Positions 1 through 64,000 of a DNA stretch of 64,000 bases are shown here, one piece after another (position 1 is the stretch's first letter; each line of letters starts with the position of its first letter). The stretch is from Rhizobium sp. Q54 (GTDB lineage Bacteria > Pseudomonadota > Alphaproteobacteria > ATCC43930 > CGMCC-115725). A model generated the notes under the pieces. That model saw only the letters and a program-made list of their open reading frames with translations, did not search any database and had not been told where the DNA came from. Made by a program: the position numbers and the translations under genes. The stretch spans positions 25,155 to 89,154 of the forward strand of contig CAMATN010000001.1 in NCBI GenBank assembly GCA_945861155.1. The letters run 5' to 3'.

Positions 1-9
1 TGGGCGATC

Positions 10-897
10 ATGATGCGCAACGAAAAACCGGGCGGCCACGGCGAGCGCTCGGTCGCGGTCGGGGTGCTCGACATGGCGCTGTGGGATCTGCGCGCCAAGA
101 CCGAGGGGGTGCCGCTATGGCGCCTGCTCGCCGACCGCTATCATCACGGGGAGGCCGACCCGAGCGCCTGGGTCTATGCCGCCGGCGGATATTACTATCC
201 AGGCAAGGGCATCGGGGCGCTGCAGGACGAGGTCAGACATTACCGCGATCTCGGCTATGGCTGCGTCAAGATCAAGATCGGCGGCGCCTCGCTGGCCGAG
301 GATCTGGCCCGCATCGAGGCGGTGCTGGCGGTGGTCGGCGCCGGCGACAATCTCGCCGTCGATGCCAACGGCCGCTTCTCGCTCGACGAGGCGGCTTCCT
401 ATGCCGATGCGTTCGCGCCCTACGGGCTGCGCTGGTACGAGGAGCCGCTCGACCCGCTCGATTATGCCGCGCACGCGACGCTCGCCGAGCGCTACGCGCC
501 GCCGCTGGCCACCGGCGAGAACCTGTTTTCGATGCAGGATGCGCGCAACCTGATCCGCCACGGCGGCCTCAGGCCGGACCGCGACGTGCTGCAATTCGAC
601 CCGGCGCTGTCCTATGGCCTCGTCGAATATCTGCGCACCACAGACATGCTGGCGCGGCACGGCTGGTCGGCGCGGCGCTGTGTGCCGCATGGCGGCCACC
701 AATTCGCGCTGAACATCGCGGTCGGGCTCGGGCTCGGCGGCAACGAATCCTACCCCGACGTCTTCGCCCCGTTCGGCGGGTTTGCCGATGACTGTCCGGT
801 CGAAAACGGCCTCGTCCGCCTGCCCGACATCCCCGGCATCGGCTTCGAAGCAAAGGCCGCGCTCTACCGCGTGATGCGCCCGCTGGCGGAGGGGTGA
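10..897 (+). CDS. Enolase-superfamily (mandelate racemase/muconate lactonizing-type) protein; true start probably upstream of the window
   Basis: Motifs KIKIGG, AVDANGRFS, YEEPLDPLD, TGENLFS and C-terminal FAPFGGF typical of the MR/MLE family; the ORF is already inside the domain at the window edge. Confidence 0.85.
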   Translation: MMRNEKPGGHGERSVAVGVLDMALWDLRAKTEGVPLWRLLADRYHHGEADPSAWVYAAGGYYYPGKGIGALQDEVRHYRDLGYGCVKIKIGGASLAEDLARIEAVLAVVGAGDNLAVDANGRFSLDEAASYADAFAPYGLRWYEEPLDPLDYAAHATLAERYAPPLATGENLFSMQDARNLIRHGGLRPDRDVLQFDPALSYGLVEYLRTTDMLARHGWSARRCVPHGGHQFALNIAVGLGLGGNESYPDVFAPFGGFADDCPVENGLVRLPDIPGIGFEAKAALYRVMRPLAEG

Positions 898-925
898 GCG
901 TAATCTCAATCAAAATATCGGGATT

Positions 926-1020
926 GCGAGGAGCGGAGCGACGAAGCAATCTCGCGATATTCGTGGTCGATCCGGTCGAGATTGCTTCGTCGCCCCTCGG
1001 CCTCCTCGCAATGACAAGCC
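926..1020. repeat. Imperfect palindromic intergenic element (ATTGCGAGGAGCGGAGCGACGAAGCAATC ... GATTGCTTCGTCGCCCCTCGGCCTCCTCGCAAT)
   Basis: Inverted arms read directly; intergenic. Confidence 0.75.
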
Positions 1021-1066
1021 ATTTTGAGCCACAATCTCCGCTCGCCGCCAGATCGAGAGGCCGGGC

Positions 1067-2056
1067 ATGAGACGCCGCGCGTTGATCACGCTTATCGGCA
1101 CCGCCGCGGTTGCATGGCCGCTCGCCGCGCGCGCGCAGCAGGCAGACCGCGTGCGGCATATCGGCGTGCTCGCTGGCGGGGCCGCGGACGATCCGGTTCT
1201 TCAGCTCCGCTTCGCGGCATTCCAGCAGGGGCTGCAGCAATTGGGCTGGATCGACGGTCGCAACGTACGGATCGATTATCGCTGGGGGGCGGGCAATGCC
1301 GACGACATTCGCAAATACGCGGTAGAATTGGCCGCGCTCGCGCCGGACGTCATCTTCGCCCCTGGCGGCGCGGCAATGGGGCCGTTGCTTCAGGCGACCC
1401 GCGCCGTGCCGATAGTCTTCGCAAACGTCCAGGATCCAGTCGGCTCCGGCTTCGTCGACAGCCTATCGCGGCCAGGCGGCAACGCTACCGGCTTTATGCA
1501 GTTCGAATACAGTTTGTGCGCGAAATGGCTGGAGCTGCTCAAGCAGATCGCGCCGGGCATGACGCGAGCGGCGGTCCTTTGGGACCCCGCCATAGCGGCC
1601 GGGATCGGCCAGTTTGCCGTAATCCAGTCCGCTGCGCCGACGCTCCGCGTGGAGGTGAGCCCGATCAACGTGCGCGACGCCGGCGAGATCGAGCGCGCCG
1701 TCACGGCCTTCGCGCGCTCCCCGAATGGCGGCCTGATCGCGACGGCGAGCGCGTTGGTGAATGTTCATCGCGATCTGATCATCACATTGGCGGCCCGGCA
1801 CAAACTGCCTGCGGTCTATCCCAACCGCGCCTTTGTCACCAGCGGCCGCCTGATCTCCTATGGGGCTGATTTTATCGACCTGCACCGCCGCGCGGCCGGC
1901 TACGTCGACCGCATCCTCAAGGGCGCCAAGCCCGCCGACCTGCCGGTGCAGGCGCCAACCAAATACGAACTGGTCATCAACCTCAAGACCGCGAACGCGC
2001 TCGGCCTCACCGTGCCGCAGTCGCTCCTCGCCCGCGCCGACGAGGTCATCGAATGA
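1067..2056 (+). CDS. ABC transporter substrate-binding protein (TrpX-like, ABC_sub_bind family)
   Basis: Twin-Arg-like signal MRRRALITLIGTAAVAWPLAARAQQ, then RHIGVLAGG, RNVRIDYRW, LISYGADFIDLHRRAAGYVDRILKGAKPADLPVQAPTKYELVINLKTA. Confidence 0.9.
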   Translation: MRRRALITLIGTAAVAWPLAARAQQADRVRHIGVLAGGAADDPVLQLRFAAFQQGLQQLGWIDGRNVRIDYRWGAGNADDIRKYAVELAALAPDVIFAPGGAAMGPLLQATRAVPIVFANVQDPVGSGFVDSLSRPGGNATGFMQFEYSLCAKWLELLKQIAPGMTRAAVLWDPAIAAGIGQFAVIQSAAPTLRVEVSPINVRDAGEIERAVTAFARSPNGGLIATASALVNVHRDLIITLAARHKLPAVYPNRAFVTSGRLISYGADFIDLHRRAAGYVDRILKGAKPADLPVQAPTKYELVINLKTANALGLTVPQSLLARADEVIE

Positions 2057-2107
2057 GAGAAGATGGCGCTCTACCGCGTGATGCGCCCGCTCGCCGAGGG
2101 TTGACGC

Positions 2108-3100
2108 CTACCGCACCGCGTCAGTTGGCGGCGCCTCCGCGAGGATGGCGCGCGCTCGTGCCGCGTCTTCGGCTATCTGCGCCTTCAACGCCTCGATCCC
2201 GGCGAATTTGCGCTCCGGTCGGATGAAGTCGACCAGCGATACCCGCAAATGGCGGCCATAGAGATCGGCGTCGATGTCGAACAGATGCGCCTCAAGACGC
2301 GGTTCGGGGGTGCCGATTGTCGGCCGCAACCCGATATTGGCGACGCCGTCGATCGCGCGGCCGGCAAAGGGGTCATCGGCGCCGTCTCCCGATACGCGCA
2401 CCGCGTATACCCCGAAAGCCGGGCGCAGATACTCGCCGAGCCCGAGATTGACGGTCGGAAAGCCGATCGTGCGGCCGCGCCGGTCGCCGACCATGACCCG
2501 CCCGTCGATTTCCCAGCAACGGCCGAGCTGATCGGCGGCCTCGCGCGGCTTGCCCGCCCGCAACAATTCGCGGATATGGGTGGAGGAATAGGCCGCCGCA
2601 TCGGCGTCGCGCACCGGCTCGACCACGGTGACCCCAAAGCCGTGCGCGGCTCCGGCGGCGCGTAGCATCTCGGGGGTGCCGCGCCGGCGATTGCCAAAGG
2701 TGCAATCATGCCCGACGACGATATGGGTCACGCCGACCGCGTCGAGGAGGATATCCTGGACAAATGATTCGGCACTCTTGCGCGCGAAGGCGAGGTCGAA
2801 ATGCTGGACGAACAACAGTTCGACCCCGAGCCGCGCGATCTCACGCTCCTTGACCCGGAACGGGGTCAGCCGAAACGGCTCGCTGTCCGGCATGAAGACG
2901 CCGCGCGGGTGCGGCTCAAAGGTCAGCACCCCGGCGGGCATCGCGGCCGCGCGGGCGCGGTCGCGCGCTTCGCCGATCAGCGCGGCATGCCCCCGGTGGA
3001 GACCGTCGAAATTGCCCATCGCCAGCACCGCGCCGCGCGCATGGGTCGATCCGGGGCCGGGATGGCGGATGAGGCGGAGCACGGCTGAAATTATCGCCAA
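2108..3100 (-). CDS. ribF: Bifunctional riboflavin kinase/FAD synthetase
   Basis: LAMGNFDGLHRGH, GHDCTFGNRRRG, SSTHIRELLRAG, GRTIGFPTVNL, GVANIGLRPT. Confidence 0.95.
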   Translation of the reverse strand: MAIISAVLRLIRHPGPGSTHARGAVLAMGNFDGLHRGHAALIGEARDRARAAAMPAGVLTFEPHPRGVFMPDSEPFRLTPFRVKEREIARLGVELLFVQHFDLAFARKSAESFVQDILLDAVGVTHIVVGHDCTFGNRRRGTPEMLRAAGAAHGFGVTVVEPVRDADAAAYSSTHIRELLRAGKPREAADQLGRCWEIDGRVMVGDRRGRTIGFPTVNLGLGEYLRPAFGVYAVRVSGDGADDPFAGRAIDGVANIGLRPTIGTPEPRLEAHLFDIDADLYGRHLRVSLVDFIRPERKFAGIEALKAQIAEDAARARAILAEAPPTDAVR

Positions 3101-3202
3101 AATTCGCGAAACTGTCGTGACATCGAAAATAGCCGGTGACGCGTTCGAGCGATAGCCTCAGCGCCGCCCCCGACTGGAGATACCTGCACGGGAGAATACA
3201 AT

Positions 3203-4240
3203 TTGGTCGAGATGGCGGCGCCGTTGCGCGAAGCCTGGTACTACGCGCTGCCCGGCCATAAGCTGCGGCCCGGCCGGATGCTCGCGCGCATCATGCTGGG
3301 CGAGCCGCTATTGATCGGGCGCGACCGGCTTGGCGCCGTCTTCGCGTTGCGCGACATCTGCCCCCATCGCGGCATGAAGCTGTCGGCCGGCGCGTTCGAC
3401 GGCAGGGAGATCGAGTGCTGCTATCACGGCTGGCGCTTCGACCGGGACGGACGCTGCACCGCGATCCCGTCGCTGGTCGAGGGCCAGGCGTTCGATCTCG
3501 CCCGGATCGCGGTCGCAAGCTATCCGGCGCGCGAGGTGCAGGGCAATGTCTGGGTATTTTTTGGCAGCGACCCGAGCGCGGCGCCCGATATTCCGGTGCT
3601 CGACGGATTTGCCGAATCGGCAGCCCCGCGACTCGTGGAAACGATGCGGTTCGGGGCGGCGATCGACCATGCCGTGATCGGGCTGATGGACCCGGCGCAC
3701 GGCCCCTTCGTGCACAGCGCCTGGTGGTGGCGCTCACGGCGCTCGATCCATGAAAAGGAGAAGGCGTTCGCGCCCTCGCCGTGGGGCTTTACGATGAGCC
3801 GGCACGCGCCGTCGAGCAACTCGCGGGCCTATCGGCTGCTCGGCGGCGCGCCCGAGACCGAGATCGCGTTTCGCCTGCCAAGCGTACGCATCGAGGAGAT
3901 ACGGGCCGGACGCTATCGGGTCACCAATCTGACGGCGCTGACCCCGATCGACGACACGACGACCGAAATAAATCACTGCATCTATTGGACGGCGCCGTGG
4001 CTCTCCGCGCTGAAACCGGTGCTGCGTCCCTATGTGCGGGCCTTTCTGCGCCAGGACCGCGACATCATGGAGCGCCAGCAGCAAGGGCTGCGTTTCGACC
4101 CGGTGCTGTCGCTGATCGACGATTCAGATACACAGGCGCGCTGGTACTACCGGCTGAAGCAGGAATACCGCCGCGCCCGCGCCGAACAGCGGCCGTTCGA
4201 CAACCCGGTCAAGCCGCGCACGCTGCGCTGGCGCAGCTGA
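3203..4240 (+). CDS. Rieske-type aromatic ring-hydroxylating oxygenase, large subunit
   Basis: Rieske motif CPHRGMKLSAG...CCYHGWRFDRDG and mononuclear iron region DHAVIGLMDPAHGPFVH. Confidence 0.92.
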   Translation: MVEMAAPLREAWYYALPGHKLRPGRMLARIMLGEPLLIGRDRLGAVFALRDICPHRGMKLSAGAFDGREIECCYHGWRFDRDGRCTAIPSLVEGQAFDLARIAVASYPAREVQGNVWVFFGSDPSAAPDIPVLDGFAESAAPRLVETMRFGAAIDHAVIGLMDPAHGPFVHSAWWWRSRRSIHEKEKAFAPSPWGFTMSRHAPSSNSRAYRLLGGAPETEIAFRLPSVRIEEIRAGRYRVTNLTALTPIDDTTTEINHCIYWTAPWLSALKPVLRPYVRAFLRQDRDIMERQQQGLRFDPVLSLIDDSDTQARWYYRLKQEYRRARAEQRPFDNPVKPRTLRWRS

Positions 4241-4243
4241 GGC

Positions 4244-5248
4244 TTAGCGCGCCGCCACTTCCGGGACCGGGCGGGCCGGCTCCGGGCCGGCCGGCGGGTG
4301 CTGGCGTCCGGTGACATAGGGGGCGATAACCCCGACGATGCCGCGGCGGAAGGTCAGCACGCAAATGACGAAGATGACGCCCTGGATGATCGTGACCCAG
4401 GAGCCGGTCTGCGCCAGATAGTTCTCCATCGTCACGATTACGAAGGCGCCGACGACCGGACCGAGGATCGTACCGATGCCACCGAGCAGCGTCATCAGCA
4501 CGACCTCGCCCGACATCGTCCAGTTGACGTCGGTCAGCGAGGCGAACTGGAACACGATCGCCTTGGTCGACCCGGCGAGCCCGGACAGCGCCGCCGACAG
4601 GATGAAGGCGAGCAGCTTGTAGTGGTCTACCCGATAGCCGAGCGAGATCGCGCGCGGCTCGTTTTCGCGGATCGCGGTCAACACCTGACCGAACGGCGAA
4701 TAGATCGTGCGCACAATCACGCCAAAGCCGAACAGGAACACCGCCAGCACGACGTAATACATGACCAGCGTGTCGTTGAGGTCGATCAGGCCGAACAGCC
4801 AGCCGCGCGGCACCGCCTGGATCCCGTCTTCGCCGCCGGTGAACGGCACCTGCAAGCAGAAAAAGAACACCATCTGCGCGAAGGCCAGCGTGACCATTGC
4901 GAAATAGATGCCCTGCCGGCGGATCGCCAGATAGCCGAAGACCGTGCCGAGCGCGGCGGCGACCGCGACGCCGGCAAGAATGCCAAGCTCGGTCGGCAGC
5001 CCCCACACTTTCACCGTATGCGCGGTGATGTAGGAGGCGGTGCCAAAAAACGCGGCGTGGCCGAACGACAACAACCCGACATAGCCGACCAGCAGGTTGA
5101 AGGCGCAGGCGAACAGCGCCATGCACAGCGCCTTCATCAGAAAGATCGGGTAGAAGAAATACGGCGCGGCGAGCGCGAGCAGGATCAGCCCGGCTGTCCA
5201 CAGCCAGAACGGCGCCGTGCCGGTCGCGCCGGGTCCGGATGTTCTCAT
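4244..5248 (-). CDS. livM: Branched-chain amino acid ABC transporter permease (LivM)
   Basis: FNLLVGYVGLLSFGHAAFFG; multiple TM segments; liv gene context. Confidence 0.92.
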   Translation of the reverse strand: MRTSGPGATGTAPFWLWTAGLILLALAAPYFFYPIFLMKALCMALFACAFNLLVGYVGLLSFGHAAFFGTASYITAHTVKVWGLPTELGILAGVAVAAALGTVFGYLAIRRQGIYFAMVTLAFAQMVFFFCLQVPFTGGEDGIQAVPRGWLFGLIDLNDTLVMYYVVLAVFLFGFGVIVRTIYSPFGQVLTAIRENEPRAISLGYRVDHYKLLAFILSAALSGLAGSTKAIVFQFASLTDVNWTMSGEVVLMTLLGGIGTILGPVVGAFVIVTMENYLAQTGSWVTIIQGVIFVICVLTFRRGIVGVIAPYVTGRQHPPAGPEPARPVPEVAAR

Positions 5249-5249
5249 G

Positions 5250-6146
5250 TCAGGCCGCCCGCCCGAACAGGCCCGCCGGTTTGACCAGCAGCACGATCGC
5301 CATGATCACGAAAATCACCGTGTTCGACGCCTCGGGGTAAAAGACCTTGGTCAGTCCCTCGATCAGCCCCAGCCCGAAACCGCTGACGATGGCGCCGAGA
5401 ATCGACCCCATGCCGCCGATCACGACGACCGCGAATACGACGATGATGATGTTGGTCCCCATCAGCGGACTGACCTGGTAGATCGGCGCGGCCATCACCC
5501 CGGCCAATGCCGCGAGCCCGACCCCGGCGCCGTAGGTCAAGGTCACCATGCGCGGCACGTCGATGCCGAAGGCCTGGACCAGCACCGGGTTCTCGGTGGC
5601 GGCGCGCAGATAGGCGCCGAGCCGGGTGCGCTCGATCACAAACCAGGTGGCGAGGCACACGCCAAGCGAGGCGACGATGACCCAGGCACGGTAATTCGGC
5701 AGGAACATGAAGCCGAGATTCTGCGCGCCCTGCAATTCGGCCGGGATCGTATAGGGCTGACCGGAGGAGCCGTAGGCTTGCCGAAATCCGCCCTCGATGA
5801 TCAGCGCCAGGCCAAAGGTCAGCAGCAACCCGTACAAATGATCGAGCCCGGCGATCTGGCGCAGGAACACCCGCTCGATCACGATGCCGCTGAACCCGAC
5901 GACAACTGGCGCGATGATCAGCGCCGGCCAGTAGCCGATTCCGAGCCCGTTCAACAGAAACCAGGCGCAGAACGCGCCGAGCATGTACTGCGCGCCATGG
6001 GTGAAGTTGATGATGTTTAGGAGGCCGAAAATGACGGCGAGCCCGAGGCTCAGCATCGCGTAGAAGGCGCCGTTGATCAGGCCGACGAGCAGCTGCGCGA
6101 ACAACAGCGGCGCCGGCGGCATCGGAATGTGCAGCCAGTCGAGCAT
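5250..6146 (-). CDS. livH: Branched-chain amino acid ABC transporter permease (LivH); start moved to MLDWLHIP
   Basis: LINGAFYAMLSLGLAVIFGLLNIINFTHG; N-terminal residues of the 338-aa ORF are translated palindromic repeat. Confidence 0.92.
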   Translation of the reverse strand: MLDWLHIPMPPAPLLFAQLLVGLINGAFYAMLSLGLAVIFGLLNIINFTHGAQYMLGAFCAWFLLNGLGIGYWPALIIAPVVVGFSGIVIERVFLRQIAGLDHLYGLLLTFGLALIIEGGFRQAYGSSGQPYTIPAELQGAQNLGFMFLPNYRAWVIVASLGVCLATWFVIERTRLGAYLRAATENPVLVQAFGIDVPRMVTLTYGAGVGLAALAGVMAAPIYQVSPLMGTNIIIVVFAVVVIGGMGSILGAIVSGFGLGLIEGLTKVFYPEASNTVIFVIMAIVLLVKPAGLFGRAA

Positions 6147-6210
6147 CAGCCGCCGCCCGGAATCTTCACTGCCGCCGCCGGGGACGCAGACCCCCAGCCT
6201 AACCCTTCCC

Positions 6211-6269
6211 CGCTTGCCCCCACCCTGCCCTCCCCCGCTTGCGGGGGAGGGTGAGGGTGGGGGCAAGCG
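6211..6269. repeat. Palindromic element (family A): CGCTTGCCCCCACCCTGCCCTCCCCCGC-TTGC-GGGGGAGGGTGAGGGTGGGGGCAAGCG
   Basis: Near-perfect long hairpin upstream of livH. Confidence 0.9.
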
Positions 6270-6345
6270 CGGGAGGGAACGATTGGGGCTGGCGGCGGCA
6301 ACGAGATGAGCGGCCGTTCCGCGCGCGTCCGAGGGCGAGCCCTGG

Positions 6346-6387
6346 TCCCCTCCCCCGCAAGCGGGGGAGGGTTAGGGTGGGGGTTTT
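6346..6387. repeat. Palindromic element (family A), CCCCTCCCCCGCAAGCGGGGGAGGGTTAGGGTGGGGGTTTTT
   Basis: GC-rich hairpin with T-run in the livK-livH intergenic region. Confidence 0.85.
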
Positions 6388-6425
6388 TAGGCGACTGCCG
6401 AAACATCGTATCCAGCCAGGCGCGC

Positions 6426-7664
6426 TCACCCCTTGACCAGCGGGCATTCGTTGCCGGCGGGGCGCTTGAATGCCTCCTCGCCCGGGATCGTGCCGACCTG
6501 CTTGTAATAATCAAAGGGTCCCTTCGATTCCTCGGGCTTCTTGACTTCGAACAGGTACATGTCGCGGACCAGCCGACCGTCCTCGCGGATCTTGCCGTTT
6601 TGGGTCATGAAGTCGTTGACCGGGGTTTCTTTCATCTTCTTGACGACGGCCACCGCGTCGTCGCTGCCGGTCGCCTTGATCGCGTTCAGGTAATGCGTGA
6701 TCGCGCCGTAGACCCCGGCCTGCACCATGCTCGGCTGCCGGTTCATCTTTTCAAAAAAGCGCTTCGACCAGGCGCGGCTCGCGTCGTTCTGGTCCCAGTA
6801 GAAGGCTTCGGTCAGTTGCAGGCCGTTGGCGGTCTTGAGCCCGAGGCTGTGGACATCGGTGATGAACACCAGCAACCCCGCGAGCTTCTGGCCGCCCGCG
6901 ACGATGCCGAATTCGGCGGCCTGCTTGATCGAGTTGATCGTGTCGCCGCCGGCATTGGCGAGCCCGATGATCTTGGCCTTCGAGGCCTGCGCCTGCAGCA
7001 GGTAGGACGAAAAATCGGGCGTGTTGAGCGGCACCCTAACCTGGCCCAGCACCTTGCCGCCGCTCGCCTTCACGACCGTCGCGGTGTCGCGTTCGAGGGC
7101 GTGGCCAAAGGCATAATCGGCGGTGATGAAAAACCAGCTGTCGCCGCCGGCCTTGACGACCGCGCTGCCGGTGCCGTTGGCCAGCGCGACCGTGTCGTAG
7201 GTCCAGTGCACCGAGGTCGGGCCGCACGCCTTGCCGGTCAAATCCGACGACGCCGCGCCGGAGATCAAAAACGCCTTCTGCTTGGTGCGGGCGAGGTCTT
7301 GTACGGCAAGAGCGACGCTCGATGTCGGCACGTCGACAATCGCGTCGACCCCGTCATTGTCGTACCATTGGCGGGCGATGGCGCCGCCGACATCGGGCTT
7401 GTTCTGATGGTCGGCGGTGACCAGCTCGATCTTCTTGCCGTTGACGGTGCCGCCGAAATCGGCGATCGCCATGCGCGCCGCCTCGGCCGATCCGGGCCCG
7501 GTGATGTCGGCGTAGAGGCCCGACATATCGTTCATCACGCCGATCTTGACGACATCGCCCGAAATCTGCGCGTGCGCCGCGCCGGCTATCATCAGCGCGG
7601 GGGCGATCGTCAGCGCGGCGGCAAACCCTGCGAGAGCCGCTAGTTTCATCATTTTCTCCATCAT
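6426..7664 (-). CDS. livK: Branched-chain amino acid ABC transporter substrate-binding protein
   Basis: Signal peptide; VVKIGVMNDMSGLYADITGPGS; Peripla_BP_6-like. Confidence 0.92.
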   Translation of the reverse strand: MMEKMMKLAALAGFAAALTIAPALMIAGAAHAQISGDVVKIGVMNDMSGLYADITGPGSAEAARMAIADFGGTVNGKKIELVTADHQNKPDVGGAIARQWYDNDGVDAIVDVPTSSVALAVQDLARTKQKAFLISGAASSDLTGKACGPTSVHWTYDTVALANGTGSAVVKAGGDSWFFITADYAFGHALERDTATVVKASGGKVLGQVRVPLNTPDFSSYLLQAQASKAKIIGLANAGGDTINSIKQAAEFGIVAGGQKLAGLLVFITDVHSLGLKTANGLQLTEAFYWDQNDASRAWSKRFFEKMNRQPSMVQAGVYGAITHYLNAIKATGSDDAVAVVKKMKETPVNDFMTQNGKIREDGRLVRDMYLFEVKKPEESKGPFDYYKQVGTIPGEEAFKRPAGNECPLVKG

Positions 7665-7668
7665 CCGC

Positions 7669-8388
7669 TCAAACGCCGAGATATTCGTGCAGTTTGTCGA
7701 GGTTCTGGGCCAGCTCCGCGTTGCGGATCATGTCGATCACCTGGCCATGTTCGACGATGTAATGCCGGTCGGCGATCGTCGAGGCAAACCGGAAATTCTG
7801 CTCAACCAGCAGGATCGTAAAGCCCTTCGCCTTCAGCGTCTCGATCAGCCGCCCGATCTGCTGGACGATGACCGGGGCCAGCCCCTCGGTCGGCTCGTCG
7901 AGCAGCAGCAGGTTGGCGCCGGTGCGCAGGATGCGGCCGATTGCCAGCATCTGCTGTTCACCGCCCGACAGTTTGGTGCCCTGGCTGCGGCGGCGCTCCT
8001 TCAGATTGGGGAAAATCGCGTAGATCTCGTCGACGCTCATGCCGCCGGGCCGGATGGTCGGCGGCAGCATCAGGTTTTCCTCGACATCGAGGCTGGCGAA
8101 AATGCCGCGCTCCTCGGGGCAATAGGCGATGCCCTGCCGGGCGATGCGGTTCGAGGCCAGCCCGACAAGTTCCGTGCCGCGATAGCGCACCGAGCCGGTG
8201 CGCTGGCCGACGATCCCCATGATCGCCTTGAGGGTGGTCGTCTTGCCGGCGCCATTGCGGCCGAGCAGGGTCACGACCTCGCCCTCGCCGACCGCGAAAT
8301 CCATGCCGTGCAAAACGTGCGATTCGCCGTACCAGGCGTGCAGTTCGCGGACGCGCAGCAATTCGTTGGCCGCTACCGCCTCAGGCAT
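7669..8388 (-). CDS. livF: Branched-chain amino acid ABC transporter ATP-binding protein
   Basis: Walker A GRNGAGKTT, signature LSGGEQQ, Walker B LLLLDEPTEGLAP. Confidence 0.95.
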   Translation of the reverse strand: MPEAVAANELLRVRELHAWYGESHVLHGMDFAVGEGEVVTLLGRNGAGKTTTLKAIMGIVGQRTGSVRYRGTELVGLASNRIARQGIAYCPEERGIFASLDVEENLMLPPTIRPGGMSVDEIYAIFPNLKERRRSQGTKLSGGEQQMLAIGRILRTGANLLLLDEPTEGLAPVIVQQIGRLIETLKAKGFTILLVEQNFRFASTIADRHYIVEHGQVIDMIRNAELAQNLDKLHEYLGV

Positions 8389-9157
8389 GGCCGGTCCCCA
8401 GCCCGGTCCCCAGGCCCGTCCCCAGATAGGCTTCGATAACCTCGGGGTTGTTTGAGACCGTGTCGTAATCGCCCTCGGCGAGGATGCGCCCGCGGGTCAG
8501 CACCGTGATAATCTGCGACAGATCCGCGACGACCGACAGATTGTGCTCGACCATCAGCACGGTGCGGTCGCGCGCGGCGTCGCGGATCAGCCCGGAAATG
8601 CGCCCGATATCCTCCTGGCCGAGCCCCGACATCGGCTCGTCGAGCAGCAGCATCTCGGGGTCGAGCGCGAGCGTCGTCGCGATTTCGAGGGCGCGCTTCC
8701 TGCCATAGGGGAGCGAGGCGGCGGGGCTGTCCTCGAAGCCGGCGAGGCCGACCGCATCGAGCAGCGCGTCGGCCCGGCTATTCAGCCGATCGAGCACAAG
8801 CTGCGAGCGCCAGAAGTGAAACGAGTTGCCGAGCGGCCGCTGCAACGCGACCCGGACGTTCTCGCGCACGCTCAGATGCGGGAACACCGCCGAGATCTGG
8901 AACGAGCGCACCAGCCCGAACCGGGCGACATCGGCCGGCCGCGCGGCGGTGATGTCGCGCCCGTTGTAATAGATCTGCCCGGCGCTCGGTTCGAGGAATT
9001 TGGTCAGCAGGTTGAAGACCGTGGTCTTGCCCGCGCCGTTTGGGCCGATCAGCGCGTGGATCGTGCCGCGGCGGACTTGCAAATCGACCCCCTGGACGGC
9101 GGTAAACCCGCGGAACTCCTTGGTCAGACCGCGCGTCTCAAGGATCAGGTCGGCCAC
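8381..9157 (-). CDS. livG: Branched-chain amino acid ABC transporter ATP-binding protein
   Basis: Walker A GPNGAGKTT, LPYGRKRALEIATTLALDPEMLLLDEP. Confidence 0.95.
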   Translation of the reverse strand: MADLILETRGLTKEFRGFTAVQGVDLQVRRGTIHALIGPNGAGKTTVFNLLTKFLEPSAGQIYYNGRDITAARPADVARFGLVRSFQISAVFPHLSVRENVRVALQRPLGNSFHFWRSQLVLDRLNSRADALLDAVGLAGFEDSPAASLPYGRKRALEIATTLALDPEMLLLDEPMSGLGQEDIGRISGLIRDAARDRTVLMVEHNLSVVADLSQIITVLTRGRILAEGDYDTVSNNPEVIEAYLGTGLGTGLGTGHA

Positions 9158-9285
9158 GACTTTACCACCCCGGCTCGGTCTGAAGCGGACCGCTCTTGTG
9201 TTCGGCGCGGCGCCACCCTATGCGGGGGCGGGCGGGCTGACAAGAATTTGCGCGGCCGATTTCGTGCCGGCGGAGAAGAACGATC

Positions 9286-9702
9286 ATGACCGACGCGGTG
9301 GACGATACGCTGGACGAGATCAAGTTCGGCCCCGATGGCCTCGTCGCCGCCATCGCCCAGCAGCACGATACGGGCGAGGTACTGATGATGGCGTGGATGA
9401 ACCGCGATGCGGTGCGCCTGACGCTCGCCGAACAACGCGTGTGCTATTGGTCGCGCTCGCGCCAAGCGCTTTGGCGCAAGGGGGAAACGTCCGGCCAGAT
9501 CCAGCTTCTGCGCGAAATGCGGGTGGATTGCGACGGCGACACGGTGCTGTTGCTGGTCGATCAGCACGGGGTCGCCTGCCATACCGGCCGGCGCAGCTGT
9601 TTTTTTCGCGCCTGGCAAGGGACCGGCTGGGCCGTCATCGCCGAACCTGAGGTCTCCCCGGAGCAACTTTACCCAGGGCCGCCAGGGGGCCCGCCAGGAT
9701 AG
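9286..9702 (+). CDS. hisI: Phosphoribosyl-AMP cyclohydrolase
   Basis: MMAWMNRDAVRLTLAEQRVCYWSRSRQALWRKGETSG and CDGDTVLLLVDQHGVACHTGRRSCFF. Confidence 0.96.
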   Translation: MTDAVDDTLDEIKFGPDGLVAAIAQQHDTGEVLMMAWMNRDAVRLTLAEQRVCYWSRSRQALWRKGETSGQIQLLREMRVDCDGDTVLLLVDQHGVACHTGRRSCFFRAWQGTGWAVIAEPEVSPEQLYPGPPGGPPG

Positions 9703-9724
9703 AACGCGGAGCGGCCACTACAGG

Positions 9725-10240
9725 TCAGCGCGGCGGACAGGTCAGGCTCGCCTGCACCTGGCCGAGAAGCACCGGGTTCCGCGGCCGGTTGGCGCAACGC
9801 GCATTGTATTCGTTGCTCGCCGCGTTGTAGCGCTCGACCGAGCCGCCCAGATCCGCCGCGACTGGGCCCGACGAGCGGCGGAATACCGCGTCGCGCTGAT
9901 CGAGCATCTGGCGAAACCGCGCGACCGATTGCGGGTTGTTAACGTCCATGCTGGCGCGCTCGCGCGCCAATTGGGCATCGAGGCGACCCAACTCGCCCCG
10001 CATTTCATCATCGGAACGCCGGCTTGCCGCGGTACTCGCGCCGAGTTCATCGACGGACTGCTTCAGGCATAGGCATGCGGCGATCTCGGCGCTTTCCGGC
10101 GAGGGCGGCGGCGGGGCAACGGCTAACGGTGGCGGCGGGTAGAACGGCGGCGGAGTTTGGGCGGCTACAGCCAGCGGTGCGACAAGCACCGCAACGTAAG
10201 CCCCCAGCAAAGCTGCCCGACGCAGAAACAACGATCGCAT
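9725..10240 (-). CDS. Secreted hypothetical protein
   Basis: Signal peptide MRSLFLRRAALLGAYVAVLVAPLAVAAQ; helical Arg-rich body; two Cys. Confidence 0.65.
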   Translation of the reverse strand: MRSLFLRRAALLGAYVAVLVAPLAVAAQTPPPFYPPPPLAVAPPPPSPESAEIAACLCLKQSVDELGASTAASRRSDDEMRGELGRLDAQLARERASMDVNNPQSVARFRQMLDQRDAVFRRSSGPVAADLGGSVERYNAASNEYNARCANRPRNPVLLGQVQASLTCPPR

Positions 10241-10388
10241 GATCCCTCCCCTTCCATTCAAATGATTAACCCCTCGAATCGTCATCCCCGGGCTAACCCC
10301 GCCGGGTCGCGCCCGGGTGATGACGACGGTAGAGGCACGACAACGCCCCGAAACCGGCCCCCGACTCCTGTCGCAGAACGCGGCGAAA

Positions 10389-11264
10389 TCAGGTCGGCGA
10401 CGGTTTGTCCGACAGGCCCTTGACGGTTTCCGCGGCCGTCGAGGTTACGGCATCGACCGCGCGGGTGGCGGCTTCACGAACCTGCGACAAAGCGTGCTCC
10501 CCCGCTTCCTGGGTTTTGTTCCACAGAGCATCTCGCGTATCGCCCAGCCACTCGTTCTCGGCCCGCGTCACCGGCAGCAACGCCGCGATCAGCGCACCGG
10601 CCATGATGCCGATGCCGCCGACAATCAGCGGGTGCCGCTCGAACGCATCGCTCAGCTGGTCGGACACGCGTCCCGCCCCGGTCCCGGCATAATTGCCGGC
10701 GCGGTTTATCAGGGCGCCGCCCGAATCGCGCACCGAACGAAGCGCGTCCTGGGCAATGTCGGTCACCTGGTGGACCCATCCCTCGGGCCGGGCATCGTTG
10801 GATTCGTCGACCATCCGATTGCCGGTGTGGCCAAGCGCCTGGCCGCTCGAGGCGGACGATCCGATCCCGACCCGGCCGGCGACATCGGAGGCTAATTCGC
10901 CCGCGCGATTTCCGATATCGCTCGCCAGATCGGCGACCCGCCGCCCCGCCGCTGCGATGCGCTCGTCGTGGGCCAAGCGGTCGACGACGTTGCTGTTGCT
11001 CGCGATCAGCCAGGCCGCGCCGATGCCGATCAGAGCGACCGGGACCGGGTTGGCGCGGATCACGTCGAGCCCGCGGTTGATGGCTTCGTTGGTGCCGAAG
11101 GTATCCCTAACCATTTCGAATCCCTTCCCAAGGAGATGACGCGCCATCAGCTTGCGCTCGATGGCGTCGAGAGTGAGAGTGAGGTCGGCGCGAGAGCGCT
11201 CGATTTGACGCTCGATTTCGGCCGGCGATGGCGAGTCGTCAGGCGTGGTCCCAGGGGCGGTCAT
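10389..11264 (-). CDS. DUF3618 domain-containing protein
   Basis: AEIERQIERSRADLTLTLDAIERKL; ATGA overlap with the upstream gene's stop. Confidence 0.88.
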   Translation of the reverse strand: MTAPGTTPDDSPSPAEIERQIERSRADLTLTLDAIERKLMARHLLGKGFEMVRDTFGTNEAINRGLDVIRANPVPVALIGIGAAWLIASNSNVVDRLAHDERIAAAGRRVADLASDIGNRAGELASDVAGRVGIGSSASSGQALGHTGNRMVDESNDARPEGWVHQVTDIAQDALRSVRDSGGALINRAGNYAGTGAGRVSDQLSDAFERHPLIVGGIGIMAGALIAALLPVTRAENEWLGDTRDALWNKTQEAGEHALSQVREAATRAVDAVTSTAAETVKGLSDKPSPT

Positions 11265-11731
11265 CGCAAGCGCTCTTTGAGCCATGCTTCGTCGTCGCGC
11301 AATGTGCGCAACGTCCGGCTCGGCATCAGTGACTGCCCATCGAACCGGCTCTTGCCGATCATCAGCAGCGCGCCGCCGATCGCGACGACGGCAAGGCCGA
11401 CAATCAGGGCCGCTAGCCAGGCCGGCAGAATTTCGGCCAGGCCCAGTACCGCGGCGGCCAGCAACACCAGCCAACCGCTGAACGCGAAGAGCACGCCAGC
11501 CGCGAGCATCGTCGCGCCCTGGCCGACCTGGCTGAATTTCTCATGCAGCTCGGCTTTGAGGAGCGCGAGCTCCTGGCGGATCAGCAGCATGCTCTCGCCG
11601 GCGAGGTCCGACAGCAGGTTGCCGATCGAACGCTCGGTTTTCGGCCGTGGCCCGATGATTTCGGGCCCCCCGGCGCCCAGGCCCATGCCGCGGGCCCCGG
11701 CGGGATCCCTGGCGGGGTCGACTGCCATCAT
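11261..11731 (-). CDS. Phage-holin-3_6 / YqjE-like membrane protein
   Basis: LLSDLAGESMLLIRQELALLKAELHEKFSQVGQGATMLAAGVLFAFSGWLVLLAAAVLGLA. Confidence 0.85.
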   Translation of the reverse strand: MMAVDPARDPAGARGMGLGAGGPEIIGPRPKTERSIGNLLSDLAGESMLLIRQELALLKAELHEKFSQVGQGATMLAAGVLFAFSGWLVLLAAAVLGLAEILPAWLAALIVGLAVVAIGGALLMIGKSRFDGQSLMPSRTLRTLRDDEAWLKERLR

Positions 11732-12402
11732 CGGTTCTCCGGCGGGGAACCGACGCCGGAACCCGGCTTCGAATTTCCGGGCATCGCGCCGCTAACACCG
11801 GCGCCGCCGATGCGAGCGGCGCCGCGCGTGTCTCCGCCATGGCCTATCGGCCGCGCCTGCGACGACGACGGCGTGTCGGCAGCGCCCGAGCGGGCGGCCG
11901 AAGAGATCATGAATCTTCCGGCAACAAATCCGATTCCAATCGCGCCGGCGACGAATGCAATCGGCCATCGACGCCCGAAATTCTCGATATCACCGGTCAG
12001 CTCGCTCCACGAACGATCCCGCAGCCGCTCTGCGAAGTCGCCGATCTGCCGGGCCGCCTCGTCGCCGTAATGGGCGACGGTCCCGCCCTTCATCCCGCTT
12101 TTCTGATCGAGAGACTGTACCGAATTGCGCAATGTGTGGCTCAGCGCGGTGATTTCGTTTGCGGCGCGGTTGCGCTGTTCCTCGAACAGCGTTGTCGCAC
12201 TATCGCGTACCGCGGCGAACAGCTCGGTGCCGATTTGCTTGGCATCCTCGATGGCGCGCCCGGCTCCCTGCTCGATCAAGCTCTTCGAATCCTGTCCGCC
12301 CCGTTCAATCCGGTCGTCGCCCTGGCGCTGACCGCCGGAGGGGACAGATGCAGCGGTGCCACCCGAGAATGAGCCCGATGTCGTTCGCGTCGTATCCGCC
12401 AT
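11728..12402 (-). CDS. Hypothetical stress/membrane-associated protein (long helix plus single TM), co-transcribed with holin-like and DUF3618 genes
   Basis: FAERLRDRSWSELTGDIENFGRRWPIAFVAGAIGIGFVAGRFM; overlap with next gene. Confidence 0.75.
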   Translation of the reverse strand: MADTTRTTSGSFSGGTAASVPSGGQRQGDDRIERGGQDSKSLIEQGAGRAIEDAKQIGTELFAAVRDSATTLFEEQRNRAANEITALSHTLRNSVQSLDQKSGMKGGTVAHYGDEAARQIGDFAERLRDRSWSELTGDIENFGRRWPIAFVAGAIGIGFVAGRFMISSAARSGAADTPSSSQARPIGHGGDTRGAARIGGAGVSGAMPGNSKPGSGVGSPPENR

Positions 12403-12635
12403 AGTTTCCTCCGCTAACCCGAAACCGGCTGACCAGCCGGAAACCTTGCCGACAAAACGGCCGTGGGGCGGTTGCGGTTCCACCCGAGTGGATGCGCCGA
12501 CGGCAGCGTGGGCGGATAGGGCTTGGGGATTGGCCGGGAATCACTCGACTGGCCGCAGGTGGCGCCGCCGGCGACTGGGCTCTCGCCAAGATTACAGGGC
12601 CGAACCAGCAATCCTGGCGAGAGGTCAAATTTTAT

Positions 12636-12869
12636 TTACTGCTTGCGCGTAACCGCGGGGTCCTCGCCGGCGCTGTGTCGTTTGCCGATTGCTTCCGCCC
12701 GCTCGAGCTCGTGTTTTTCCTTGTCGAGCGATTTTTCGGCCTCGCGCGCCTTTTCCTCGACCTTGCCCGACTCGGCAAAGCGGTGTTGCGCCTCGTTAAA
12801 TTCGCGCGCGGCGGTTTTGTTGCCCTCGCCTTCGTTACGCGCGTCCGCGCCTTCGGGTTTCTTATCCAT
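12636..12869 (-). CDS. Small charged hypothetical protein (77 aa)
   Basis: MDKKPEGADARNEGEGNKTAAREFNEAQHRFAESGKVEEKAREAEKSLDKEKHELERAEAIGK; Lys/Glu-rich. Confidence 0.6.
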   Translation of the reverse strand: MDKKPEGADARNEGEGNKTAAREFNEAQHRFAESGKVEEKAREAEKSLDKEKHELERAEAIGKRHSAGEDPAVTRKQ

Positions 12870-13002
12870 GGGGACCTCCGTTGCCCGATCTGTCTCATCC
12901 GGCGAACGACGGCGGACCCCATGCCGTTGCTGACTGTCGCTCAGATTGCCCGGACAACCCGTCAATCGCCAGACCGCGCCAATCTCCCAGACCGCGCCGA
13001 TC

Positions 13003-13857
13003 TCACCGAGCCATGATGACCGGGATACGCGCCTCCATGATGATGTGACGGGTCGCGCCGCCAAAGATCATCTGTCGGATGCGGCTTTGCGTATAGGCGC
13101 CCTTGAGCAACAGATCGGCGCCGGCCGCCACCGCCTCCTTGAGAAACGATTCTCCCTGCGGTTTCTGCCGGCCGACCGCGGTGCGCAGGCTGACCGAGAG
13201 CCCGTGGCCTTCGAGGCTGCGAACCAGCTCCTCGCCGCTGGGACCGGGCTCAGGCATGTGTTGCGGGCCGACCGCGATAACGACGACCTGGCTCGCCTGC
13301 GTCAGAAAGGGCATCGCGAGCGCCACGGTCAGCGCGGTTTCGGTGCTGCCGTTCCAGGCGATCGCGATCGTATCGCCGAGTTTCGAGCCCATCGCCGCCG
13401 GCACCATCATGACCGGGCGTCCGCTTTCGAATAGCGCATCCTCGAGCGTCGCCTCGGCAATCGAGGCGAGCTTTTCCGGCTGTTCGACGACGATCAAATC
13501 ATAGACCCGGCCGCTCATGCCGACGATCGCGTTCTGGCGGCCATCCTCTTCGCGCCACGACGCGCTCGGGCCGACATAACCCGGCGCTAGCGGCCCGATC
13601 GGCACGCCGCGCGCATCCATGAAATCGCGGAACAGGCGTCGCGCCTGATCGCGCCGCTCCTGGCCTTCGCGCTCAAGCGTGCGATCGACCTCGGAGGAAA
13701 TCGAAAACCCCATTTCGCCGCCGAACACCACAGCGTATTCGGTGGTCAGGCTATGCAGCCCGACGATGTGGCCGTTGAACCGGCGGGCCGACATCAACGC
13801 CGCTTCGAGCACCGGCCCCGCATTGCCGTCGCCGATCACGGCCAGCAGATTCATCAT
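13003..13857 (-). CDS. Universal stress protein (tandem UspA-like)
   Basis: AIAWNGSTETALTVALAMPFL, AGADLLLKGAYTQSRIRQMIFGGATRHIIMEARIPVIMAR. Confidence 0.93.
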   Translation of the reverse strand: MMNLLAVIGDGNAGPVLEAALMSARRFNGHIVGLHSLTTEYAVVFGGEMGFSISSEVDRTLEREGQERRDQARRLFRDFMDARGVPIGPLAPGYVGPSASWREEDGRQNAIVGMSGRVYDLIVVEQPEKLASIAEATLEDALFESGRPVMMVPAAMGSKLGDTIAIAWNGSTETALTVALAMPFLTQASQVVVIAVGPQHMPEPGPSGEELVRSLEGHGLSVSLRTAVGRQKPQGESFLKEAVAAGADLLLKGAYTQSRIRQMIFGGATRHIIMEARIPVIMAR

Positions 13858-13971
13858 GGTTCCGACCCTGCTCCCGAGTGGCCGCAGGCTGGCGGCATAC
13901 ACCTTTTATGGCATGATACAGCATTGCACCAACGGTAGATAGCGCCCCTCATGGACCGCGACGGCACTCGG

Positions 13972-14967
13972 ATGACCAGGACACGGAGATTTTTGGCGGC
14001 CGCCCTTTCTGCCTGCGCGATGCTGGCGCTGGCGCGCATGGCTGCGGCCGAAACGGTCGCTTTCGGCACGGACTGGAAGGCCCAGGCCGAGCATGGCGGG
14101 TTCTATCAGGCGATCGCCGCCGGCATCTACCAGCGCCATGGAATCGAGGTGAAGCTGCGGCAGGGGGGCCCTCAGGTCAATCACGCGCAGCTGCTGGCGG
14201 CTGGAATCCTCGACTTCAATCTCGCGTCAAACTCGTTCGTGCCGCTCAACTTCGCGCAGCAGAACATCCCGATGGTGGCGGTCGCTGCGATCTTCCAGAA
14301 GGACCCCTCGGTGCTGATCGCCCATCCCGGGCAGGGCGCCGACAGCCTCGCCGCGCTGAAGGGCAGGCCGATCATGATCGGCTCCGACACGCGGGTGACC
14401 AGCTGGCTCTTCCTGAAGCAGAAATTCGGCTACACCGACGACCAGATCCGGCCCTACGGCTTTAGCGTGGCGCCGTTCCTCGTCGATCAGAAGGCGATCC
14501 AGCAGGGCTATCTGACCAGCGAACCTTACACGATCGAAAAAGCAGGAGTGAATTCGGTTGTGCTGCTGCTCGCCGACGCGGGATACAGCAGTTACGGCGC
14601 GCTGATCCAAACCTCGGACCGGCTGGTGCGCGACAAACCCGACCTCGTGCAGCGCTTCGTCAATGCCAGCATCGAGGGCTGGTCGAGCTATCTCTACGCC
14701 GACCCGACGCCGGGCAATGCGTTGATCAAGCGCGACAATCCGGAGATGACCGACGCGCTGATCGCGTATGGCGTCGACAAGATGAAGCGGCACGGCATCC
14801 TCGACAGCGGCGACGCCAAGGAGAGCGGCATCGGGGCGATGACCGAGGCGCGCTGGCGCGATTTCTTCGAGACCATGGTCAAGGCCGGGCTCTACCCCGC
14901 CGAGATGGATTTCCGCCGCGCCTTCACGCCGCAATTCGTCAACAAGCGCGTCGGCACGCGGCCCTGA
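13972..14967 (+). CDS. NMT1/THI5-like ABC transporter substrate-binding protein
   Basis: Signal peptide; TDWKAQAEHGGFYQAIAAGIYQRHGIEVKLRQGGPQVNHAQLLAAGILDF. Confidence 0.9.
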   Translation: MTRTRRFLAAALSACAMLALARMAAAETVAFGTDWKAQAEHGGFYQAIAAGIYQRHGIEVKLRQGGPQVNHAQLLAAGILDFNLASNSFVPLNFAQQNIPMVAVAAIFQKDPSVLIAHPGQGADSLAALKGRPIMIGSDTRVTSWLFLKQKFGYTDDQIRPYGFSVAPFLVDQKAIQQGYLTSEPYTIEKAGVNSVVLLLADAGYSSYGALIQTSDRLVRDKPDLVQRFVNASIEGWSSYLYADPTPGNALIKRDNPEMTDALIAYGVDKMKRHGILDSGDAKESGIGAMTEARWRDFFETMVKAGLYPAEMDFRRAFTPQFVNKRVGTRP

Positions 14968-15000
14968 TTGATCGCATCGCAGGGCCGCCGCCGTTGGCCG

Positions 15001-15324
15001 TTACTGCATCGTCGAGCGCGGCGTGGGCACGATGCGGGTCACGACCATCTTCTCGCGGTTGAGCAGGTCGGGGATTTGCGGGCCGATCTTGGTTTTCCAG
15101 AAATCGGTCTCATACACCGCCTTGTAGAGCGCCTCGCGCTGCGCCTCGCTCTCGAAGCGGCGGATCCAGACATAGACCGACTCGTCGGTCTCGCCCTTGA
15201 AGCTGCCGCAGATCACCATGCCCTTCGCCACCTGAAACGGGATGATCTCCCCTTCCATCAGCGCGAGCCATTCGGCCATCTTGCCGGGCCGGACGTGGTA
15301 TTGCCGCAATTCGTAAAAAGCCAT
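15001..15324 (-). CDS. NIPSNAP family protein
   Basis: MAFYELRQYHVRPGKMAEWLALMEGEIIPFQVAKGM...YVWIRRFESEAQREALYKAVYE. Confidence 0.85.
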   Translation of the reverse strand: MAFYELRQYHVRPGKMAEWLALMEGEIIPFQVAKGMVICGSFKGETDESVYVWIRRFESEAQREALYKAVYETDFWKTKIGPQIPDLLNREKMVVTRIVPTPRSTMQ

Positions 15325-15429
15325 GTCAGTCTCCTGTCGGGTGTATCGCGCCACACTATACATTGACTTTGCGAAATCGGCGCGCCGGGCCGAACTTGCC
15401 CCGCCCGTGCGTAGCGCGCGCATTCGGAG

Positions 15430-15746
15430 ATGATGTCCGCCGCATTCGACACGCTCGAAATATCGAAGCGCCTCAAGGGCGCGGGCGTCGATGATGCCCA
15501 GGCCGAGGCGATTACCGGCGTGCTGCGCGAGTCGCGCGAGGCGGACCTGTCGAGGCTCGCGACAAAGGACGATATAGCGCATGTAAAGGACGACATAGCG
15601 GGTGTCGAAACCTCGCTGCGCGGCGGCATCTCGGGACCGCACTCCGTGCCGAAATGGAGATCCTGCGCCGCGACCTCACGATCCGTCTCGGCGGCATGAT
15701 CGTCGTGGCGACCGGCGTCCTGCTCGCGGCGAAATTCTTCGGGTGA
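15430..15746 (+). pseudogene. Frameshifted CCDC90/DUF1640-like coiled-coil + C-terminal TM protein
   Basis: Frame 1 encodes FDTLEISKRLKGAGVDDAQAEAITGVLRESREADLSRLATKDDIAHVKDDIA; the expected tail EMEILRRDLTIRLGGMIVVATGVLLAAKFFG* continues in another frame after about 15631-15640. Confidence 0.7.
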
Positions 15747-15775
15747 GTTTCTGGGATTGCCCGCAGTTCAGAGGT

Positions 15776-15925
15776 GAATCAATCCTAGCGAACCGAAAAA
15801 GGCGGCTGCAACACGATCACGCGTCCTTCGAGACGGCGCTTCTAAGGATAAGTCTTTGATGGCATTAAGAAAGAACCTCATCCTTGAGGAGCCCGCAAGC
15901 GGGCGTCTCGAAGGACGCAACGCGC
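15776..15925. repeat. Dispersed intergenic element (family C), copy 1, with inverted CGTCCTTCGAGACG / CGTCTCGAAGGACG arms
   Basis: Closely similar about 150-bp stretch at 56739-56897, including AAGCGAACC, CGCGTCCTTCGAGACGGCGCT and AAGAAAGAACCTCATCC. Confidence 0.85.
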
Positions 15926-15964
15926 TGATTCAGCCGAACGCCGATGCACTCACATGCTCTCAGC

Positions 15965-18900
15965 TCACACCGAAAAATACTTCGCCTGCGGGTGGTGGAC
16001 GACGATGGCCGAGGTCGATTGCTCGGGGTCGAGCTGGTCTTCCTCGCTCAGGGTGAGGCCGATCTCGGCGGCGCGCAGCAGGTCCAATAGCTGGCGCTGG
16101 TCGGCGAGGTTGGGGCAGGCCGGGTAGCCGAACGAATAGCGGCTGCCGCGATAGCCCTGGTTCAGCATCTCGTCATGGTCGCGCGCCTCCTCGGCGGCAA
16201 AGCCCAATTCGCCGCGGATGCGCTTGTGGACGTATTCGGCAAAGCCCTCGGCCATCTCGACCGACAGCCCGTGCAAATAGAGGTAATCCTGGTAGCGGTT
16301 GTCGGCGAACCACTCGCGCGCCGCTTCCGAGGCGCGGGCGCCCATTGTGACGACCTGGAGGCCGATCACGTCGCGCTCATTGCCGTCAAGCCCTGGGGCG
16401 TCGATGTCGCGGAAGAAATCCGAGATGCACAGGCCGCCGTCCCTGTTTTGGCGCGGGAAGGCAAAGCGCGCGACTTCGCGATGGCCAGTGTCGTCGAACA
16501 GGATCACGTCGTTGCCCTGCGCGGCGCAGCGCCAATAGCCGTAAGCGGCCTGCGGCAGCAGGATGTCGTCGCCGATCGCCATGTCGAGGATGCGGCGCAA
16601 CGCCGGGCGCAGCTCGGTGCGGGCCCACGCCTTGTATTCGGCGAGCGAGCGGCCGTCCTTCCGATAGCCCCACTGGAATTGATAGAGCATGCGCTCGTTG
16701 AGATACGGCACGATCGCCTTCGCGGGGATGCGGGCGATGGTCCGCGGCCCCCAGAACGGCGGCATCGGCACCGGCACGCCGCGGTTCAATTCGGCGCGGC
16801 GCAGGCGGATCTCCTCCAAATCCACCGGCCGCATCGGCTTCGCGTCGGCGGCGCGGCCGAGCTTGCGTTTCTCGTTGACCGGCCGGCCGATGTTCTTCTT
16901 TTGGACCTCAGCGAGATAGCCGTCGAAATCGTTGCCAACAATTCGGTCCATCAGCGCGAGCCCGTCGAACGCATCACGCGCATAGGCGACGCGGCCGCCG
17001 GCATAGGATTTGACGCAATCCTCCTCGACATAGCGCCGGGTCAAGGCGGCGCCGCCCAGCATGACCGGCACATCGAGCCCCTGCCGGCTCATCTCCTCGA
17101 GGTTCTCGCGCATCACGACGGTCGATTTGACCAGCAGGCCCGACATGCCGATCGCATGCGCCCGGTGCTCGACCGCGGCGTCGAGGATCGCGCCGATCGG
17201 CTGCTTGATGCCGAGATTGACGACCCGGTAGCCGTTATTGGTCAGGATGATGTCGACCAAATTCTTGCCGATGTCATGGACGTCGCCGCGCACCGTGGCG
17301 AGGACGATCGTGCCTTTCTCCTGGCCCTCGACCCGCTCCATGAACGGTTCGAGATAGCGCACCGCCGATTTCATCGTCTCGGCCGATTGCAAGACGAAGG
17401 GCAGCTGCATCTTGCCGGCGCCGAACAGATCGCCAACCGTCTTCATCCCGCCCAACAGGATGTTGTTGATGATGTCGAGCGGGCGATAGCTCTGCATCGC
17501 CAGTTCGAGATCGGCGTCGAGGTCGAGCCGGTCGCCGTCGACGATGCGCTGGGCGAGCCGGTCTTCGAGCTTTTCCGGGCGGCCCTTCTTCTCGGCCTTC
17601 TCGATCGTGCGGTCCTCGAACAGCGCCATGAACGCCTGCAGCGGGTCGTAACCCTCGTGGCGGCGGTCGAAGATCAGATCCTCGGCGACCCGCACCTCCT
17701 CTTCCGGGATGCGGTGGAGCGGCTGGATCTTCGAGAAATGCACGATCGCGCCGGTCAGCCCGCGGCGCAGCGCGTGGTCGAGAAACACCGAGTTCAGCAC
17801 CTGCCGCGCCGGCGGGTTGAGCCCGAACGAGATGTTGGAGAGGCCGAGGATGATCTGGCACTCCGGCATCTTCTCGGCGATGCGGGCGATCGCGTCCAAG
17901 GTGTTGAGGCCGAGCTTGCGGTCGTCCTCGTTGCCGGTGCAGATCGTGAAGGTCAAGGGATCGAACATCAGATCGCTCGGCGCCAGCCCGTGCGTGTTGC
18001 AGGCGAAATCGTAGAGCCGCTCGGCGAGGCGCAATTTGTGGTCGGCATCCTTCGCCATGCCGCTCTCGTCGATCGTCAGCGCGATGATCGCGGCGCCGAA
18101 GCGCTTGGCCAGGCGCAGGCGCTTGTCGGCCGCTTCCTCGCCATCCTCGAAATTGATCGAGTTGATGATCGGCTTGCCGCCATAGAGCTTCATCGCGGCT
18201 TCGAGCACCGGGTATTCGGTCGAGTCGATGACCAGGGGCGCGTTGATCGCGCCGCGCATCCGGGCGACCATCTCGCTCATCTCGGCGATCTCGTCGCGCC
18301 CGACAAAGGCGGTGCAGATATCGAGCGTGTGCGAGCCTTCCTTGACCTGTTCGCGCCCGATCTCGACGCAGCCGTCCCAATCGCCCGATTCCTGCAAGCG
18401 GCGAAAGGCGCGCGAGCCGTTGGCGTTGCAGCGCTCGCCGATCGACAGATACGCGTTCTCCTGGCGCAGCGGCACCTGGCCGTAGAGCGAGGCGACCGAG
18501 GGCACCCACACCGGGCTGCGGGTTTTCGGCAACGGGCGGCTGCGGTCGCGTCCGACCCGGCGCAGCATCTGATCGAGCGCGGCGATGTGCGATTCCTCGG
18601 TGCCGCAGCAGCCGCCGATGATGTTGACCCCATCCTCGAGCACAAAGCGCTCGAGCCATTGCGCCAGCTCCTTGGGCGACAGCGGGTAATGGGTGCGCCC
18701 ATCGATCAATTCGGGGAGCCCGGCATTGGGCTGCACCGAAATCTGCCGGGGCCAATTGTCGCCGAGCCATTTCAGGTGCTCGGCCATCTCGCGCGGGCCG
18801 GTCGCGCAATTGAGGCCGATAATCGGTACGTCGAGCGCGTGGATGATCGTCGCCGCGGCGGCGATGTCGGCGCCGACCAGCAAGGTGCCGGTGGTCTCGA

Positions 18901-19474
18901 CCGTGACCTGGACGATGATCGGGATGTCGCGACCCGCCGCCTCGCGCGCCCGCTTCGCCCCGTTGACAGCGGCCTTGATCTGCAGCGGGTCCTGGCAGGT
19001 CTCGATCAGGATCGCGTCGACCCCGCCGGCGACGAGGCCGGAACACTGGAGGGCGAGCGCGTCTTCGAGGTCCTGGTAGGGCATATGGCCGAGCGTCGGC
19101 AACCGCGTCCCCGGCCCGACCGAGCCGAACACGAAGCGGGTGCGGCCGTCATGCGCCAGTTCGGCGATCGCCTCGTGCGCCAGTTCGGCCGAGCGGCGGT
19201 TGAGCTCGAACGCCTTGTCGGCGATGCCGAACTCGCCGAGCGTGATCGGCGACCCGCCAAAGCTGTTGGTCTGCAGCGCATCGCACCCGGCCCGCAAATA
19301 GGCGAGATGAATCTCGCGCACCAGGTCGGGACGGCTCTCGCACAGTATCTCGGTGCAGTTCTCGTGGCCGTGGAAATCGCGCTCGATATCGAGGATGCGG
19401 CCCTGCACCTGCGTCCCCATCGCGCCGTCGCACAAGAGCACCCGGTCGGCGAGGTAGTCGAGAAGATGGGTCAT
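15965..19474 (-). CDS. metH: Cobalamin-dependent methionine synthase
   Basis: LLCDGAMGTQVQ, INIIGGCCGTEESHI-type Cys pair, GDVHDIGKNLVDIIL (B12-binding DxHxxG), activation domain at C-terminus. Confidence 0.97.
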   Translation of the reverse strand: MTHLLDYLADRVLLCDGAMGTQVQGRILDIERDFHGHENCTEILCESRPDLVREIHLAYLRAGCDALQTNSFGGSPITLGEFGIADKAFELNRRSAELAHEAIAELAHDGRTRFVFGSVGPGTRLPTLGHMPYQDLEDALALQCSGLVAGGVDAILIETCQDPLQIKAAVNGAKRAREAAGRDIPIIVQVTVETTGTLLVGADIAAAATIIHALDVPIIGLNCATGPREMAEHLKWLGDNWPRQISVQPNAGLPELIDGRTHYPLSPKELAQWLERFVLEDGVNIIGGCCGTEESHIAALDQMLRRVGRDRSRPLPKTRSPVWVPSVASLYGQVPLRQENAYLSIGERCNANGSRAFRRLQESGDWDGCVEIGREQVKEGSHTLDICTAFVGRDEIAEMSEMVARMRGAINAPLVIDSTEYPVLEAAMKLYGGKPIINSINFEDGEEAADKRLRLAKRFGAAIIALTIDESGMAKDADHKLRLAERLYDFACNTHGLAPSDLMFDPLTFTICTGNEDDRKLGLNTLDAIARIAEKMPECQIILGLSNISFGLNPPARQVLNSVFLDHALRRGLTGAIVHFSKIQPLHRIPEEEVRVAEDLIFDRRHEGYDPLQAFMALFEDRTIEKAEKKGRPEKLEDRLAQRIVDGDRLDLDADLELAMQSYRPLDIINNILLGGMKTVGDLFGAGKMQLPFVLQSAETMKSAVRYLEPFMERVEGQEKGTIVLATVRGDVHDIGKNLVDIILTNNGYRVVNLGIKQPIGAILDAAVEHRAHAIGMSGLLVKSTVVMRENLEEMSRQGLDVPVMLGGAALTRRYVEEDCVKSYAGGRVAYARDAFDGLALMDRIVGNDFDGYLAEVQKKNIGRPVNEKRKLGRAADAKPMRPVDLEEIRLRRAELNRGVPVPMPPFWGPRTIARIPAKAIVPYLNERMLYQFQWGYRKDGRSLAEYKAWARTELRPALRRILDMAIGDDILLPQAAYGYWRCAAQGNDVILFDDTGHREVARFAFPRQNRDGGLCISDFFRDIDAPGLDGNERDVIGLQVVTMGARASEAAREWFADNRYQDYLYLHGLSVEMAEGFAEYVHKRIRGELGFAAEEARDHDEMLNQGYRGSRYSFGYPACPNLADQRQLLDLLRAAEIGLTLSEEDQLDPEQSTSAIVVHHPQAKYFSV

Positions 19475-19578
19475 CAGTCCTAGTTACCCCTGTCATCCCG
19501 GCGAAAGCCGGGATCCATCGTGCTGCGGGCTCCGACAGCAGAAGAATGGAGGCGTGTCATGATCATGAGCTTGCTTCG

Positions 19579-20577
<999 letters not shown>

Positions 20578-21636
20578 TCACGCAAGGACGGCGGCGGGTT
20601 CGCGCGCCGCGGCAGAATGCCGCTGGTCGCCGGCCGTCCCACGGCAGGCGGTCCAGATGACGACCGTCAGCGGATCGCCCGGAAGGTGCCGCGGCGGCGC
20701 CGGTTCGAGGCCGGCGGCCCGGCACCATTCATCGATATCGGCATCGGCGAAGCCCAGCCGGCGATGGGCATGCTCCTCGCGCAGGAAGTCGAGCGCGTGC
20801 GGCGCGAAATCGACAAGGATCAGTGTCCCGCGCGGCCGCAGCACCCGCGCCGCCTCGGCGAGCGCCGCCGCGGGCCGGTCCGCGTAGTGCAGCACCTGGT
20901 GAATGACGACTGCGTCGAACGAGGCATCGGCGATCGGCAGCTGATACATGTCGCCGAGCCGAACGATGCTGTTGGCGAGCCCGGCGCGTTCGAGATTGAC
21001 GCGGGCGCTGGCGAGCATCTCGCGCGATTGATCGATGCCGAGGGCGTTGGCGACGCGTGGCCCGAGGATCTCGAGCATGCGGCCGGTGCCGGTGCCGATA
21101 TCGAGCAAGTCGCGGGGTGCGGCGGCCCCGACGATGTCGGCAAGCGCGCTCTCGACCTCGCGCTCGCCGACATAGAGGGAGCGGATGCGGTGCCATTGCG
21201 CGGCATTTTCGCGAAAATATGCCGCCGCCAGCTCGGCGCGCTGGCGCTTGATCGCGGCGAGACGTTGCAGGTCGAGCGCGATCGTCTCGTCGGATTGATC
21301 GCAGGCGGCGACCAGATGGCGGCTCAGCGCGCCCGCCGCGCTTCCGGAACTGAGGCGGCTCGAACTCAGGCGATAGAACACCCAGCTGCCCTCGCGGAAG
21401 CGATCGAGGAGGCCGGCATCGCACAGCAGCTTCAGATGGCGCGATACGCGCGGCTGACTTTGGCCAAGGATTTGCGCAAGGTCGCTGACGGTCAGTTCGC
21501 CCCGCGCGCACAGCACCAGAAGACGCAGCCGCGACGGCTCGGCCACGGCGCGCAGCGCGGCGAGCAACTCGCCCATCGATGCGCCGGCTTGCGATGGGCC
21601 GGATTGGGGTGCGTTCGTTTGGCTATCGCCGATCAT
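20578..21636 (-). CDS. ArsR-family HTH regulator fused to SAM-dependent methyltransferase; start moved to MIGDSQ
   Basis: N-term LRAVAEPSRLRLLVLCARGELTVSDLAQILGQSQPRVSRHLKLLCDAGLL; C-term LLDIGTGTGRMLEILGPRVANALGIDQSREML. Confidence 0.93.
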   Translation of the reverse strand: MIGDSQTNAPQSGPSQAGASMGELLAALRAVAEPSRLRLLVLCARGELTVSDLAQILGQSQPRVSRHLKLLCDAGLLDRFREGSWVFYRLSSSRLSSGSAAGALSRHLVAACDQSDETIALDLQRLAAIKRQRAELAAAYFRENAAQWHRIRSLYVGEREVESALADIVGAAAPRDLLDIGTGTGRMLEILGPRVANALGIDQSREMLASARVNLERAGLANSIVRLGDMYQLPIADASFDAVVIHQVLHYADRPAAALAEAARVLRPRGTLILVDFAPHALDFLREEHAHRRLGFADADIDEWCRAAGLEPAPPRHLPGDPLTVVIWTACRGTAGDQRHSAAAREPAAVLA

Positions 21637-21644
21637 GCCTAAAC

Positions 21645-21664
21645 ATATAAACATATCTTTATAT
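21645..21664. promoter_or_regulatory. Candidate operator: perfect inverted repeat ATATAAA-CATATC-TTTATAT
   Basis: 7-bp perfect arms with 6-bp spacer, AT-rich in a GC-rich genome, immediately 5' of the arsR/methyltransferase start. Confidence 0.6.
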
Positions 21665-21828
21665 CGTCAATGGAGATCCGCCTGCCGCAGGTCTTACGGG
21701 GAATGCGGAGGGTTCCATGCGCCTGCCCAACGCAGGCGGCAGCAAGGATCGCTTGCCGTCATTCCGCGTTTTTCGTCATTATCGCGCCGCCCCATCGCCT
21801 GGCAGGTCACCAGATTCGAGGCTTGTAG

Positions 21829-22695
21829 ATGCGTGCTTGCCACTTGCGGCTGACTTTGACCGCGGCGTTTGCAGCGGCCCTCGCCGTCGCCGGTTGCGCC
21901 GTGCCGGGCGCCCCGGGAGCCTCCCTCGGGGCCTCCCTCGGGGCCACGCAGTCGGCCGCCCTCGACGACTCCTTCAACGATCCGCTCGAGGAGACGAACC
22001 GCGCGATCTTCGCCTTCAACCAGGCGGTAGACCAGGCGGTGTTGATCCCGGTGGCGAAAACCTACCGCACGGTGCTGCCGCCGCCGGTGCGCCAATCGGT
22101 GCACGATTTCCTGCAGAACCTCAACGGGCCGGTGATTTTCGGCAATGATTTGCTGCAGGGCCGGTTCGGGTTGGCCGCCGACACGCTTGGGCGGCTTGCG
22201 ATCAACACGACGCTCGGGATCGGCGGCATGTTTGACGTCGCCACGCCGATCGGCATCCCGCATCACTCCAACGATCTTGGCGTGACGCTTGCGACCTGGG
22301 GCTTCGCCGAAGGTCCCTATGTCGTTGTGCCGGTGCTGGGATCCTCAAACCCGCGCGATTTGATCGGCAAGATCGGCGACAGTTTCGCCGATCCGGGCGA
22401 TTACGTCGCCGCCCAACACAATTTGCTGTGGGCGTCTCTGGCGCGCGCCGCTGTGTCCGGGATCGACGTGCGTTCGCGCAACATCGAAAATCTGGCCGAT
22501 ATCGAAAAAACCGCGCTCGACTATTATGCGACGATTCGCTCGCTTTACCGACAGCGGCGAGCGACGCAGATCCGCCATGAACGCTCCACCCTGCCGAACC
22601 CGACCCCGGTGCAAGGCAGCGATGGCGGGCCGCTCCCCGGGATCTCCTACCGCTTCGCCAATACCCCCCAATTGCGCGAGGTTTCCGCGAAATGA
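21829..22695 (+). CDS. mlaA: MlaA (VacJ) family outer-membrane lipoprotein
   Basis: Lipobox VAGC; DPLEETNRAIFAFNQAVDQAVLIPVAKTYR; GIPHHSNDLGVTLATWGFAEGPYVVVPVLGSSNPRD. Confidence 0.95.
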   Translation: MRACHLRLTLTAAFAAALAVAGCAVPGAPGASLGASLGATQSAALDDSFNDPLEETNRAIFAFNQAVDQAVLIPVAKTYRTVLPPPVRQSVHDFLQNLNGPVIFGNDLLQGRFGLAADTLGRLAINTTLGIGGMFDVATPIGIPHHSNDLGVTLATWGFAEGPYVVVPVLGSSNPRDLIGKIGDSFADPGDYVAAQHNLLWASLARAAVSGIDVRSRNIENLADIEKTALDYYATIRSLYRQRRATQIRHERSTLPNPTPVQGSDGGPLPGISYRFANTPQLREVSAK

Positions 22696-23294
22696 TGCGA
22701 CGTTCGGTTTTGCTGGCCACGCTGGCCCTGAGCCTGGGCCTGATATGTCTCGCCGCGCCGCGCCAGGCACTCGCGCAGGATGCGCGCGCTTTCGTCGGCG
22801 CCCTCGGTGCGCAGGCCATCCAGGTATTGGGCCCGAGCGTCCCGCCGGCCCAGCGGGTCGCCCGATTTCGCGCCCTGTTCCGCGATGATTTCGACGTGCC
22901 CAACATTGGTCGCTTCGTTCTCGGCCGGTATTGGCGCGTCGCGACGCCGCAGGAGCAGGAGGAATTCCTGACGCTTTTTCAGGAATATATCGTGCGCGCC
23001 TATAGCGCCCGGCTCGGCGAATATGGCGGTGAGCCGTTCCGCGTCACCGGCGCCCGCCCGACCGGTGAGGAGACCGTCGTCACCAGCGAGATCGTCCGCC
23101 CCGGCGGCAGTCCGATCCAGGTCGACTGGTATCTCGACAACCGCGCCGGTCGGTACAAGATCACCGATGTTTATGTCGCTGGCGTCAGCATGAAGGTAAC
23201 GCAGCGCGACGAGTTCGCTGCGGTGATCCAGCGCAACGGCGGCCGCATCGAGGGGTTGCTGGCGCTGCTGCGCCAGAAGCTCGCGGCCAGCTGA
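22692..23294 (+). CDS. mlaC: MlaC/Ttg2D phospholipid-binding ABC transporter protein
   Basis: FRDDFDVPNIGRFVLGRYWR, YKITDVYVAGVSMKVTQRDEFAAVIQRNGG; overlaps mlaA stop. Confidence 0.93.
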   Translation: MMRRSVLLATLALSLGLICLAAPRQALAQDARAFVGALGAQAIQVLGPSVPPAQRVARFRALFRDDFDVPNIGRFVLGRYWRVATPQEQEEFLTLFQEYIVRAYSARLGEYGGEPFRVTGARPTGEETVVTSEIVRPGGSPIQVDWYLDNRAGRYKITDVYVAGVSMKVTQRDEFAAVIQRNGGRIEGLLALLRQKLAAS

Positions 23295-23432
23295 CCGGCT
23301 GATCGCGCACCGATGACGGCGTTTGCTCCGCGCGACCCATTTCGATTGCCGCTCGCCGCTCCGCTCCGGTAACAGCCGGTCTCGCCCGGCGTTCAAGTCG
23401 TGCGGTTGGCGCACGATGCGGGACATTCGACG

Positions 23433-24140
23433 ATGGACGAGATTTGGCACCGTATTGGCCGGGCGGCGGTTCACGCGCTGCTCGCGGCGGCGTTTGTCTT
23501 GAGCTGTTCGATTGGGTTCGCCGCCGAGCCGTCAAAAATGCAATCGCTGTGGTTCGACCCGACGCAGCTGCCCTCCTTTATCGGCGTGGTCGATCGCTTT
23601 CTGCCCAACCCGGACGGCCGGGTCGACCGCCTGGTCTTCAAGGAAGGTCCGCAGATCGCCTTCCCGCCGGATGCGTTCGAGGCGATCCGCGAGGTCGCGC
23701 CGGCCGGTCGTCCGCTGGTCGTTTGGGGCATCCGCGCCCGCAGCGCGGCGGTCATCACGATGCTGGCCTTCGGCGCGCCCGATGCCGAGCCGACGGTGCT
23801 CGACCGGTTCTATTGGCGGCCGGAGCCTGGCCGGAATGAGGGCAGGAGGGAGATGCTACTGATCGGCACGGTGTGGGTGCCGTATCTGTCGCCGCAAGGT
23901 CAGACCGCCGGAGCGATCTTGGAGAACGGCGACGTTGTTCGCGTCGAGCCCAAGATCGCGGCGATGTTCAAGGACCGTTTCGTTGCCGGGGCCAAGATCG
24001 TCGCGGAAGGGACCGGTTCCGAGACGCCGCAAGGCAAGGCGATTGACGCCGAGCGGGTCGGCGACTCGATCGCGACGGTCCAAAGCCTGCCACGCCCTCT
24101 GCCGGGAGCGTCTGGCGGTGAAGGGCGGCCGGCGAGATGA
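23433..24140 (+). CDS. Secreted hypothetical protein
   Basis: Signal peptide ending SIGFAAEP; no family recognised. Confidence 0.65.
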   Translation: MDEIWHRIGRAAVHALLAAAFVLSCSIGFAAEPSKMQSLWFDPTQLPSFIGVVDRFLPNPDGRVDRLVFKEGPQIAFPPDAFEAIREVAPAGRPLVVWGIRARSAAVITMLAFGAPDAEPTVLDRFYWRPEPGRNEGRREMLLIGTVWVPYLSPQGQTAGAILENGDVVRVEPKIAAMFKDRFVAGAKIVAEGTGSETPQGKAIDAERVGDSIATVQSLPRPLPGASGGEGRPAR

Positions 24141-24150
24141 GACCAGGCCG

Positions 24151-26019
24151 GTGACCGCCGCCGATAACCAGGAACCGGCCGAGCGCAACCACACGGCCAG
24201 CACGGCCGCCTTTCTGCGCCGCTTCTTCCGGCTGGCGGCGCCGTTCTTCACCTCCGAAGAAAAGTGGATGGCATGGACGCTCTTGATCGGGGTGCTCGCG
24301 CTGACCTCCGTGCAGATCGCCATCGCGATCCGGCTCAACGTGTGGAACCGCGACTTTTTCAACGCCCTCGAAAGCCACGACTGGAACGGCTTCATCTATC
24401 AGATGGAATTGTTCGGGCTGCTCGCCGCCACGACGATGGGCATCGCGGTCTATCAGGTCTATGTCAGGCAGCTGCTGCAACTGCGCTGGCGCCGCTGGCT
24501 GACCGCGAGGTTTGTCGATCGATGGCTGGAGGACGGCCGCCATTATCAGCTCAACTTCATCGATAGCGGGGTCGACAATCCCGATCAGCGGATCTCCGAA
24601 AACACCCGGCACGCGACCGAGATGGCGATCGAATTCGGGCTCGGCATTTTCGACAAGACGATCACGCTGATCTCGTTCATCGGCATCCTGTGGACCATAT
24701 CAGGCCCGCTCGATGTAACGCTCGGAACGATGTCGTTTCGGATCCCCGGCTATATGGTGTTCGCCGCGCTGCTCTATGCCGGGATCGGCTCGATCCTGAC
24801 TTATTTCGTCGGACGGCCGATCGTCGCGGCCAACCGGCTCCAGACCGCGAAAGAGGCGGATTACCGCTTCGCCCTGGTGCGTTTGCGCGAGAACAGCGAG
24901 GCGGTGGCGCTGATCCGCGGCGAGGCCGACGAAAAGGGAGTGCTGACCGGCTATTTCAACGACGTCCTGGCCTCGACGATCGGGCTGATGCGGACGCAGC
25001 GCCGGCTCATGTGGCTGACCAGCTTCTATGCCGCGGTCGGCATGGTCTACCCGACCCTGGTCGCCAGCCCGCGCTTTTTCGCCGGCGCGATCACCCTGGG
25101 CGTCTTGATGCAGATCACCGCCGCGTTCGGGCAGGTGCAGACGTCGCTCAACTGGTTCGTCGACAATTTCCCGCGCATCGCCGAATGGCGCTCGCATGTC
25201 GAGCGGCTGCTCGAATTCGATGAGGTGCTGCACTCGACGGCCGAAGCGCAATCCGAATCGGGCGAGAGCACCAGCATCCACATCGCCGACAGCACCGCGG
25301 AGGGTATCGACGGGTTGCGCTTCGACGATCTGCAGATAGCCCTTGCCGACGGCAGCGTCGTGATTACCGACGCCAATACCCTGATCAGCAAAGGCGAGCG
25401 GGTGCTGATCGTCGGACCTTCGGGAAGTGGCAAGAGCACGCTGTTCCGCGCGGTTGCCGGGCTGTGGCCGTGGGGTACGGGCAAGATCACGATGCCCGAC
25501 CGCAACCTGATGATGTTCATGCCGCAGCGACCCTATCTGCCGCTCGGCACGCTGCGCGAGGCGCTCGCCTATCCTTCGGTGGCTCAGGAATTTTCGGACG
25601 CCACCCTCGAAGCGGCGCTGCGGCGCTGCGGTCTGGAGAATCTGGTCGAGCGCCTCGATGAGCGGGAGCGTTGGGACCGGGTGCTGAGCGGCGGCGAACA
25701 GCAGCGTCTCGCCTTTGCCCGGGTGTTCTTGCACAAGCCCGAATGGGTGTTCATGGACGAGGCCACCTCGGCCCTCGACGAGGACGCGCAGCAGGCGGTG
25801 ATGAGCCTGTTCACCGAGGAACTGGCCGGCACGACACTCGTGTCGATCGCGCATCGTCCGGGAATGGACGCCTTTCACGATCGCACCCTTACCCTGGTCG
25901 TCGCGGCCGGCGGCGCACGCCTTATTACAAAGCGCCCGCCGCCGGAACCGCGCGACACGAAGCGGCCGCCGCGGGGGTTCGTCAAGGACGTGCTGCGCCG
26001 CTTCCGCACGACGCGATAG
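24151..26019 (+). CDS. SbmA/BacA-like (YddA-type) ABC transporter, fused membrane and ATPase domains; likely GTG start at 24151
   Basis: LNVWNRDFFNALESHDWNGF, WRRWLTARFVDRWL, DNPDQRISEN; ATPase GPSGSGKSTL, LSGGEQQRLAFARVFLHKPEWVFMDEATSALD. Confidence 0.93.
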   Translation: MTAADNQEPAERNHTASTAAFLRRFFRLAAPFFTSEEKWMAWTLLIGVLALTSVQIAIAIRLNVWNRDFFNALESHDWNGFIYQMELFGLLAATTMGIAVYQVYVRQLLQLRWRRWLTARFVDRWLEDGRHYQLNFIDSGVDNPDQRISENTRHATEMAIEFGLGIFDKTITLISFIGILWTISGPLDVTLGTMSFRIPGYMVFAALLYAGIGSILTYFVGRPIVAANRLQTAKEADYRFALVRLRENSEAVALIRGEADEKGVLTGYFNDVLASTIGLMRTQRRLMWLTSFYAAVGMVYPTLVASPRFFAGAITLGVLMQITAAFGQVQTSLNWFVDNFPRIAEWRSHVERLLEFDEVLHSTAEAQSESGESTSIHIADSTAEGIDGLRFDDLQIALADGSVVITDANTLISKGERVLIVGPSGSGKSTLFRAVAGLWPWGTGKITMPDRNLMMFMPQRPYLPLGTLREALAYPSVAQEFSDATLEAALRRCGLENLVERLDERERWDRVLSGGEQQRLAFARVFLHKPEWVFMDEATSALDEDAQQAVMSLFTEELAGTTLVSIAHRPGMDAFHDRTLTLVVAAGGARLITKRPPPEPRDTKRPPRGFVKDVLRRFRTTR

Positions 26020-26082
26020 GCGCAGGGGTGAGCGCGCCAGGAGGCATTGGCGCCGCCCTCGTTCGTCGTGAGGGAGGTGTGG

Positions 26083-27978
26083 ATGGCCGAGGAAAATAGC
26101 GACCGGGGGACGCTGGCCGACGCCGCCTCGGCGCCCGAAAGACGGTCGGGCGGGTTCATGCCGCCGCTCGTCGTCGCGGCCATCGTGATCGCCGGGCTCT
26201 ATTTCGCGCGGACGGTGCTGCAGCCGTTCGCGCTGGCGGTGCTGCTGAGCCTGATGCTGGCGCCGGCGGTACACTGGCTGGACCATCACGGGCTCGGGCG
26301 GGTTCCGGCGGTCCTCCTGACCGTACTATGCGCGTTTGTCGTGATTCTCGGTTTTGTCTTCGCGGTGGGAGAAGAGGCGATCGGGCTGGTGCGGAACCTG
26401 CCGCGCTATCAAGAGAACATCGCGGCGAAGATACGCTCGCTGAATGACGCGGTTCCCGGCGCCGGCATGCTGGGGCGGGCGAGCGGAGTGTTTAACGACC
26501 TCGCCGGCGAGTTTGCCGGCTCGGCGTCTCGCGGCGCACCGGCGATCGGCGTCGGCGTGCCCGGCGATCTGACGGCGCCTGCGACGCCCGCGCCGCCGAT
26601 GTCGGTTGAGATCCGCGAGCCCGGGCTGGCCCCGCTCGATGTATTGCGAAACGTCGTAGGTCCGGTGCTGTCGCCGCTGGCATCGGGCGGGCTGGTCATG
26701 CTGTTTGTCGTGCTGATCCTGCTGAAGCGCGAGGATTTGCGCGACCGCGTGCTGCGCCTCGCCGGCGCGCGCGATCTCCATCGCACGACCGCAGCGATGA
26801 ACGAGGCTGCCGAAAGGATCAGCAAATACCTGTTGATGCAGCTCGCGGTCGGGCTTTCCTTCGGCATACCGGTCGGCATTGGGCTCGCGGTGATCGGGAT
26901 TCCGAATGCGCCGCTCTGGGGCATGCTCGGCGTGGTGCTGCGTTTCATCCCGTTGATCGGCGGCCCGATTGCCGCGGTGTTCCCGGTCGCGCTGGCGATC
27001 GCGGTATCGCCGGGCTGGGGGCCCTTGCTGTGGACGGTCCTGCTGTTCATCGCGATCGAGGTGATCATCGGAAATGTCGTAGAGCCGCTCGTCTATGGCC
27101 GCAGCACCGGCCTCTCCCCTGTGGCGGTGGTCGCCGCGGCCGTGTTCTGGACCTGGCTGTGGGGGGTGGTCGGGCTGTTGCTGGCGACGCCGCTGACGGT
27201 CTGTCTGGTGGTGCTCGGGCGCTATGTGCCGCACCTGCAGTTCCTCGACATTCTGCTCGGCAATCGCCCGGTGCTGTCGCCCGAGGAGAGCTTCTATCAG
27301 CGGCTGCTCGCCCGCGATCCTGAGGAAGCCACCGAGCAGGCCGAGGAATTCGCCCGGGAAAAATCGCTAGCGGAATTTTTCGATGAGGTCGCGGTTCCGG
27401 CCTTGGTAATGGCCCAGGCCGACAGCGACCGCGCCGCGCTGACGCCGCAGCGCCGCGCCGTGATCGCCGAGGGCGTCGCCGCGATCCTCGACAATCTGGT
27501 CGAGGAGGGGCGCGCCGAACTCGACGAGTCGGAAGCGGACGGGCCGACGATCGCTTTGCTGGCCGGCCGGAACGAACTCGATCTCGCGGCGGCATGGCTG
27601 CTGCAGCATCTGTTGCGACTGCGCGGCCACCGCACCGTGGTGTTCGCGCCCGACGCGGTGTCGACCTTCAACCTCGATCGCCTGCCGCTGCGCGGTGTGC
27701 AGGTCGTGTGTCTGTCGTTGCTCAGCACCAGCTCGGCCGCCCGCGCCCGCTATCTCGTCCGGCGCATCCGACGGCAGGCGCGGCGGGCGAATGTGGTGAT
27801 CGGGTTTTGGGGCCAAAGCGGGGCCGATTTTTCGCTGCAAGAGGCGACTACCGCTACCGCCGCCGATAAGGTCGTCATCACCCTCGCCGCCGCGCTCGCC
27901 GACATCGAGGCGGTGCTGGCCGAGGGCCATCCCGGCGCCGACAAACCCTCCGACAAACTCGCCCGCCAATCGGCGTGA
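26083..27978 (+). CDS. AI-2E family (PerM-like) transporter with an additional C-terminal domain of about 200 aa
   Basis: N-term TM region with VLRFIPLIGGPIAAVFP and GNVVEPLVYGRSTGLSPVAVV; C-term soluble alpha/beta region. Confidence 0.9.
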   Translation: MAEENSDRGTLADAASAPERRSGGFMPPLVVAAIVIAGLYFARTVLQPFALAVLLSLMLAPAVHWLDHHGLGRVPAVLLTVLCAFVVILGFVFAVGEEAIGLVRNLPRYQENIAAKIRSLNDAVPGAGMLGRASGVFNDLAGEFAGSASRGAPAIGVGVPGDLTAPATPAPPMSVEIREPGLAPLDVLRNVVGPVLSPLASGGLVMLFVVLILLKREDLRDRVLRLAGARDLHRTTAAMNEAAERISKYLLMQLAVGLSFGIPVGIGLAVIGIPNAPLWGMLGVVLRFIPLIGGPIAAVFPVALAIAVSPGWGPLLWTVLLFIAIEVIIGNVVEPLVYGRSTGLSPVAVVAAAVFWTWLWGVVGLLLATPLTVCLVVLGRYVPHLQFLDILLGNRPVLSPEESFYQRLLARDPEEATEQAEEFAREKSLAEFFDEVAVPALVMAQADSDRAALTPQRRAVIAEGVAAILDNLVEEGRAELDESEADGPTIALLAGRNELDLAAAWLLQHLLRLRGHRTVVFAPDAVSTFNLDRLPLRGVQVVCLSLLSTSSAARARYLVRRIRRQARRANVVIGFWGQSGADFSLQEATTATAADKVVITLAAALADIEAVLAEGHPGADKPSDKLARQSA

Positions 27979-28034
27979 CATTAGTCTGACGCGGGCAATT
28001 GCGGCACTGTTCGCGATATGCAAACATCACCGCA

Positions 28035-28292
28035 ATGCAGGTCGTGATCGCCCGTGATGCCTTGAAGGTGCTGTCACGCATGCAGCCGGCCAAAGCTCGG
28101 GATATTCGTGAGGCGGTCACCCAGATGGCCGCTGACCCGAGCGCGCCGAACAACAATCTGCGACCGCTGAAAGGCGTGCCGAACGGTTTTCGCATCCGAG
28201 TCGGGGATTGGCGCGTGTCGTATACGCTTGATCGCGCTGCCGATCTGGTCAGCGTTTTTGAGATCGCGGCGAGAGGAGGGGCGTATCGATGA
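28035..28292 (+). CDS. RelE/ParE-superfamily toxin-like protein
   Basis: MQVVIARDALKVLSRMQPAKARDIREAVTQMAADPSAPNNNLRPLKGVPNGFRIRVGDWRVSYTLD. Confidence 0.88.
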   Translation: MQVVIARDALKVLSRMQPAKARDIREAVTQMAADPSAPNNNLRPLKGVPNGFRIRVGDWRVSYTLDRAADLVSVFEIAARGGAYR

Positions 28293-28753
28293 ACACGCGG
28301 CGTATTGGTCCACGCATCCGCGCCGGTGGGGCGGATGCCGAGGCGGTCCGGGCCTTCATTGCCGAGAAAATCCCTGAAGCCCGGGTCGTCGGCGAGGGTG
28401 AGCCCGCCGATTTCGTCATGATGAAACAAGAGGATTTCGAGGAGGCGCTGGAGGATGCCGCAGCTGTCGCCGCCTATGCGCGAACTCGCCACGAGGAGTT
28501 CGTGCCGATTGCGCTCGCCGACCGCCTTCTCGCGGGCGAGAGCCCCGTCAAGGTCTGGCGCGAGTATCGCGGCCTTGGCTTGGCTGCGCTCGCGACCGCC
28601 GCGGGGATCGGCAAGGGCTATCTATCGCAAATCGAGAACGGGCACCGCCAAGGCACGGTCGATACGCTCCGGAAGCTCGCGGCGACTCTGTCGGTCGACC
28701 TCGACGATCTGACCCGACCCGCGCCTTCCCGCGACGCGGCCAAGGGCGCGTGA
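28289..28753 (+). CDS. XRE-family HTH antitoxin-like protein with N-terminal Phd/RelB-like segment
   Basis: VWREYRGLGLAALATAAGIGKGYLSQIENGHRQGTVDTLRKLAATLSVDLDDL; ATGA overlap with toxin stop. Confidence 0.85.
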   Translation: MNTRRIGPRIRAGGADAEAVRAFIAEKIPEARVVGEGEPADFVMMKQEDFEEALEDAAAVAAYARTRHEEFVPIALADRLLAGESPVKVWREYRGLGLAALATAAGIGKGYLSQIENGHRQGTVDTLRKLAATLSVDLDDLTRPAPSRDAAKGA

Positions 28754-28776
28754 GGCGCCGATTCCATCGGACTGGA

Positions 28777-29565
28777 TCACCGCCCCTTCAACACCGGCTT
28801 GCGGCGCTCGCGCCAGGCTTGGTGCGCTTCCTTTTTGTCCTCGGTCAGTTCGAGCGCCATGAAGCGGTAGAGATCGGCGTTGGCCGCCTCGCGCAGCGAC
28901 CCGTCGAGCCCGAAGGCAACCGCCTCCTTGGCAAGGCGCGCTGCGAGTGGCGGCAGCGTCGCGATATGCTCGGCGACTTCCATCGCCTTCGCCATCAATT
29001 CGCCGTGCGGCGCCACCCATTGCGCGAGGCCGGCCCGATAGGCCTCGTCGGCCTTCAGCGGAAACCCCATCGCGAGCTTCATCGCCTGGCCGCGGCCGAC
29101 CCAGCGCGCGAGCCGCACCGTGCCGCCCTGCGCCGGCAGGATGCCGAGCGAGACCTGGGTCAGCCGCCACTCGGCGCGTTCGGAGGCGACGATCAGGTCG
29201 CAGCAATAGGTCACGATGCAGCCGATCCCGATCGCATAGCCGTTGACCGCCGCGACCGTCGGCTTGGCGAAATCCGACAGCAAATTCATCGCCTGATGGC
29301 GCCGCCGCTTTGGCAGGGCCTCGATTGCGTCGGCGATCGAATCGCTGGTGTGGGTCTTCGGGTCCTTGATGTTGGCGCCGGCGCTGAACGCGCCCCCCGC
29401 CTCGTCGCCGGTCAGCACCACGCAGCGGATGTCGGGATCGTCCTCGATCTGCGGCAACATTTCCTTCAGAGCGGCATTGTAATCCTCGCCCCAGGCATTG
29501 CGCGCCTGCGGCCGCGACAAGGTCAGGATCGCGATCGCGCCGCGTTTTTCGTACAGCAAGGGCAT
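28777..29565 (-). CDS. Enoyl-CoA hydratase/isomerase family protein
   Basis: IAILTLSRPQARNAW, GAFSAGANIKD, AAVNGYAIGIGCIVTYCCDLIVASERAEW. Confidence 0.93.
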   Translation of the reverse strand: MPLLYEKRGAIAILTLSRPQARNAWGEDYNAALKEMLPQIEDDPDIRCVVLTGDEAGGAFSAGANIKDPKTHTSDSIADAIEALPKRRRHQAMNLLSDFAKPTVAAVNGYAIGIGCIVTYCCDLIVASERAEWRLTQVSLGILPAQGGTVRLARWVGRGQAMKLAMGFPLKADEAYRAGLAQWVAPHGELMAKAMEVAEHIATLPPLAARLAKEAVAFGLDGSLREAANADLYRFMALELTEDKKEAHQAWRERRKPVLKGR

Positions 29566-29590
29566 GGGCTTCCTCCCGCTCCAACCCGAT

Positions 29591-29653
29591 TGTCATCCCG
29601 GCGAAAGCCGGGACCCATGTCCGCCATGGATACCGGCTTTCGCCGGTATGACA
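29591..29653. repeat. Palindromic element (family B) TGTCATCCCGGCGAAAGCCGGGACCCATG...CATGGATACCGGCTTTCGCCGGTATGACA
   Basis: Paired hairpin arms; same family at 19493, 34816, 56598, 61977. Confidence 0.9.
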
Positions 29654-29815
29654 AGAAGAGATACTCGACCGCTGATCGGGAACCAGCCCCCGCGGGTTTG
29701 GTTATGAGTTGCAGGCCTGAACACTGAGCAATGCCGGGGCAACCGACGGTGTGGTGTATCGTGCGAGGTATAGCGCCTATTCCCGCATCGTTTTGGACCT
29801 CATCCGGGGCGGCCG

Positions 29816-31021
29816 TTAAATAACGCCGCCGGCGTTGAGTTCGGCGATCTCTCCGGCTGAAAGCCCCAGCCAGCCGCCGTAGATTTGGGCGTTGTGCTGG
29901 CCGAGCTTCGGGCTCGGGGTTGTCTCGACCTTGTCCGCGCCGTGATAGCGCAGCGGCGAATTCGGCACGACCAGGCGGCCGATCTCGTCGTGCTCGATCC
30001 ATTCGAGCATGCCGCGCTCGTGCATGTGCGGATCGTGCATGACTTCGCCTACGTCGCGCACCGGCGCCAGAGGAATGCGGTGGCGCTTGGCGATCGCGAA
30101 TATTTCCATCTTGCCGAGGGTGCGGGTCCAGTCGGCGATCGCCCCGTCGGCCGCCTCACGGTGCCTGACCCGGGCGGCGTTGTCGGCGAAGCGCGGGTCG
30201 TCGCGCAATTCCTCGCGGCCCATCGCCTTCAACAGGCTGTGCCAATGCTCCTCGACCGCGAGGTTCATCGCGACATAGCCGTCATTGGTCGGATAGACGT
30301 TGATCGGCACGCGGCCGTGGCTGGAATTGCCGGTGCGCGGCGGCACCTCGCCGGTCTGCCAATAGGCTTCGAGCTGCGAGGTCAGGGTCGCGTAGGCGGC
30401 CTCCTGCATCGCCACCTCGACGAGGCGGCCCTTGCCGGTGTGCTCGCGCTCGAAGAGGGCGGTGATCGTCGCGGCATAAAGGTGGATGCCGGAGAGGAAA
30501 TCGACGACCGCCGGCCCGGCCTTGAGCGGCGGCTCGTCGGGGAGGCCAGTGACGCTGATCAGTCCCGACACCGCCTGGATCGTCAGATCCATCGCCAGAT
30601 TGTCGCGGTCGGGACCCGACAGGCCGTAGCCGGTGCCCGACGCGTAGACGAGGCGCGGGTTGATCCGGCTCACGACGCTCCAACCGACGCCAAGCCGGTC
30701 CATGACGCCGGGAGCGAAGTTTTCGAGCAGCACATCGGCCTTCGCGACCATCCGGAACAAGAGGTCGCGCCCGCGCTCGTGTTTCAGGTTGAGGGTGATC
30801 GCGCGCTTGTTGCCGTTGAGCATCGCGATCGGGAACGTCGTGCTTTTGCCGGCGGGCGCGCGCCGGCGCAGCGGTTCGCCCAGGGGCGGCTCGATCTTGA
30901 TCACGTCGGCGCCGGCCTTGGCCATCAGCATCGTCGCGTACGGCCCCTGATAGACCTGGCCGAAATCGAGCACGGTGATGCCGGCCAGCGGCCGGTTGGC
31001 GCGAGGCTCGCCCATTGACAT
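29816..31021 (-). CDS. CaiB/BaiF family CoA-transferase (class III)
   Basis: LAGITVLDFGQVYQGPYATMLMAKAGADVIKIEPPLGEPLR; LNGNKRAITLNLKHERGRDLLFRMVAKADVLLENFAPGVMDRLG. Confidence 0.95.
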   Translation of the reverse strand: MSMGEPRANRPLAGITVLDFGQVYQGPYATMLMAKAGADVIKIEPPLGEPLRRRAPAGKSTTFPIAMLNGNKRAITLNLKHERGRDLLFRMVAKADVLLENFAPGVMDRLGVGWSVVSRINPRLVYASGTGYGLSGPDRDNLAMDLTIQAVSGLISVTGLPDEPPLKAGPAVVDFLSGIHLYAATITALFEREHTGKGRLVEVAMQEAAYATLTSQLEAYWQTGEVPPRTGNSSHGRVPINVYPTNDGYVAMNLAVEEHWHSLLKAMGREELRDDPRFADNAARVRHREAADGAIADWTRTLGKMEIFAIAKRHRIPLAPVRDVGEVMHDPHMHERGMLEWIEHDEIGRLVVPNSPLRYHGADKVETTPSPKLGQHNAQIYGGWLGLSAGEIAELNAGGVI

Positions 31022-31028
31022 TGCCGGG

Positions 31029-31826
31029 CTACCGCCCCTTGAAGGGACGCGGCGGGCGCTTTTCGGCGAAGGCGCTCGCCGCCTCGTGGAAATCCTCGGT
31101 CAGATAGAGCGCGAACGGCGCGGCGATGAACTGCGCCTCGCGGGTGATGCGCTCCAAGTACCATCGGCGCGTGCGCACGGTGGTTCGGACGCTCAACGGC
31201 GGGTTCTTGGCCACCTGCAAGGCCAGTTCCCGCGCTACTTCCAGATGCTGTCCGGCGGGGGCGACCCGGTTGAAGATGCCCGCGGCAAGCCCTTCCTCGG
31301 CCGTGAAAAACCGCCCCGTCAGGGCGATCTCCTCGCCGAAGGCGGCGGCGTTGCGGTAGTGGAACAAGGCCCAGTAGCGTGAGGCGCCGAGCCCGCGCGA
31401 GGTTTCGGTCAGCTGAAACCGCGTACCGGCCTCGGCGACGATCAGGTCGCATTCGAGAGTGAGGCCAAGCGCCAAGCCGAGCACATAACCGTGAACCGCC
31501 GCGATGACCGGCTTCCAATTGACCGCTCGGGTCAACAGATCGGCCGAATTGCTTCCCCGGCCCTGTGGCCCGCCGAGCCTCTTGAATTCTTCCGGGGTGC
31601 GCAACTGGCGCTGCCGAACATCCGCTCCGCTCGAAAACGCGCGGCCGCGACCGTTGAGGATCGCGACGTCGGCGTCGGGATCGAGGTCGAACCGGTGCAG
31701 CGCCTCGTCGAGCTGGCGCACGACCTCGTCGCTGACCGCGTTCAGCTTGTCCGGCCGGTTGATCGTGATCGTCGCGATCCGGTCGGCGCAGGCATATTCA
31801 ACGAAGTTTGGCTCGTCCGTGTCCAC
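31029..31826 (-). CDS. Enoyl-CoA hydratase/isomerase family protein
   Basis: IATITINRPDKLNAVSDEVV, GRGRAFSSGADVRQR, AAVHGYVLGLALGLTLECDLIVAEAG. Confidence 0.93.
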   Translation of the reverse strand: MDTDEPNFVEYACADRIATITINRPDKLNAVSDEVVRQLDEALHRFDLDPDADVAILNGRGRAFSSGADVRQRQLRTPEEFKRLGGPQGRGSNSADLLTRAVNWKPVIAAVHGYVLGLALGLTLECDLIVAEAGTRFQLTETSRGLGASRYWALFHYRNAAAFGEEIALTGRFFTAEEGLAAGIFNRVAPAGQHLEVARELALQVAKNPPLSVRTTVRTRRWYLERITREAQFIAAPFALYLTEDFHEAASAFAEKRPPRPFKGR

Positions 31827-31842
31827 AATTCCCTCCCGCGCG

Positions 31843-31900
31843 GCTGCCCCCCACCCTACCCTCGCCCGCCTGCGGGGAAAGGTAGGGTGGGGGTGGCAGC
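31843..31900. repeat. Palindromic element (family A variant)
   Basis: GCTGCCCCCCACCCTACCCT...AAAGGTAGGGTGGGGGTGGCAGC inverted repeat. Confidence 0.85.
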
Positions 31901-31955
31901 TTGCGGGGGGAGGGAGGGGCTGTCAACGGCGGCCCATATCGCGGTGGCGTCCTCG

Positions 31956-32033
31956 TCAGTAGACGAAAAGCCAAAGCAGTAGGATGATAGGGATCGGGAT
32001 GCCGAGCATCCACAGCATGATACCTTTGCCCAT
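31956..32033 (-). CDS. 25-aa single-TM microprotein MGKGIMLWMLGIPIPIILLLWLFVY
   Basis: ATG to TGA read on the minus strand; RBS AGGAG (CCAGGAGATTAAACG-ATG) upstream; not in the supplied ORF track. Confidence 0.7.
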   Translation of the reverse strand: MGKGIMLWMLGIPIPIILLLWLFVY

Positions 32034-32076
32034 CGTTTAATCTCCTGGTTTGTCGCAAGCGAAATCGATGATCGAG

Positions 32077-32262
32077 CTATTTCTTGCCGATGATCTCGCG
32101 CACGGCGTCCTTGGCGTGGCCAATTCCGCTGCGCACATGGCCTTCGACTTGTTCGGCCTTGCCTTCGGCCTCGGTCTCGCGATCACCGGTGATCTTGCCG
32201 ACCGTTTCCTTGATCTTGCCGGTCACCTTGCGGAGACCACCCTCGATGCGTTGCTTGTCCAT
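32077..32262 (-). CDS. CsbD family stress-response protein
   Basis: MDKQRIEGGLRKVTGKIKETVGKITGDRETEAEGKAEQVEGHVRSGIGHAKDAVREIIGKK. Confidence 0.93.
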   Translation of the reverse strand: MDKQRIEGGLRKVTGKIKETVGKITGDRETEAEGKAEQVEGHVRSGIGHAKDAVREIIGKK

Positions 32263-32370
32263 AAACACCTCGCCGGTTTTACCTCGCTTAGAACAGGCGG
32301 CAGGGCAAAGCGGTTCCGGGAAGGCGGCTCGCATCGTACGACTCCGCCCAGTTGCGTCGCGCGTTATCGG

Positions 32371-33297
32371 CTATTTGACTTCAATCAGTTCGATCGCCTC
32401 GCGGCTTGGGCCCTCGATCATCACCACTTGGGTATCGCCGAGCCGGTAGGGCCCCGCGTGAAAGGCGACGCCCTCGCTCTTCAACTTGTCGATCCAGGCC
32501 CCGAGATCGGTGACGCTGAGCCCGATATGGTCCTGCATTTGGCCGCGGCTGTCGGCCAAGGGCGCCGCGCCCTGGTTGGCGTACCAGGTCAGCACCACGT
32601 CGCCGAACTCGACGCCGGCGCGCGGCGAGCGGAACATCCCCTCGCGGTTGAGCGCCGGCCAGGTGCGGTCGGCGCCGCGCTCGACCCGGCAATTGGCCTC
32701 GCTCAGCTCGGTATCGGGGAAACCGGCGCGCACCGGCGCGTTGAGGTGCGTCTTGTACCAAAGGAGCGCGCAGAACGGCTGCTCGTGCCACATATGCACA
32801 TGGTTGAAGCGCTCCTGCGGGTAGTCGCCGGCGATTTCGAACAGCGCGTCCTCGGGGCCGCCCGACATATAGGCGAAACCGCCCTGGCGGGTCGGCTCCA
32901 CTTTTTTTGCCTTGGCTTCGGCAATCTGAGCCCGGGTTAGCCCGAGGGTGCTGCCGACGCTCGGCCAGGTGTCGCTGCTGATCAGCACCGAGCCGCCTTC
33001 GTCGGTCGTGTACAGCGGACGCATGTTGACCTCGGGCCGATCCTTGAAGCTCTGGACGCTCGCTTGGGAATCGACCACGTGCCAACCGAAATGCCAGATC
33101 GCGCTTGGCGGCTCGCTCGGCGGCGGGCTGTCCACCTTGTCGAACAGGATCATGACGTTGTTCGGCGAGAGAAGGGCCTTGTGCCCGCCCCAGCTGCCCT
33201 TCGTCGTGCTGGGAAATTGCCTGACATAAAAATCGATCGCGGCGTCGGGATCGACCGAGTTCAGGTGGATGTGGTGAAAGCCGGGGGTCGGCAACAT
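32371..33297 (-). CDS. VOC (glyoxalase/dioxygenase-like) protein
   Basis: FHHIHLNSVDPDAAIDFYVRQFP; MWHEQPFCALLWYKTHL; second VOC-like half ending VVMIEGPSREAIELIEVK. Confidence 0.85.
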   Translation of the reverse strand: MLPTPGFHHIHLNSVDPDAAIDFYVRQFPSTTKGSWGGHKALLSPNNVMILFDKVDSPPPSEPPSAIWHFGWHVVDSQASVQSFKDRPEVNMRPLYTTDEGGSVLISSDTWPSVGSTLGLTRAQIAEAKAKKVEPTRQGGFAYMSGGPEDALFEIAGDYPQERFNHVHMWHEQPFCALLWYKTHLNAPVRAGFPDTELSEANCRVERGADRTWPALNREGMFRSPRAGVEFGDVVLTWYANQGAAPLADSRGQMQDHIGLSVTDLGAWIDKLKSEGVAFHAGPYRLGDTQVVMIEGPSREAIELIEVK

Positions 33298-33359
33298 CGG
33301 TGGGTCTCCTCCAGGGTTTTGCCTACTATGCCCCGGCCCGCAGGCGCTTCACAGTCGTT

Positions 33360-34937
33360 CTATCGGCCGTTCCATGGCGAAAGTTTCGGCCCGGCATCGG
33401 CCGGTGGGAGCGGGCTGAAATTGAGCGGCGCGTCGCTTTCGATGCGCTCGCGGCTCGGCAGTTGCGCGGCGTTCCAGCCGCCGCCAAGCGCCTGGATCAG
33501 CGCGACCGCGGCCGACAGCCGGCTTTGCCGCACGCTGAGCGCCGCCTCGGCATTGCCGAGCGCCGCCGTCTGGGCGACGACGACATTGGTAAAAGCGACG
33601 GTGCCGGCGCGATACTGATTGAAGATGATGCGCTCGGCCTCGCGCGACGACGCCACCGCGCGGTCCTGCGCCGCCGCCTGCTCGGCCAGGATGCGCAGCG
33701 CGGCGAGTTGGTCCTCGACCTGCTGGAACCCGGTCAGCACGTTCTGGCGATAGCCGGCGACCGTTGCGTCGAACGCGGCGCGCGCCTGATCGACCTGGGC
33801 GTGACGGGCGCCGGCATCGAAGACGGTCTGGGAGAGGGTCGAGCCGAACGACCACAGCCGGCTCGACGCCGACAGCAGCCTGGCCAGTGTCGCCGCCATC
33901 ACGCCGGCATCGGCCGATAAAGCGACATCGGGGAAAAACGCCGTTTCGGCGACCCCGATCGTGGCGTTGGCGGCTGCCATCCGGCGCTCCGCCGCGGCGA
34001 TGTCCGGGCGCCGCTCCAGCAGGGTAGAGGGCAGCCCCGCGGGGATGTCGGGCAGGGGCGGCACGGTGGAGGCGGGCGCGATGGTCAGCTCGGCCGGAGC
34101 CTTGCCGATCAGCACGGCGATCGCGTGTTCGAGTTGGGCGCGCGACACGCCGACCGCGATGGCGCGGGCCTGCGTGCTGTCGAGCTGGGTGCGGGCCTGC
34201 GCCACGTCGGACGCCGCGGCGATGCCGGCATTGTACTGGTTCTGGCTGATGCGCAGCGACTCGCCATAGGCCTTGACCGCGGAGTCGAGCAGCCGCTTCA
34301 GCTCATCGGCGACGCGCAGCTGCAGGTAGGCGCCGGCGAGCTGGCCCTGCGCCGCGAGCCGCGCCCCGGCCAAATCGCCGGTGCTGGCTTGCGCGCTGGC
34401 GACATCGCTCTCGACGGTGCGCCGCACCCGGCCCCAGAGGTCCGGGACCCAGCTCGCAGATCCGGTAACGCTGAACGAATTGGCGATCGAACCGGAGCCG
34501 GGCGAGCGCGAGCGCTGGGCCGTTGCATTGACCTGCGCGGTCGGGAAAAACCCGGCGCGGGACTGCGCGACGATCGCCTCGGCCTGGCGGAACGCAGCCT
34601 CGGCGGCTTTAAGGTTCTGGTTCGAGATTTCGATCTGGCGCGCGAGGCCGTCGAGGACCGGATCGCGGAACACCGACCACCACGCGCCGCGGTCGATCGC
34701 GTCGGCCGGCCGCGCTTTCCGCCAGCCGGCTTCCTCCTTGTACGCGGCCGGGACCGCGACCTCCGGGCGCCGATAGTCCGGCCCAACCGTGCAGGCCGAA
34801 ATGAAGAACAACATTGTCATCCCGGCGAAAGCCGGGATCCATCGTTCGGCGCCCGGGACCTTGGCGGGGATGGGTCCCGGCCTTCGCCGGGATGACAGCC
34901 AAAAATGGCGCAGCGTTCGGGTCATCCCGGTGCTCAT
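33360..34937 (-). CDS. NodT/OprM-type efflux outer-membrane lipoprotein; 81-bp palindromic element inside the signal-peptide region
   Basis: ISACTVGPDYRRPEVAVPAAY; tandem OEP domains; ATGA overlap with the recG stop supports the 34937 start. Confidence 0.9.
   Translation of the reverse strand: MSTGMTRTLRHFWLSSRRRPGPIPAKVPGAERWIPAFAGMTMLFFISACTVGPDYRRPEVAVPAAYKEEAGWRKARPADAIDRGAWWSVFRDPVLDGLARQIEISNQNLKAAEAAFRQAEAIVAQSRAGFFPTAQVNATAQRSRSPGSGSIANSFSVTGSASWVPDLWGRVRRTVESDVASAQASTGDLAGARLAAQGQLAGAYLQLRVADELKRLLDSAVKAYGESLRISQNQYNAGIAAASDVAQARTQLDSTQARAIAVGVSRAQLEHAIAVLIGKAPAELTIAPASTVPPLPDIPAGLPSTLLERRPDIAAAERRMAAANATIGVAETAFFPDVALSADAGVMAATLARLLSASSRLWSFGSTLSQTVFDAGARHAQVDQARAAFDATVAGYRQNVLTGFQQVEDQLAALRILAEQAAAQDRAVASSREAERIIFNQYRAGTVAFTNVVVAQTAALGNAEAALSVRQSRLSAAVALIQALGGGWNAAQLPSRERIESDAPLNFSPLPPADAGPKLSPWNGR
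34816..34896. repeat. Palindromic element (family B), 81 bp, in-frame within the NodT-like gene
   Basis: GTCATCCCGGCGAAAGCCGGGATCC...GGGTCCCGGCCTTCGCCGGGATGAC. Confidence 0.92.
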
Positions 34938-37039
34938 CCGGCGCGCAGGTATTGCACCGCTTCGTCGCGGCGGAACAGGTACAGCAACAGGCGCAGCGCC
35001 TCGCCGCGCGGGCTCGTCAGTTGCGGATCGCGCTCCAGGATCAGGCGGGCATCGTCATGCGCGACCGCGACCAGTCCCTCGTGCTGCGCCAGATCGGCCA
35101 GACGCAGCGCCGGCAACCCGCTCTGCCGCGTGCCGAGCGCCTCGCCGCCGCCACGCAGCCGCAGATCCTCCTCGGCGATGCGGAACCCGTCCTCGGTTTC
35201 GCGCAGAATCGCCAGACGTTGGCGCGCGATGTCGCCAAGCGGCGACTGGTACAGCAGCAGGCAGGTCGATTGCCGGTCGCCGCGGCCGATGCGGCCGCGC
35301 AGCTGGTGCAATTGCGCCAGACCGAAGCGCTCGGCATGCTCGATGACCATGACCGTCGCCGCCGGCACGTCGATGCCGACCTCGATCACCGTCGTCGCGA
35401 CCAGCAGATCGACCGAGCCCCCGGCAAACTGCGCCATCGCGCGATCCTTGTCGGCGCCCTTCATCCGGCCATGCACGAGCCCGACCCGTCCCGGCAGCAT
35501 CTCGGAGAGCGCACGGTAGCGTTCCTCGGCGGCGGCGATGTCGGTGGTCTCCGACTCTTCGACCATCGGGCAGACCCAGAACAGTTTTGCCTCGTTGGAG
35601 CCGCCATTTCGGGCGAGCGCGCGCGCCACCGCCCCCGAAACCTCGTCAAAGCGATCGAGCGGCACCGCCCTGGTATCGACCGGTCGGCGCCCCGGCGGCT
35701 TTTCAACCAGGCGCGAGACGTCGAGATCGCCATAGGCGGTCATCATCAGCGTGCGCGGGATCGGGGTCGCGCTCATCAGCAGCGTGTCGCAATCCTGGCC
35801 CTTGGCCGTCAAGGCCAGCCGCTGCTCGACCCCGAAGCGATGCTGCTCGTCGATGACCGCGAGGCCGAGGTCGCGGAACGCAACATCCGGCTGCACCAGC
35901 GCGTGCGTGCCCACGACAACCGGGGTCAGCCCCGAGGCGAGGCTCGCCAGCATCGAATCGCGCGCGCGCCCCTTCTCGCGGCCGGTCAACAGGCCGATTT
36001 CGACCCCGGCCGGCGCGGCCAGGCGTTGCAGCACCTGGTGGTGCTGTCGCGCCAGCATTTCGGTCGGCGCCAGCAGCGCCGCCTGGGCGCCGCTCTCGAC
36101 CGCGATCAGCATCGCGACCAGCGCGACCACGGTCTTGCCGCTGCCGACATCGCCCTGCAACAGCCGCATCATCCGGCGCGGCGCCATCATGTCGCCGGCA
36201 ATCTCGGCGACCGCCTGGCGCTGGCTGCCGGTCAGCGCGAAGCCGAACTCAGCCTCCGCCCGGCTCTGCAACGCGCCGGTGCCGGCGAGGATGCGGCCGC
36301 GACGGCTGCGGCGGCGGGCGCGCACCAGCGCCACCGCGAGCTGGCTCGCCAGGATCTCGTCATAGGCCAGGCGCTCGCGCGCCGGGCTCGCGGGCGCCAG
36401 ATCGGCCTCGCTCTGGGGCGCGTGTGCGGCGGCGAGCGCCTCTCCCCATCCCGGCCAGCGCCGGCGCGCCCGCCATGCCGGGTCGAGCCATTCCGGGACC
36501 TCCGGCGCTCGCCCCAGCGCCGCCGCGACGGCCTTCGCCACGATGCGCGAGGAAAGCCCCGCGGTCAGCGGATAGACCGGCTCGATCGCCCGGACCTGGT
36601 CGGCCAGGTCGGGTGCGACGACGTGGTCGGGGTGGGCCATCTGCGGCGCCCCGCCGTAATACTCGACCCGGCCGCTGATGATCCGCTCGGCGCCGATCGG
36701 CAGCAGCCGCAACAGCTGCTCGCCCTTGACGTTGAAATAGACGAGGGTCAGCGTGCCGGTGCCGTCGCCGCACACGACGCGCGACGGGCGACGGCCAAAG
36801 CCGGGCTGGTGGCGCTCGACGGTGGCCTTGACGGTGACGATCGCATCGGGCCAGTCGCGCGGGTTGAGCGCACCGATCGGCGGCGCCGCGCGGCGGTCGA
36901 CGAGCCCCGCCGGCAGGTGCCACAACAGATCGACAACGAGCGGGCCGGCGGCTCGCTCGATCAACCGGCCGAGCTGCGGCCCGATGCCGGGCAGCACCGT
37001 CGCCGGCGCGAACAGCCTGTCGAGGAGAGCGGGACGCAT
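34934..37039 (-). CDS. recG: ATP-dependent DNA helicase RecG
   Basis: RLLQGDVGSGKTVVALVAML, VVGTHAL, VIDEQHRFGVEQR, LMSATPIPRTL, LRGRIGRGDRQSTCLLLY. Confidence 0.97.
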   Translation of the reverse strand: MRPALLDRLFAPATVLPGIGPQLGRLIERAAGPLVVDLLWHLPAGLVDRRAAPPIGALNPRDWPDAIVTVKATVERHQPGFGRRPSRVVCGDGTGTLTLVYFNVKGEQLLRLLPIGAERIISGRVEYYGGAPQMAHPDHVVAPDLADQVRAIEPVYPLTAGLSSRIVAKAVAAALGRAPEVPEWLDPAWRARRRWPGWGEALAAAHAPQSEADLAPASPARERLAYDEILASQLAVALVRARRRSRRGRILAGTGALQSRAEAEFGFALTGSQRQAVAEIAGDMMAPRRMMRLLQGDVGSGKTVVALVAMLIAVESGAQAALLAPTEMLARQHHQVLQRLAAPAGVEIGLLTGREKGRARDSMLASLASGLTPVVVGTHALVQPDVAFRDLGLAVIDEQHRFGVEQRLALTAKGQDCDTLLMSATPIPRTLMMTAYGDLDVSRLVEKPPGRRPVDTRAVPLDRFDEVSGAVARALARNGGSNEAKLFWVCPMVEESETTDIAAAEERYRALSEMLPGRVGLVHGRMKGADKDRAMAQFAGGSVDLLVATTVIEVGIDVPAATVMVIEHAERFGLAQLHQLRGRIGRGDRQSTCLLLYQSPLGDIARQRLAILRETEDGFRIAEEDLRLRGGGEALGTRQSGLPALRLADLAQHEGLVAVAHDDARLILERDPQLTSPRGEALRLLLYLFRRDEAVQYLRAG

Positions 37040-37109
37040 GGCGCTAGGGCGTGATTTGCAGACGATGGCGGCTGACGGGCCGGCTCAGCATGGCTATATC
37101 CGTGTAGCC

Positions 37110-37405
37110 ATGCCAGCCTCACCACCAGCCTCACCGATAGAAACCCCGACCGATATTCGCCGCAAGCGCATGCTGTTCCGCTCGTGGCACCGCGGCACCC
37201 GCGAGGCCGATCTGATCCTCGGTTCGTTCGCCGAGGCGTACCTCGCCGGGTTCGACGATAGGGGGCTCGACGATTACGAAAAGCTGCTCGCCTGCCCCGA
37301 TGCCGATCTGTTCGACTGGATCACCCGCCGCACCGCGCCGCCGCCCGAATACGACACCGACGTGACCCGGCTGCTGCTCGCGTTCCGCTACCGGCCGCGC
37401 GCGAC

Positions 37406-37409
<4 letters not shown>
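37110..37409 (+). CDS. sdhE: Succinate dehydrogenase assembly factor SdhE (DUF339)
   Basis: IRRKRMLFRSWHRGTREADLILGSFAEAYL...LLACPDADLFDWITRR. Confidence 0.93.
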
Positions 37410-41152
<3,743 letters not shown>

Positions 41153-41169
41153 CCCGGCACGAGACTAGT

Positions 41170-41385
41170 CTAGCGCTCGTCGCCTTCGGCGGCGTCTTCC
41201 GGCGTCTCGTCGGTGGGGATGCTGTAATTGCCCTTGAGCCAGCGGCCAAGATCGATATTGGCGCAGCGCGCCGAGCAGAACGAGTTGTGCCGCGCGGTCG
41301 CCGGCTTGCCGCAGACCGGGCAGCGGCGCCCCCCGGTCTGCGTCGGGCCGGTCGGCATCGGGATCACGGGGTCGGATTTTGCCAT
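41170..41385 (-). CDS. yacG: DNA gyrase inhibitor YacG (zinc ribbon)
   Basis: CPVCGKPATARHNSFCSARCANIDLGRWLKGNYSIP. Confidence 0.95.
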   Translation of the reverse strand: MAKSDPVIPMPTGPTQTGGRRCPVCGKPATARHNSFCSARCANIDLGRWLKGNYSIPTDETPEDAAEGDER

Positions 41386-41400
41386 GCCCTCGATATCGTC

Positions 41401-42579
41401 TCACCGCGCGACAATGTCAAAAGCGTCGGCATCGTGGCCGGGAGCGACATCGATCATAACCGAGCGGCCAAGCCGGGCTTCAAGCGCCCGCAGCCCCTTT
41501 GCCGCCGATCCGCGCAGCGCCGCGGCGATCCCGGGCGAGACGACGAGCCGCCAATTCGCGGCCGGGCGGGCGCGGGCTTCGCGATAGAGCGCGCGCAACG
41601 CGTCAAAGGCCAGGGCGGTAGCGCTTTTTCGCATGCCAGAGGGTTCGAGCATCGCGTCGCCAAGCGGCCGGCCGCGGCGCGGGCGCACGATCTCCAGATG
41701 GCCGAGCCGGGTCCAGCCGAGCACCAGCGGCACTGCCGGGTCGCCGGCGATAGCAGTGGCAACGGCCTGGCGCACCCGCTCACGCGGACCCCGGCCATCG
41801 AGCGCGGCAAAATCGATGACGATCCCGCCCCCGAGCTGACGCAGCCGCAACTGCCGCGCGATCACGGTCGCGGCGGCGAGGTTGACGGCCAGAGCCGCGC
41901 GCCCGGCCGATCCGCTGTCCGGGGTTCCGGTATCGACATCGATCAGCAGCGCGGCGCGGCAGTCCTCGAAATGGATCGCACCGCCGCCGGGGAGCGCCAG
42001 GGTCGGCGCCAACGCCGACTCGAACAGCGTATCGAGATCGATCGGCCAGTCAGCGGCGGCGCGGTGGGCGATCTCGCCCGCCGGAAAGGCGTCGCGCAAT
42101 TCGCGCAGCACGGCGGCATCGTCGGCGAGCACCCGCTCCGGCACACCCGGCAGACGCAGCGCAAGCGCAGCCGCGAAGCCCGGTGCGGGATCGAGCTGGG
42201 CCGGCGGATCGAGGCCAGCCGCACGCTCCGCAATGTCGACGGCATCGGCCTCGCCGCGGAGGCTGAGTTGGGTCGACAGCCGCGCGCCCTTGCCGCGCTG
42301 CGCCTCGCGGCTCACCCGCACCATGACACGGGCGCCCTCGTCGAGGCGCGGAGCGTCCGCGCCGCGCGGTCGTAGCGGCAGAAACCCCGGCCGCTCCTCG
42401 CCGATATCGACGAGTGTCGCATCGAGCCCGGCGACCCGGCGGACGACCCGGCCGAGATGGAGGCTGCCGACCGGGCATGTATCGCCGCGCTCGACGTAAA
42501 GCTCGACGGCGACCCCGTCCTCCAGCCACGCGGCGCGCCACTCGCCGGGGCCGACGCCGATCAGCAGCTCGCTTGCCAC
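41401..42579 (-). CDS. Ribonuclease E/G family protein; likely GTG start
   Basis: LHLGRVVRRVAGLDATLVDIGEERPGFLPL; GGGIVIDFAALDGRGPRERV; starts inside the maf 3' end. Confidence 0.9.
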   Translation of the reverse strand: MASELLIGVGPGEWRAAWLEDGVAVELYVERGDTCPVGSLHLGRVVRRVAGLDATLVDIGEERPGFLPLRPRGADAPRLDEGARVMVRVSREAQRGKGARLSTQLSLRGEADAVDIAERAAGLDPPAQLDPAPGFAAALALRLPGVPERVLADDAAVLRELRDAFPAGEIAHRAAADWPIDLDTLFESALAPTLALPGGGAIHFEDCRAALLIDVDTGTPDSGSAGRAALAVNLAAATVIARQLRLRQLGGGIVIDFAALDGRGPRERVRQAVATAIAGDPAVPLVLGWTRLGHLEIVRPRRGRPLGDAMLEPSGMRKSATALAFDALRALYREARARPAANWRLVVSPGIAAALRGSAAKGLRALEARLGRSVMIDVAPGHDADAFDIVAR

Positions 42580-43151
42580 CGAAACCGGTAGCCGCGGCCG
42601 GCGAGCAGCTGCGCCGTCTCGAACAGCGGCAGGCCGACGACATTGGTGTAGGAGCCGGCGATCCACGGAATGAGCGCGGCAGCCCCGCCCTGGATCGCAT
42701 AGCCGCCGGCCTTGCCGCGCCACTCGCCGCTCGCGAGATAGGCGTCGAGCTCGCTGTCGCTGAGGCGCTTGAAGGCGACTTGGCTGACCACCCGACGGAT
42801 CGTGATCTCCCCTTCCGGCGTGATCACCGCGATCCCGCCATAGACGCGGTGGCGGCGGCCGGACAGCAGCGTCAGGCAGGACCGCGCCGTGGCCTGATCC
42901 TCGGGCTTGGGCAGGATGCGGCGGCCGCAGGCGACCACCGTGTCGGCGGCGAGGATGTAGGCGCCGGGATGGCGCGACTGGACCACGCGAGCCTTCGCTT
43001 CGGCGAGCCGAACGACATGGCCCGGCGGCAATTCGTCGCGAGCCGGAGTCTCGTCGATATCGGCCGGATCAACCCGGTCGGGGACGATGCCGATCTGGCG
43101 CAGCAGGTCGAGCCGGCGGGGCGACGCGGAGGCCAGCACCAGAATCTGCAT
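42561..43151 (-). CDS. Maf-like nucleotide pyrophosphatase
   Basis: LVLASASPRRLDLLRQIG, ILAADTVVACGRRILPKPED, GGAAALIPWIAGSYTNVVGLPLFET. Confidence 0.95.
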   Translation of the reverse strand: MQILVLASASPRRLDLLRQIGIVPDRVDPADIDETPARDELPPGHVVRLAEAKARVVQSRHPGAYILAADTVVACGRRILPKPEDQATARSCLTLLSGRRHRVYGGIAVITPEGEITIRRVVSQVAFKRLSDSELDAYLASGEWRGKAGGYAIQGGAAALIPWIAGSYTNVVGLPLFETAQLLAGRGYRFRWQASC

Positions 43152-43158
43152 CGCTCGC

Positions 43159-43647
43159 TCAGGCGCGCAAATGGAGGACGCAGATCAGCGTGAACAACCG
43201 GCGCGCGGTGGCGTGATCGATCGCCGCTTTGTCGGCGAGGCGCTCGATCAGCAGCGCCGCACCCTCGTCGTGCAGCGAGCGCCGCCCGACATCGATGGCC
43301 TCGACCTGTACGAGGCTCTTGCCGCGGATCGCGTCGTGATAGGTCTCGCAGACCAGGAAATAATCCTTGACGATGCGGCGGAACGGCGCGAGCGGCAGCA
43401 CGATCGTCTCGCTCGACTCGTCCGCCTGACTGCGGATCGCCAGCGACAGCCGGTTCTCGGCGACCGCGAGATGCACATCAAACGGCCCGGCGCGGCCGGA
43501 ATGGGGGGCGAAGCAATTGTCCTTGAGCAGGTCGGTAATCGCGGTGGCGCGTTCGTGCTCGATGACGGCGCTGCGCCGCAGCACGGTGCGCTCATCAAGG
43601 GTGATCGCGGCGATGCGCAGTTGCGCGTCGTCCGACGCGGTCGTCAT
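43159..43647 (-). CDS. UPF0262 family protein
   Basis: LLKDNCFAPHSGRAGPFDVHLAVAENRLSLAIRS...PFRRIVKDYFLVCETYHDAIR; overlaps hisD stop. Confidence 0.9.
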   Translation of the reverse strand: MTTASDDAQLRIAAITLDERTVLRRSAVIEHERATAITDLLKDNCFAPHSGRAGPFDVHLAVAENRLSLAIRSQADESSETIVLPLAPFRRIVKDYFLVCETYHDAIRGKSLVQVEAIDVGRRSLHDEGAALLIERLADKAAIDHATARRLFTLICVLHLRA

Positions 43648-44939
43648 GGCCGGCCGAGCCGCAGCGCCAGCGACAGGGCATGCGCGTCGAGACCCTCGGC
43701 CTCGGCGAGCCGGATCGCGGCCGGAGCGAGCGCCGCGAGGCTCGTCGCGTCGCAGCCGACAAAGGTGGTGCGCTTCATGAAGTCGATGACGCCGAGCCCC
43801 GAGGCAAAGCGCGCGCTGCGCGCCGTCGGCAGCACATGGTTGGGGCCGGCGATATAGTCGCCGATCGCCTCCGGCGTGTAGCGGCCGAGGAAAATCGCTC
43901 CGGCATGGCGCACAAGCCGCGCGACCGCGTCGGGATTGTCGATCGCCAGTTCGAGATGCTCGGGGGCGATGCGGTCGATCAGCGGGACGGCCTCGTCCCA
44001 ATCGGCGACCAGGATCATCGCGCCGTTGCGCTGCCAACTCGCGCGCGCGATCCCGGCGCGCGGCAGGCGCTCGAGGTGGCGCTCGACCGCCCGGCCGACC
44101 GCTTCGGCGAAACCGGCATCGTCGGCGATCAGGATCGCCTGGGCGGCGGTGTCGTGCTCGGCCTGCGACAACAGATCGGCGGCGATCCAGGCGGGATCGT
44201 TGTCGCGGTCGGCGACGATCAGGATTTCGGAGGGGCCGGCGATCATGTCGATGCCGACCCGGCCAAAGACGCGCCGCTTGGCCGCCGCGACATAGGCGTT
44301 GCCCGGACCGACGATCTTGTCGACCGCCGGAATCGTCGCGGTGCCGTAGGCGAGCGCGGCGACGGCCTGCGCCCCGCCGATGCGATAGATCTCGTCGATC
44401 CCGAGCATCCGGGCGGCGGCCAGCACGAGCGGGCTGAGAATTCCATCCGGCGCCGGCACCGTCATCACCAGCCGCTCGACCCCGGCGACCTGGGCCGGGA
44501 TCGCATTCATCAGCACCGAGGAGGGATAGGCCGCCGTGCCGCCCGGCACATAGAGCCCGGCGGCGGCAATCGGGCGCCAGCTTTGGCCGAGGCGCACCCC
44601 GGCGGCATCGATATAATCGATGCCAGCGGGCAGCTGGCGCCGGTGGAAACTCTCGATACGATCGGCGGCAAGGCGCAGCGCCGCGACGGTCTCGGGCGGC
44701 GCCAGATCCGCGCCGGCGGCAATCTGCGCGGGCGTGAGGCGCAGGGCGGCGGCGCTTAAGGACACCCGGTCGAAGCGGTTGGTGTATTCGACGAGCGCCG
44801 CATCGCCGCGCGCCGCCACATCATCGACGATCGCCGCAACGGTATCGTCGACATCGTCCGCGCTCTCGCGCTTCGCCGCCAGCAGCGCGCGGAACGCCGC
44901 CTCAAAGCCGGGATCGCGGGTGGTGAGGGTGAGGGGCAT
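43644..44939 (-). CDS. hisD: Histidinol dehydrogenase
   Basis: YVPGGTAAYPSSVLMNAIPAQVAGVERLVM; VDKIVGPGNAYVAAAKR; DMIAGPSEILIVAD; GPNHVLPT. Confidence 0.97.
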   Translation of the reverse strand: MPLTLTTRDPGFEAAFRALLAAKRESADDVDDTVAAIVDDVAARGDAALVEYTNRFDRVSLSAAALRLTPAQIAAGADLAPPETVAALRLAADRIESFHRRQLPAGIDYIDAAGVRLGQSWRPIAAAGLYVPGGTAAYPSSVLMNAIPAQVAGVERLVMTVPAPDGILSPLVLAAARMLGIDEIYRIGGAQAVAALAYGTATIPAVDKIVGPGNAYVAAAKRRVFGRVGIDMIAGPSEILIVADRDNDPAWIAADLLSQAEHDTAAQAILIADDAGFAEAVGRAVERHLERLPRAGIARASWQRNGAMILVADWDEAVPLIDRIAPEHLELAIDNPDAVARLVRHAGAIFLGRYTPEAIGDYIAGPNHVLPTARSARFASGLGVIDFMKRTTFVGCDATSLAALAPAAIRLAEAEGLDAHALSLALRLGRP

Positions 44940-44947
44940 AGGGAATA

Positions 44948-45379
44948 TTATGCTTCCGCCCGAAACATGGGGGGCACCAGACGCATGACGGCTTCCATCA
45001 GCGCATTTACCTGATTCAACGCTACGGCGACCTCACGCGCATCCGGCAAGACATCGTCAATGCCGGGATAGCGGCTGCTCACGTACCAAAGGCTTGTCCG
45101 GGCAAGCGGGAAGGGCAATGGAACCACATCAGGCCAATGCCGGTGCGCCAGGGAGGCCAGTTCTGCGATGTCATGGGTCCTGCGGAGATCGACCGCGGCT
45201 GCTACCAGCAATGCCTTCAGGATCTTCTCTGTTGCCTGCTGGACGTGAAAAGCGGTGCCGCCGAGAACCCCCTCTTCCGCGGCGATGAAATGCGCGATGC
45301 GCTGATCCTCGGCGGCGTTAGCAAGCCAGCGAAGTGCCTCGCGCCATTGGACCAGCGGCGGGGGCTCACCTCCGCTCAT
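44948..45379 (-). CDS. HEPN domain protein (putative toxin partner of MNT)
   Basis: GGTAFHVQQATEKILKALLVAAAVDLRRTHDIAELASLAHRHW...SSRYPGIDD. Confidence 0.88.
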   Translation of the reverse strand: MSGGEPPPLVQWREALRWLANAAEDQRIAHFIAAEEGVLGGTAFHVQQATEKILKALLVAAAVDLRRTHDIAELASLAHRHWPDVVPLPFPLARTSLWYVSSRYPGIDDVLPDAREVAVALNQVNALMEAVMRLVPPMFRAEA

Positions 45380-45686
45380 ACACGGTTACCCCCTCGCGCA
45401 GCACGAAATCGGCAAACGACCCCTTGGCTTGGGCGCGCGCTTTCAGAATGGAGGCGCGGCAAGGAAGGATGTCGACGGCTTGGTGGTAGTCCCGCCTGGC
45501 TTGATAGACCGACTGCGCGCTGAAGGCCTCCTTCGGAGTATCGTCGTCGACGACGACCAGCAGGTCTATATCGCTGTCGGCCCCTGCCTCGCCACGCGCA
45601 ACCGACCCGAACACAATGACGCGCTGTGGTCGGAAGTGAGCGACGACGGAGTCGAGCAGTTCGGGAGGGATCAAGGTCGCGCTCAT
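45366..45686 (-). CDS. Minimal nucleotidyltransferase (MNT) domain protein
   Basis: RVIVFGSVARGEAGADSDIDLLVVVDDD (GSxxRGxxxxxSDIDL); overlaps HEPN start. Confidence 0.9.
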   Translation of the reverse strand: MSATLIPPELLDSVVAHFRPQRVIVFGSVARGEAGADSDIDLLVVVDDDTPKEAFSAQSVYQARRDYHQAVDILPCRASILKARAQAKGSFADFVLREGVTVYERR

Positions 45687-45748
45687 GTCGAATGCTAACG
45701 CATTTGCCGCGCGCGGCGAAGCTGCACAATGCCTCGCCGCGGTGGCTG

Positions 45749-46468
45749 CTAATGCCCCGCTGCGATCCGCGGTCGCTGCGGGGCCGCGTCGTGGGTTGCC
45801 GCGCGGAAGCGCTCGATCCAGCGTCCGACCTGTTCGGGGCGCGTCTTTAGCGACGGACGGTTGACGATCAGGCGCGAGCTGATCTCGGCAATAAGCTCGA
45901 TTTCTACCAGGCCGTTGGCCTTCAGGGTCGCCCCGGTCTGCACCAAATCGACGATATGCCGGCACAGCCCGAGCAGCGGCGCCAGCTCGATCGCGCCGTT
46001 CAACTTGATGCATTCGGCCTGGACGCCGCGGGCGGCGAAATGGCGGCGGGTGATCTCGGGATATTTGGTCGCGACGCGCAGATGGCTCCAGCTGCGCGGG
46101 TCCTCGTGAACCGCCCAGTCCGCCGGCGCCGCGACGGCCATGTGGCAATGCCCGACATCAAGGTCGAGCGGCGCATAAATCTCGGAATAGTCGAATTCCA
46201 TCAGCACGTCGTTGCCGGCGACCCCGAGCTGGGCCGCGCCGAAGGCGACGAAGGTGGCGACATCGAAGCTGCGGACGCGGATCAGGTCGAGGCCCGGGTC
46301 CGAGGTGGCAAAACGCAGCTGGCGGCTGCTCGGATCGACAAAGGCCGGTTCGGGATCGATGCCGATGCGACGCAACAGCGGCATCACCTCGCCGAGGATG
46401 CGACCGTTGGGCAGCGCCATAACCAGGGGCTCGTCGCCAGCCTCGGTCTTGGAGCCGGGCGCGGTCAT
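45749..46468 (-). CDS. hisG: ATP phosphoribosyltransferase
   Basis: [77 protein letters not shown]. Confidence 0.95.
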
Positions 46469-47028
46469 TCCGGCTGATCCAGCGCCGGCTCGTCCAGCGA
46501 ATGGGCGGGCCGCCACGCGGTCGGCCAGGGCTCGCCGAAATCGCGGGCGCGAACGCGGATCGCCGAGGTGGAGAGCCGGATCGTGACCCCTCCGGCAAAT
46601 TCGATATCGATTATCGCGGCATTCGGCATCGTGTTGGCCGAGCTGATCCCCGCGAGGTCCGCCCCGGCGGGTTGTCCGGCAACCGGCTGGATCGCCAATA
46701 GGGACAGGATACGGTCCTCCTCGCCGCGCTGAAAGCCGCGATACGCCACCGCTTCGACCATATCGAACGCGATCCCGCACAGCGTTCGCTCGAACGTCGC
46801 GCCGTCCCCCGCCGCGCTGCCGCAGCCCTCCCAGCGGAAGCGGTTCGTGACCAGCACGAATGTTCGCGCATCGCGATCGTAGGCGAGGTCGCGCACCGCG
46901 ACGAGCGCGTCCTGCACGCAGGCGGAAATGACCGCAAGGTCTTCGGCATCCTCGGCGCGCAGCCGCAACTCCGTCCCGGTCAGCCCGGAATCAGCGGAGA
47001 CCGGCTCGGTCGGCGCCCCCTTGAGCAT
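46465..47028 (-). CDS. DUF2948 family protein
   Basis: [45 protein letters not shown]; murA/hisG context. Confidence 0.9.
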
Positions 47029-48335
47029 CAGCCGCGCAGCCTCTCGATACGGGCGCCGCAGGCCGACAGCTTGTCCTCGATCCGTTCATAACCGCGATCG
47101 AGATGGTAGACCCGGTTGACGGTGGTCTCCCCGTCCGCGACGAGGCCGGCCAGCACCAGCGATACCGAGGCGCGCAGATCGGTCGCCATGACCGGCGCGC
47201 CGGTCAACCGCGGCACGCCGCGCACCAGCGCCGACGCGCCGTGCACGGTGATGTTGGCGCCCATGCGGGCCAGCTCCGGCACGTGCATGAAGCGGTTCTC
47301 GAAGATCGTCTCGGTGATCATCGAGGCGCCCTCGGCGATCGCCATCAGCGCCATGATTTGCGCCTGCATATCGGTCGGGAAGCCGGGATAGGGCTCGGTC
47401 ATGACATCGACCCCGGCGAGGCGGCCGTTGCGCCGGCGCACGAGGATCGCCCCCTCTGGCCCCCCGTCCGCCGCTTCGGTCACACAGACCCCGGCGGCGT
47501 CGAGGATGCGGCGCACCGCCTCGACATGATCGAGCCGGGCGCCCTCGAGCCGCACCTCGCCCCCGGTCGCGGCGGCGGCCATCATATAGGTGCCGGTCTC
47601 GATCCGGTCGGGAATGACGCGGTGCCGCGCCGCGTGCAGGCTGGTGACGCCGCGGATCGTCAGACGGTCGCTGCCGATGCCCTCGATCCGCGCGCCCATC
47701 GCGACGAGGCAATGTGCGAGATCGGTGATCTCGGGCTCGCGGGCCGCGTTGATCAGCACGGTCTCGCCGGCGGCGAGAGTGGCGGCCATCAGCAAATTCT
47801 CGGTGGCCCCGACCGAGACGCAGGGAAACACGATCTCGGCGCCGCGCAGGCCTTTTGGGGCGCGCGCCTCGATATAGCCCTCGTTCAGCTCGACCTCGGC
47901 GCCGAGGCGCCGCAATCCCTCGATGTGAAGATCGACCGGGCGGGTTCCGATCGCGCAGCCGCCGGGCAGCGACACGCGGCCGCGCCCACAGCGCGCGACG
48001 AGCGGCCCCAGCACCAGCACCGACGCCCGCATCTTGCGGACGAGATCGTAGGGTGCGGTCGTTGAGGTGATGTGGCGGGCCGACAATTCGAGCACGCGAC
48101 CGCGCCCTCCACGAGCGCCCGAGGCCAATTCGGCCGGTATCGTAATGGCGACGCCATGCTGCACCAGCAGATTCGCCATCGTCGTGATGTCGGCAAGATC
48201 CGGAATGTTCGCCAAAACAAGCGGCTCGGCGCTCAACAGGCTGGCCGCCAATAGCGGCAGCGCGGCGTTCTTGGCGCCCCCAATAGTGACCGTGCCGGCG
48301 AGCGGCACGCCCCCGCGGATCACAATTCTGTCCAT
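47028..48335 (-). CDS. murA: UDP-N-acetylglucosamine 1-carboxyvinyltransferase
   Basis: [71 protein letters not shown]. Confidence 0.97.
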
Positions 48336-48484
48336 CTCAGGCTCCGGGCAGTGGCGACAGCTGGCGGCGACTGTCGGTGGCGATTGCCAGTTGGCGGCTG
48401 CCAGTGGCGACTACCGGCCTAACCAGAGAGGCTACAGCCGCCCTGCATCGTGCCGGTTGCTTTTAAGGGAGACGCCGGCGCGGC

Positions 48485-48685
48485 TCAAGCGGGCAGGTTA
48501 GGAGAGCATTCGCCAGGCGCCTCCCCGGCTGCCTGATCCGCTGCCAAGCCGGCGGAACCCGACGTCCTGGCGCGCGCCTGCTCCTTGCGGCGCCGCAAAT
48601 TGTCACGCAGCGCCCGAGCGAGACGATCGTCGCGCGCGGCCTGCTCGATCCGTTTGCCGCCGCTCGGGCGGGGTGCATCGGTCAT
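48485..48685 (-). CDS. Small conserved-looking hypothetical protein upstream of murA
   Basis: MTDAPRPSGGKRIEQAARDDRLARALRDNLRRRKEQARAR. Confidence 0.65.
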   Translation of the reverse strand: MTDAPRPSGGKRIEQAARDDRLARALRDNLRRRKEQARARTSGSAGLAADQAAGEAPGECSPNLPA

Positions 48686-48718
48686 CGCTCGATCACATCG
48701 TCCGCCTCGGGCTACGAT

Positions 48719-48762
48719 CAATTGCTCCTCGGGCAATGCTCCTCGGGCAATTGCTCGTCGAT
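48719..48762. repeat. Three tandem copies of CAATTGCTCCTCGGG-like 14-15 bp unit
   Basis: CAATTGCTCCTCGGG CAATGCTCCTCGGG CAATTGCTCGTCG. Confidence 0.75.
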
Positions 48763-48780
48763 ACCGTAGCTGAGTTTTCT

Positions 48781-49008
48781 CTATTCATCGACGCGCAGGC
48801 TGATCTTGGCGGCAAGAATGACCGCGACCGCCTGCTTGGCGGTGTATTCGGCCGACTGGTCCGGATGGGTTCGCCGCCATGCCTCGACCCCCGCGCGATA
48901 GCAATCGACCGAAGCCAAGCCGGCCCGGCGCGCGCCATCGAACGCATCGAGTACTGAGGCGGCGGCCACATCCGCCGTCGGATCAATCGTCGAGCCCCGC
49001 CACACCAT
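48781..49008 (-). CDS. Hypothetical protein (about 75 aa)
   Basis: MVWRGSTIDPTADVAAASVLDAFDGARRAGLASVDCYRAGVEAWRRTHPDQSAEYTAKQAVAVILAAKISLRVDE. Confidence 0.55.
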   Translation of the reverse strand: MVWRGSTIDPTADVAAASVLDAFDGARRAGLASVDCYRAGVEAWRRTHPDQSAEYTAKQAVAVILAAKISLRVDE

Positions 49009-49358
49009 TCCCCACTCCTCATCCGCGGAAAGACTAACGTACAAGACTCTGCCCGCTCGATCGGAGCAATCAGGAGGTCATAAAAGTGATTTAGGGATCC
49101 CGTTACTTAATTTAATTCCAGTCATCAACCAGATTTCATCGAATGCGGAGGCCGGCGCCGGACGATTGACCGACAGCAGCCGAAAGCCTATGCAGAAACA
49201 CTATCGAGCCCCCGTGGGTTCCGGTACGCGAACAGACCCGCCAATAGTCAACCGGCTTGCCGCGCTTTCGTCTCCGACGCGACCGAAGGGTTGCCAGGGG
49301 TTGCGAGCGGGTCGCCTTGCCAAGCGGCGGGGCCTCGTGTATTCCCGGCAGTCCTCAA

Positions 49359-49433
49359 GCTGCCGTAGCTCAGTGGTAGAGCACCCCCTTGGTAAGGGGG
49401 AGGTCGCGGGTTCAATCCCCTCCGGCAGCACCA
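49359..49433 (+). tRNA. tRNA-Thr(GGT), encoded CCA
   Basis: Acceptor GCTGCCG/CGGCAGC, D arm GCTCAGTGGTAGAGC, anticodon loop TTGGTAA between CCCCC/GGGGG, TTCAATC loop; one T-stem mismatch. Confidence 0.95.
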
Positions 49434-49690
49434 GGACCTGCTGGCCAAGCCGCGGCGCCTGATTGCGCGTCGCATCAGCAACCCGACCCTGACGCCTTGC
49501 GGGCCGCCGGTAGCGGCATTTTGCCGCTGAAACTGCCCCATCCCGGCCATTTTTTCCGACTAATAGCAATCGCGGCGTCCGGAGAGGCATGTCGCGACGG
49601 GCGCCTCCGGTTTCCACCAGTAGGGAGTTGCGGTTGCCAGACAGCATATCGCCAGACGGCCTATCGCCGGCTTGGCCTGTTGGCGGGTCG

Positions 49691-50644
49691 ATGCGTCATC
49701 CGGCGCTCGCGGAACGCTTTCTGGCGCCGCCCGGATTCGTCTGGGGCCGGTTCGCGGCGGCCGATGGCGCGGTCTTGCGCTGGGGCCATTTGCCGGTTCG
49801 CAACGCCGTCGCCGAATGCGTGATGGTCGGCGGCTTTGGCGAATTCATCGAGAAGCAGTTCGAGACGGTGCGCGATCTGGCGGCCCGCGGCATCGCGGTG
49901 TGGTGCCTCGATTGGCGCGGCCAGGGCGGCTCCGCTCGGCCCCGGCGCCTGCCGACCCGGCCCCGCGCCCGCAATTTCGCCCGCGACGCCGAGGACCTCG
50001 CCGCCTTCGCGGCGGGCCGTTTGAGCCGCCGCCTGCCCGGCCTCCTTGTGGCGCATTCGATGGGCGGGGCAATCGCGCTGCTGTGCCTGCGCCAGCACCC
50101 TGACCTGTTTGCGGCGGCGGTCCTGTCCTCGCCGATGGTCGGGCTGCGCACCGGCCGGGTGCCGCCGACGCTGTTGCGCTGCATCACGCGCCCGGCGCGT
50201 GCGGCCGGGTTCGGCCATTGCTTCATCCCCGGCGCCCGGAAATGGCGGGCCGACCGCATCCCGACCCCCGAACTTAGCCGCGTCACCACCGATTCCGAGC
50301 GCTGCCGGCTGCGTCATGCGTGGTTTTCGGTCGATCCGGGGCTGCGTCTCGACGAGGCGACCTATGGCTGGGTCGACAGCGCGCTCGGTCTCGTCGCGCG
50401 CATTTCCAAACCCGAATTTCTGGCCGCCATCGATACGCCCATCCTGCTCGGCCGGCCCGAGCGTGAGGTCGTCGTGTCGGGCGCGGCGCAGCGCCGGGCC
50501 GCCGGGCTGCTCGGCGATTGCACGCTGGTCGAGTTGCCCCAGTCGAAGCACGATCCCTTTCTCGAACGCGACGCGATTCGCGATTACTGGCTCGCGCGCT
50601 TCGACCGTTTCATCGCCGAGCGCCTGATCAAGAAGCTGCATTGA
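49691..50644 (+). CDS. Alpha/beta hydrolase (lysophospholipase/monoacylglycerol lipase-like)
   Basis: VWCLDWRGQGGS, LLVAHSMGGAIALLCL (GHSMGG-type nucleophile elbow), late His in SKHDPFLE. Confidence 0.92.
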   Translation: MRHPALAERFLAPPGFVWGRFAAADGAVLRWGHLPVRNAVAECVMVGGFGEFIEKQFETVRDLAARGIAVWCLDWRGQGGSARPRRLPTRPRARNFARDAEDLAAFAAGRLSRRLPGLLVAHSMGGAIALLCLRQHPDLFAAAVLSSPMVGLRTGRVPPTLLRCITRPARAAGFGHCFIPGARKWRADRIPTPELSRVTTDSERCRLRHAWFSVDPGLRLDEATYGWVDSALGLVARISKPEFLAAIDTPILLGRPEREVVVSGAAQRRAAGLLGDCTLVELPQSKHDPFLERDAIRDYWLARFDRFIAERLIKKLH

Positions 50645-51348
50645 GGAGGGTCACCGCCACCGCCCTCGTCCTCGCTCTTGCGATGGTGGCAACAGCCGCC
50701 CGGGCCGACGATCGACGGGTCGCGGTCGACCCCAACGCGGCGCCGTGGAATGCCATCGCCAAGGTGCAGACCAATACCGGCGGGCGCTGCACCGGCGTGC
50801 TGATCGCGCCGTCCGTGGTGCTGACCGCGGCGCATTGCCTCTACAACCGGCGCACCGGAGCGCTGCTGCGGCCGGTGTCGCTGCATGTGTTGCTCGGCTA
50901 TCGGAGTGGGGGCTATCGCTGGCACAGCGCGGTGACCCGCATCGTCGTGGGCTCCGGCTTCGATGGCGCCAAGCGCACTCCGCAAGCGTCCGACTGGGCG
51001 CGGCTTGACCTCGCCGACAACGCGCCGACGACGCCGCTGGCGCTATTCGACGGGGCGGTCGCCGCGGGCTTGCCGGTGGCGCTGGCCGGGTACAATCAGG
51101 ACCACGCGCAATTGCTGATGGCCGATCTCGCCTGCCATGTCGTGGCGGTCGCGCCGGTGGGACTCGCGCGGGCGGGCATCGCGGCCCCCGGCCAGGCCAG
51201 GTTCGTGACTCACGATTGCGCCGGAACGCGCGGCACCAGCGGCGGGCCGCTGCTCGCGAGAGCGGACCGCTTCTGGGCCGTCGTCGGCATCAACATCGCC
51301 GCCGGGCGCGAGGTGAACCTGGCGCTCGTCCCCGGGGTCGGTAATTGA
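50641..51348 (+). CDS. Secreted trypsin-like serine protease; likely TTG start overlapping the hydrolase stop
   Basis: Signal LRRVTATALVLALAMVATAARA; VLTAAHC, SDWARLDL, GTRGTSGGPLL catalytic motifs. Confidence 0.9.
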   Translation: MRRVTATALVLALAMVATAARADDRRVAVDPNAAPWNAIAKVQTNTGGRCTGVLIAPSVVLTAAHCLYNRRTGALLRPVSLHVLLGYRSGGYRWHSAVTRIVVGSGFDGAKRTPQASDWARLDLADNAPTTPLALFDGAVAAGLPVALAGYNQDHAQLLMADLACHVVAVAPVGLARAGIAAPGQARFVTHDCAGTRGTSGGPLLARADRFWAVVGINIAAGREVNLALVPGVGN

Positions 51349-51362
51349 GGGCGGATAGGCCC

Positions 51363-52475
51363 TCAGGCGTCGAAGCCGTAGAGCCGGGCGACGTTGCCGC
51401 GGGTGATTTTGAAGCGGTCCTCCGCGCTCGCCTCGGCGAAGTCTCGGGCGACGATCTCCTGCGAATGCGGCCAGGAGGAGGCTTGGTGCGGGTAGTCCGA
51501 CGACCACATCATCCGGTCGACGCCGATGAACTGCCGGTTGGCGACGCCGACAAAGTCGTCGATATAAGTGCAATGCATCTGCCGCTGGAAATATTCGCTG
51601 GGCTTCAGCTTCATCGTGAAGCCGGCGGCGACGCGCGAACGCTCGGCGACGCGGTCCATGCGCTGCAGATAATAGGGTAGCCAGCCGCAGTTGTTTTCCG
51701 CCGACACGATCTGCAGGCTCGGAAAACGGTCGAGCACCCCGGAGAAGATCAAGACGCTGAACGAGCGCTCGATCTCGTGCGATATCACGGTCGTGCGCAT
51801 GTAGCGCTCGCCCCAGTTCCACTGGCTCTCCATCCCCATGCCGGTGATCGCGTGGAGGCTCAGCGGCATGCGCAATTCCTGCGCAGCCCCCCAGAACGGG
51901 TCGTATATATCGGAGCTGTAGGGCTGCTCGTCCGGCGGCGAGCACCAGATCATCGCGCCCTTGAGGCCCATCTTGGCGCAGCGTTCGAGTTCGGCCGCGC
52001 CGGCTTTGGGGTCGTACAGCGAGATCATCGCGAGCCCGGCCATTTGCCGCGGCGCATAGCCGCAATATTCGGCGAGCCAGTCGTTGTACACGCGGAAGCA
52101 ATCGGCCTGCAGCTTGGCGTCGCGGAGCCAGAAGATGCGGAAGCCGAGCGTCGTATAGAGAACGTCGGCCTCGACCCCGTCGAGCGCGTTGTCCTTGAGC
52201 CGCTCGGCCGGGTCCCAGCCGCCGGGACGGGCATCGGCATAGGTCGCCTTGGTCAGGAACTGGGCCAATTCCTCGGGGGTCTTGCCGGCACCCAGGCCGA
52301 TCCCGATCGGGTGCGGCGCGAAGCCTTCGTAGAGGAAATAGGCGCCCTCCAGCCCCGGCGGGTTGAGGACGAGGCGCGGCGCGCGCTCGCGGTGTTTGTT
52401 GGCGACCCGCTCGACCCACAGATCGGGCGGCTCGCTGACATGCGAATCGGCGGAGATCAGGCGGTAATCTGCCAT
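51363..52475 (-). CDS. Amidohydrolase-2 family metal-dependent hydrolase
   Basis: LISADSHVSEPPDLWVERV, MPLSLHAITGMG, LQIVSAENNCGWLPYYLQRMD, RMMWSSDYPHQASSWPHS. Confidence 0.94.
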   Translation of the reverse strand: MADYRLISADSHVSEPPDLWVERVANKHRERAPRLVLNPPGLEGAYFLYEGFAPHPIGIGLGAGKTPEELAQFLTKATYADARPGGWDPAERLKDNALDGVEADVLYTTLGFRIFWLRDAKLQADCFRVYNDWLAEYCGYAPRQMAGLAMISLYDPKAGAAELERCAKMGLKGAMIWCSPPDEQPYSSDIYDPFWGAAQELRMPLSLHAITGMGMESQWNWGERYMRTTVISHEIERSFSVLIFSGVLDRFPSLQIVSAENNCGWLPYYLQRMDRVAERSRVAAGFTMKLKPSEYFQRQMHCTYIDDFVGVANRQFIGVDRMMWSSDYPHQASSWPHSQEIVARDFAEASAEDRFKITRGNVARLYGFDA

Positions 52476-52596
52476 GGCGTTCCCCTCGCTCTGTTCGGTC
52501 GCCGGCGCCCGTTGCGCCGCGCCGCCGTTTAGCGACAGCCGTTCCCGGCGTCCCCCGGCCTTGCCTGATTATTGTGCGCCGATCTGGCGCCGGCCG

Positions 52597-53085
52597 CTAT
52601 TGCTTTGCGGCTGTCGCGGCGCGGCTGAACTCGGCGCGGGCCCACTCGACGAGCTGCGCCGCCGAGCGCGATCCGGCGGCGCGGGCCAGCTCGCGCCCGG
52701 CGAAGGCCAGCATCAGGGTCGGGATGCTGCGCACCTGAAAACGCTCCGAGAGCGCCGGTTCCTCGTCGACATTGATCTTGACCAGCCGGATCGCGGGTTC
52801 GAGCAACGCGGCGGCGCGTTCGAATTCCGGCGCCATGGCCCGGCAAGGGCCGCACCACGGCGCCCAGAAATCGACGAGCAGCGGCACGCCGCTTTTCGCG
52901 AGATGGCGCTCGACGCGGGCGGTATCGAGCGCTACCGGGCGGCCGTCGAACAGCGCCTCGCGGCATTCGCCGCATTTCCCGCCGGACCCGCCGCCTGACC
53001 CGCCATCACCGGCGAGCCTGGCGCGCGGCGCCCGGTTGATCGTGTCGCAATGCGGGCAGACGATGTACAGCGACGATGGATCCAT
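52597..53085 (-). CDS. trxC: Thioredoxin 2-like (TrxC) with N-terminal zinc-binding module
   Basis: CPHC...CGEC pair and active site WAPWCGPCRAMAPEFE. Confidence 0.93.
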   Translation of the reverse strand: MDPSSLYIVCPHCDTINRAPRARLAGDGGSGGGSGGKCGECREALFDGRPVALDTARVERHLAKSGVPLLVDFWAPWCGPCRAMAPEFERAAALLEPAIRLVKINVDEEPALSERFQVRSIPTLMLAFAGRELARAAGSRSAAQLVEWARAEFSRAATAAKQ

Positions 53086-53151
53086 GTTGCGCTCCCTGGC
53101 TGATGCCTATCAAACGCGCGCCGCCTTTGTTTCGATCGCACCAACTCGCGG

Positions 53152-53682
53152 TCAGCTCGCGGTCAGCTCATGGATCTTGCCGCTGATCGGGCGATAGAGG
53201 CACACAAGCGGGTCGCGGCGGGCGAGGTCGAGCAGCGGTCCGGGGTCGCCAACGACCGCGAGGCCGCATTCCTCGATCGTGCGGTCGAGCCCGACGCTGC
53301 GCAGCCAATTGACCGCGAGGCCGCCGGGCAATGCTGCGCCGCGCGCGTCGCGCAGCACGACGACATGGCAATCGGCGGGCACCTCGGGAGTTTTTTCCAG
53401 CCCGTCGAGCAGGTTGCGGCGCCAATTGGTGTGCAGCGAGCGCCATTCGCCGGTCGATTCCGGCCCGCCGCGCGAGGTATAGGCGGGGCTGTCGAACAGC
53501 GTCGCCGAGGCGACCTCGTGCAGCGCCAGATAGGGCGCCGGCGTATCGACGATCGCCTTGAAGCGCTGCGAGGCGCGGAACCCCGGCACGGTCAGCAGCA
53601 CACGGATATGGGCGAGATACCAATCATGCCATTCCGCTTCGCGCTCGGGATGCGGGAAATCCATTTCCACCATGTAGATCAT
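53152..53682 (-). CDS. EthD/NIPSNAP-like (dimeric alpha-beta barrel) protein
   Basis: MIYMVEMDFPHPEREAEWHDWYLAHIRVLLTVPGFRASQRFKAI. Confidence 0.75.
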   Translation of the reverse strand: MIYMVEMDFPHPEREAEWHDWYLAHIRVLLTVPGFRASQRFKAIVDTPAPYLALHEVASATLFDSPAYTSRGGPESTGEWRSLHTNWRRNLLDGLEKTPEVPADCHVVVLRDARGAALPGGLAVNWLRSVGLDRTIEECGLAVVGDPGPLLDLARRDPLVCLYRPISGKIHELTAS

Positions 53683-53817
53683 CGCTCGCCCTCCCACGGC
53701 CGTGCCGGACGCAACCCTATGATGATCGCCGCGGCGCAGACAAACGGCGACACGGCGAGTAGAGTGAGCGGCCGCGCCGGCTTCTTGCCGCCGCCGGCCG
53801 AGACACGAGGTGCCAAG

Positions 53818-55020
53818 ATGCCCGACCCGACGCGGCAAAGCCAGGGCGGCCCCCCCGATTTCGCCGAGCTCTTGGCGCGCGCCGAGGCGCTCGTGCCGGT
53901 GTTGCGCGAGCGCGCCGGCCGCACCGAAGAATTGCGCCGGCTGCCCGACGACACGCTCGAGGATCTCCACCGCACCGGCCTCTTCCGCATCCTGCAGCCA
54001 AGACGGGTCGGCGGCAGCGAATTGCCGTTCCGCTCGATCGTCGAATTGGTCGCGGTGATCGGGCGGGGCTGCGGCTCGACCGCCTGGGTGCTGGCCAATC
54101 TGGCGGCGCATCACTGGCTGCTCGGCATGTGGCCGAAAGAGGCGCAGGACGAGATCTGGGGCGAGTCGCCCGACAATCTGATCGGTTCGGCGCTGATCTT
54201 CCCGCGCGGCCGCGCCCGGCGGGTCGAGGGCGGCTATCGCGTCAGCGGGCGCTGGCCGTTTTCGAGCGGCGTCGACCCGTGTGCCTGGAACCTGGTCGGC
54301 GCGATCGCCCAGGACGAGGAGGCCGGCGTCAGCCAGCCGCGCATGTTCCTGCTGCCGGCGAGCGATTACACGATCATCGACACCTGGCACGTGATCGGGC
54401 TCGCCGGGACCGGCAGCAAGGACATCGCCGCCGAGGATGTCTTCGTTCCCGATTACCGCAGCGTCGCCTCCGATCAGCTGACCGGCGGACCCAACCCCGG
54501 CAGCCAGGTCAACCCGGCGGTGCTGTACCAGTTGCCGGCGATCAGCCTCTTCGCCTTCTGCATCGCCGGCGTCTCGCTCGGCATCGCGCAGGGCGCGCTC
54601 GAGTATTTCGCCGAGACGACGCGCACCCGCACCAGCTATTACACCGGCCGCAACCTCGCCGATTTCGTGACCCTCCAGGTGCACCTCGCCGAGGCGGCGG
54701 CGATCGCCGACTCGGCGCAGGCGGTGATGCTGAGCGATTGCGAGGAGGCGACCCGGCTCGTCGCCGCCGGCACCGTGCCGAGCCTCGTGCAGCGCGCCCG
54801 CTACCGGCGCGACGGCGCCTATGCCGCGACGCTGTGTACCAGAGCGGTCGATGTGCTGTTCCACGCGACCGGCGGCGGCGCGATCTATGCCAGAAACCCG
54901 CTGCAGCGCGCGTTCCGCGACGTGCACGCCGCGAACGCGCATTACGTCCTGAACTGGGACATCAACGGCGCGATGTATGGGCGCGTCGTGCTCGGCCTGT
55001 CGGCCGACGCGACGCTGTAA
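53818..55020 (+). CDS. Acyl-CoA dehydrogenase-fold flavin-dependent monooxygenase (HsaA/HpaB-like oxygenase component)
   Basis: FRILQPRRVGGSELPFRSIVELVAVIGRGCGSTAWVLANLAAHHWLLGMWP; GYRVSGRWPFSSGVDPCAWNLVGA; GTGSKDIAAEDVFVP. Confidence 0.9.
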   Translation: MPDPTRQSQGGPPDFAELLARAEALVPVLRERAGRTEELRRLPDDTLEDLHRTGLFRILQPRRVGGSELPFRSIVELVAVIGRGCGSTAWVLANLAAHHWLLGMWPKEAQDEIWGESPDNLIGSALIFPRGRARRVEGGYRVSGRWPFSSGVDPCAWNLVGAIAQDEEAGVSQPRMFLLPASDYTIIDTWHVIGLAGTGSKDIAAEDVFVPDYRSVASDQLTGGPNPGSQVNPAVLYQLPAISLFAFCIAGVSLGIAQGALEYFAETTRTRTSYYTGRNLADFVTLQVHLAEAAAIADSAQAVMLSDCEEATRLVAAGTVPSLVQRARYRRDGAYAATLCTRAVDVLFHATGGGAIYARNPLQRAFRDVHAANAHYVLNWDINGAMYGRVVLGLSADATL

Positions 55021-55041
55021 ACGCGAAGTCGAGGAAGCACC

Positions 55042-55584
55042 GTGTCAAGAGATATACCGGGCAGCCACCACGCCGATGTGCACAGCACGTCGGCCGAGGG
55101 CTTCAACCCCCGCGAGCTGCGCAACGCGCTCGGCTCGTTCGGCACCGGCGTGACGATCATCACGACCCGGACCAAGAGCGGCTACATCACCGGCATGACC
55201 GCGAACTCCTTCACCTCGGTGTCGCTGACCCCGCCACTGGTGCTGTGGAGCAGTTCGCTTTACGCTAACAGCCTGCCAGCCTTCCAGGAGAGCTCGCATT
55301 TCGTCGTCAACATCCTCGCCTACGACCAGATCGAATTGTCCAACCGCTTCGCAAAATCGATCGAGGACAAATTCGCCGATGTCGACCACATCATCCCGGA
55401 AAGCGGCGCCCCGGTGCTGATAGGTTCGGCGGCGCATTTCGAATGCCGCAACGAGTTCCGCCATTACGGCGGCGACCACATCATCTTCATCGGCCACGTC
55501 GAGCGCTTCGCCTACACCGACAAGCCGACCCTGATGTTCTGCCGCGGCAAATACATCCGCGGCGAACCGATTTTGCAAAGCTGA
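55042..55584 (+). CDS. Flavin reductase-like protein (FMN-binding split barrel)
   Basis: LGSFGTGVTIITTRTKSGYITGMTANSFTSVSLTPPLVLWSSS; FVVNILAYDQIELSNRFA. Confidence 0.93.
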   Translation: MSRDIPGSHHADVHSTSAEGFNPRELRNALGSFGTGVTIITTRTKSGYITGMTANSFTSVSLTPPLVLWSSSLYANSLPAFQESSHFVVNILAYDQIELSNRFAKSIEDKFADVDHIIPESGAPVLIGSAAHFECRNEFRHYGGDHIIFIGHVERFAYTDKPTLMFCRGKYIRGEPILQS

Positions 55585-55595
55585 GGAGCCGCCCG

Positions 55596-56525
55596 ATGAG
55601 TGCCAGCCTGCTTTCCGATGCACAGCGCGCCGCCTATCACCGGGACGGCGTCATTGTCGTGCCCGATGTGTTTTCGCCGGCCGAGATCGCCGAGTTGCGC
55701 CGGGTCACCGACGAATTTGTCGCGCGCTCGTCCGGGATCAGCGCCAACGACGACATCTACGATCTGGAGGATAGCCATTCCGCGGCGGCGCCGCGGGTGC
55801 GCCGGCTGAAGGCGCCGCATCTGCACGACCCGGCCTATTTTCGCGCCAGCCGTAACCAGAAGGTGGTCGCGATCCTCAAGGATCTGTGGGGCAGCGTGCG
55901 CTTCGACACCGGCAAGCTCAACATGAAGTCGGCCGGTTACGGGGCGCCCGTAGAATGGCACCAGGACTGGGCGTTCTATCCGCACACCAACGACGATCTC
56001 GCCGCGGTCGGGATCATGCTCGACGATGTCGATTCCGAGAACGGCCCGATGCTGGTGATGCCGGGCAGCCACCGGGGGCCGATCTGGGATCACCACGGCC
56101 CGAACGGCCGGTTTTGCGGGGCGATGGACCCGGCCCGTTTGGCGCAAGAAGGGGCCGACCTCGATTTATCGCGGGCGCTGCCGTGCCACGGAACGGCGGG
56201 GTCGGTGACGGTTCACCATGTCCGTGCGGTACACGGCTCGGCGACCAATTTCTCCGGCCGCGAGCGCCGCTTCCTGCTGTACCAATACCGCGCGGCGGAT
56301 GCCTGGCCGCTGCTCGGCCTGAAAGAGGGCATCGACAAATTCAACGCGCAATTGCTGGCCGGCGAGCCGAGCCTGGCACCGCGCCTCGCTCCGGTACCGG
56401 TGCGGATGCCCCTGCCCCCGGCCGAGCACCAGGGCTCGATCTACGAGAACCAGCGCGCCAGCGGCCGCCGCTATTTCACCCCCGCCGAAGCCGCCGACAT
56501 GCCCGCGCGCGCCGCCGCCGAATAA
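55596..56525 (+). CDS. Phytanoyl-CoA dioxygenase (PhyH) family protein
   Basis: YHRDGVIVVPDVFSPAEI, EWHQDWAFYPHTNDDLAAVGIMLDDVDSENGPMLVMPGSHRGP. Confidence 0.94.
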   Translation: MSASLLSDAQRAAYHRDGVIVVPDVFSPAEIAELRRVTDEFVARSSGISANDDIYDLEDSHSAAAPRVRRLKAPHLHDPAYFRASRNQKVVAILKDLWGSVRFDTGKLNMKSAGYGAPVEWHQDWAFYPHTNDDLAAVGIMLDDVDSENGPMLVMPGSHRGPIWDHHGPNGRFCGAMDPARLAQEGADLDLSRALPCHGTAGSVTVHHVRAVHGSATNFSGRERRFLLYQYRAADAWPLLGLKEGIDKFNAQLLAGEPSLAPRLAPVPVRMPLPPAEHQGSIYENQRASGRRYFTPAEAADMPARAAAE

Positions 56526-56597
56526 CGTCGTCGATCCCGATTCGGGCAGTTCGGTGGGCCTGCTAGTGGTATCGATAAGAGACCTCCCACCCATCTT

Positions 56598-56688
56598 GTC
56601 GTCCCGTGGGCCTTCAGCCCACGGACTTGATCCGTGGGGAAGGCCGGGACCCATTTTTGCCATGGATACCGGCCTTCGCCGGTATGAC
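56598..56688. repeat. Palindromic element (family B, extended)
   Basis: GTCGTCCCGTGGGCC...CCACGGACTTGATCCGTGGGGAAGGCCGGGACCC...GGATACCGGCCTTCGCCGGTATGAC. Confidence 0.85.
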
Positions 56689-56738
56689 AGGAAAGTAGAA
56701 GCATAGTGCTTTATTGATAAGCGTCATCCTCAGAGCTT

Positions 56739-56897
56739 GTGAATCAATCCAAGCGAACCAAAAAGACCGGCTGCAATACCATCGCGCGTCCTTCGAGACG
56801 GCGCTCTGCGCCTCCTCAGGATGAGGATATGTCCTTGATGGCGGTAAGAAAGAACCTCATCCTGAGGAGCCCGCAACGCGGGCGTCTCGAAGGACGC
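56739..56897. repeat. Dispersed intergenic element (family C), copy 2
   Basis: Matches 15776-15925. Confidence 0.85.
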
Positions 56898-56938
56898 ACG
56901 GCGGCGGTCCCCGTAATCGCAGATAGATTCACAAATTC

Positions 56939-57817
56939 TCAGCGGGCGCGCAGGTAGACGAACCAGTAAACCGCGCCGACCAACACGCCGCCGCCGATAA
57001 CGTTGCCGAGCGTCACCGGCACGAGGTTGGCGGCGAGCCCGCCGAGCGTCACCGACGGAAAGGCGTCGGGGCTGGTCCCGGCGGCCGTCCAGAACGACGC
57101 CGCCGCGCCGTGCTTGACCAACAGGCCGAACGGGATGAGGTACATGTTCGCGACCGAGTGCTCGAACCCGGCCGCGACGAAGGCCGACACCGGCGGGACG
57201 ATGGCGAGGATCTTGTCGGCGGTGGTGCGCGCGCTGTAGCACAGCCACACCGCCAGACAGACGAGTACGTTGCCGAGGATGCCGAGAACCAGCGCCGGAA
57301 TAAAATCCAGCGCCGCCTTGGTCTGGGCGATGGTCAGCGCCGCGGCGCCGACCTTGCCGGCGCCCTGCAGGTGCTCGCCGGCCAGGAAGACCAGACACGC
57401 CGTCGCGACGGCCCCCACCAGATTGCCGACATACACCAGCGCCCAGGCGCGCAGCACCTCGTGCGCGCGGACCTGACCGCCGGCCCAGGCCATCACCATC
57501 AGATTGTTCCCGGTGAACAACTCGGCGCCGCCGACGACCACGAGAACGAGGCCGAGCGAAAACACGATGCCAGCCAGCAGCCGGGTCAGCCCATAGGGAA
57601 TGACGCCCTCGCCGCCGGCCACGACGATCGTCGAGAACATCGCGCCAAAGCCGATAAAGGCTCCCGCCAGCACCGCCAGCGTCAGCAGGCTCCAGGTGTC
57701 GAGCCGCGTCTTCTGCACGCCGACGCTTTCGGCCTTCTGCGCCATCTGCGCCGGCAACAGCGCGTCCAGCACCGGCGGAATCGAAGGCGGTGGCGTCGAA
57801 AGTGGCGGACCAGCCAT
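56939..57817 (-). CDS. Formate/nitrite transporter (FNT/FocA family)
   Basis: GAFIGFGAMFSTIV, LGLVLVVVGGAELFTGNNLMVM, LGNVLVCLAVWLCYSARTTADKILAIVPPVSAFVAAGFEHSVANMYLIP, GNVIGGGVLVG. Confidence 0.94.
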   Translation of the reverse strand: MAGPPLSTPPPSIPPVLDALLPAQMAQKAESVGVQKTRLDTWSLLTLAVLAGAFIGFGAMFSTIVVAGGEGVIPYGLTRLLAGIVFSLGLVLVVVGGAELFTGNNLMVMAWAGGQVRAHEVLRAWALVYVGNLVGAVATACLVFLAGEHLQGAGKVGAAALTIAQTKAALDFIPALVLGILGNVLVCLAVWLCYSARTTADKILAIVPPVSAFVAAGFEHSVANMYLIPFGLLVKHGAAASFWTAAGTSPDAFPSVTLGGLAANLVPVTLGNVIGGGVLVGAVYWFVYLRAR

Positions 57818-57822
57818 TTTAC

Positions 57823-58557
57823 CTAGATAAGCCCAAGATCGCGCAGGCTGGTATGGCGGCCGCGCCCGACGATGACATGGTCGTGCACGGTGATCCCGAG
57901 CGGCGCCGCCGCCTTGACGATGTCGGTGGTGACCGCGATGTCGGCCTTGGACGGGGTCGGGTCGCCCGAGGGGTGGTTGTGCACCAGGATCAGCGCCGAG
58001 GCGCCGAGTTCGAGCGCGCGCTTGACGACCTCGCGGGTATAGACCGGCGTGTGGTCGACGGTGCCGCGCTGCTGGCGCTCATGCGCGATCAGCGCGTTCT
58101 TGCGGTCGAGAAAGAGGAGGTGAAACTCCTCGACCTGGCCATAGGCGATATGCGCGTTGCAATAGGCGATCAGCCGGTCCCACGAGCCGAGCACCGAACG
58201 CTCGCGCAATTCCGCCTTGCCGAGCCTCAGCGCCGCCTCGCGCACCGATTTTAAGACCGCGACCGCCGGCTCGCGCAGCCCGGCGGCGCGCAGCGCGTCG
58301 GCGTTGGCGCTCAGCACCTCGGGGAAACCGCCGAAGCGGTCGATCAGCGCCTTCGCCAGCGGCTTCACGTCGCGCCGCGAATCGTTGGCGAACAGCAAGA
58401 CTTCGAGCAGCTCGTAATCGGGCAGGCTCTCCGCTCCGGCCTCGATCAGGCGCTGGCGCAGCCGTTCGCGATGGCCGTGATAATGCGGCGCCGCGCCGGC
58501 CATATCGGCCAGACCCGGCCCCCGTCCGCCCCCGGGTCGTGGATTTTTCGCCGGCAT
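57823..58557 (-). CDS. radC: RadC family (JAB-domain) protein
   Basis: HGHRERLRQRLIEAG, LLFLDRKNALIAHERQQRGTVDHTPVYTREVVKRALELGASALILVHNHPSGDPTPSKADI. Confidence 0.95.
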   Translation of the reverse strand: MPAKNPRPGGGRGPGLADMAGAAPHYHGHRERLRQRLIEAGAESLPDYELLEVLLFANDSRRDVKPLAKALIDRFGGFPEVLSANADALRAAGLREPAVAVLKSVREAALRLGKAELRERSVLGSWDRLIAYCNAHIAYGQVEEFHLLFLDRKNALIAHERQQRGTVDHTPVYTREVVKRALELGASALILVHNHPSGDPTPSKADIAVTTDIVKAAAPLGITVHDHVIVGRGRHTSLRDLGLI

Positions 58558-59357
58558 CAGCGCGGGCCTGTGTCGCCCTGGGGCCGACGCGACCGCATCT
58601 CGGCCAGCCGGGCCGTCGCCATCCGACGCGGCTCGTCGGTCCGGTAAGCCTCGGCGAACGCGTCGATGCCGCGCGCGATTCCGGCGCTGGTCGAGAGGTC
58701 CTGCCAGTCGCGGATCAGCGCCTTTTGCAACCGCATCGCGTGCGGACCGCCGGCGAGGATCGCGACGGCAAAGCGCTCGACCGCCGCGTCGAGCCCGGCC
58801 GGCGGCGCGACCGCGTCGACGAGCCCCCATTGGAGCGCCTCGGCCGCGCCGATCGTCTCGCCGGTCAGCAGCAGCCGGCCGGCGCGGCCATGCCCGATCA
58901 GCTGCGGCAGCAGCGCCGCCTCGATGACCGACGGGATGCCGACCCTGACCTCGGGCATGGCAAACTGCGCGCGCTCGCTCGCCACCCGCAGATCGCAGGC
59001 GGCGGCGAGTTCGAGCCCGGCGCCGAGCGCATAGCCGTCGATCCGCGCGATGACCGGCACGGCGAGGCGGCGAAACCCGTCGCAACAGCGGTGCACCAGC
59101 GTGATGAACTCGCGCGCGCTGTCCTCGTCGAGCCCGGCCAGCTCCTCGATATCGGCGCCGCCGACAAAAGCCCGCTCGCCGGCCCCGCCAAGGATCACGA
59201 GGCGCAATGCCGCATCCGCTTCAAGCTCTTGCACGGTTTCGACGATCTCGACCATCAGCGCGCGATTGAGCGTGTTGAGCTTTGCCGCGTTGTCGATCGT
59301 GACGCGCGCCAGATGCCCGCCCTCGGCGCGTTCCTCACGGACCACGACAACACCCAT
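58557..59357 (-). CDS. Enoyl-CoA hydratase/isomerase family protein
   Basis: LARVTIDNAAKLNTLNRALM, AFVGGADIEELAGL, IARIDGYALGAGLELAAACDLRVASERAQFAMPEVRVGIPSVIEAALL. Confidence 0.93.
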   Translation of the reverse strand: MGVVVVREERAEGGHLARVTIDNAAKLNTLNRALMVEIVETVQELEADAALRLVILGGAGERAFVGGADIEELAGLDEDSAREFITLVHRCCDGFRRLAVPVIARIDGYALGAGLELAAACDLRVASERAQFAMPEVRVGIPSVIEAALLPQLIGHGRAGRLLLTGETIGAAEALQWGLVDAVAPPAGLDAAVERFAVAILAGGPHAMRLQKALIRDWQDLSTSAGIARGIDAFAEAYRTDEPRRMATARLAEMRSRRPQGDTGPR

Positions 59358-59429
59358 CGCGCGTTTCTCCGCCTGGAGGTTGATGACTCTCTGATGCATA
59401 CTAGGCGCGGACTGCGACAGGAGGCGAGG

Positions 59430-60044
59430 GTGGAGATTATCGACGACATCGCGGAACTCCGCGAGATTTACGGCGCGCCAAGCGAGCGCGCGGTCAAAAA
59501 GCAGCTGCCGCGCCTCGAAAAACATTCGCGCGCGTTCATCGCGCTGTCGCCGTTTGTCGTCGTCGCCTCGGCCGATCCGTCGGGCCGGGTCGATGCCTCG
59601 CCCAAGGGCGACATGCCGGGCTTTGTCCATGTGCTCGACGACACGACGCTCTTGATCCCCGACCGGCTCGGCAACAACCGGGTCGACACGATCGGCAACC
59701 TGCTGGAGTGCCCGGGGGTCGGGCTGATCTTTTTCGTGCCTGGCCTGCGCGAGACGCTGCGGGTCAACGGGCAAGCCCGAATCACCTCGGACCCGGCCCT
59801 CCTCGAACCCTGCGCGGTCGAGGGCAAGGTGCCGCGCAGCGGCATCCTCGTGACCGCCGAGGAGGTCTATTTCCATTGCGGCAAGGCGCTGATCCGCTCC
59901 GATCTGTGGAACCCCGACAAGCGGGTCGCGCAAGCCGATTTCCCCTCGCTCGGCCGCATCATCGCCGAGCAGATCGGCGACGGCAGGTCGATCGCCGAAT
60001 CCGAGCGCTCCACCGCCGACAGCTACCGCACCCGGCTCTATTGA
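59430..60044 (+). CDS. Pyridoxamine 5'-phosphate oxidase-family FMN-binding protein (MSMEG_1061-like); likely GTG start
   Basis: SPFVVVASADPSGRVDASPKGDMPGFVHVLDDTTLLIPDRLGNNRVDTIGNLLECPGVGLIFFVPG; GGAGG-like RBS upstream of GTG. Confidence 0.9.
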   Translation: MEIIDDIAELREIYGAPSERAVKKQLPRLEKHSRAFIALSPFVVVASADPSGRVDASPKGDMPGFVHVLDDTTLLIPDRLGNNRVDTIGNLLECPGVGLIFFVPGLRETLRVNGQARITSDPALLEPCAVEGKVPRSGILVTAEEVYFHCGKALIRSDLWNPDKRVAQADFPSLGRIIAEQIGDGRSIAESERSTADSYRTRLY

Positions 60045-60074
60045 CCGGGCGCGGCTTACTGATCAGGGACAGCG

Positions 60075-61934
60075 ATGCCGGCAGAAACCGCTGATCGGCC
60101 GGTCGAACGCAAGCTCGCGGCAATTTTCGCGGCCGATATCGCCGGCTACAGCCGGCTGATGGGGGCGGACGAGGCCGGAACCTTCGCCCGGCTGAAATCC
60201 TGCCGGGAACTGATCGATCGGCTGATCGCCGAGCATCGCGGGCGCATCTTCACCACCGCCGGCGACAGCATCGTTGCCGATTTCGCCAGCGCGATCGACG
60301 CGGCTTCGTGTGCGGTCGCGGTCCAGGCGGCGGTGGCGCGGGACAACGCGCAAAGAGGCGCGGCCGAGCCGATGCAGTTCCGCATCGGCATCCATGTCGG
60401 CGATGTGATCATCGACGGCGGCAACCTGCTCGGCGATGGCGTCAACATCGCCGCCCGATTGGAAGGGCTGGCCGAGCCCGGCGGGATTTGCGTCTCTGGC
60501 GTCGTCCGCGATCAGATCGGCAACAGATTACCGCTCGGCTTCGACGATTTGGGCGATCAACAGTTCAAGAACATCGCCCAGGCGATCCGGGTCTACCGCA
60601 TTGGCCCGCAACGCCCCCTCCCTAACCCTCCCCTCCCCGGGCTTGACCCGGGGATCACGGGGGAGGGAAGCGCGCCCAGTGAGCCGCAGCCCGCGGGCTT
60701 GACCCGCGGGGCGCGGGTGGGGGCTGCCGAACCGCCGGCGCTTGCGCTGCCCGACAAGCCGTCGATCGCAGTGTTGCCGTTCCAGAACATGTCAGGCGAC
60801 GCCGAGCAGGAATACTTCGTCGACGGCATGGTCGAGGAGATCATCACCGCGCTCAGCCGCATCCGCTGGCTCTTCGTGATCGCGCGCAATTCGACCTTCA
60901 CCTACAAGGGCCAGGCGGTCGATGTGAAGCAGGTCGGCCGCGAGCTTGGCGTGCGCTACGTGCTCGAAGGGTCGGTGCGCAAAGCCGGCAACCGGGTGCG
61001 CATCACCGGGCAGCTGATCGATGCGCTCACCGGCACGCATCTGTGGGCCGACCGGTTCGACGGCTCGCTCGAAGATGTGTTTGAGCTTCAGGACAAAATC
61101 GCTCTCAGCGTCGCCGGGGTCATCGAGCCGGCCTTGCAAGCCGCCGAGATGCGCCGTTCCGCCGCGCGGCCGACGAACGACCTCACCGCATACGACCTCT
61201 ACCTGCGCGCGCTTGCGACCATCTTTCCAGTAACGAAAGATCGAATTTTCGAGGCTTTGGGATTGCTCGAACAGGCGATCGCGCTTGATCGGCATTACGG
61301 GCCGGCGCTTGCCTGGGCGGCGTACTGCCACATGTTTCTCAACAGAGACGGCTGGGTCGAAGCGCCGGAGACAAATCGCCGGAAGGGTGTCGATTTTGCT
61401 CGGCATGCCCTTGAGGTGGCGGGAAACGATCCGGGCATCCTCGCTAATGCCGCCCTCGCGCTGGGGTATTTCGGCGAGGATATCGGTGCCATGCTGGGGC
61501 TGGTCGACCGTGCGCTGGTGCTAAACCCGAGCTTCGCCCGCGGCTGGTATGTGAGTGGCCTTCTCAGGAACTTTGCCGGTCAACACGGTCTCGCGATCGA
61601 GCATGTCGAGACCTCGCTGCGCCTGAGCCCGCGCGAGCGTATGGGTTTGCCCCTATACGCGATCGGCGCGGCCTATTTCTTCAAACGTGAGTTTGACGAA
61701 GCGGCAGCGAAGCTGCTCCTGGCCATCCAGGACAATCCGGGTGCTCCCCCCTCATACCGCTTTCTCGCCGCGTGCTATGCCCATATGGGGCGACTGGACG
61801 AAGCGCGCGCGATCGTTGCCCGGTTGCGCGCGATTACCCCTCTGGTCGTGCAGAGCGTCGCGCAGTTCCGCAACCCCGAGGACCGTGAGCTGTTCCTGTC
61901 GGGCCTGCGCCTCGCGATGGGCGAGGCGGAATAA
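60075..61934 (+). CDS. Class III adenylate/guanylate cyclase with TolB-like and TPR domains; palindromic repeat in the linker
   Basis: KLAAIFAADIAGYSRLMGADEAGTFARLK, IHVGDVIIDGGNLLGDGVNIAARLEGLAEPGGICVSG; SIAVLPFQNMSGDAEQEYFVDGMVEEIITALSRI; TPR-like C-term. Confidence 0.93.
   Translation: MPAETADRPVERKLAAIFAADIAGYSRLMGADEAGTFARLKSCRELIDRLIAEHRGRIFTTAGDSIVADFASAIDAASCAVAVQAAVARDNAQRGAAEPMQFRIGIHVGDVIIDGGNLLGDGVNIAARLEGLAEPGGICVSGVVRDQIGNRLPLGFDDLGDQQFKNIAQAIRVYRIGPQRPLPNPPLPGLDPGITGEGSAPSEPQPAGLTRGARVGAAEPPALALPDKPSIAVLPFQNMSGDAEQEYFVDGMVEEIITALSRIRWLFVIARNSTFTYKGQAVDVKQVGRELGVRYVLEGSVRKAGNRVRITGQLIDALTGTHLWADRFDGSLEDVFELQDKIALSVAGVIEPALQAAEMRRSAARPTNDLTAYDLYLRALATIFPVTKDRIFEALGLLEQAIALDRHYGPALAWAAYCHMFLNRDGWVEAPETNRRKGVDFARHALEVAGNDPGILANAALALGYFGEDIGAMLGLVDRALVLNPSFARGWYVSGLLRNFAGQHGLAIEHVETSLRLSPRERMGLPLYAIGAAYFFKREFDEAAAKLLLAIQDNPGAPPSYRFLAACYAHMGRLDEARAIVARLRAITPLVVQSVAQFRNPEDRELFLSGLRLAMGEAE
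60611..60726. repeat. Composite palindromic element (family A-like) inside the cyclase CDS
   Basis: CCCTCCCCTCCCCGGGCTTGACCCGGGGATCACGGGGGAGGG followed by CCCGCGGGCTTGACCCGCGGG...GGTGGGGGC. Confidence 0.85.
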
Positions 61935-61976
61935 GCCCGGCGCGGTTCCGGCAGTCGTCAGAAGCCAAATTTATTT

Positions 61977-62056
61977 GTCATCCCGGCGAAGGCCGGGACC
62001 CATTCATCCGCACCCGAGACGGTTGACGAGTGGGTCCCGGCCTTCGCCGGGGTGAC
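61977..62056. repeat. Palindromic element (family B)
   Basis: GTCATCCCGGCGAAGGCCGGGACCCATTC...GAGTGGGTCCCGGCCTTCGCCGGGGTGAC. Confidence 0.9.
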
Positions 62057-62087
62057 GGTTTTTTTAGCAAAGACGGGAAACAAGCCA

Positions 62088-63254
62088 TCACACCCGGCGT
62101 TCGCGGCGGCGTTCCTCGGCCTCGGCTTTGTTGAGGATGCGGCGCGCGTTGCGGAACGCCGCTTCCGCCGCCGCGGCATCACCCTTCCGGCGATAGAGCC
62201 GGCTCAGTTCGAGTTCAACATAGGCGACCCGCGGCGTGTCGCGCCCGGCGCCGCGTTCCAGCACCGCGAGCGCGGCGAGGTACGCAAGGAGCGCCTGGTC
62301 GTCGCGCTTCAGCGCCTCATAGGCGAGGCCGAGATCGTGCAGATCGTCGGCGATGAACGGGTGAGTGGGACCGAGCCGCGCCTGGTCGATCGCGGCGGCC
62401 TCGGCGAACAGCGGCAGCCCCTCGCCGGCCCGGCCCTGGCGCAGATGCAAATTGCCGAGCTGCGACAGGCTGCGCGCGGTTTCGGGGTGTTCGGCGCCGT
62501 GCTGCCGGCGGTCCTGCGCGAGCGCATCGCTCAGCACCGGCTTGGCGTCGTCAAAGCGGCGCGCGGCTGCCAGCGCGGCGCCCAGGGTGCGTAGCGGCTC
62601 GGCGGATCGGCCCTGCGGATCGGCCCGCGCGATGTCGACCGAGCGCCCGGCCCAGGCGATGGCCGGATCGGTCTCGCCGCGCGCCAGGGCGACCCGCGCG
62701 AGCCCGGCAAGGATCGCCGCCAGCGCCGGATGATCGGCCGCGCCCCGGTCGCGCATCACCCGTTCCGCGACGATCAGCAGCGGCTCGGCGTCGAGATAGC
62801 GGCGGCGATCGATGTGCACCCTCGCCAGCGCCGCCATCGCCTCGGCGGCCTTCGCCGAGTCGCAGCCGAACGCCGCCACCGCGATGTCGAGCGCGCGCCG
62901 CCGCAGCGCCGCGGCTTCCGTCAGGTCGCCGCTGCCCAGGCGCGCTTGCGCCAATTCGTCGATGACCGGCAGCAGCGCGGGGCTGAGCTTGCCCGTTCGG
63001 GTTTCTTCGGCGGCGAGCGCACGGGTCAACCCCACCGCCGCATCCTCATCGGCCCGCCCCGCCGCCACGGCGACGAGCACGGCGACAAGCACGCCGACGA
63101 GCGCCAGTCCGACCCACTCCGCGAACCGCGAGAGTTCGATCGCATTCCTCCGATGTCGCGAGCCGAGCCCGCTACCGATACGAAGATTTCCGGCCGTGGT
63201 CCAGCCCGGCCTCGGCGGTGCGCTGTGGAGCGCAGGGATGAAGAAAGCTGCCAC
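62088..63254 (-). CDS. Tetratricopeptide-repeat (TPR_10/12-like) protein with N-terminal TM
   Basis: Repeated LRTLGAALAAARRFDDAKPVL..., ARSLSQLGNLHLRQGRAGEGLPLFAEAAAIDQA, DDLHDLGLAYEALKRDDQALLAYLAALAV. Confidence 0.8.
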   Translation of the reverse strand: MAAFFIPALHSAPPRPGWTTAGNLRIGSGLGSRHRRNAIELSRFAEWVGLALVGVLVAVLVAVAAGRADEDAAVGLTRALAAEETRTGKLSPALLPVIDELAQARLGSGDLTEAAALRRRALDIAVAAFGCDSAKAAEAMAALARVHIDRRRYLDAEPLLIVAERVMRDRGAADHPALAAILAGLARVALARGETDPAIAWAGRSVDIARADPQGRSAEPLRTLGAALAAARRFDDAKPVLSDALAQDRRQHGAEHPETARSLSQLGNLHLRQGRAGEGLPLFAEAAAIDQARLGPTHPFIADDLHDLGLAYEALKRDDQALLAYLAALAVLERGAGRDTPRVAYVELELSRLYRRKGDAAAAEAAFRNARRILNKAEAEERRRERRV

Positions 63255-63390
63255 GCCGCCGCTTGACGCGATGGCAACGGCCGGATGAAATGGCCGCGGA
63301 CCTGTTAGCCCGCGAGCCGCTTCGTATACGGTTCGTTAAGGATTTTTCCACCATCCTCTGTCACGCGATCTGCCTCCGTTCGTTACGCAC

Positions 63391-63558
63391 ATGACACTGA
63401 CGCAATTCCTGGTGGCGCTCTTTGCGTTGGTCATCGGCGGCCTGATGCTGCCGTTGTCGTATGGGGTTCGCGCGGCCCTGTTCCTGATATTGACCGCGCT
63501 TTCGGTATTGACCTTCATCGGCGGCGGCATGCAGTACGTGATGCGCCTTTTCGGCTAG
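63391..63558 (+). CDS. 55-aa two-TM membrane protein MTLTQFLVALFALVIGGLMLPLSYGVRAALFLILTALSVLTFIGGGMQYVMRLFG
   Basis: Complete ATG to TAG ORF, strongly hydrophobic; below the ORF-track cutoff. Confidence 0.6.
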   Translation: MTLTQFLVALFALVIGGLMLPLSYGVRAALFLILTALSVLTFIGGGMQYVMRLFG

Positions 63559-63564
63559 CTTTGG

Positions 63565-63597
63565 TTGATCCCGCATTGATCCCGGATTGATCCCGCA
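63565..63597. repeat. Three direct 11-bp repeats TTGATCCCG(C/G)A
   Basis: TTGATCCCGCA TTGATCCCGGA TTGATCCCGCA, exact 11-bp period. Confidence 0.85.
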
Positions 63598-63663
63598 CCG
63601 GCTTGGCGTCCGGCCTGCGTCCGTGGCAAGCTGGCCGCCGCATCGCCCGCGAGGCTCGCTCCC

Positions 63664-64000
63664 ATGCAGATCGCCCGTCTCGATCACCTTGTTCTGACCG
63701 TCGCCGATATCGAGCGCACCTGCGCGTTCTACACGCGCGTGCTCGGCATGGAGACCGTCAGCTTCGGCGCCGGGCGCACGGCGCTGCGTTTCGGGCAGCA
63801 GAAGATCAACCTGCATCCGGCCGACGACATTCCGGGGCTTGTCGCCGACCGGCCGACCCCGGGCTCCGGCGATCTGTGCTTTATCACCGAGGTGCCGCTC
63901 GCCGAGGTGGTCGCCCATCTGCAGCAATGCGGCGTGCCGATCATCGCCGGGCCGGGTCCGCGAGCCGGCGCGATCGGCACGATCCAGTCGGTTTATTTTC
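63664..64000 (+). CDS. VOC family (glyoxalase/bleomycin-resistance-like) protein, truncated by the window edge
   Basis: IARLDHLVLTVADIERTCAFYTRVLGMETVSFGAGRTALRFGQQKINLHP. Confidence 0.93.
   Translation, partial: MQIARLDHLVLTVADIERTCAFYTRVLGMETVSFGAGRTALRFGQQKINLHPADDIPGLVADRPTPGSGDLCFITEVPLAEVVAHLQQCGVPIIAGPGPRAGAIGTIQSVYF

Follow-up and report, generated by a model that had tools for sequence, protein, structure and literature searches.

The nodT gene of Rhizobium sp. Q54 carries, within the codons for its predicted lipoprotein signal peptide, a head-head dimer of CGTC-type REP units that lies in frame with the gene; as judged from the sequence, its translation within the NodT export signal is almost certain. 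The dimer (TGTC...GACA, 83 bp) occupies positions 34815 to 34897 of the window, the 64,000-nucleotide stretch of DNA that we analysed, has no strand of its own, and was delimited by profile matches, by its hairpin and by conservation of its boundaries. We regard it as a well-supported further example of a kind already known from CGTC REPs inside genes and from the palindromic elements of Rickettsia.

The host gene, on the minus strand at 33360..34937, encodes an RND efflux outer-membrane lipoprotein (Pfam PF02321 and TIGR01845, the latter at 408 bits against a cut-off of 210). As the initial annotation had read it, the open reading frame of this NodT-type gene begins at 34937 with an ATG that overlaps the stop codon of recG (34934..37039, minus strand) in an ATGA. 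In the direction of transcription the ATGA is followed by 36 nt, then by TGTCATCCCGGC...GCCGGGATGACA, and then by ATGTTGTTCTTCATTTCGGCCTGC, and the frame, open throughout, reads MSTGMTRTLRHFWL-SSRRRPGPIPAKVPGAERWIPAFAGMT-MLFFISAC. Two ATGs precede the element, at 34937 and 34925, and the second is preferred as the putative start, being the one most like those of the sister genes. From this ATG simple sequence rules (n-region charge, h-region, lipobox Cys) predict a lipoprotein (SPase II) signal at 34791..34925 on the minus strand (MTRTLRHFWL...ISAC), in which 44 residues precede the Cys and the REP core supplies 27 of these. The first REP unit contributes SSRRRPG, an arginine-rich piece of an n-region whose charge is +6, and the second contributes WIPAFAGMT, which together with MLFFISA makes up an uncharged tract of 16 residues (WIPAFAGMTMLFFISA) ending in the lipobox ISAC. 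The earlier claims that the repeat is in frame in a lipoprotein signal and that WIPAFAGMT belongs to the hydrophobic stretch thus agree with what we found. The pattern of substitution indicates that mature NodT is under constraint (dN/dS of about 0.09 relative to sister species G006, with dS near saturation).

REPs at the N-termini of annotated proteins often turn out to be start-site misannotations, as the survey of Di Nocera et al. (2013; PMC3733652) warns, and it was reasonable to ask whether nodT is such a case. The element would then be effectively extragenic, an ordinary intergenic REP after recG, with nodT starting at the ATGs on its 3' edge (GGG ATG ACA ATG TTG). REPs do commonly sit just past stop codons, both in the window genome and in that survey, and the equivalent ATG at the end of an element in genome G054, a member of a different family of the class, gives a good signal (MTKRGAYAALLIGLLSSC). 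Against this, the only in-frame starts below the element (ATG ACA ATG TTG) would leave the window gene with at most MTMLFFISAC, 9 residues without a positive charge before the Cys, and neither G006 nor G005 has a start beyond its REP unit that yields a signal. A start 3' of the element with an independent signal, the alternative that the initial annotation had named, was therefore not found. Because no downstream start would give a working signal, we infer that NodT is translated through the REP, and it would then be exported and processed; for the same reason the warning about misannotated starts is answered here, and we consider an extragenic REP distinctly unlikely.

The palindromic repeat described in the initial annotation (GTC...GAC, 34816-34896) is present as stated, and the palindrome is far beyond chance: the element with its near flanks folds at -62.1 kcal/mol, where shuffled versions average -37.7 (z -7.3; 0 of 200 shuffles as good). 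Its length of "exactly 81 bp" holds for this core, which amounts to 27 codons. Given that the outer base next to GTC is T at 91% of element ends (n=90), however, the full element is TGTC...GACA, with the TGTC tag at both ends and a length of 83 bp. Excision of 81 bp preserves the nodT frame whereas excision of 83 bp breaks it, so that the 27-codon reading depends on the insertion site and presupposes that a T and an A stood at that site beforehand, as would fit an insertion into TA. In nodT reading order the first unit, at 34871..34897 on the minus strand (TGTC-ATCCCGGC-GAAG-GCCGGGAC-CCA), encodes (L)SSRRRPGP and has one terminal stem mismatch, in GCCGGGAC. The second, inverted unit, at 34815..34841 (TGTC-ATCCCGGC-GAAA-GCCGGGAT-CCA on the plus strand), is an exact match to the consensus, with an 8-bp stem from AT and a 4-nt loop (ATCCCGGC/GAAR/GCCGGGAT). 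A CCA tail follows the stem in both, and the two units score 36.2 and 27.8 bits with the REP profile. Rfam gave no match in the nodT region that reached curated thresholds, and matches below threshold were taken as chance hairpin matches.

That the repeat belongs to a family dispersed through the genome, as had been proposed, is borne out by the 79 matches, on both strands, that the nodT element finds in its own genome, and by 109 units in 62 elements, 45 of them head-head pairs, in an 886-kb sample that was partly picked for containing elements. The unit consensus in the window genome is (T/C)GTC-ATCCCGGC-GAAR-GCCGGGAT-CCA. Among 105 units aligned from the tag end the GTC is invariant, which is to be read in light of their selection for starting with NGTC; it is preceded by T in 93 and by C in 9, and the final A of the CCA tail is present in 104. 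This is the anatomy of the CGTC-1 REPs of Di Nocera et al. (CGTC/TGTC tag, 8-bp stem from AT, 4-nt loop, CCA tail, head-head dimers), and it dominates the REPs of the window genome. The likeness extends to the alphaproteobacterial host, in which class CGTC REPs are common, to placement near gene 3' ends, to in-gene copies encoding 20-30 residues, and to the lack of a linked tyrosine transposase (PMC3733652). The search for a transposase was for the Y1 type, and no gene matching PF01797 (Y1_Tnp/RAYT) was found in the window genome; matches in the genus are few. The nodT case differs from that survey in that misannotation of the start can be argued against and in that sister species have one unit at the matching junction.

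We also considered the element as a classical, transposon-type MITE. No abutting direct repeat accompanies 34 of the 45 dimers if the boundary is set at T, or 42 of the 45 if it is set at G, and nearly all of those in the remaining dimers are just 1-2 nt long; target duplication is not seen, and we discarded the MITE in favor of the REP dimer. Further CGTC-1 units or dimers occur in the window at 19491-19517, 29591-29653 (a 63-bp type of dimer), 56663-56689 and 61976-62057, and in the genome sample CGTC-1 coexists with another type of REP, whose stem is longer and whose loop has 5 nt (CGTCATGGCCGGGCTTGTCCCGGCCATCCA).

The location of the nodT element calls for no targeting of signal peptides. 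In the window genome sample the median distance between a REP and the flanking gene's 3' end is 36.5 nt, and the distance from recG to the nodT element is 36 nt. We consider it likely that the REP settled in its usual place and is read through from the upstream ATG. A head-head dimer would have settled a few dozen bases beyond the upstream gene's stop; because nodT begins on that stop (ATGA), this position falls among the codons of its signal peptide; a frame-preserving length would have survived, and translation from the upstream ATG would pass through the REP. The preference for gene ends together with the ATGA overlap thus suffices to explain the location. Among the 62 sampled elements, some of whose read-through frames were inspected individually, only the nodT copy is clearly inside a gene, and a general preference of REPs for insertion in genes of the window genome was accordingly set aside for the 886 kb. 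Two further candidates were rejected: the element at L208, where GTG starts exist downstream, and an apparent mid-gene copy at L241, in an antisense frame that looks spurious.

The relatives place the element in a phylogenetic setting. The orthologs of nodT that we examined begin in the manner of lipoproteins, with a Cys as the first mature residue, and the gene upstream of most of them ends like an acrB-type RND pump. G006 and G005 are the sister species closest to the window species. In G006 the protein begins MTHKRT-SSRQRPGP-AALRLAVPAGLGLFLGAC and in G005 MTTYNL-SSRRKPA-RALLQLGTLLVGAC, the middle piece being in each case the product of one REP unit, a single counterpart of the first unit of the nodT element. 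Both units lie at the acrB-nodT junction, 12 nt past the acrB stop, and share the frame of the window element. The G006 unit is identical to the window arm at 23 of 25 positions, a level reached by 12 of 2000 random genome stretches, best explained as real REP elements, while all others scored 19 or less; the first 16 bases of the G005 unit (TGTCGTCCCGGCGAAA) exactly match a REP variant that is common locally. The HMM scores of the two units are modest (8.8 and 7.7 bits, against 10.4, 9.1 and 8.8 for the best of 2000 shuffled regions), and since a few shuffles match or exceed them it is position, frame and exact matches, taken together, that carry the case. The window genome groups with the pair of G005 and G006 with support of 99.8/100 for NodT and AcrB combined and 97.6/96 for AcrB alone; the tree of NodT alone leaves G005 unresolved. 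At the acrB-nodT junction of the other family members tested no REP was found (best score 2.3 bits). Most orthologs lack the element, and in none from a REP-free species was the 27-residue segment present, an occurrence that the initial annotation had named as counting against an insertion.

In these sister species the REP codons add positive charge to the predicted signal. With them the n-region has a net charge of +4 in G005 and +5 in G006, and without them +1 and +3, so that most of the positive charge of the G005 signal comes from the unit. The pairing of the palindrome has decayed in both, while the frame and the charged residues have been kept. This also bears on whether the element might be retained as an RNA or DNA device, an mRNA hairpin tuning nodT relative to recG or a recombination site, with its translation incidental. 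A very stable hairpin does lie 28 nt past the 34925 ATG, and nodT has been relocated by an apparent reciprocal exchange nearby. There is, however, no T-run for an intrinsic terminator, Rfam offers no match at its curated thresholds, the reciprocal junction is without a REP, and in G005 and G006 it is the pairing that was lost and the coding features that stayed. We consider a role of this kind unlikely.

The history of the element is less simple than its frame. The initial annotation had derived it from an element-free gene, and the reconstructed empty site (MTRTLRHFWLMLFFISAC) matches no ortholog examined and also needs the element to be 81 bp, not 83 bp; that proposal is possible but found no support among the orthologs. 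Deletion does leave a plausible signal, as had been claimed, but so would the deletion of almost any insert lying in frame between n- and h-region, which makes it weak evidence, and we set aside the argument that deduced domestication from the joined flanks. Domestication as signal-peptide sequence is best supported by G005 and G006, in which the remaining unit supplies positive residues of the n-region and may have been adopted; the window dimer, which is near consensus and looks younger than the species split, may simply be tolerated.

Its youthful look argues against a single, undisturbed old insertion. Synonymous divergence between the window genome and G006 is roughly 0.7-1.7, near saturation, yet the second unit of the window dimer is the exact consensus, and the closest copy to the element lies in its own genome (0.88), whereas a single imperfect unit is what decay has left in the sister species. 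Recurrent insertion or replacement at the acrB-nodT junction, which would make this a REP hot spot and give the young dimer an origin separate from the G005 and G006 units, is therefore a serious alternative and quite possibly correct, if somewhat short of an even chance. It is favored by a REP dimer at the same junction of G054 (27.0 and 18.5 bits), which is independent of that of the window clade. The restriction of the element to one clade and the common frame speak for shared descent instead, as does the AT...GGGAC arm common to the window genome and G006, although this type of arm is not rare: C stands at that place in 35 of the 105 units, and we rejected the common arm as proof of descent. 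The site may have been hit or refreshed again, or the copy may have been kept by conversion or selection. Recurrence concerns history only and is compatible with translation through the element, which we continue to prefer. In G054 itself (L030/L097) nodT is not in frame with the ATGA-type start, and the open reading frame seems to begin anew within the element or at its end.

The recG neighborhood of nodT is itself new. The initial annotation, made from the sequence alone, had missed this relocation. Among relatives with a readable recG end none has nodT after recG, and no nodT lies behind the orthologous acrB of the window genome (contig C25; L207/L168). The sequence that follows this acrB resembles the post-recG sequence of G003 (73% over 104 bp, from the last codons of recG), and the arrangement is best read as a move of nodT from acrB to recG by reciprocal exchange of downstream neighbors. 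A chimeric assembly, joining recG to nodT through the repeat and creating an artificial N-terminus, came into consideration with a draft genome of 226 contigs in which REPs are repeats and with a recG-nodT join found in no relative. Yet the reciprocal join of acrB to post-recG sequence exists, starts from the last recG codons and is free of REPs, the recG-nodT join lies about 36 nt away from the repeat, and the frame is open throughout; we consider an assembly artefact very unlikely. As no REP was found at the reciprocal junction, REP-mediated exchange was also rejected as the cause of the move. Downstream of acrB (L168, contig C25, about 28.5 kb) a coding repeat rich in Tyr, Ser and Gly (YYYAYENVSGDQYWGYVYADSSYGYYDGYY...) occurs in at least two almost identical copies.

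Palindromic repeats inside protein genes have precedents. The Rickettsia palindromic elements (Ogata et al. 2000, 2002, as cited in PMC3733652 and PMC10969869) are likewise in-frame palindromic repeats that the protein tolerates, and two of their families, RPE-4 and RPE-6, correspond to CGTC REPs (PMC3733652). They sit at various sites of mature proteins and many are longer, at about 150 bp (PMC10969869), whereas the nodT dimer lies in a signal peptide that is predicted to be cleaved. The REPINs and RAYTs of Pseudomonas (PMC3116915) share with our element the pair of inverted REP units as the basic dispersed form, and differ in their GTAG tag; the window genome is without a Y1_Tnp/RAYT match. 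Elsewhere in the window, Mfd (37406-41152, plus strand) contains a 47-residue in-frame insert (GVPEDNPHPNPPPLAGEGA...SPASGGGQGGGRP, 38510-38650) that is absent from the Mfd of congener G002. Its DNA is a palindrome of a different repeat family (arms 38528-38562 and 38609-38643, 86% complementary). Mfd is a repair gene, and REPs have been noted inside several repair genes (PMC3733652).

The interest of the nodT case lies in the evidence from sister species and in the simple rule that it suggests, namely that where a REP stands beside a stop codon and the next gene begins in an ATGA overlap, the REP should fall in the signal peptide of that gene, a rule that can be tested. It is conceivable, though rather doubtful at present, that REPs at ATGA junctions repeatedly supply the signal peptide of the exported protein downstream, some pieces then being kept by selection after the palindrome has decayed; with the same reserve, the pieces so given might include arginine-rich n-regions, hydrophobic stretches and, as in G054, even start codons. 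REPs at N-termini are usually dismissed as wrong starts, and here phylogeny and sequence favor one that is coding, pointing to a possible route by which selfish palindromes may enter signal peptides, where exported proteins are permissive.
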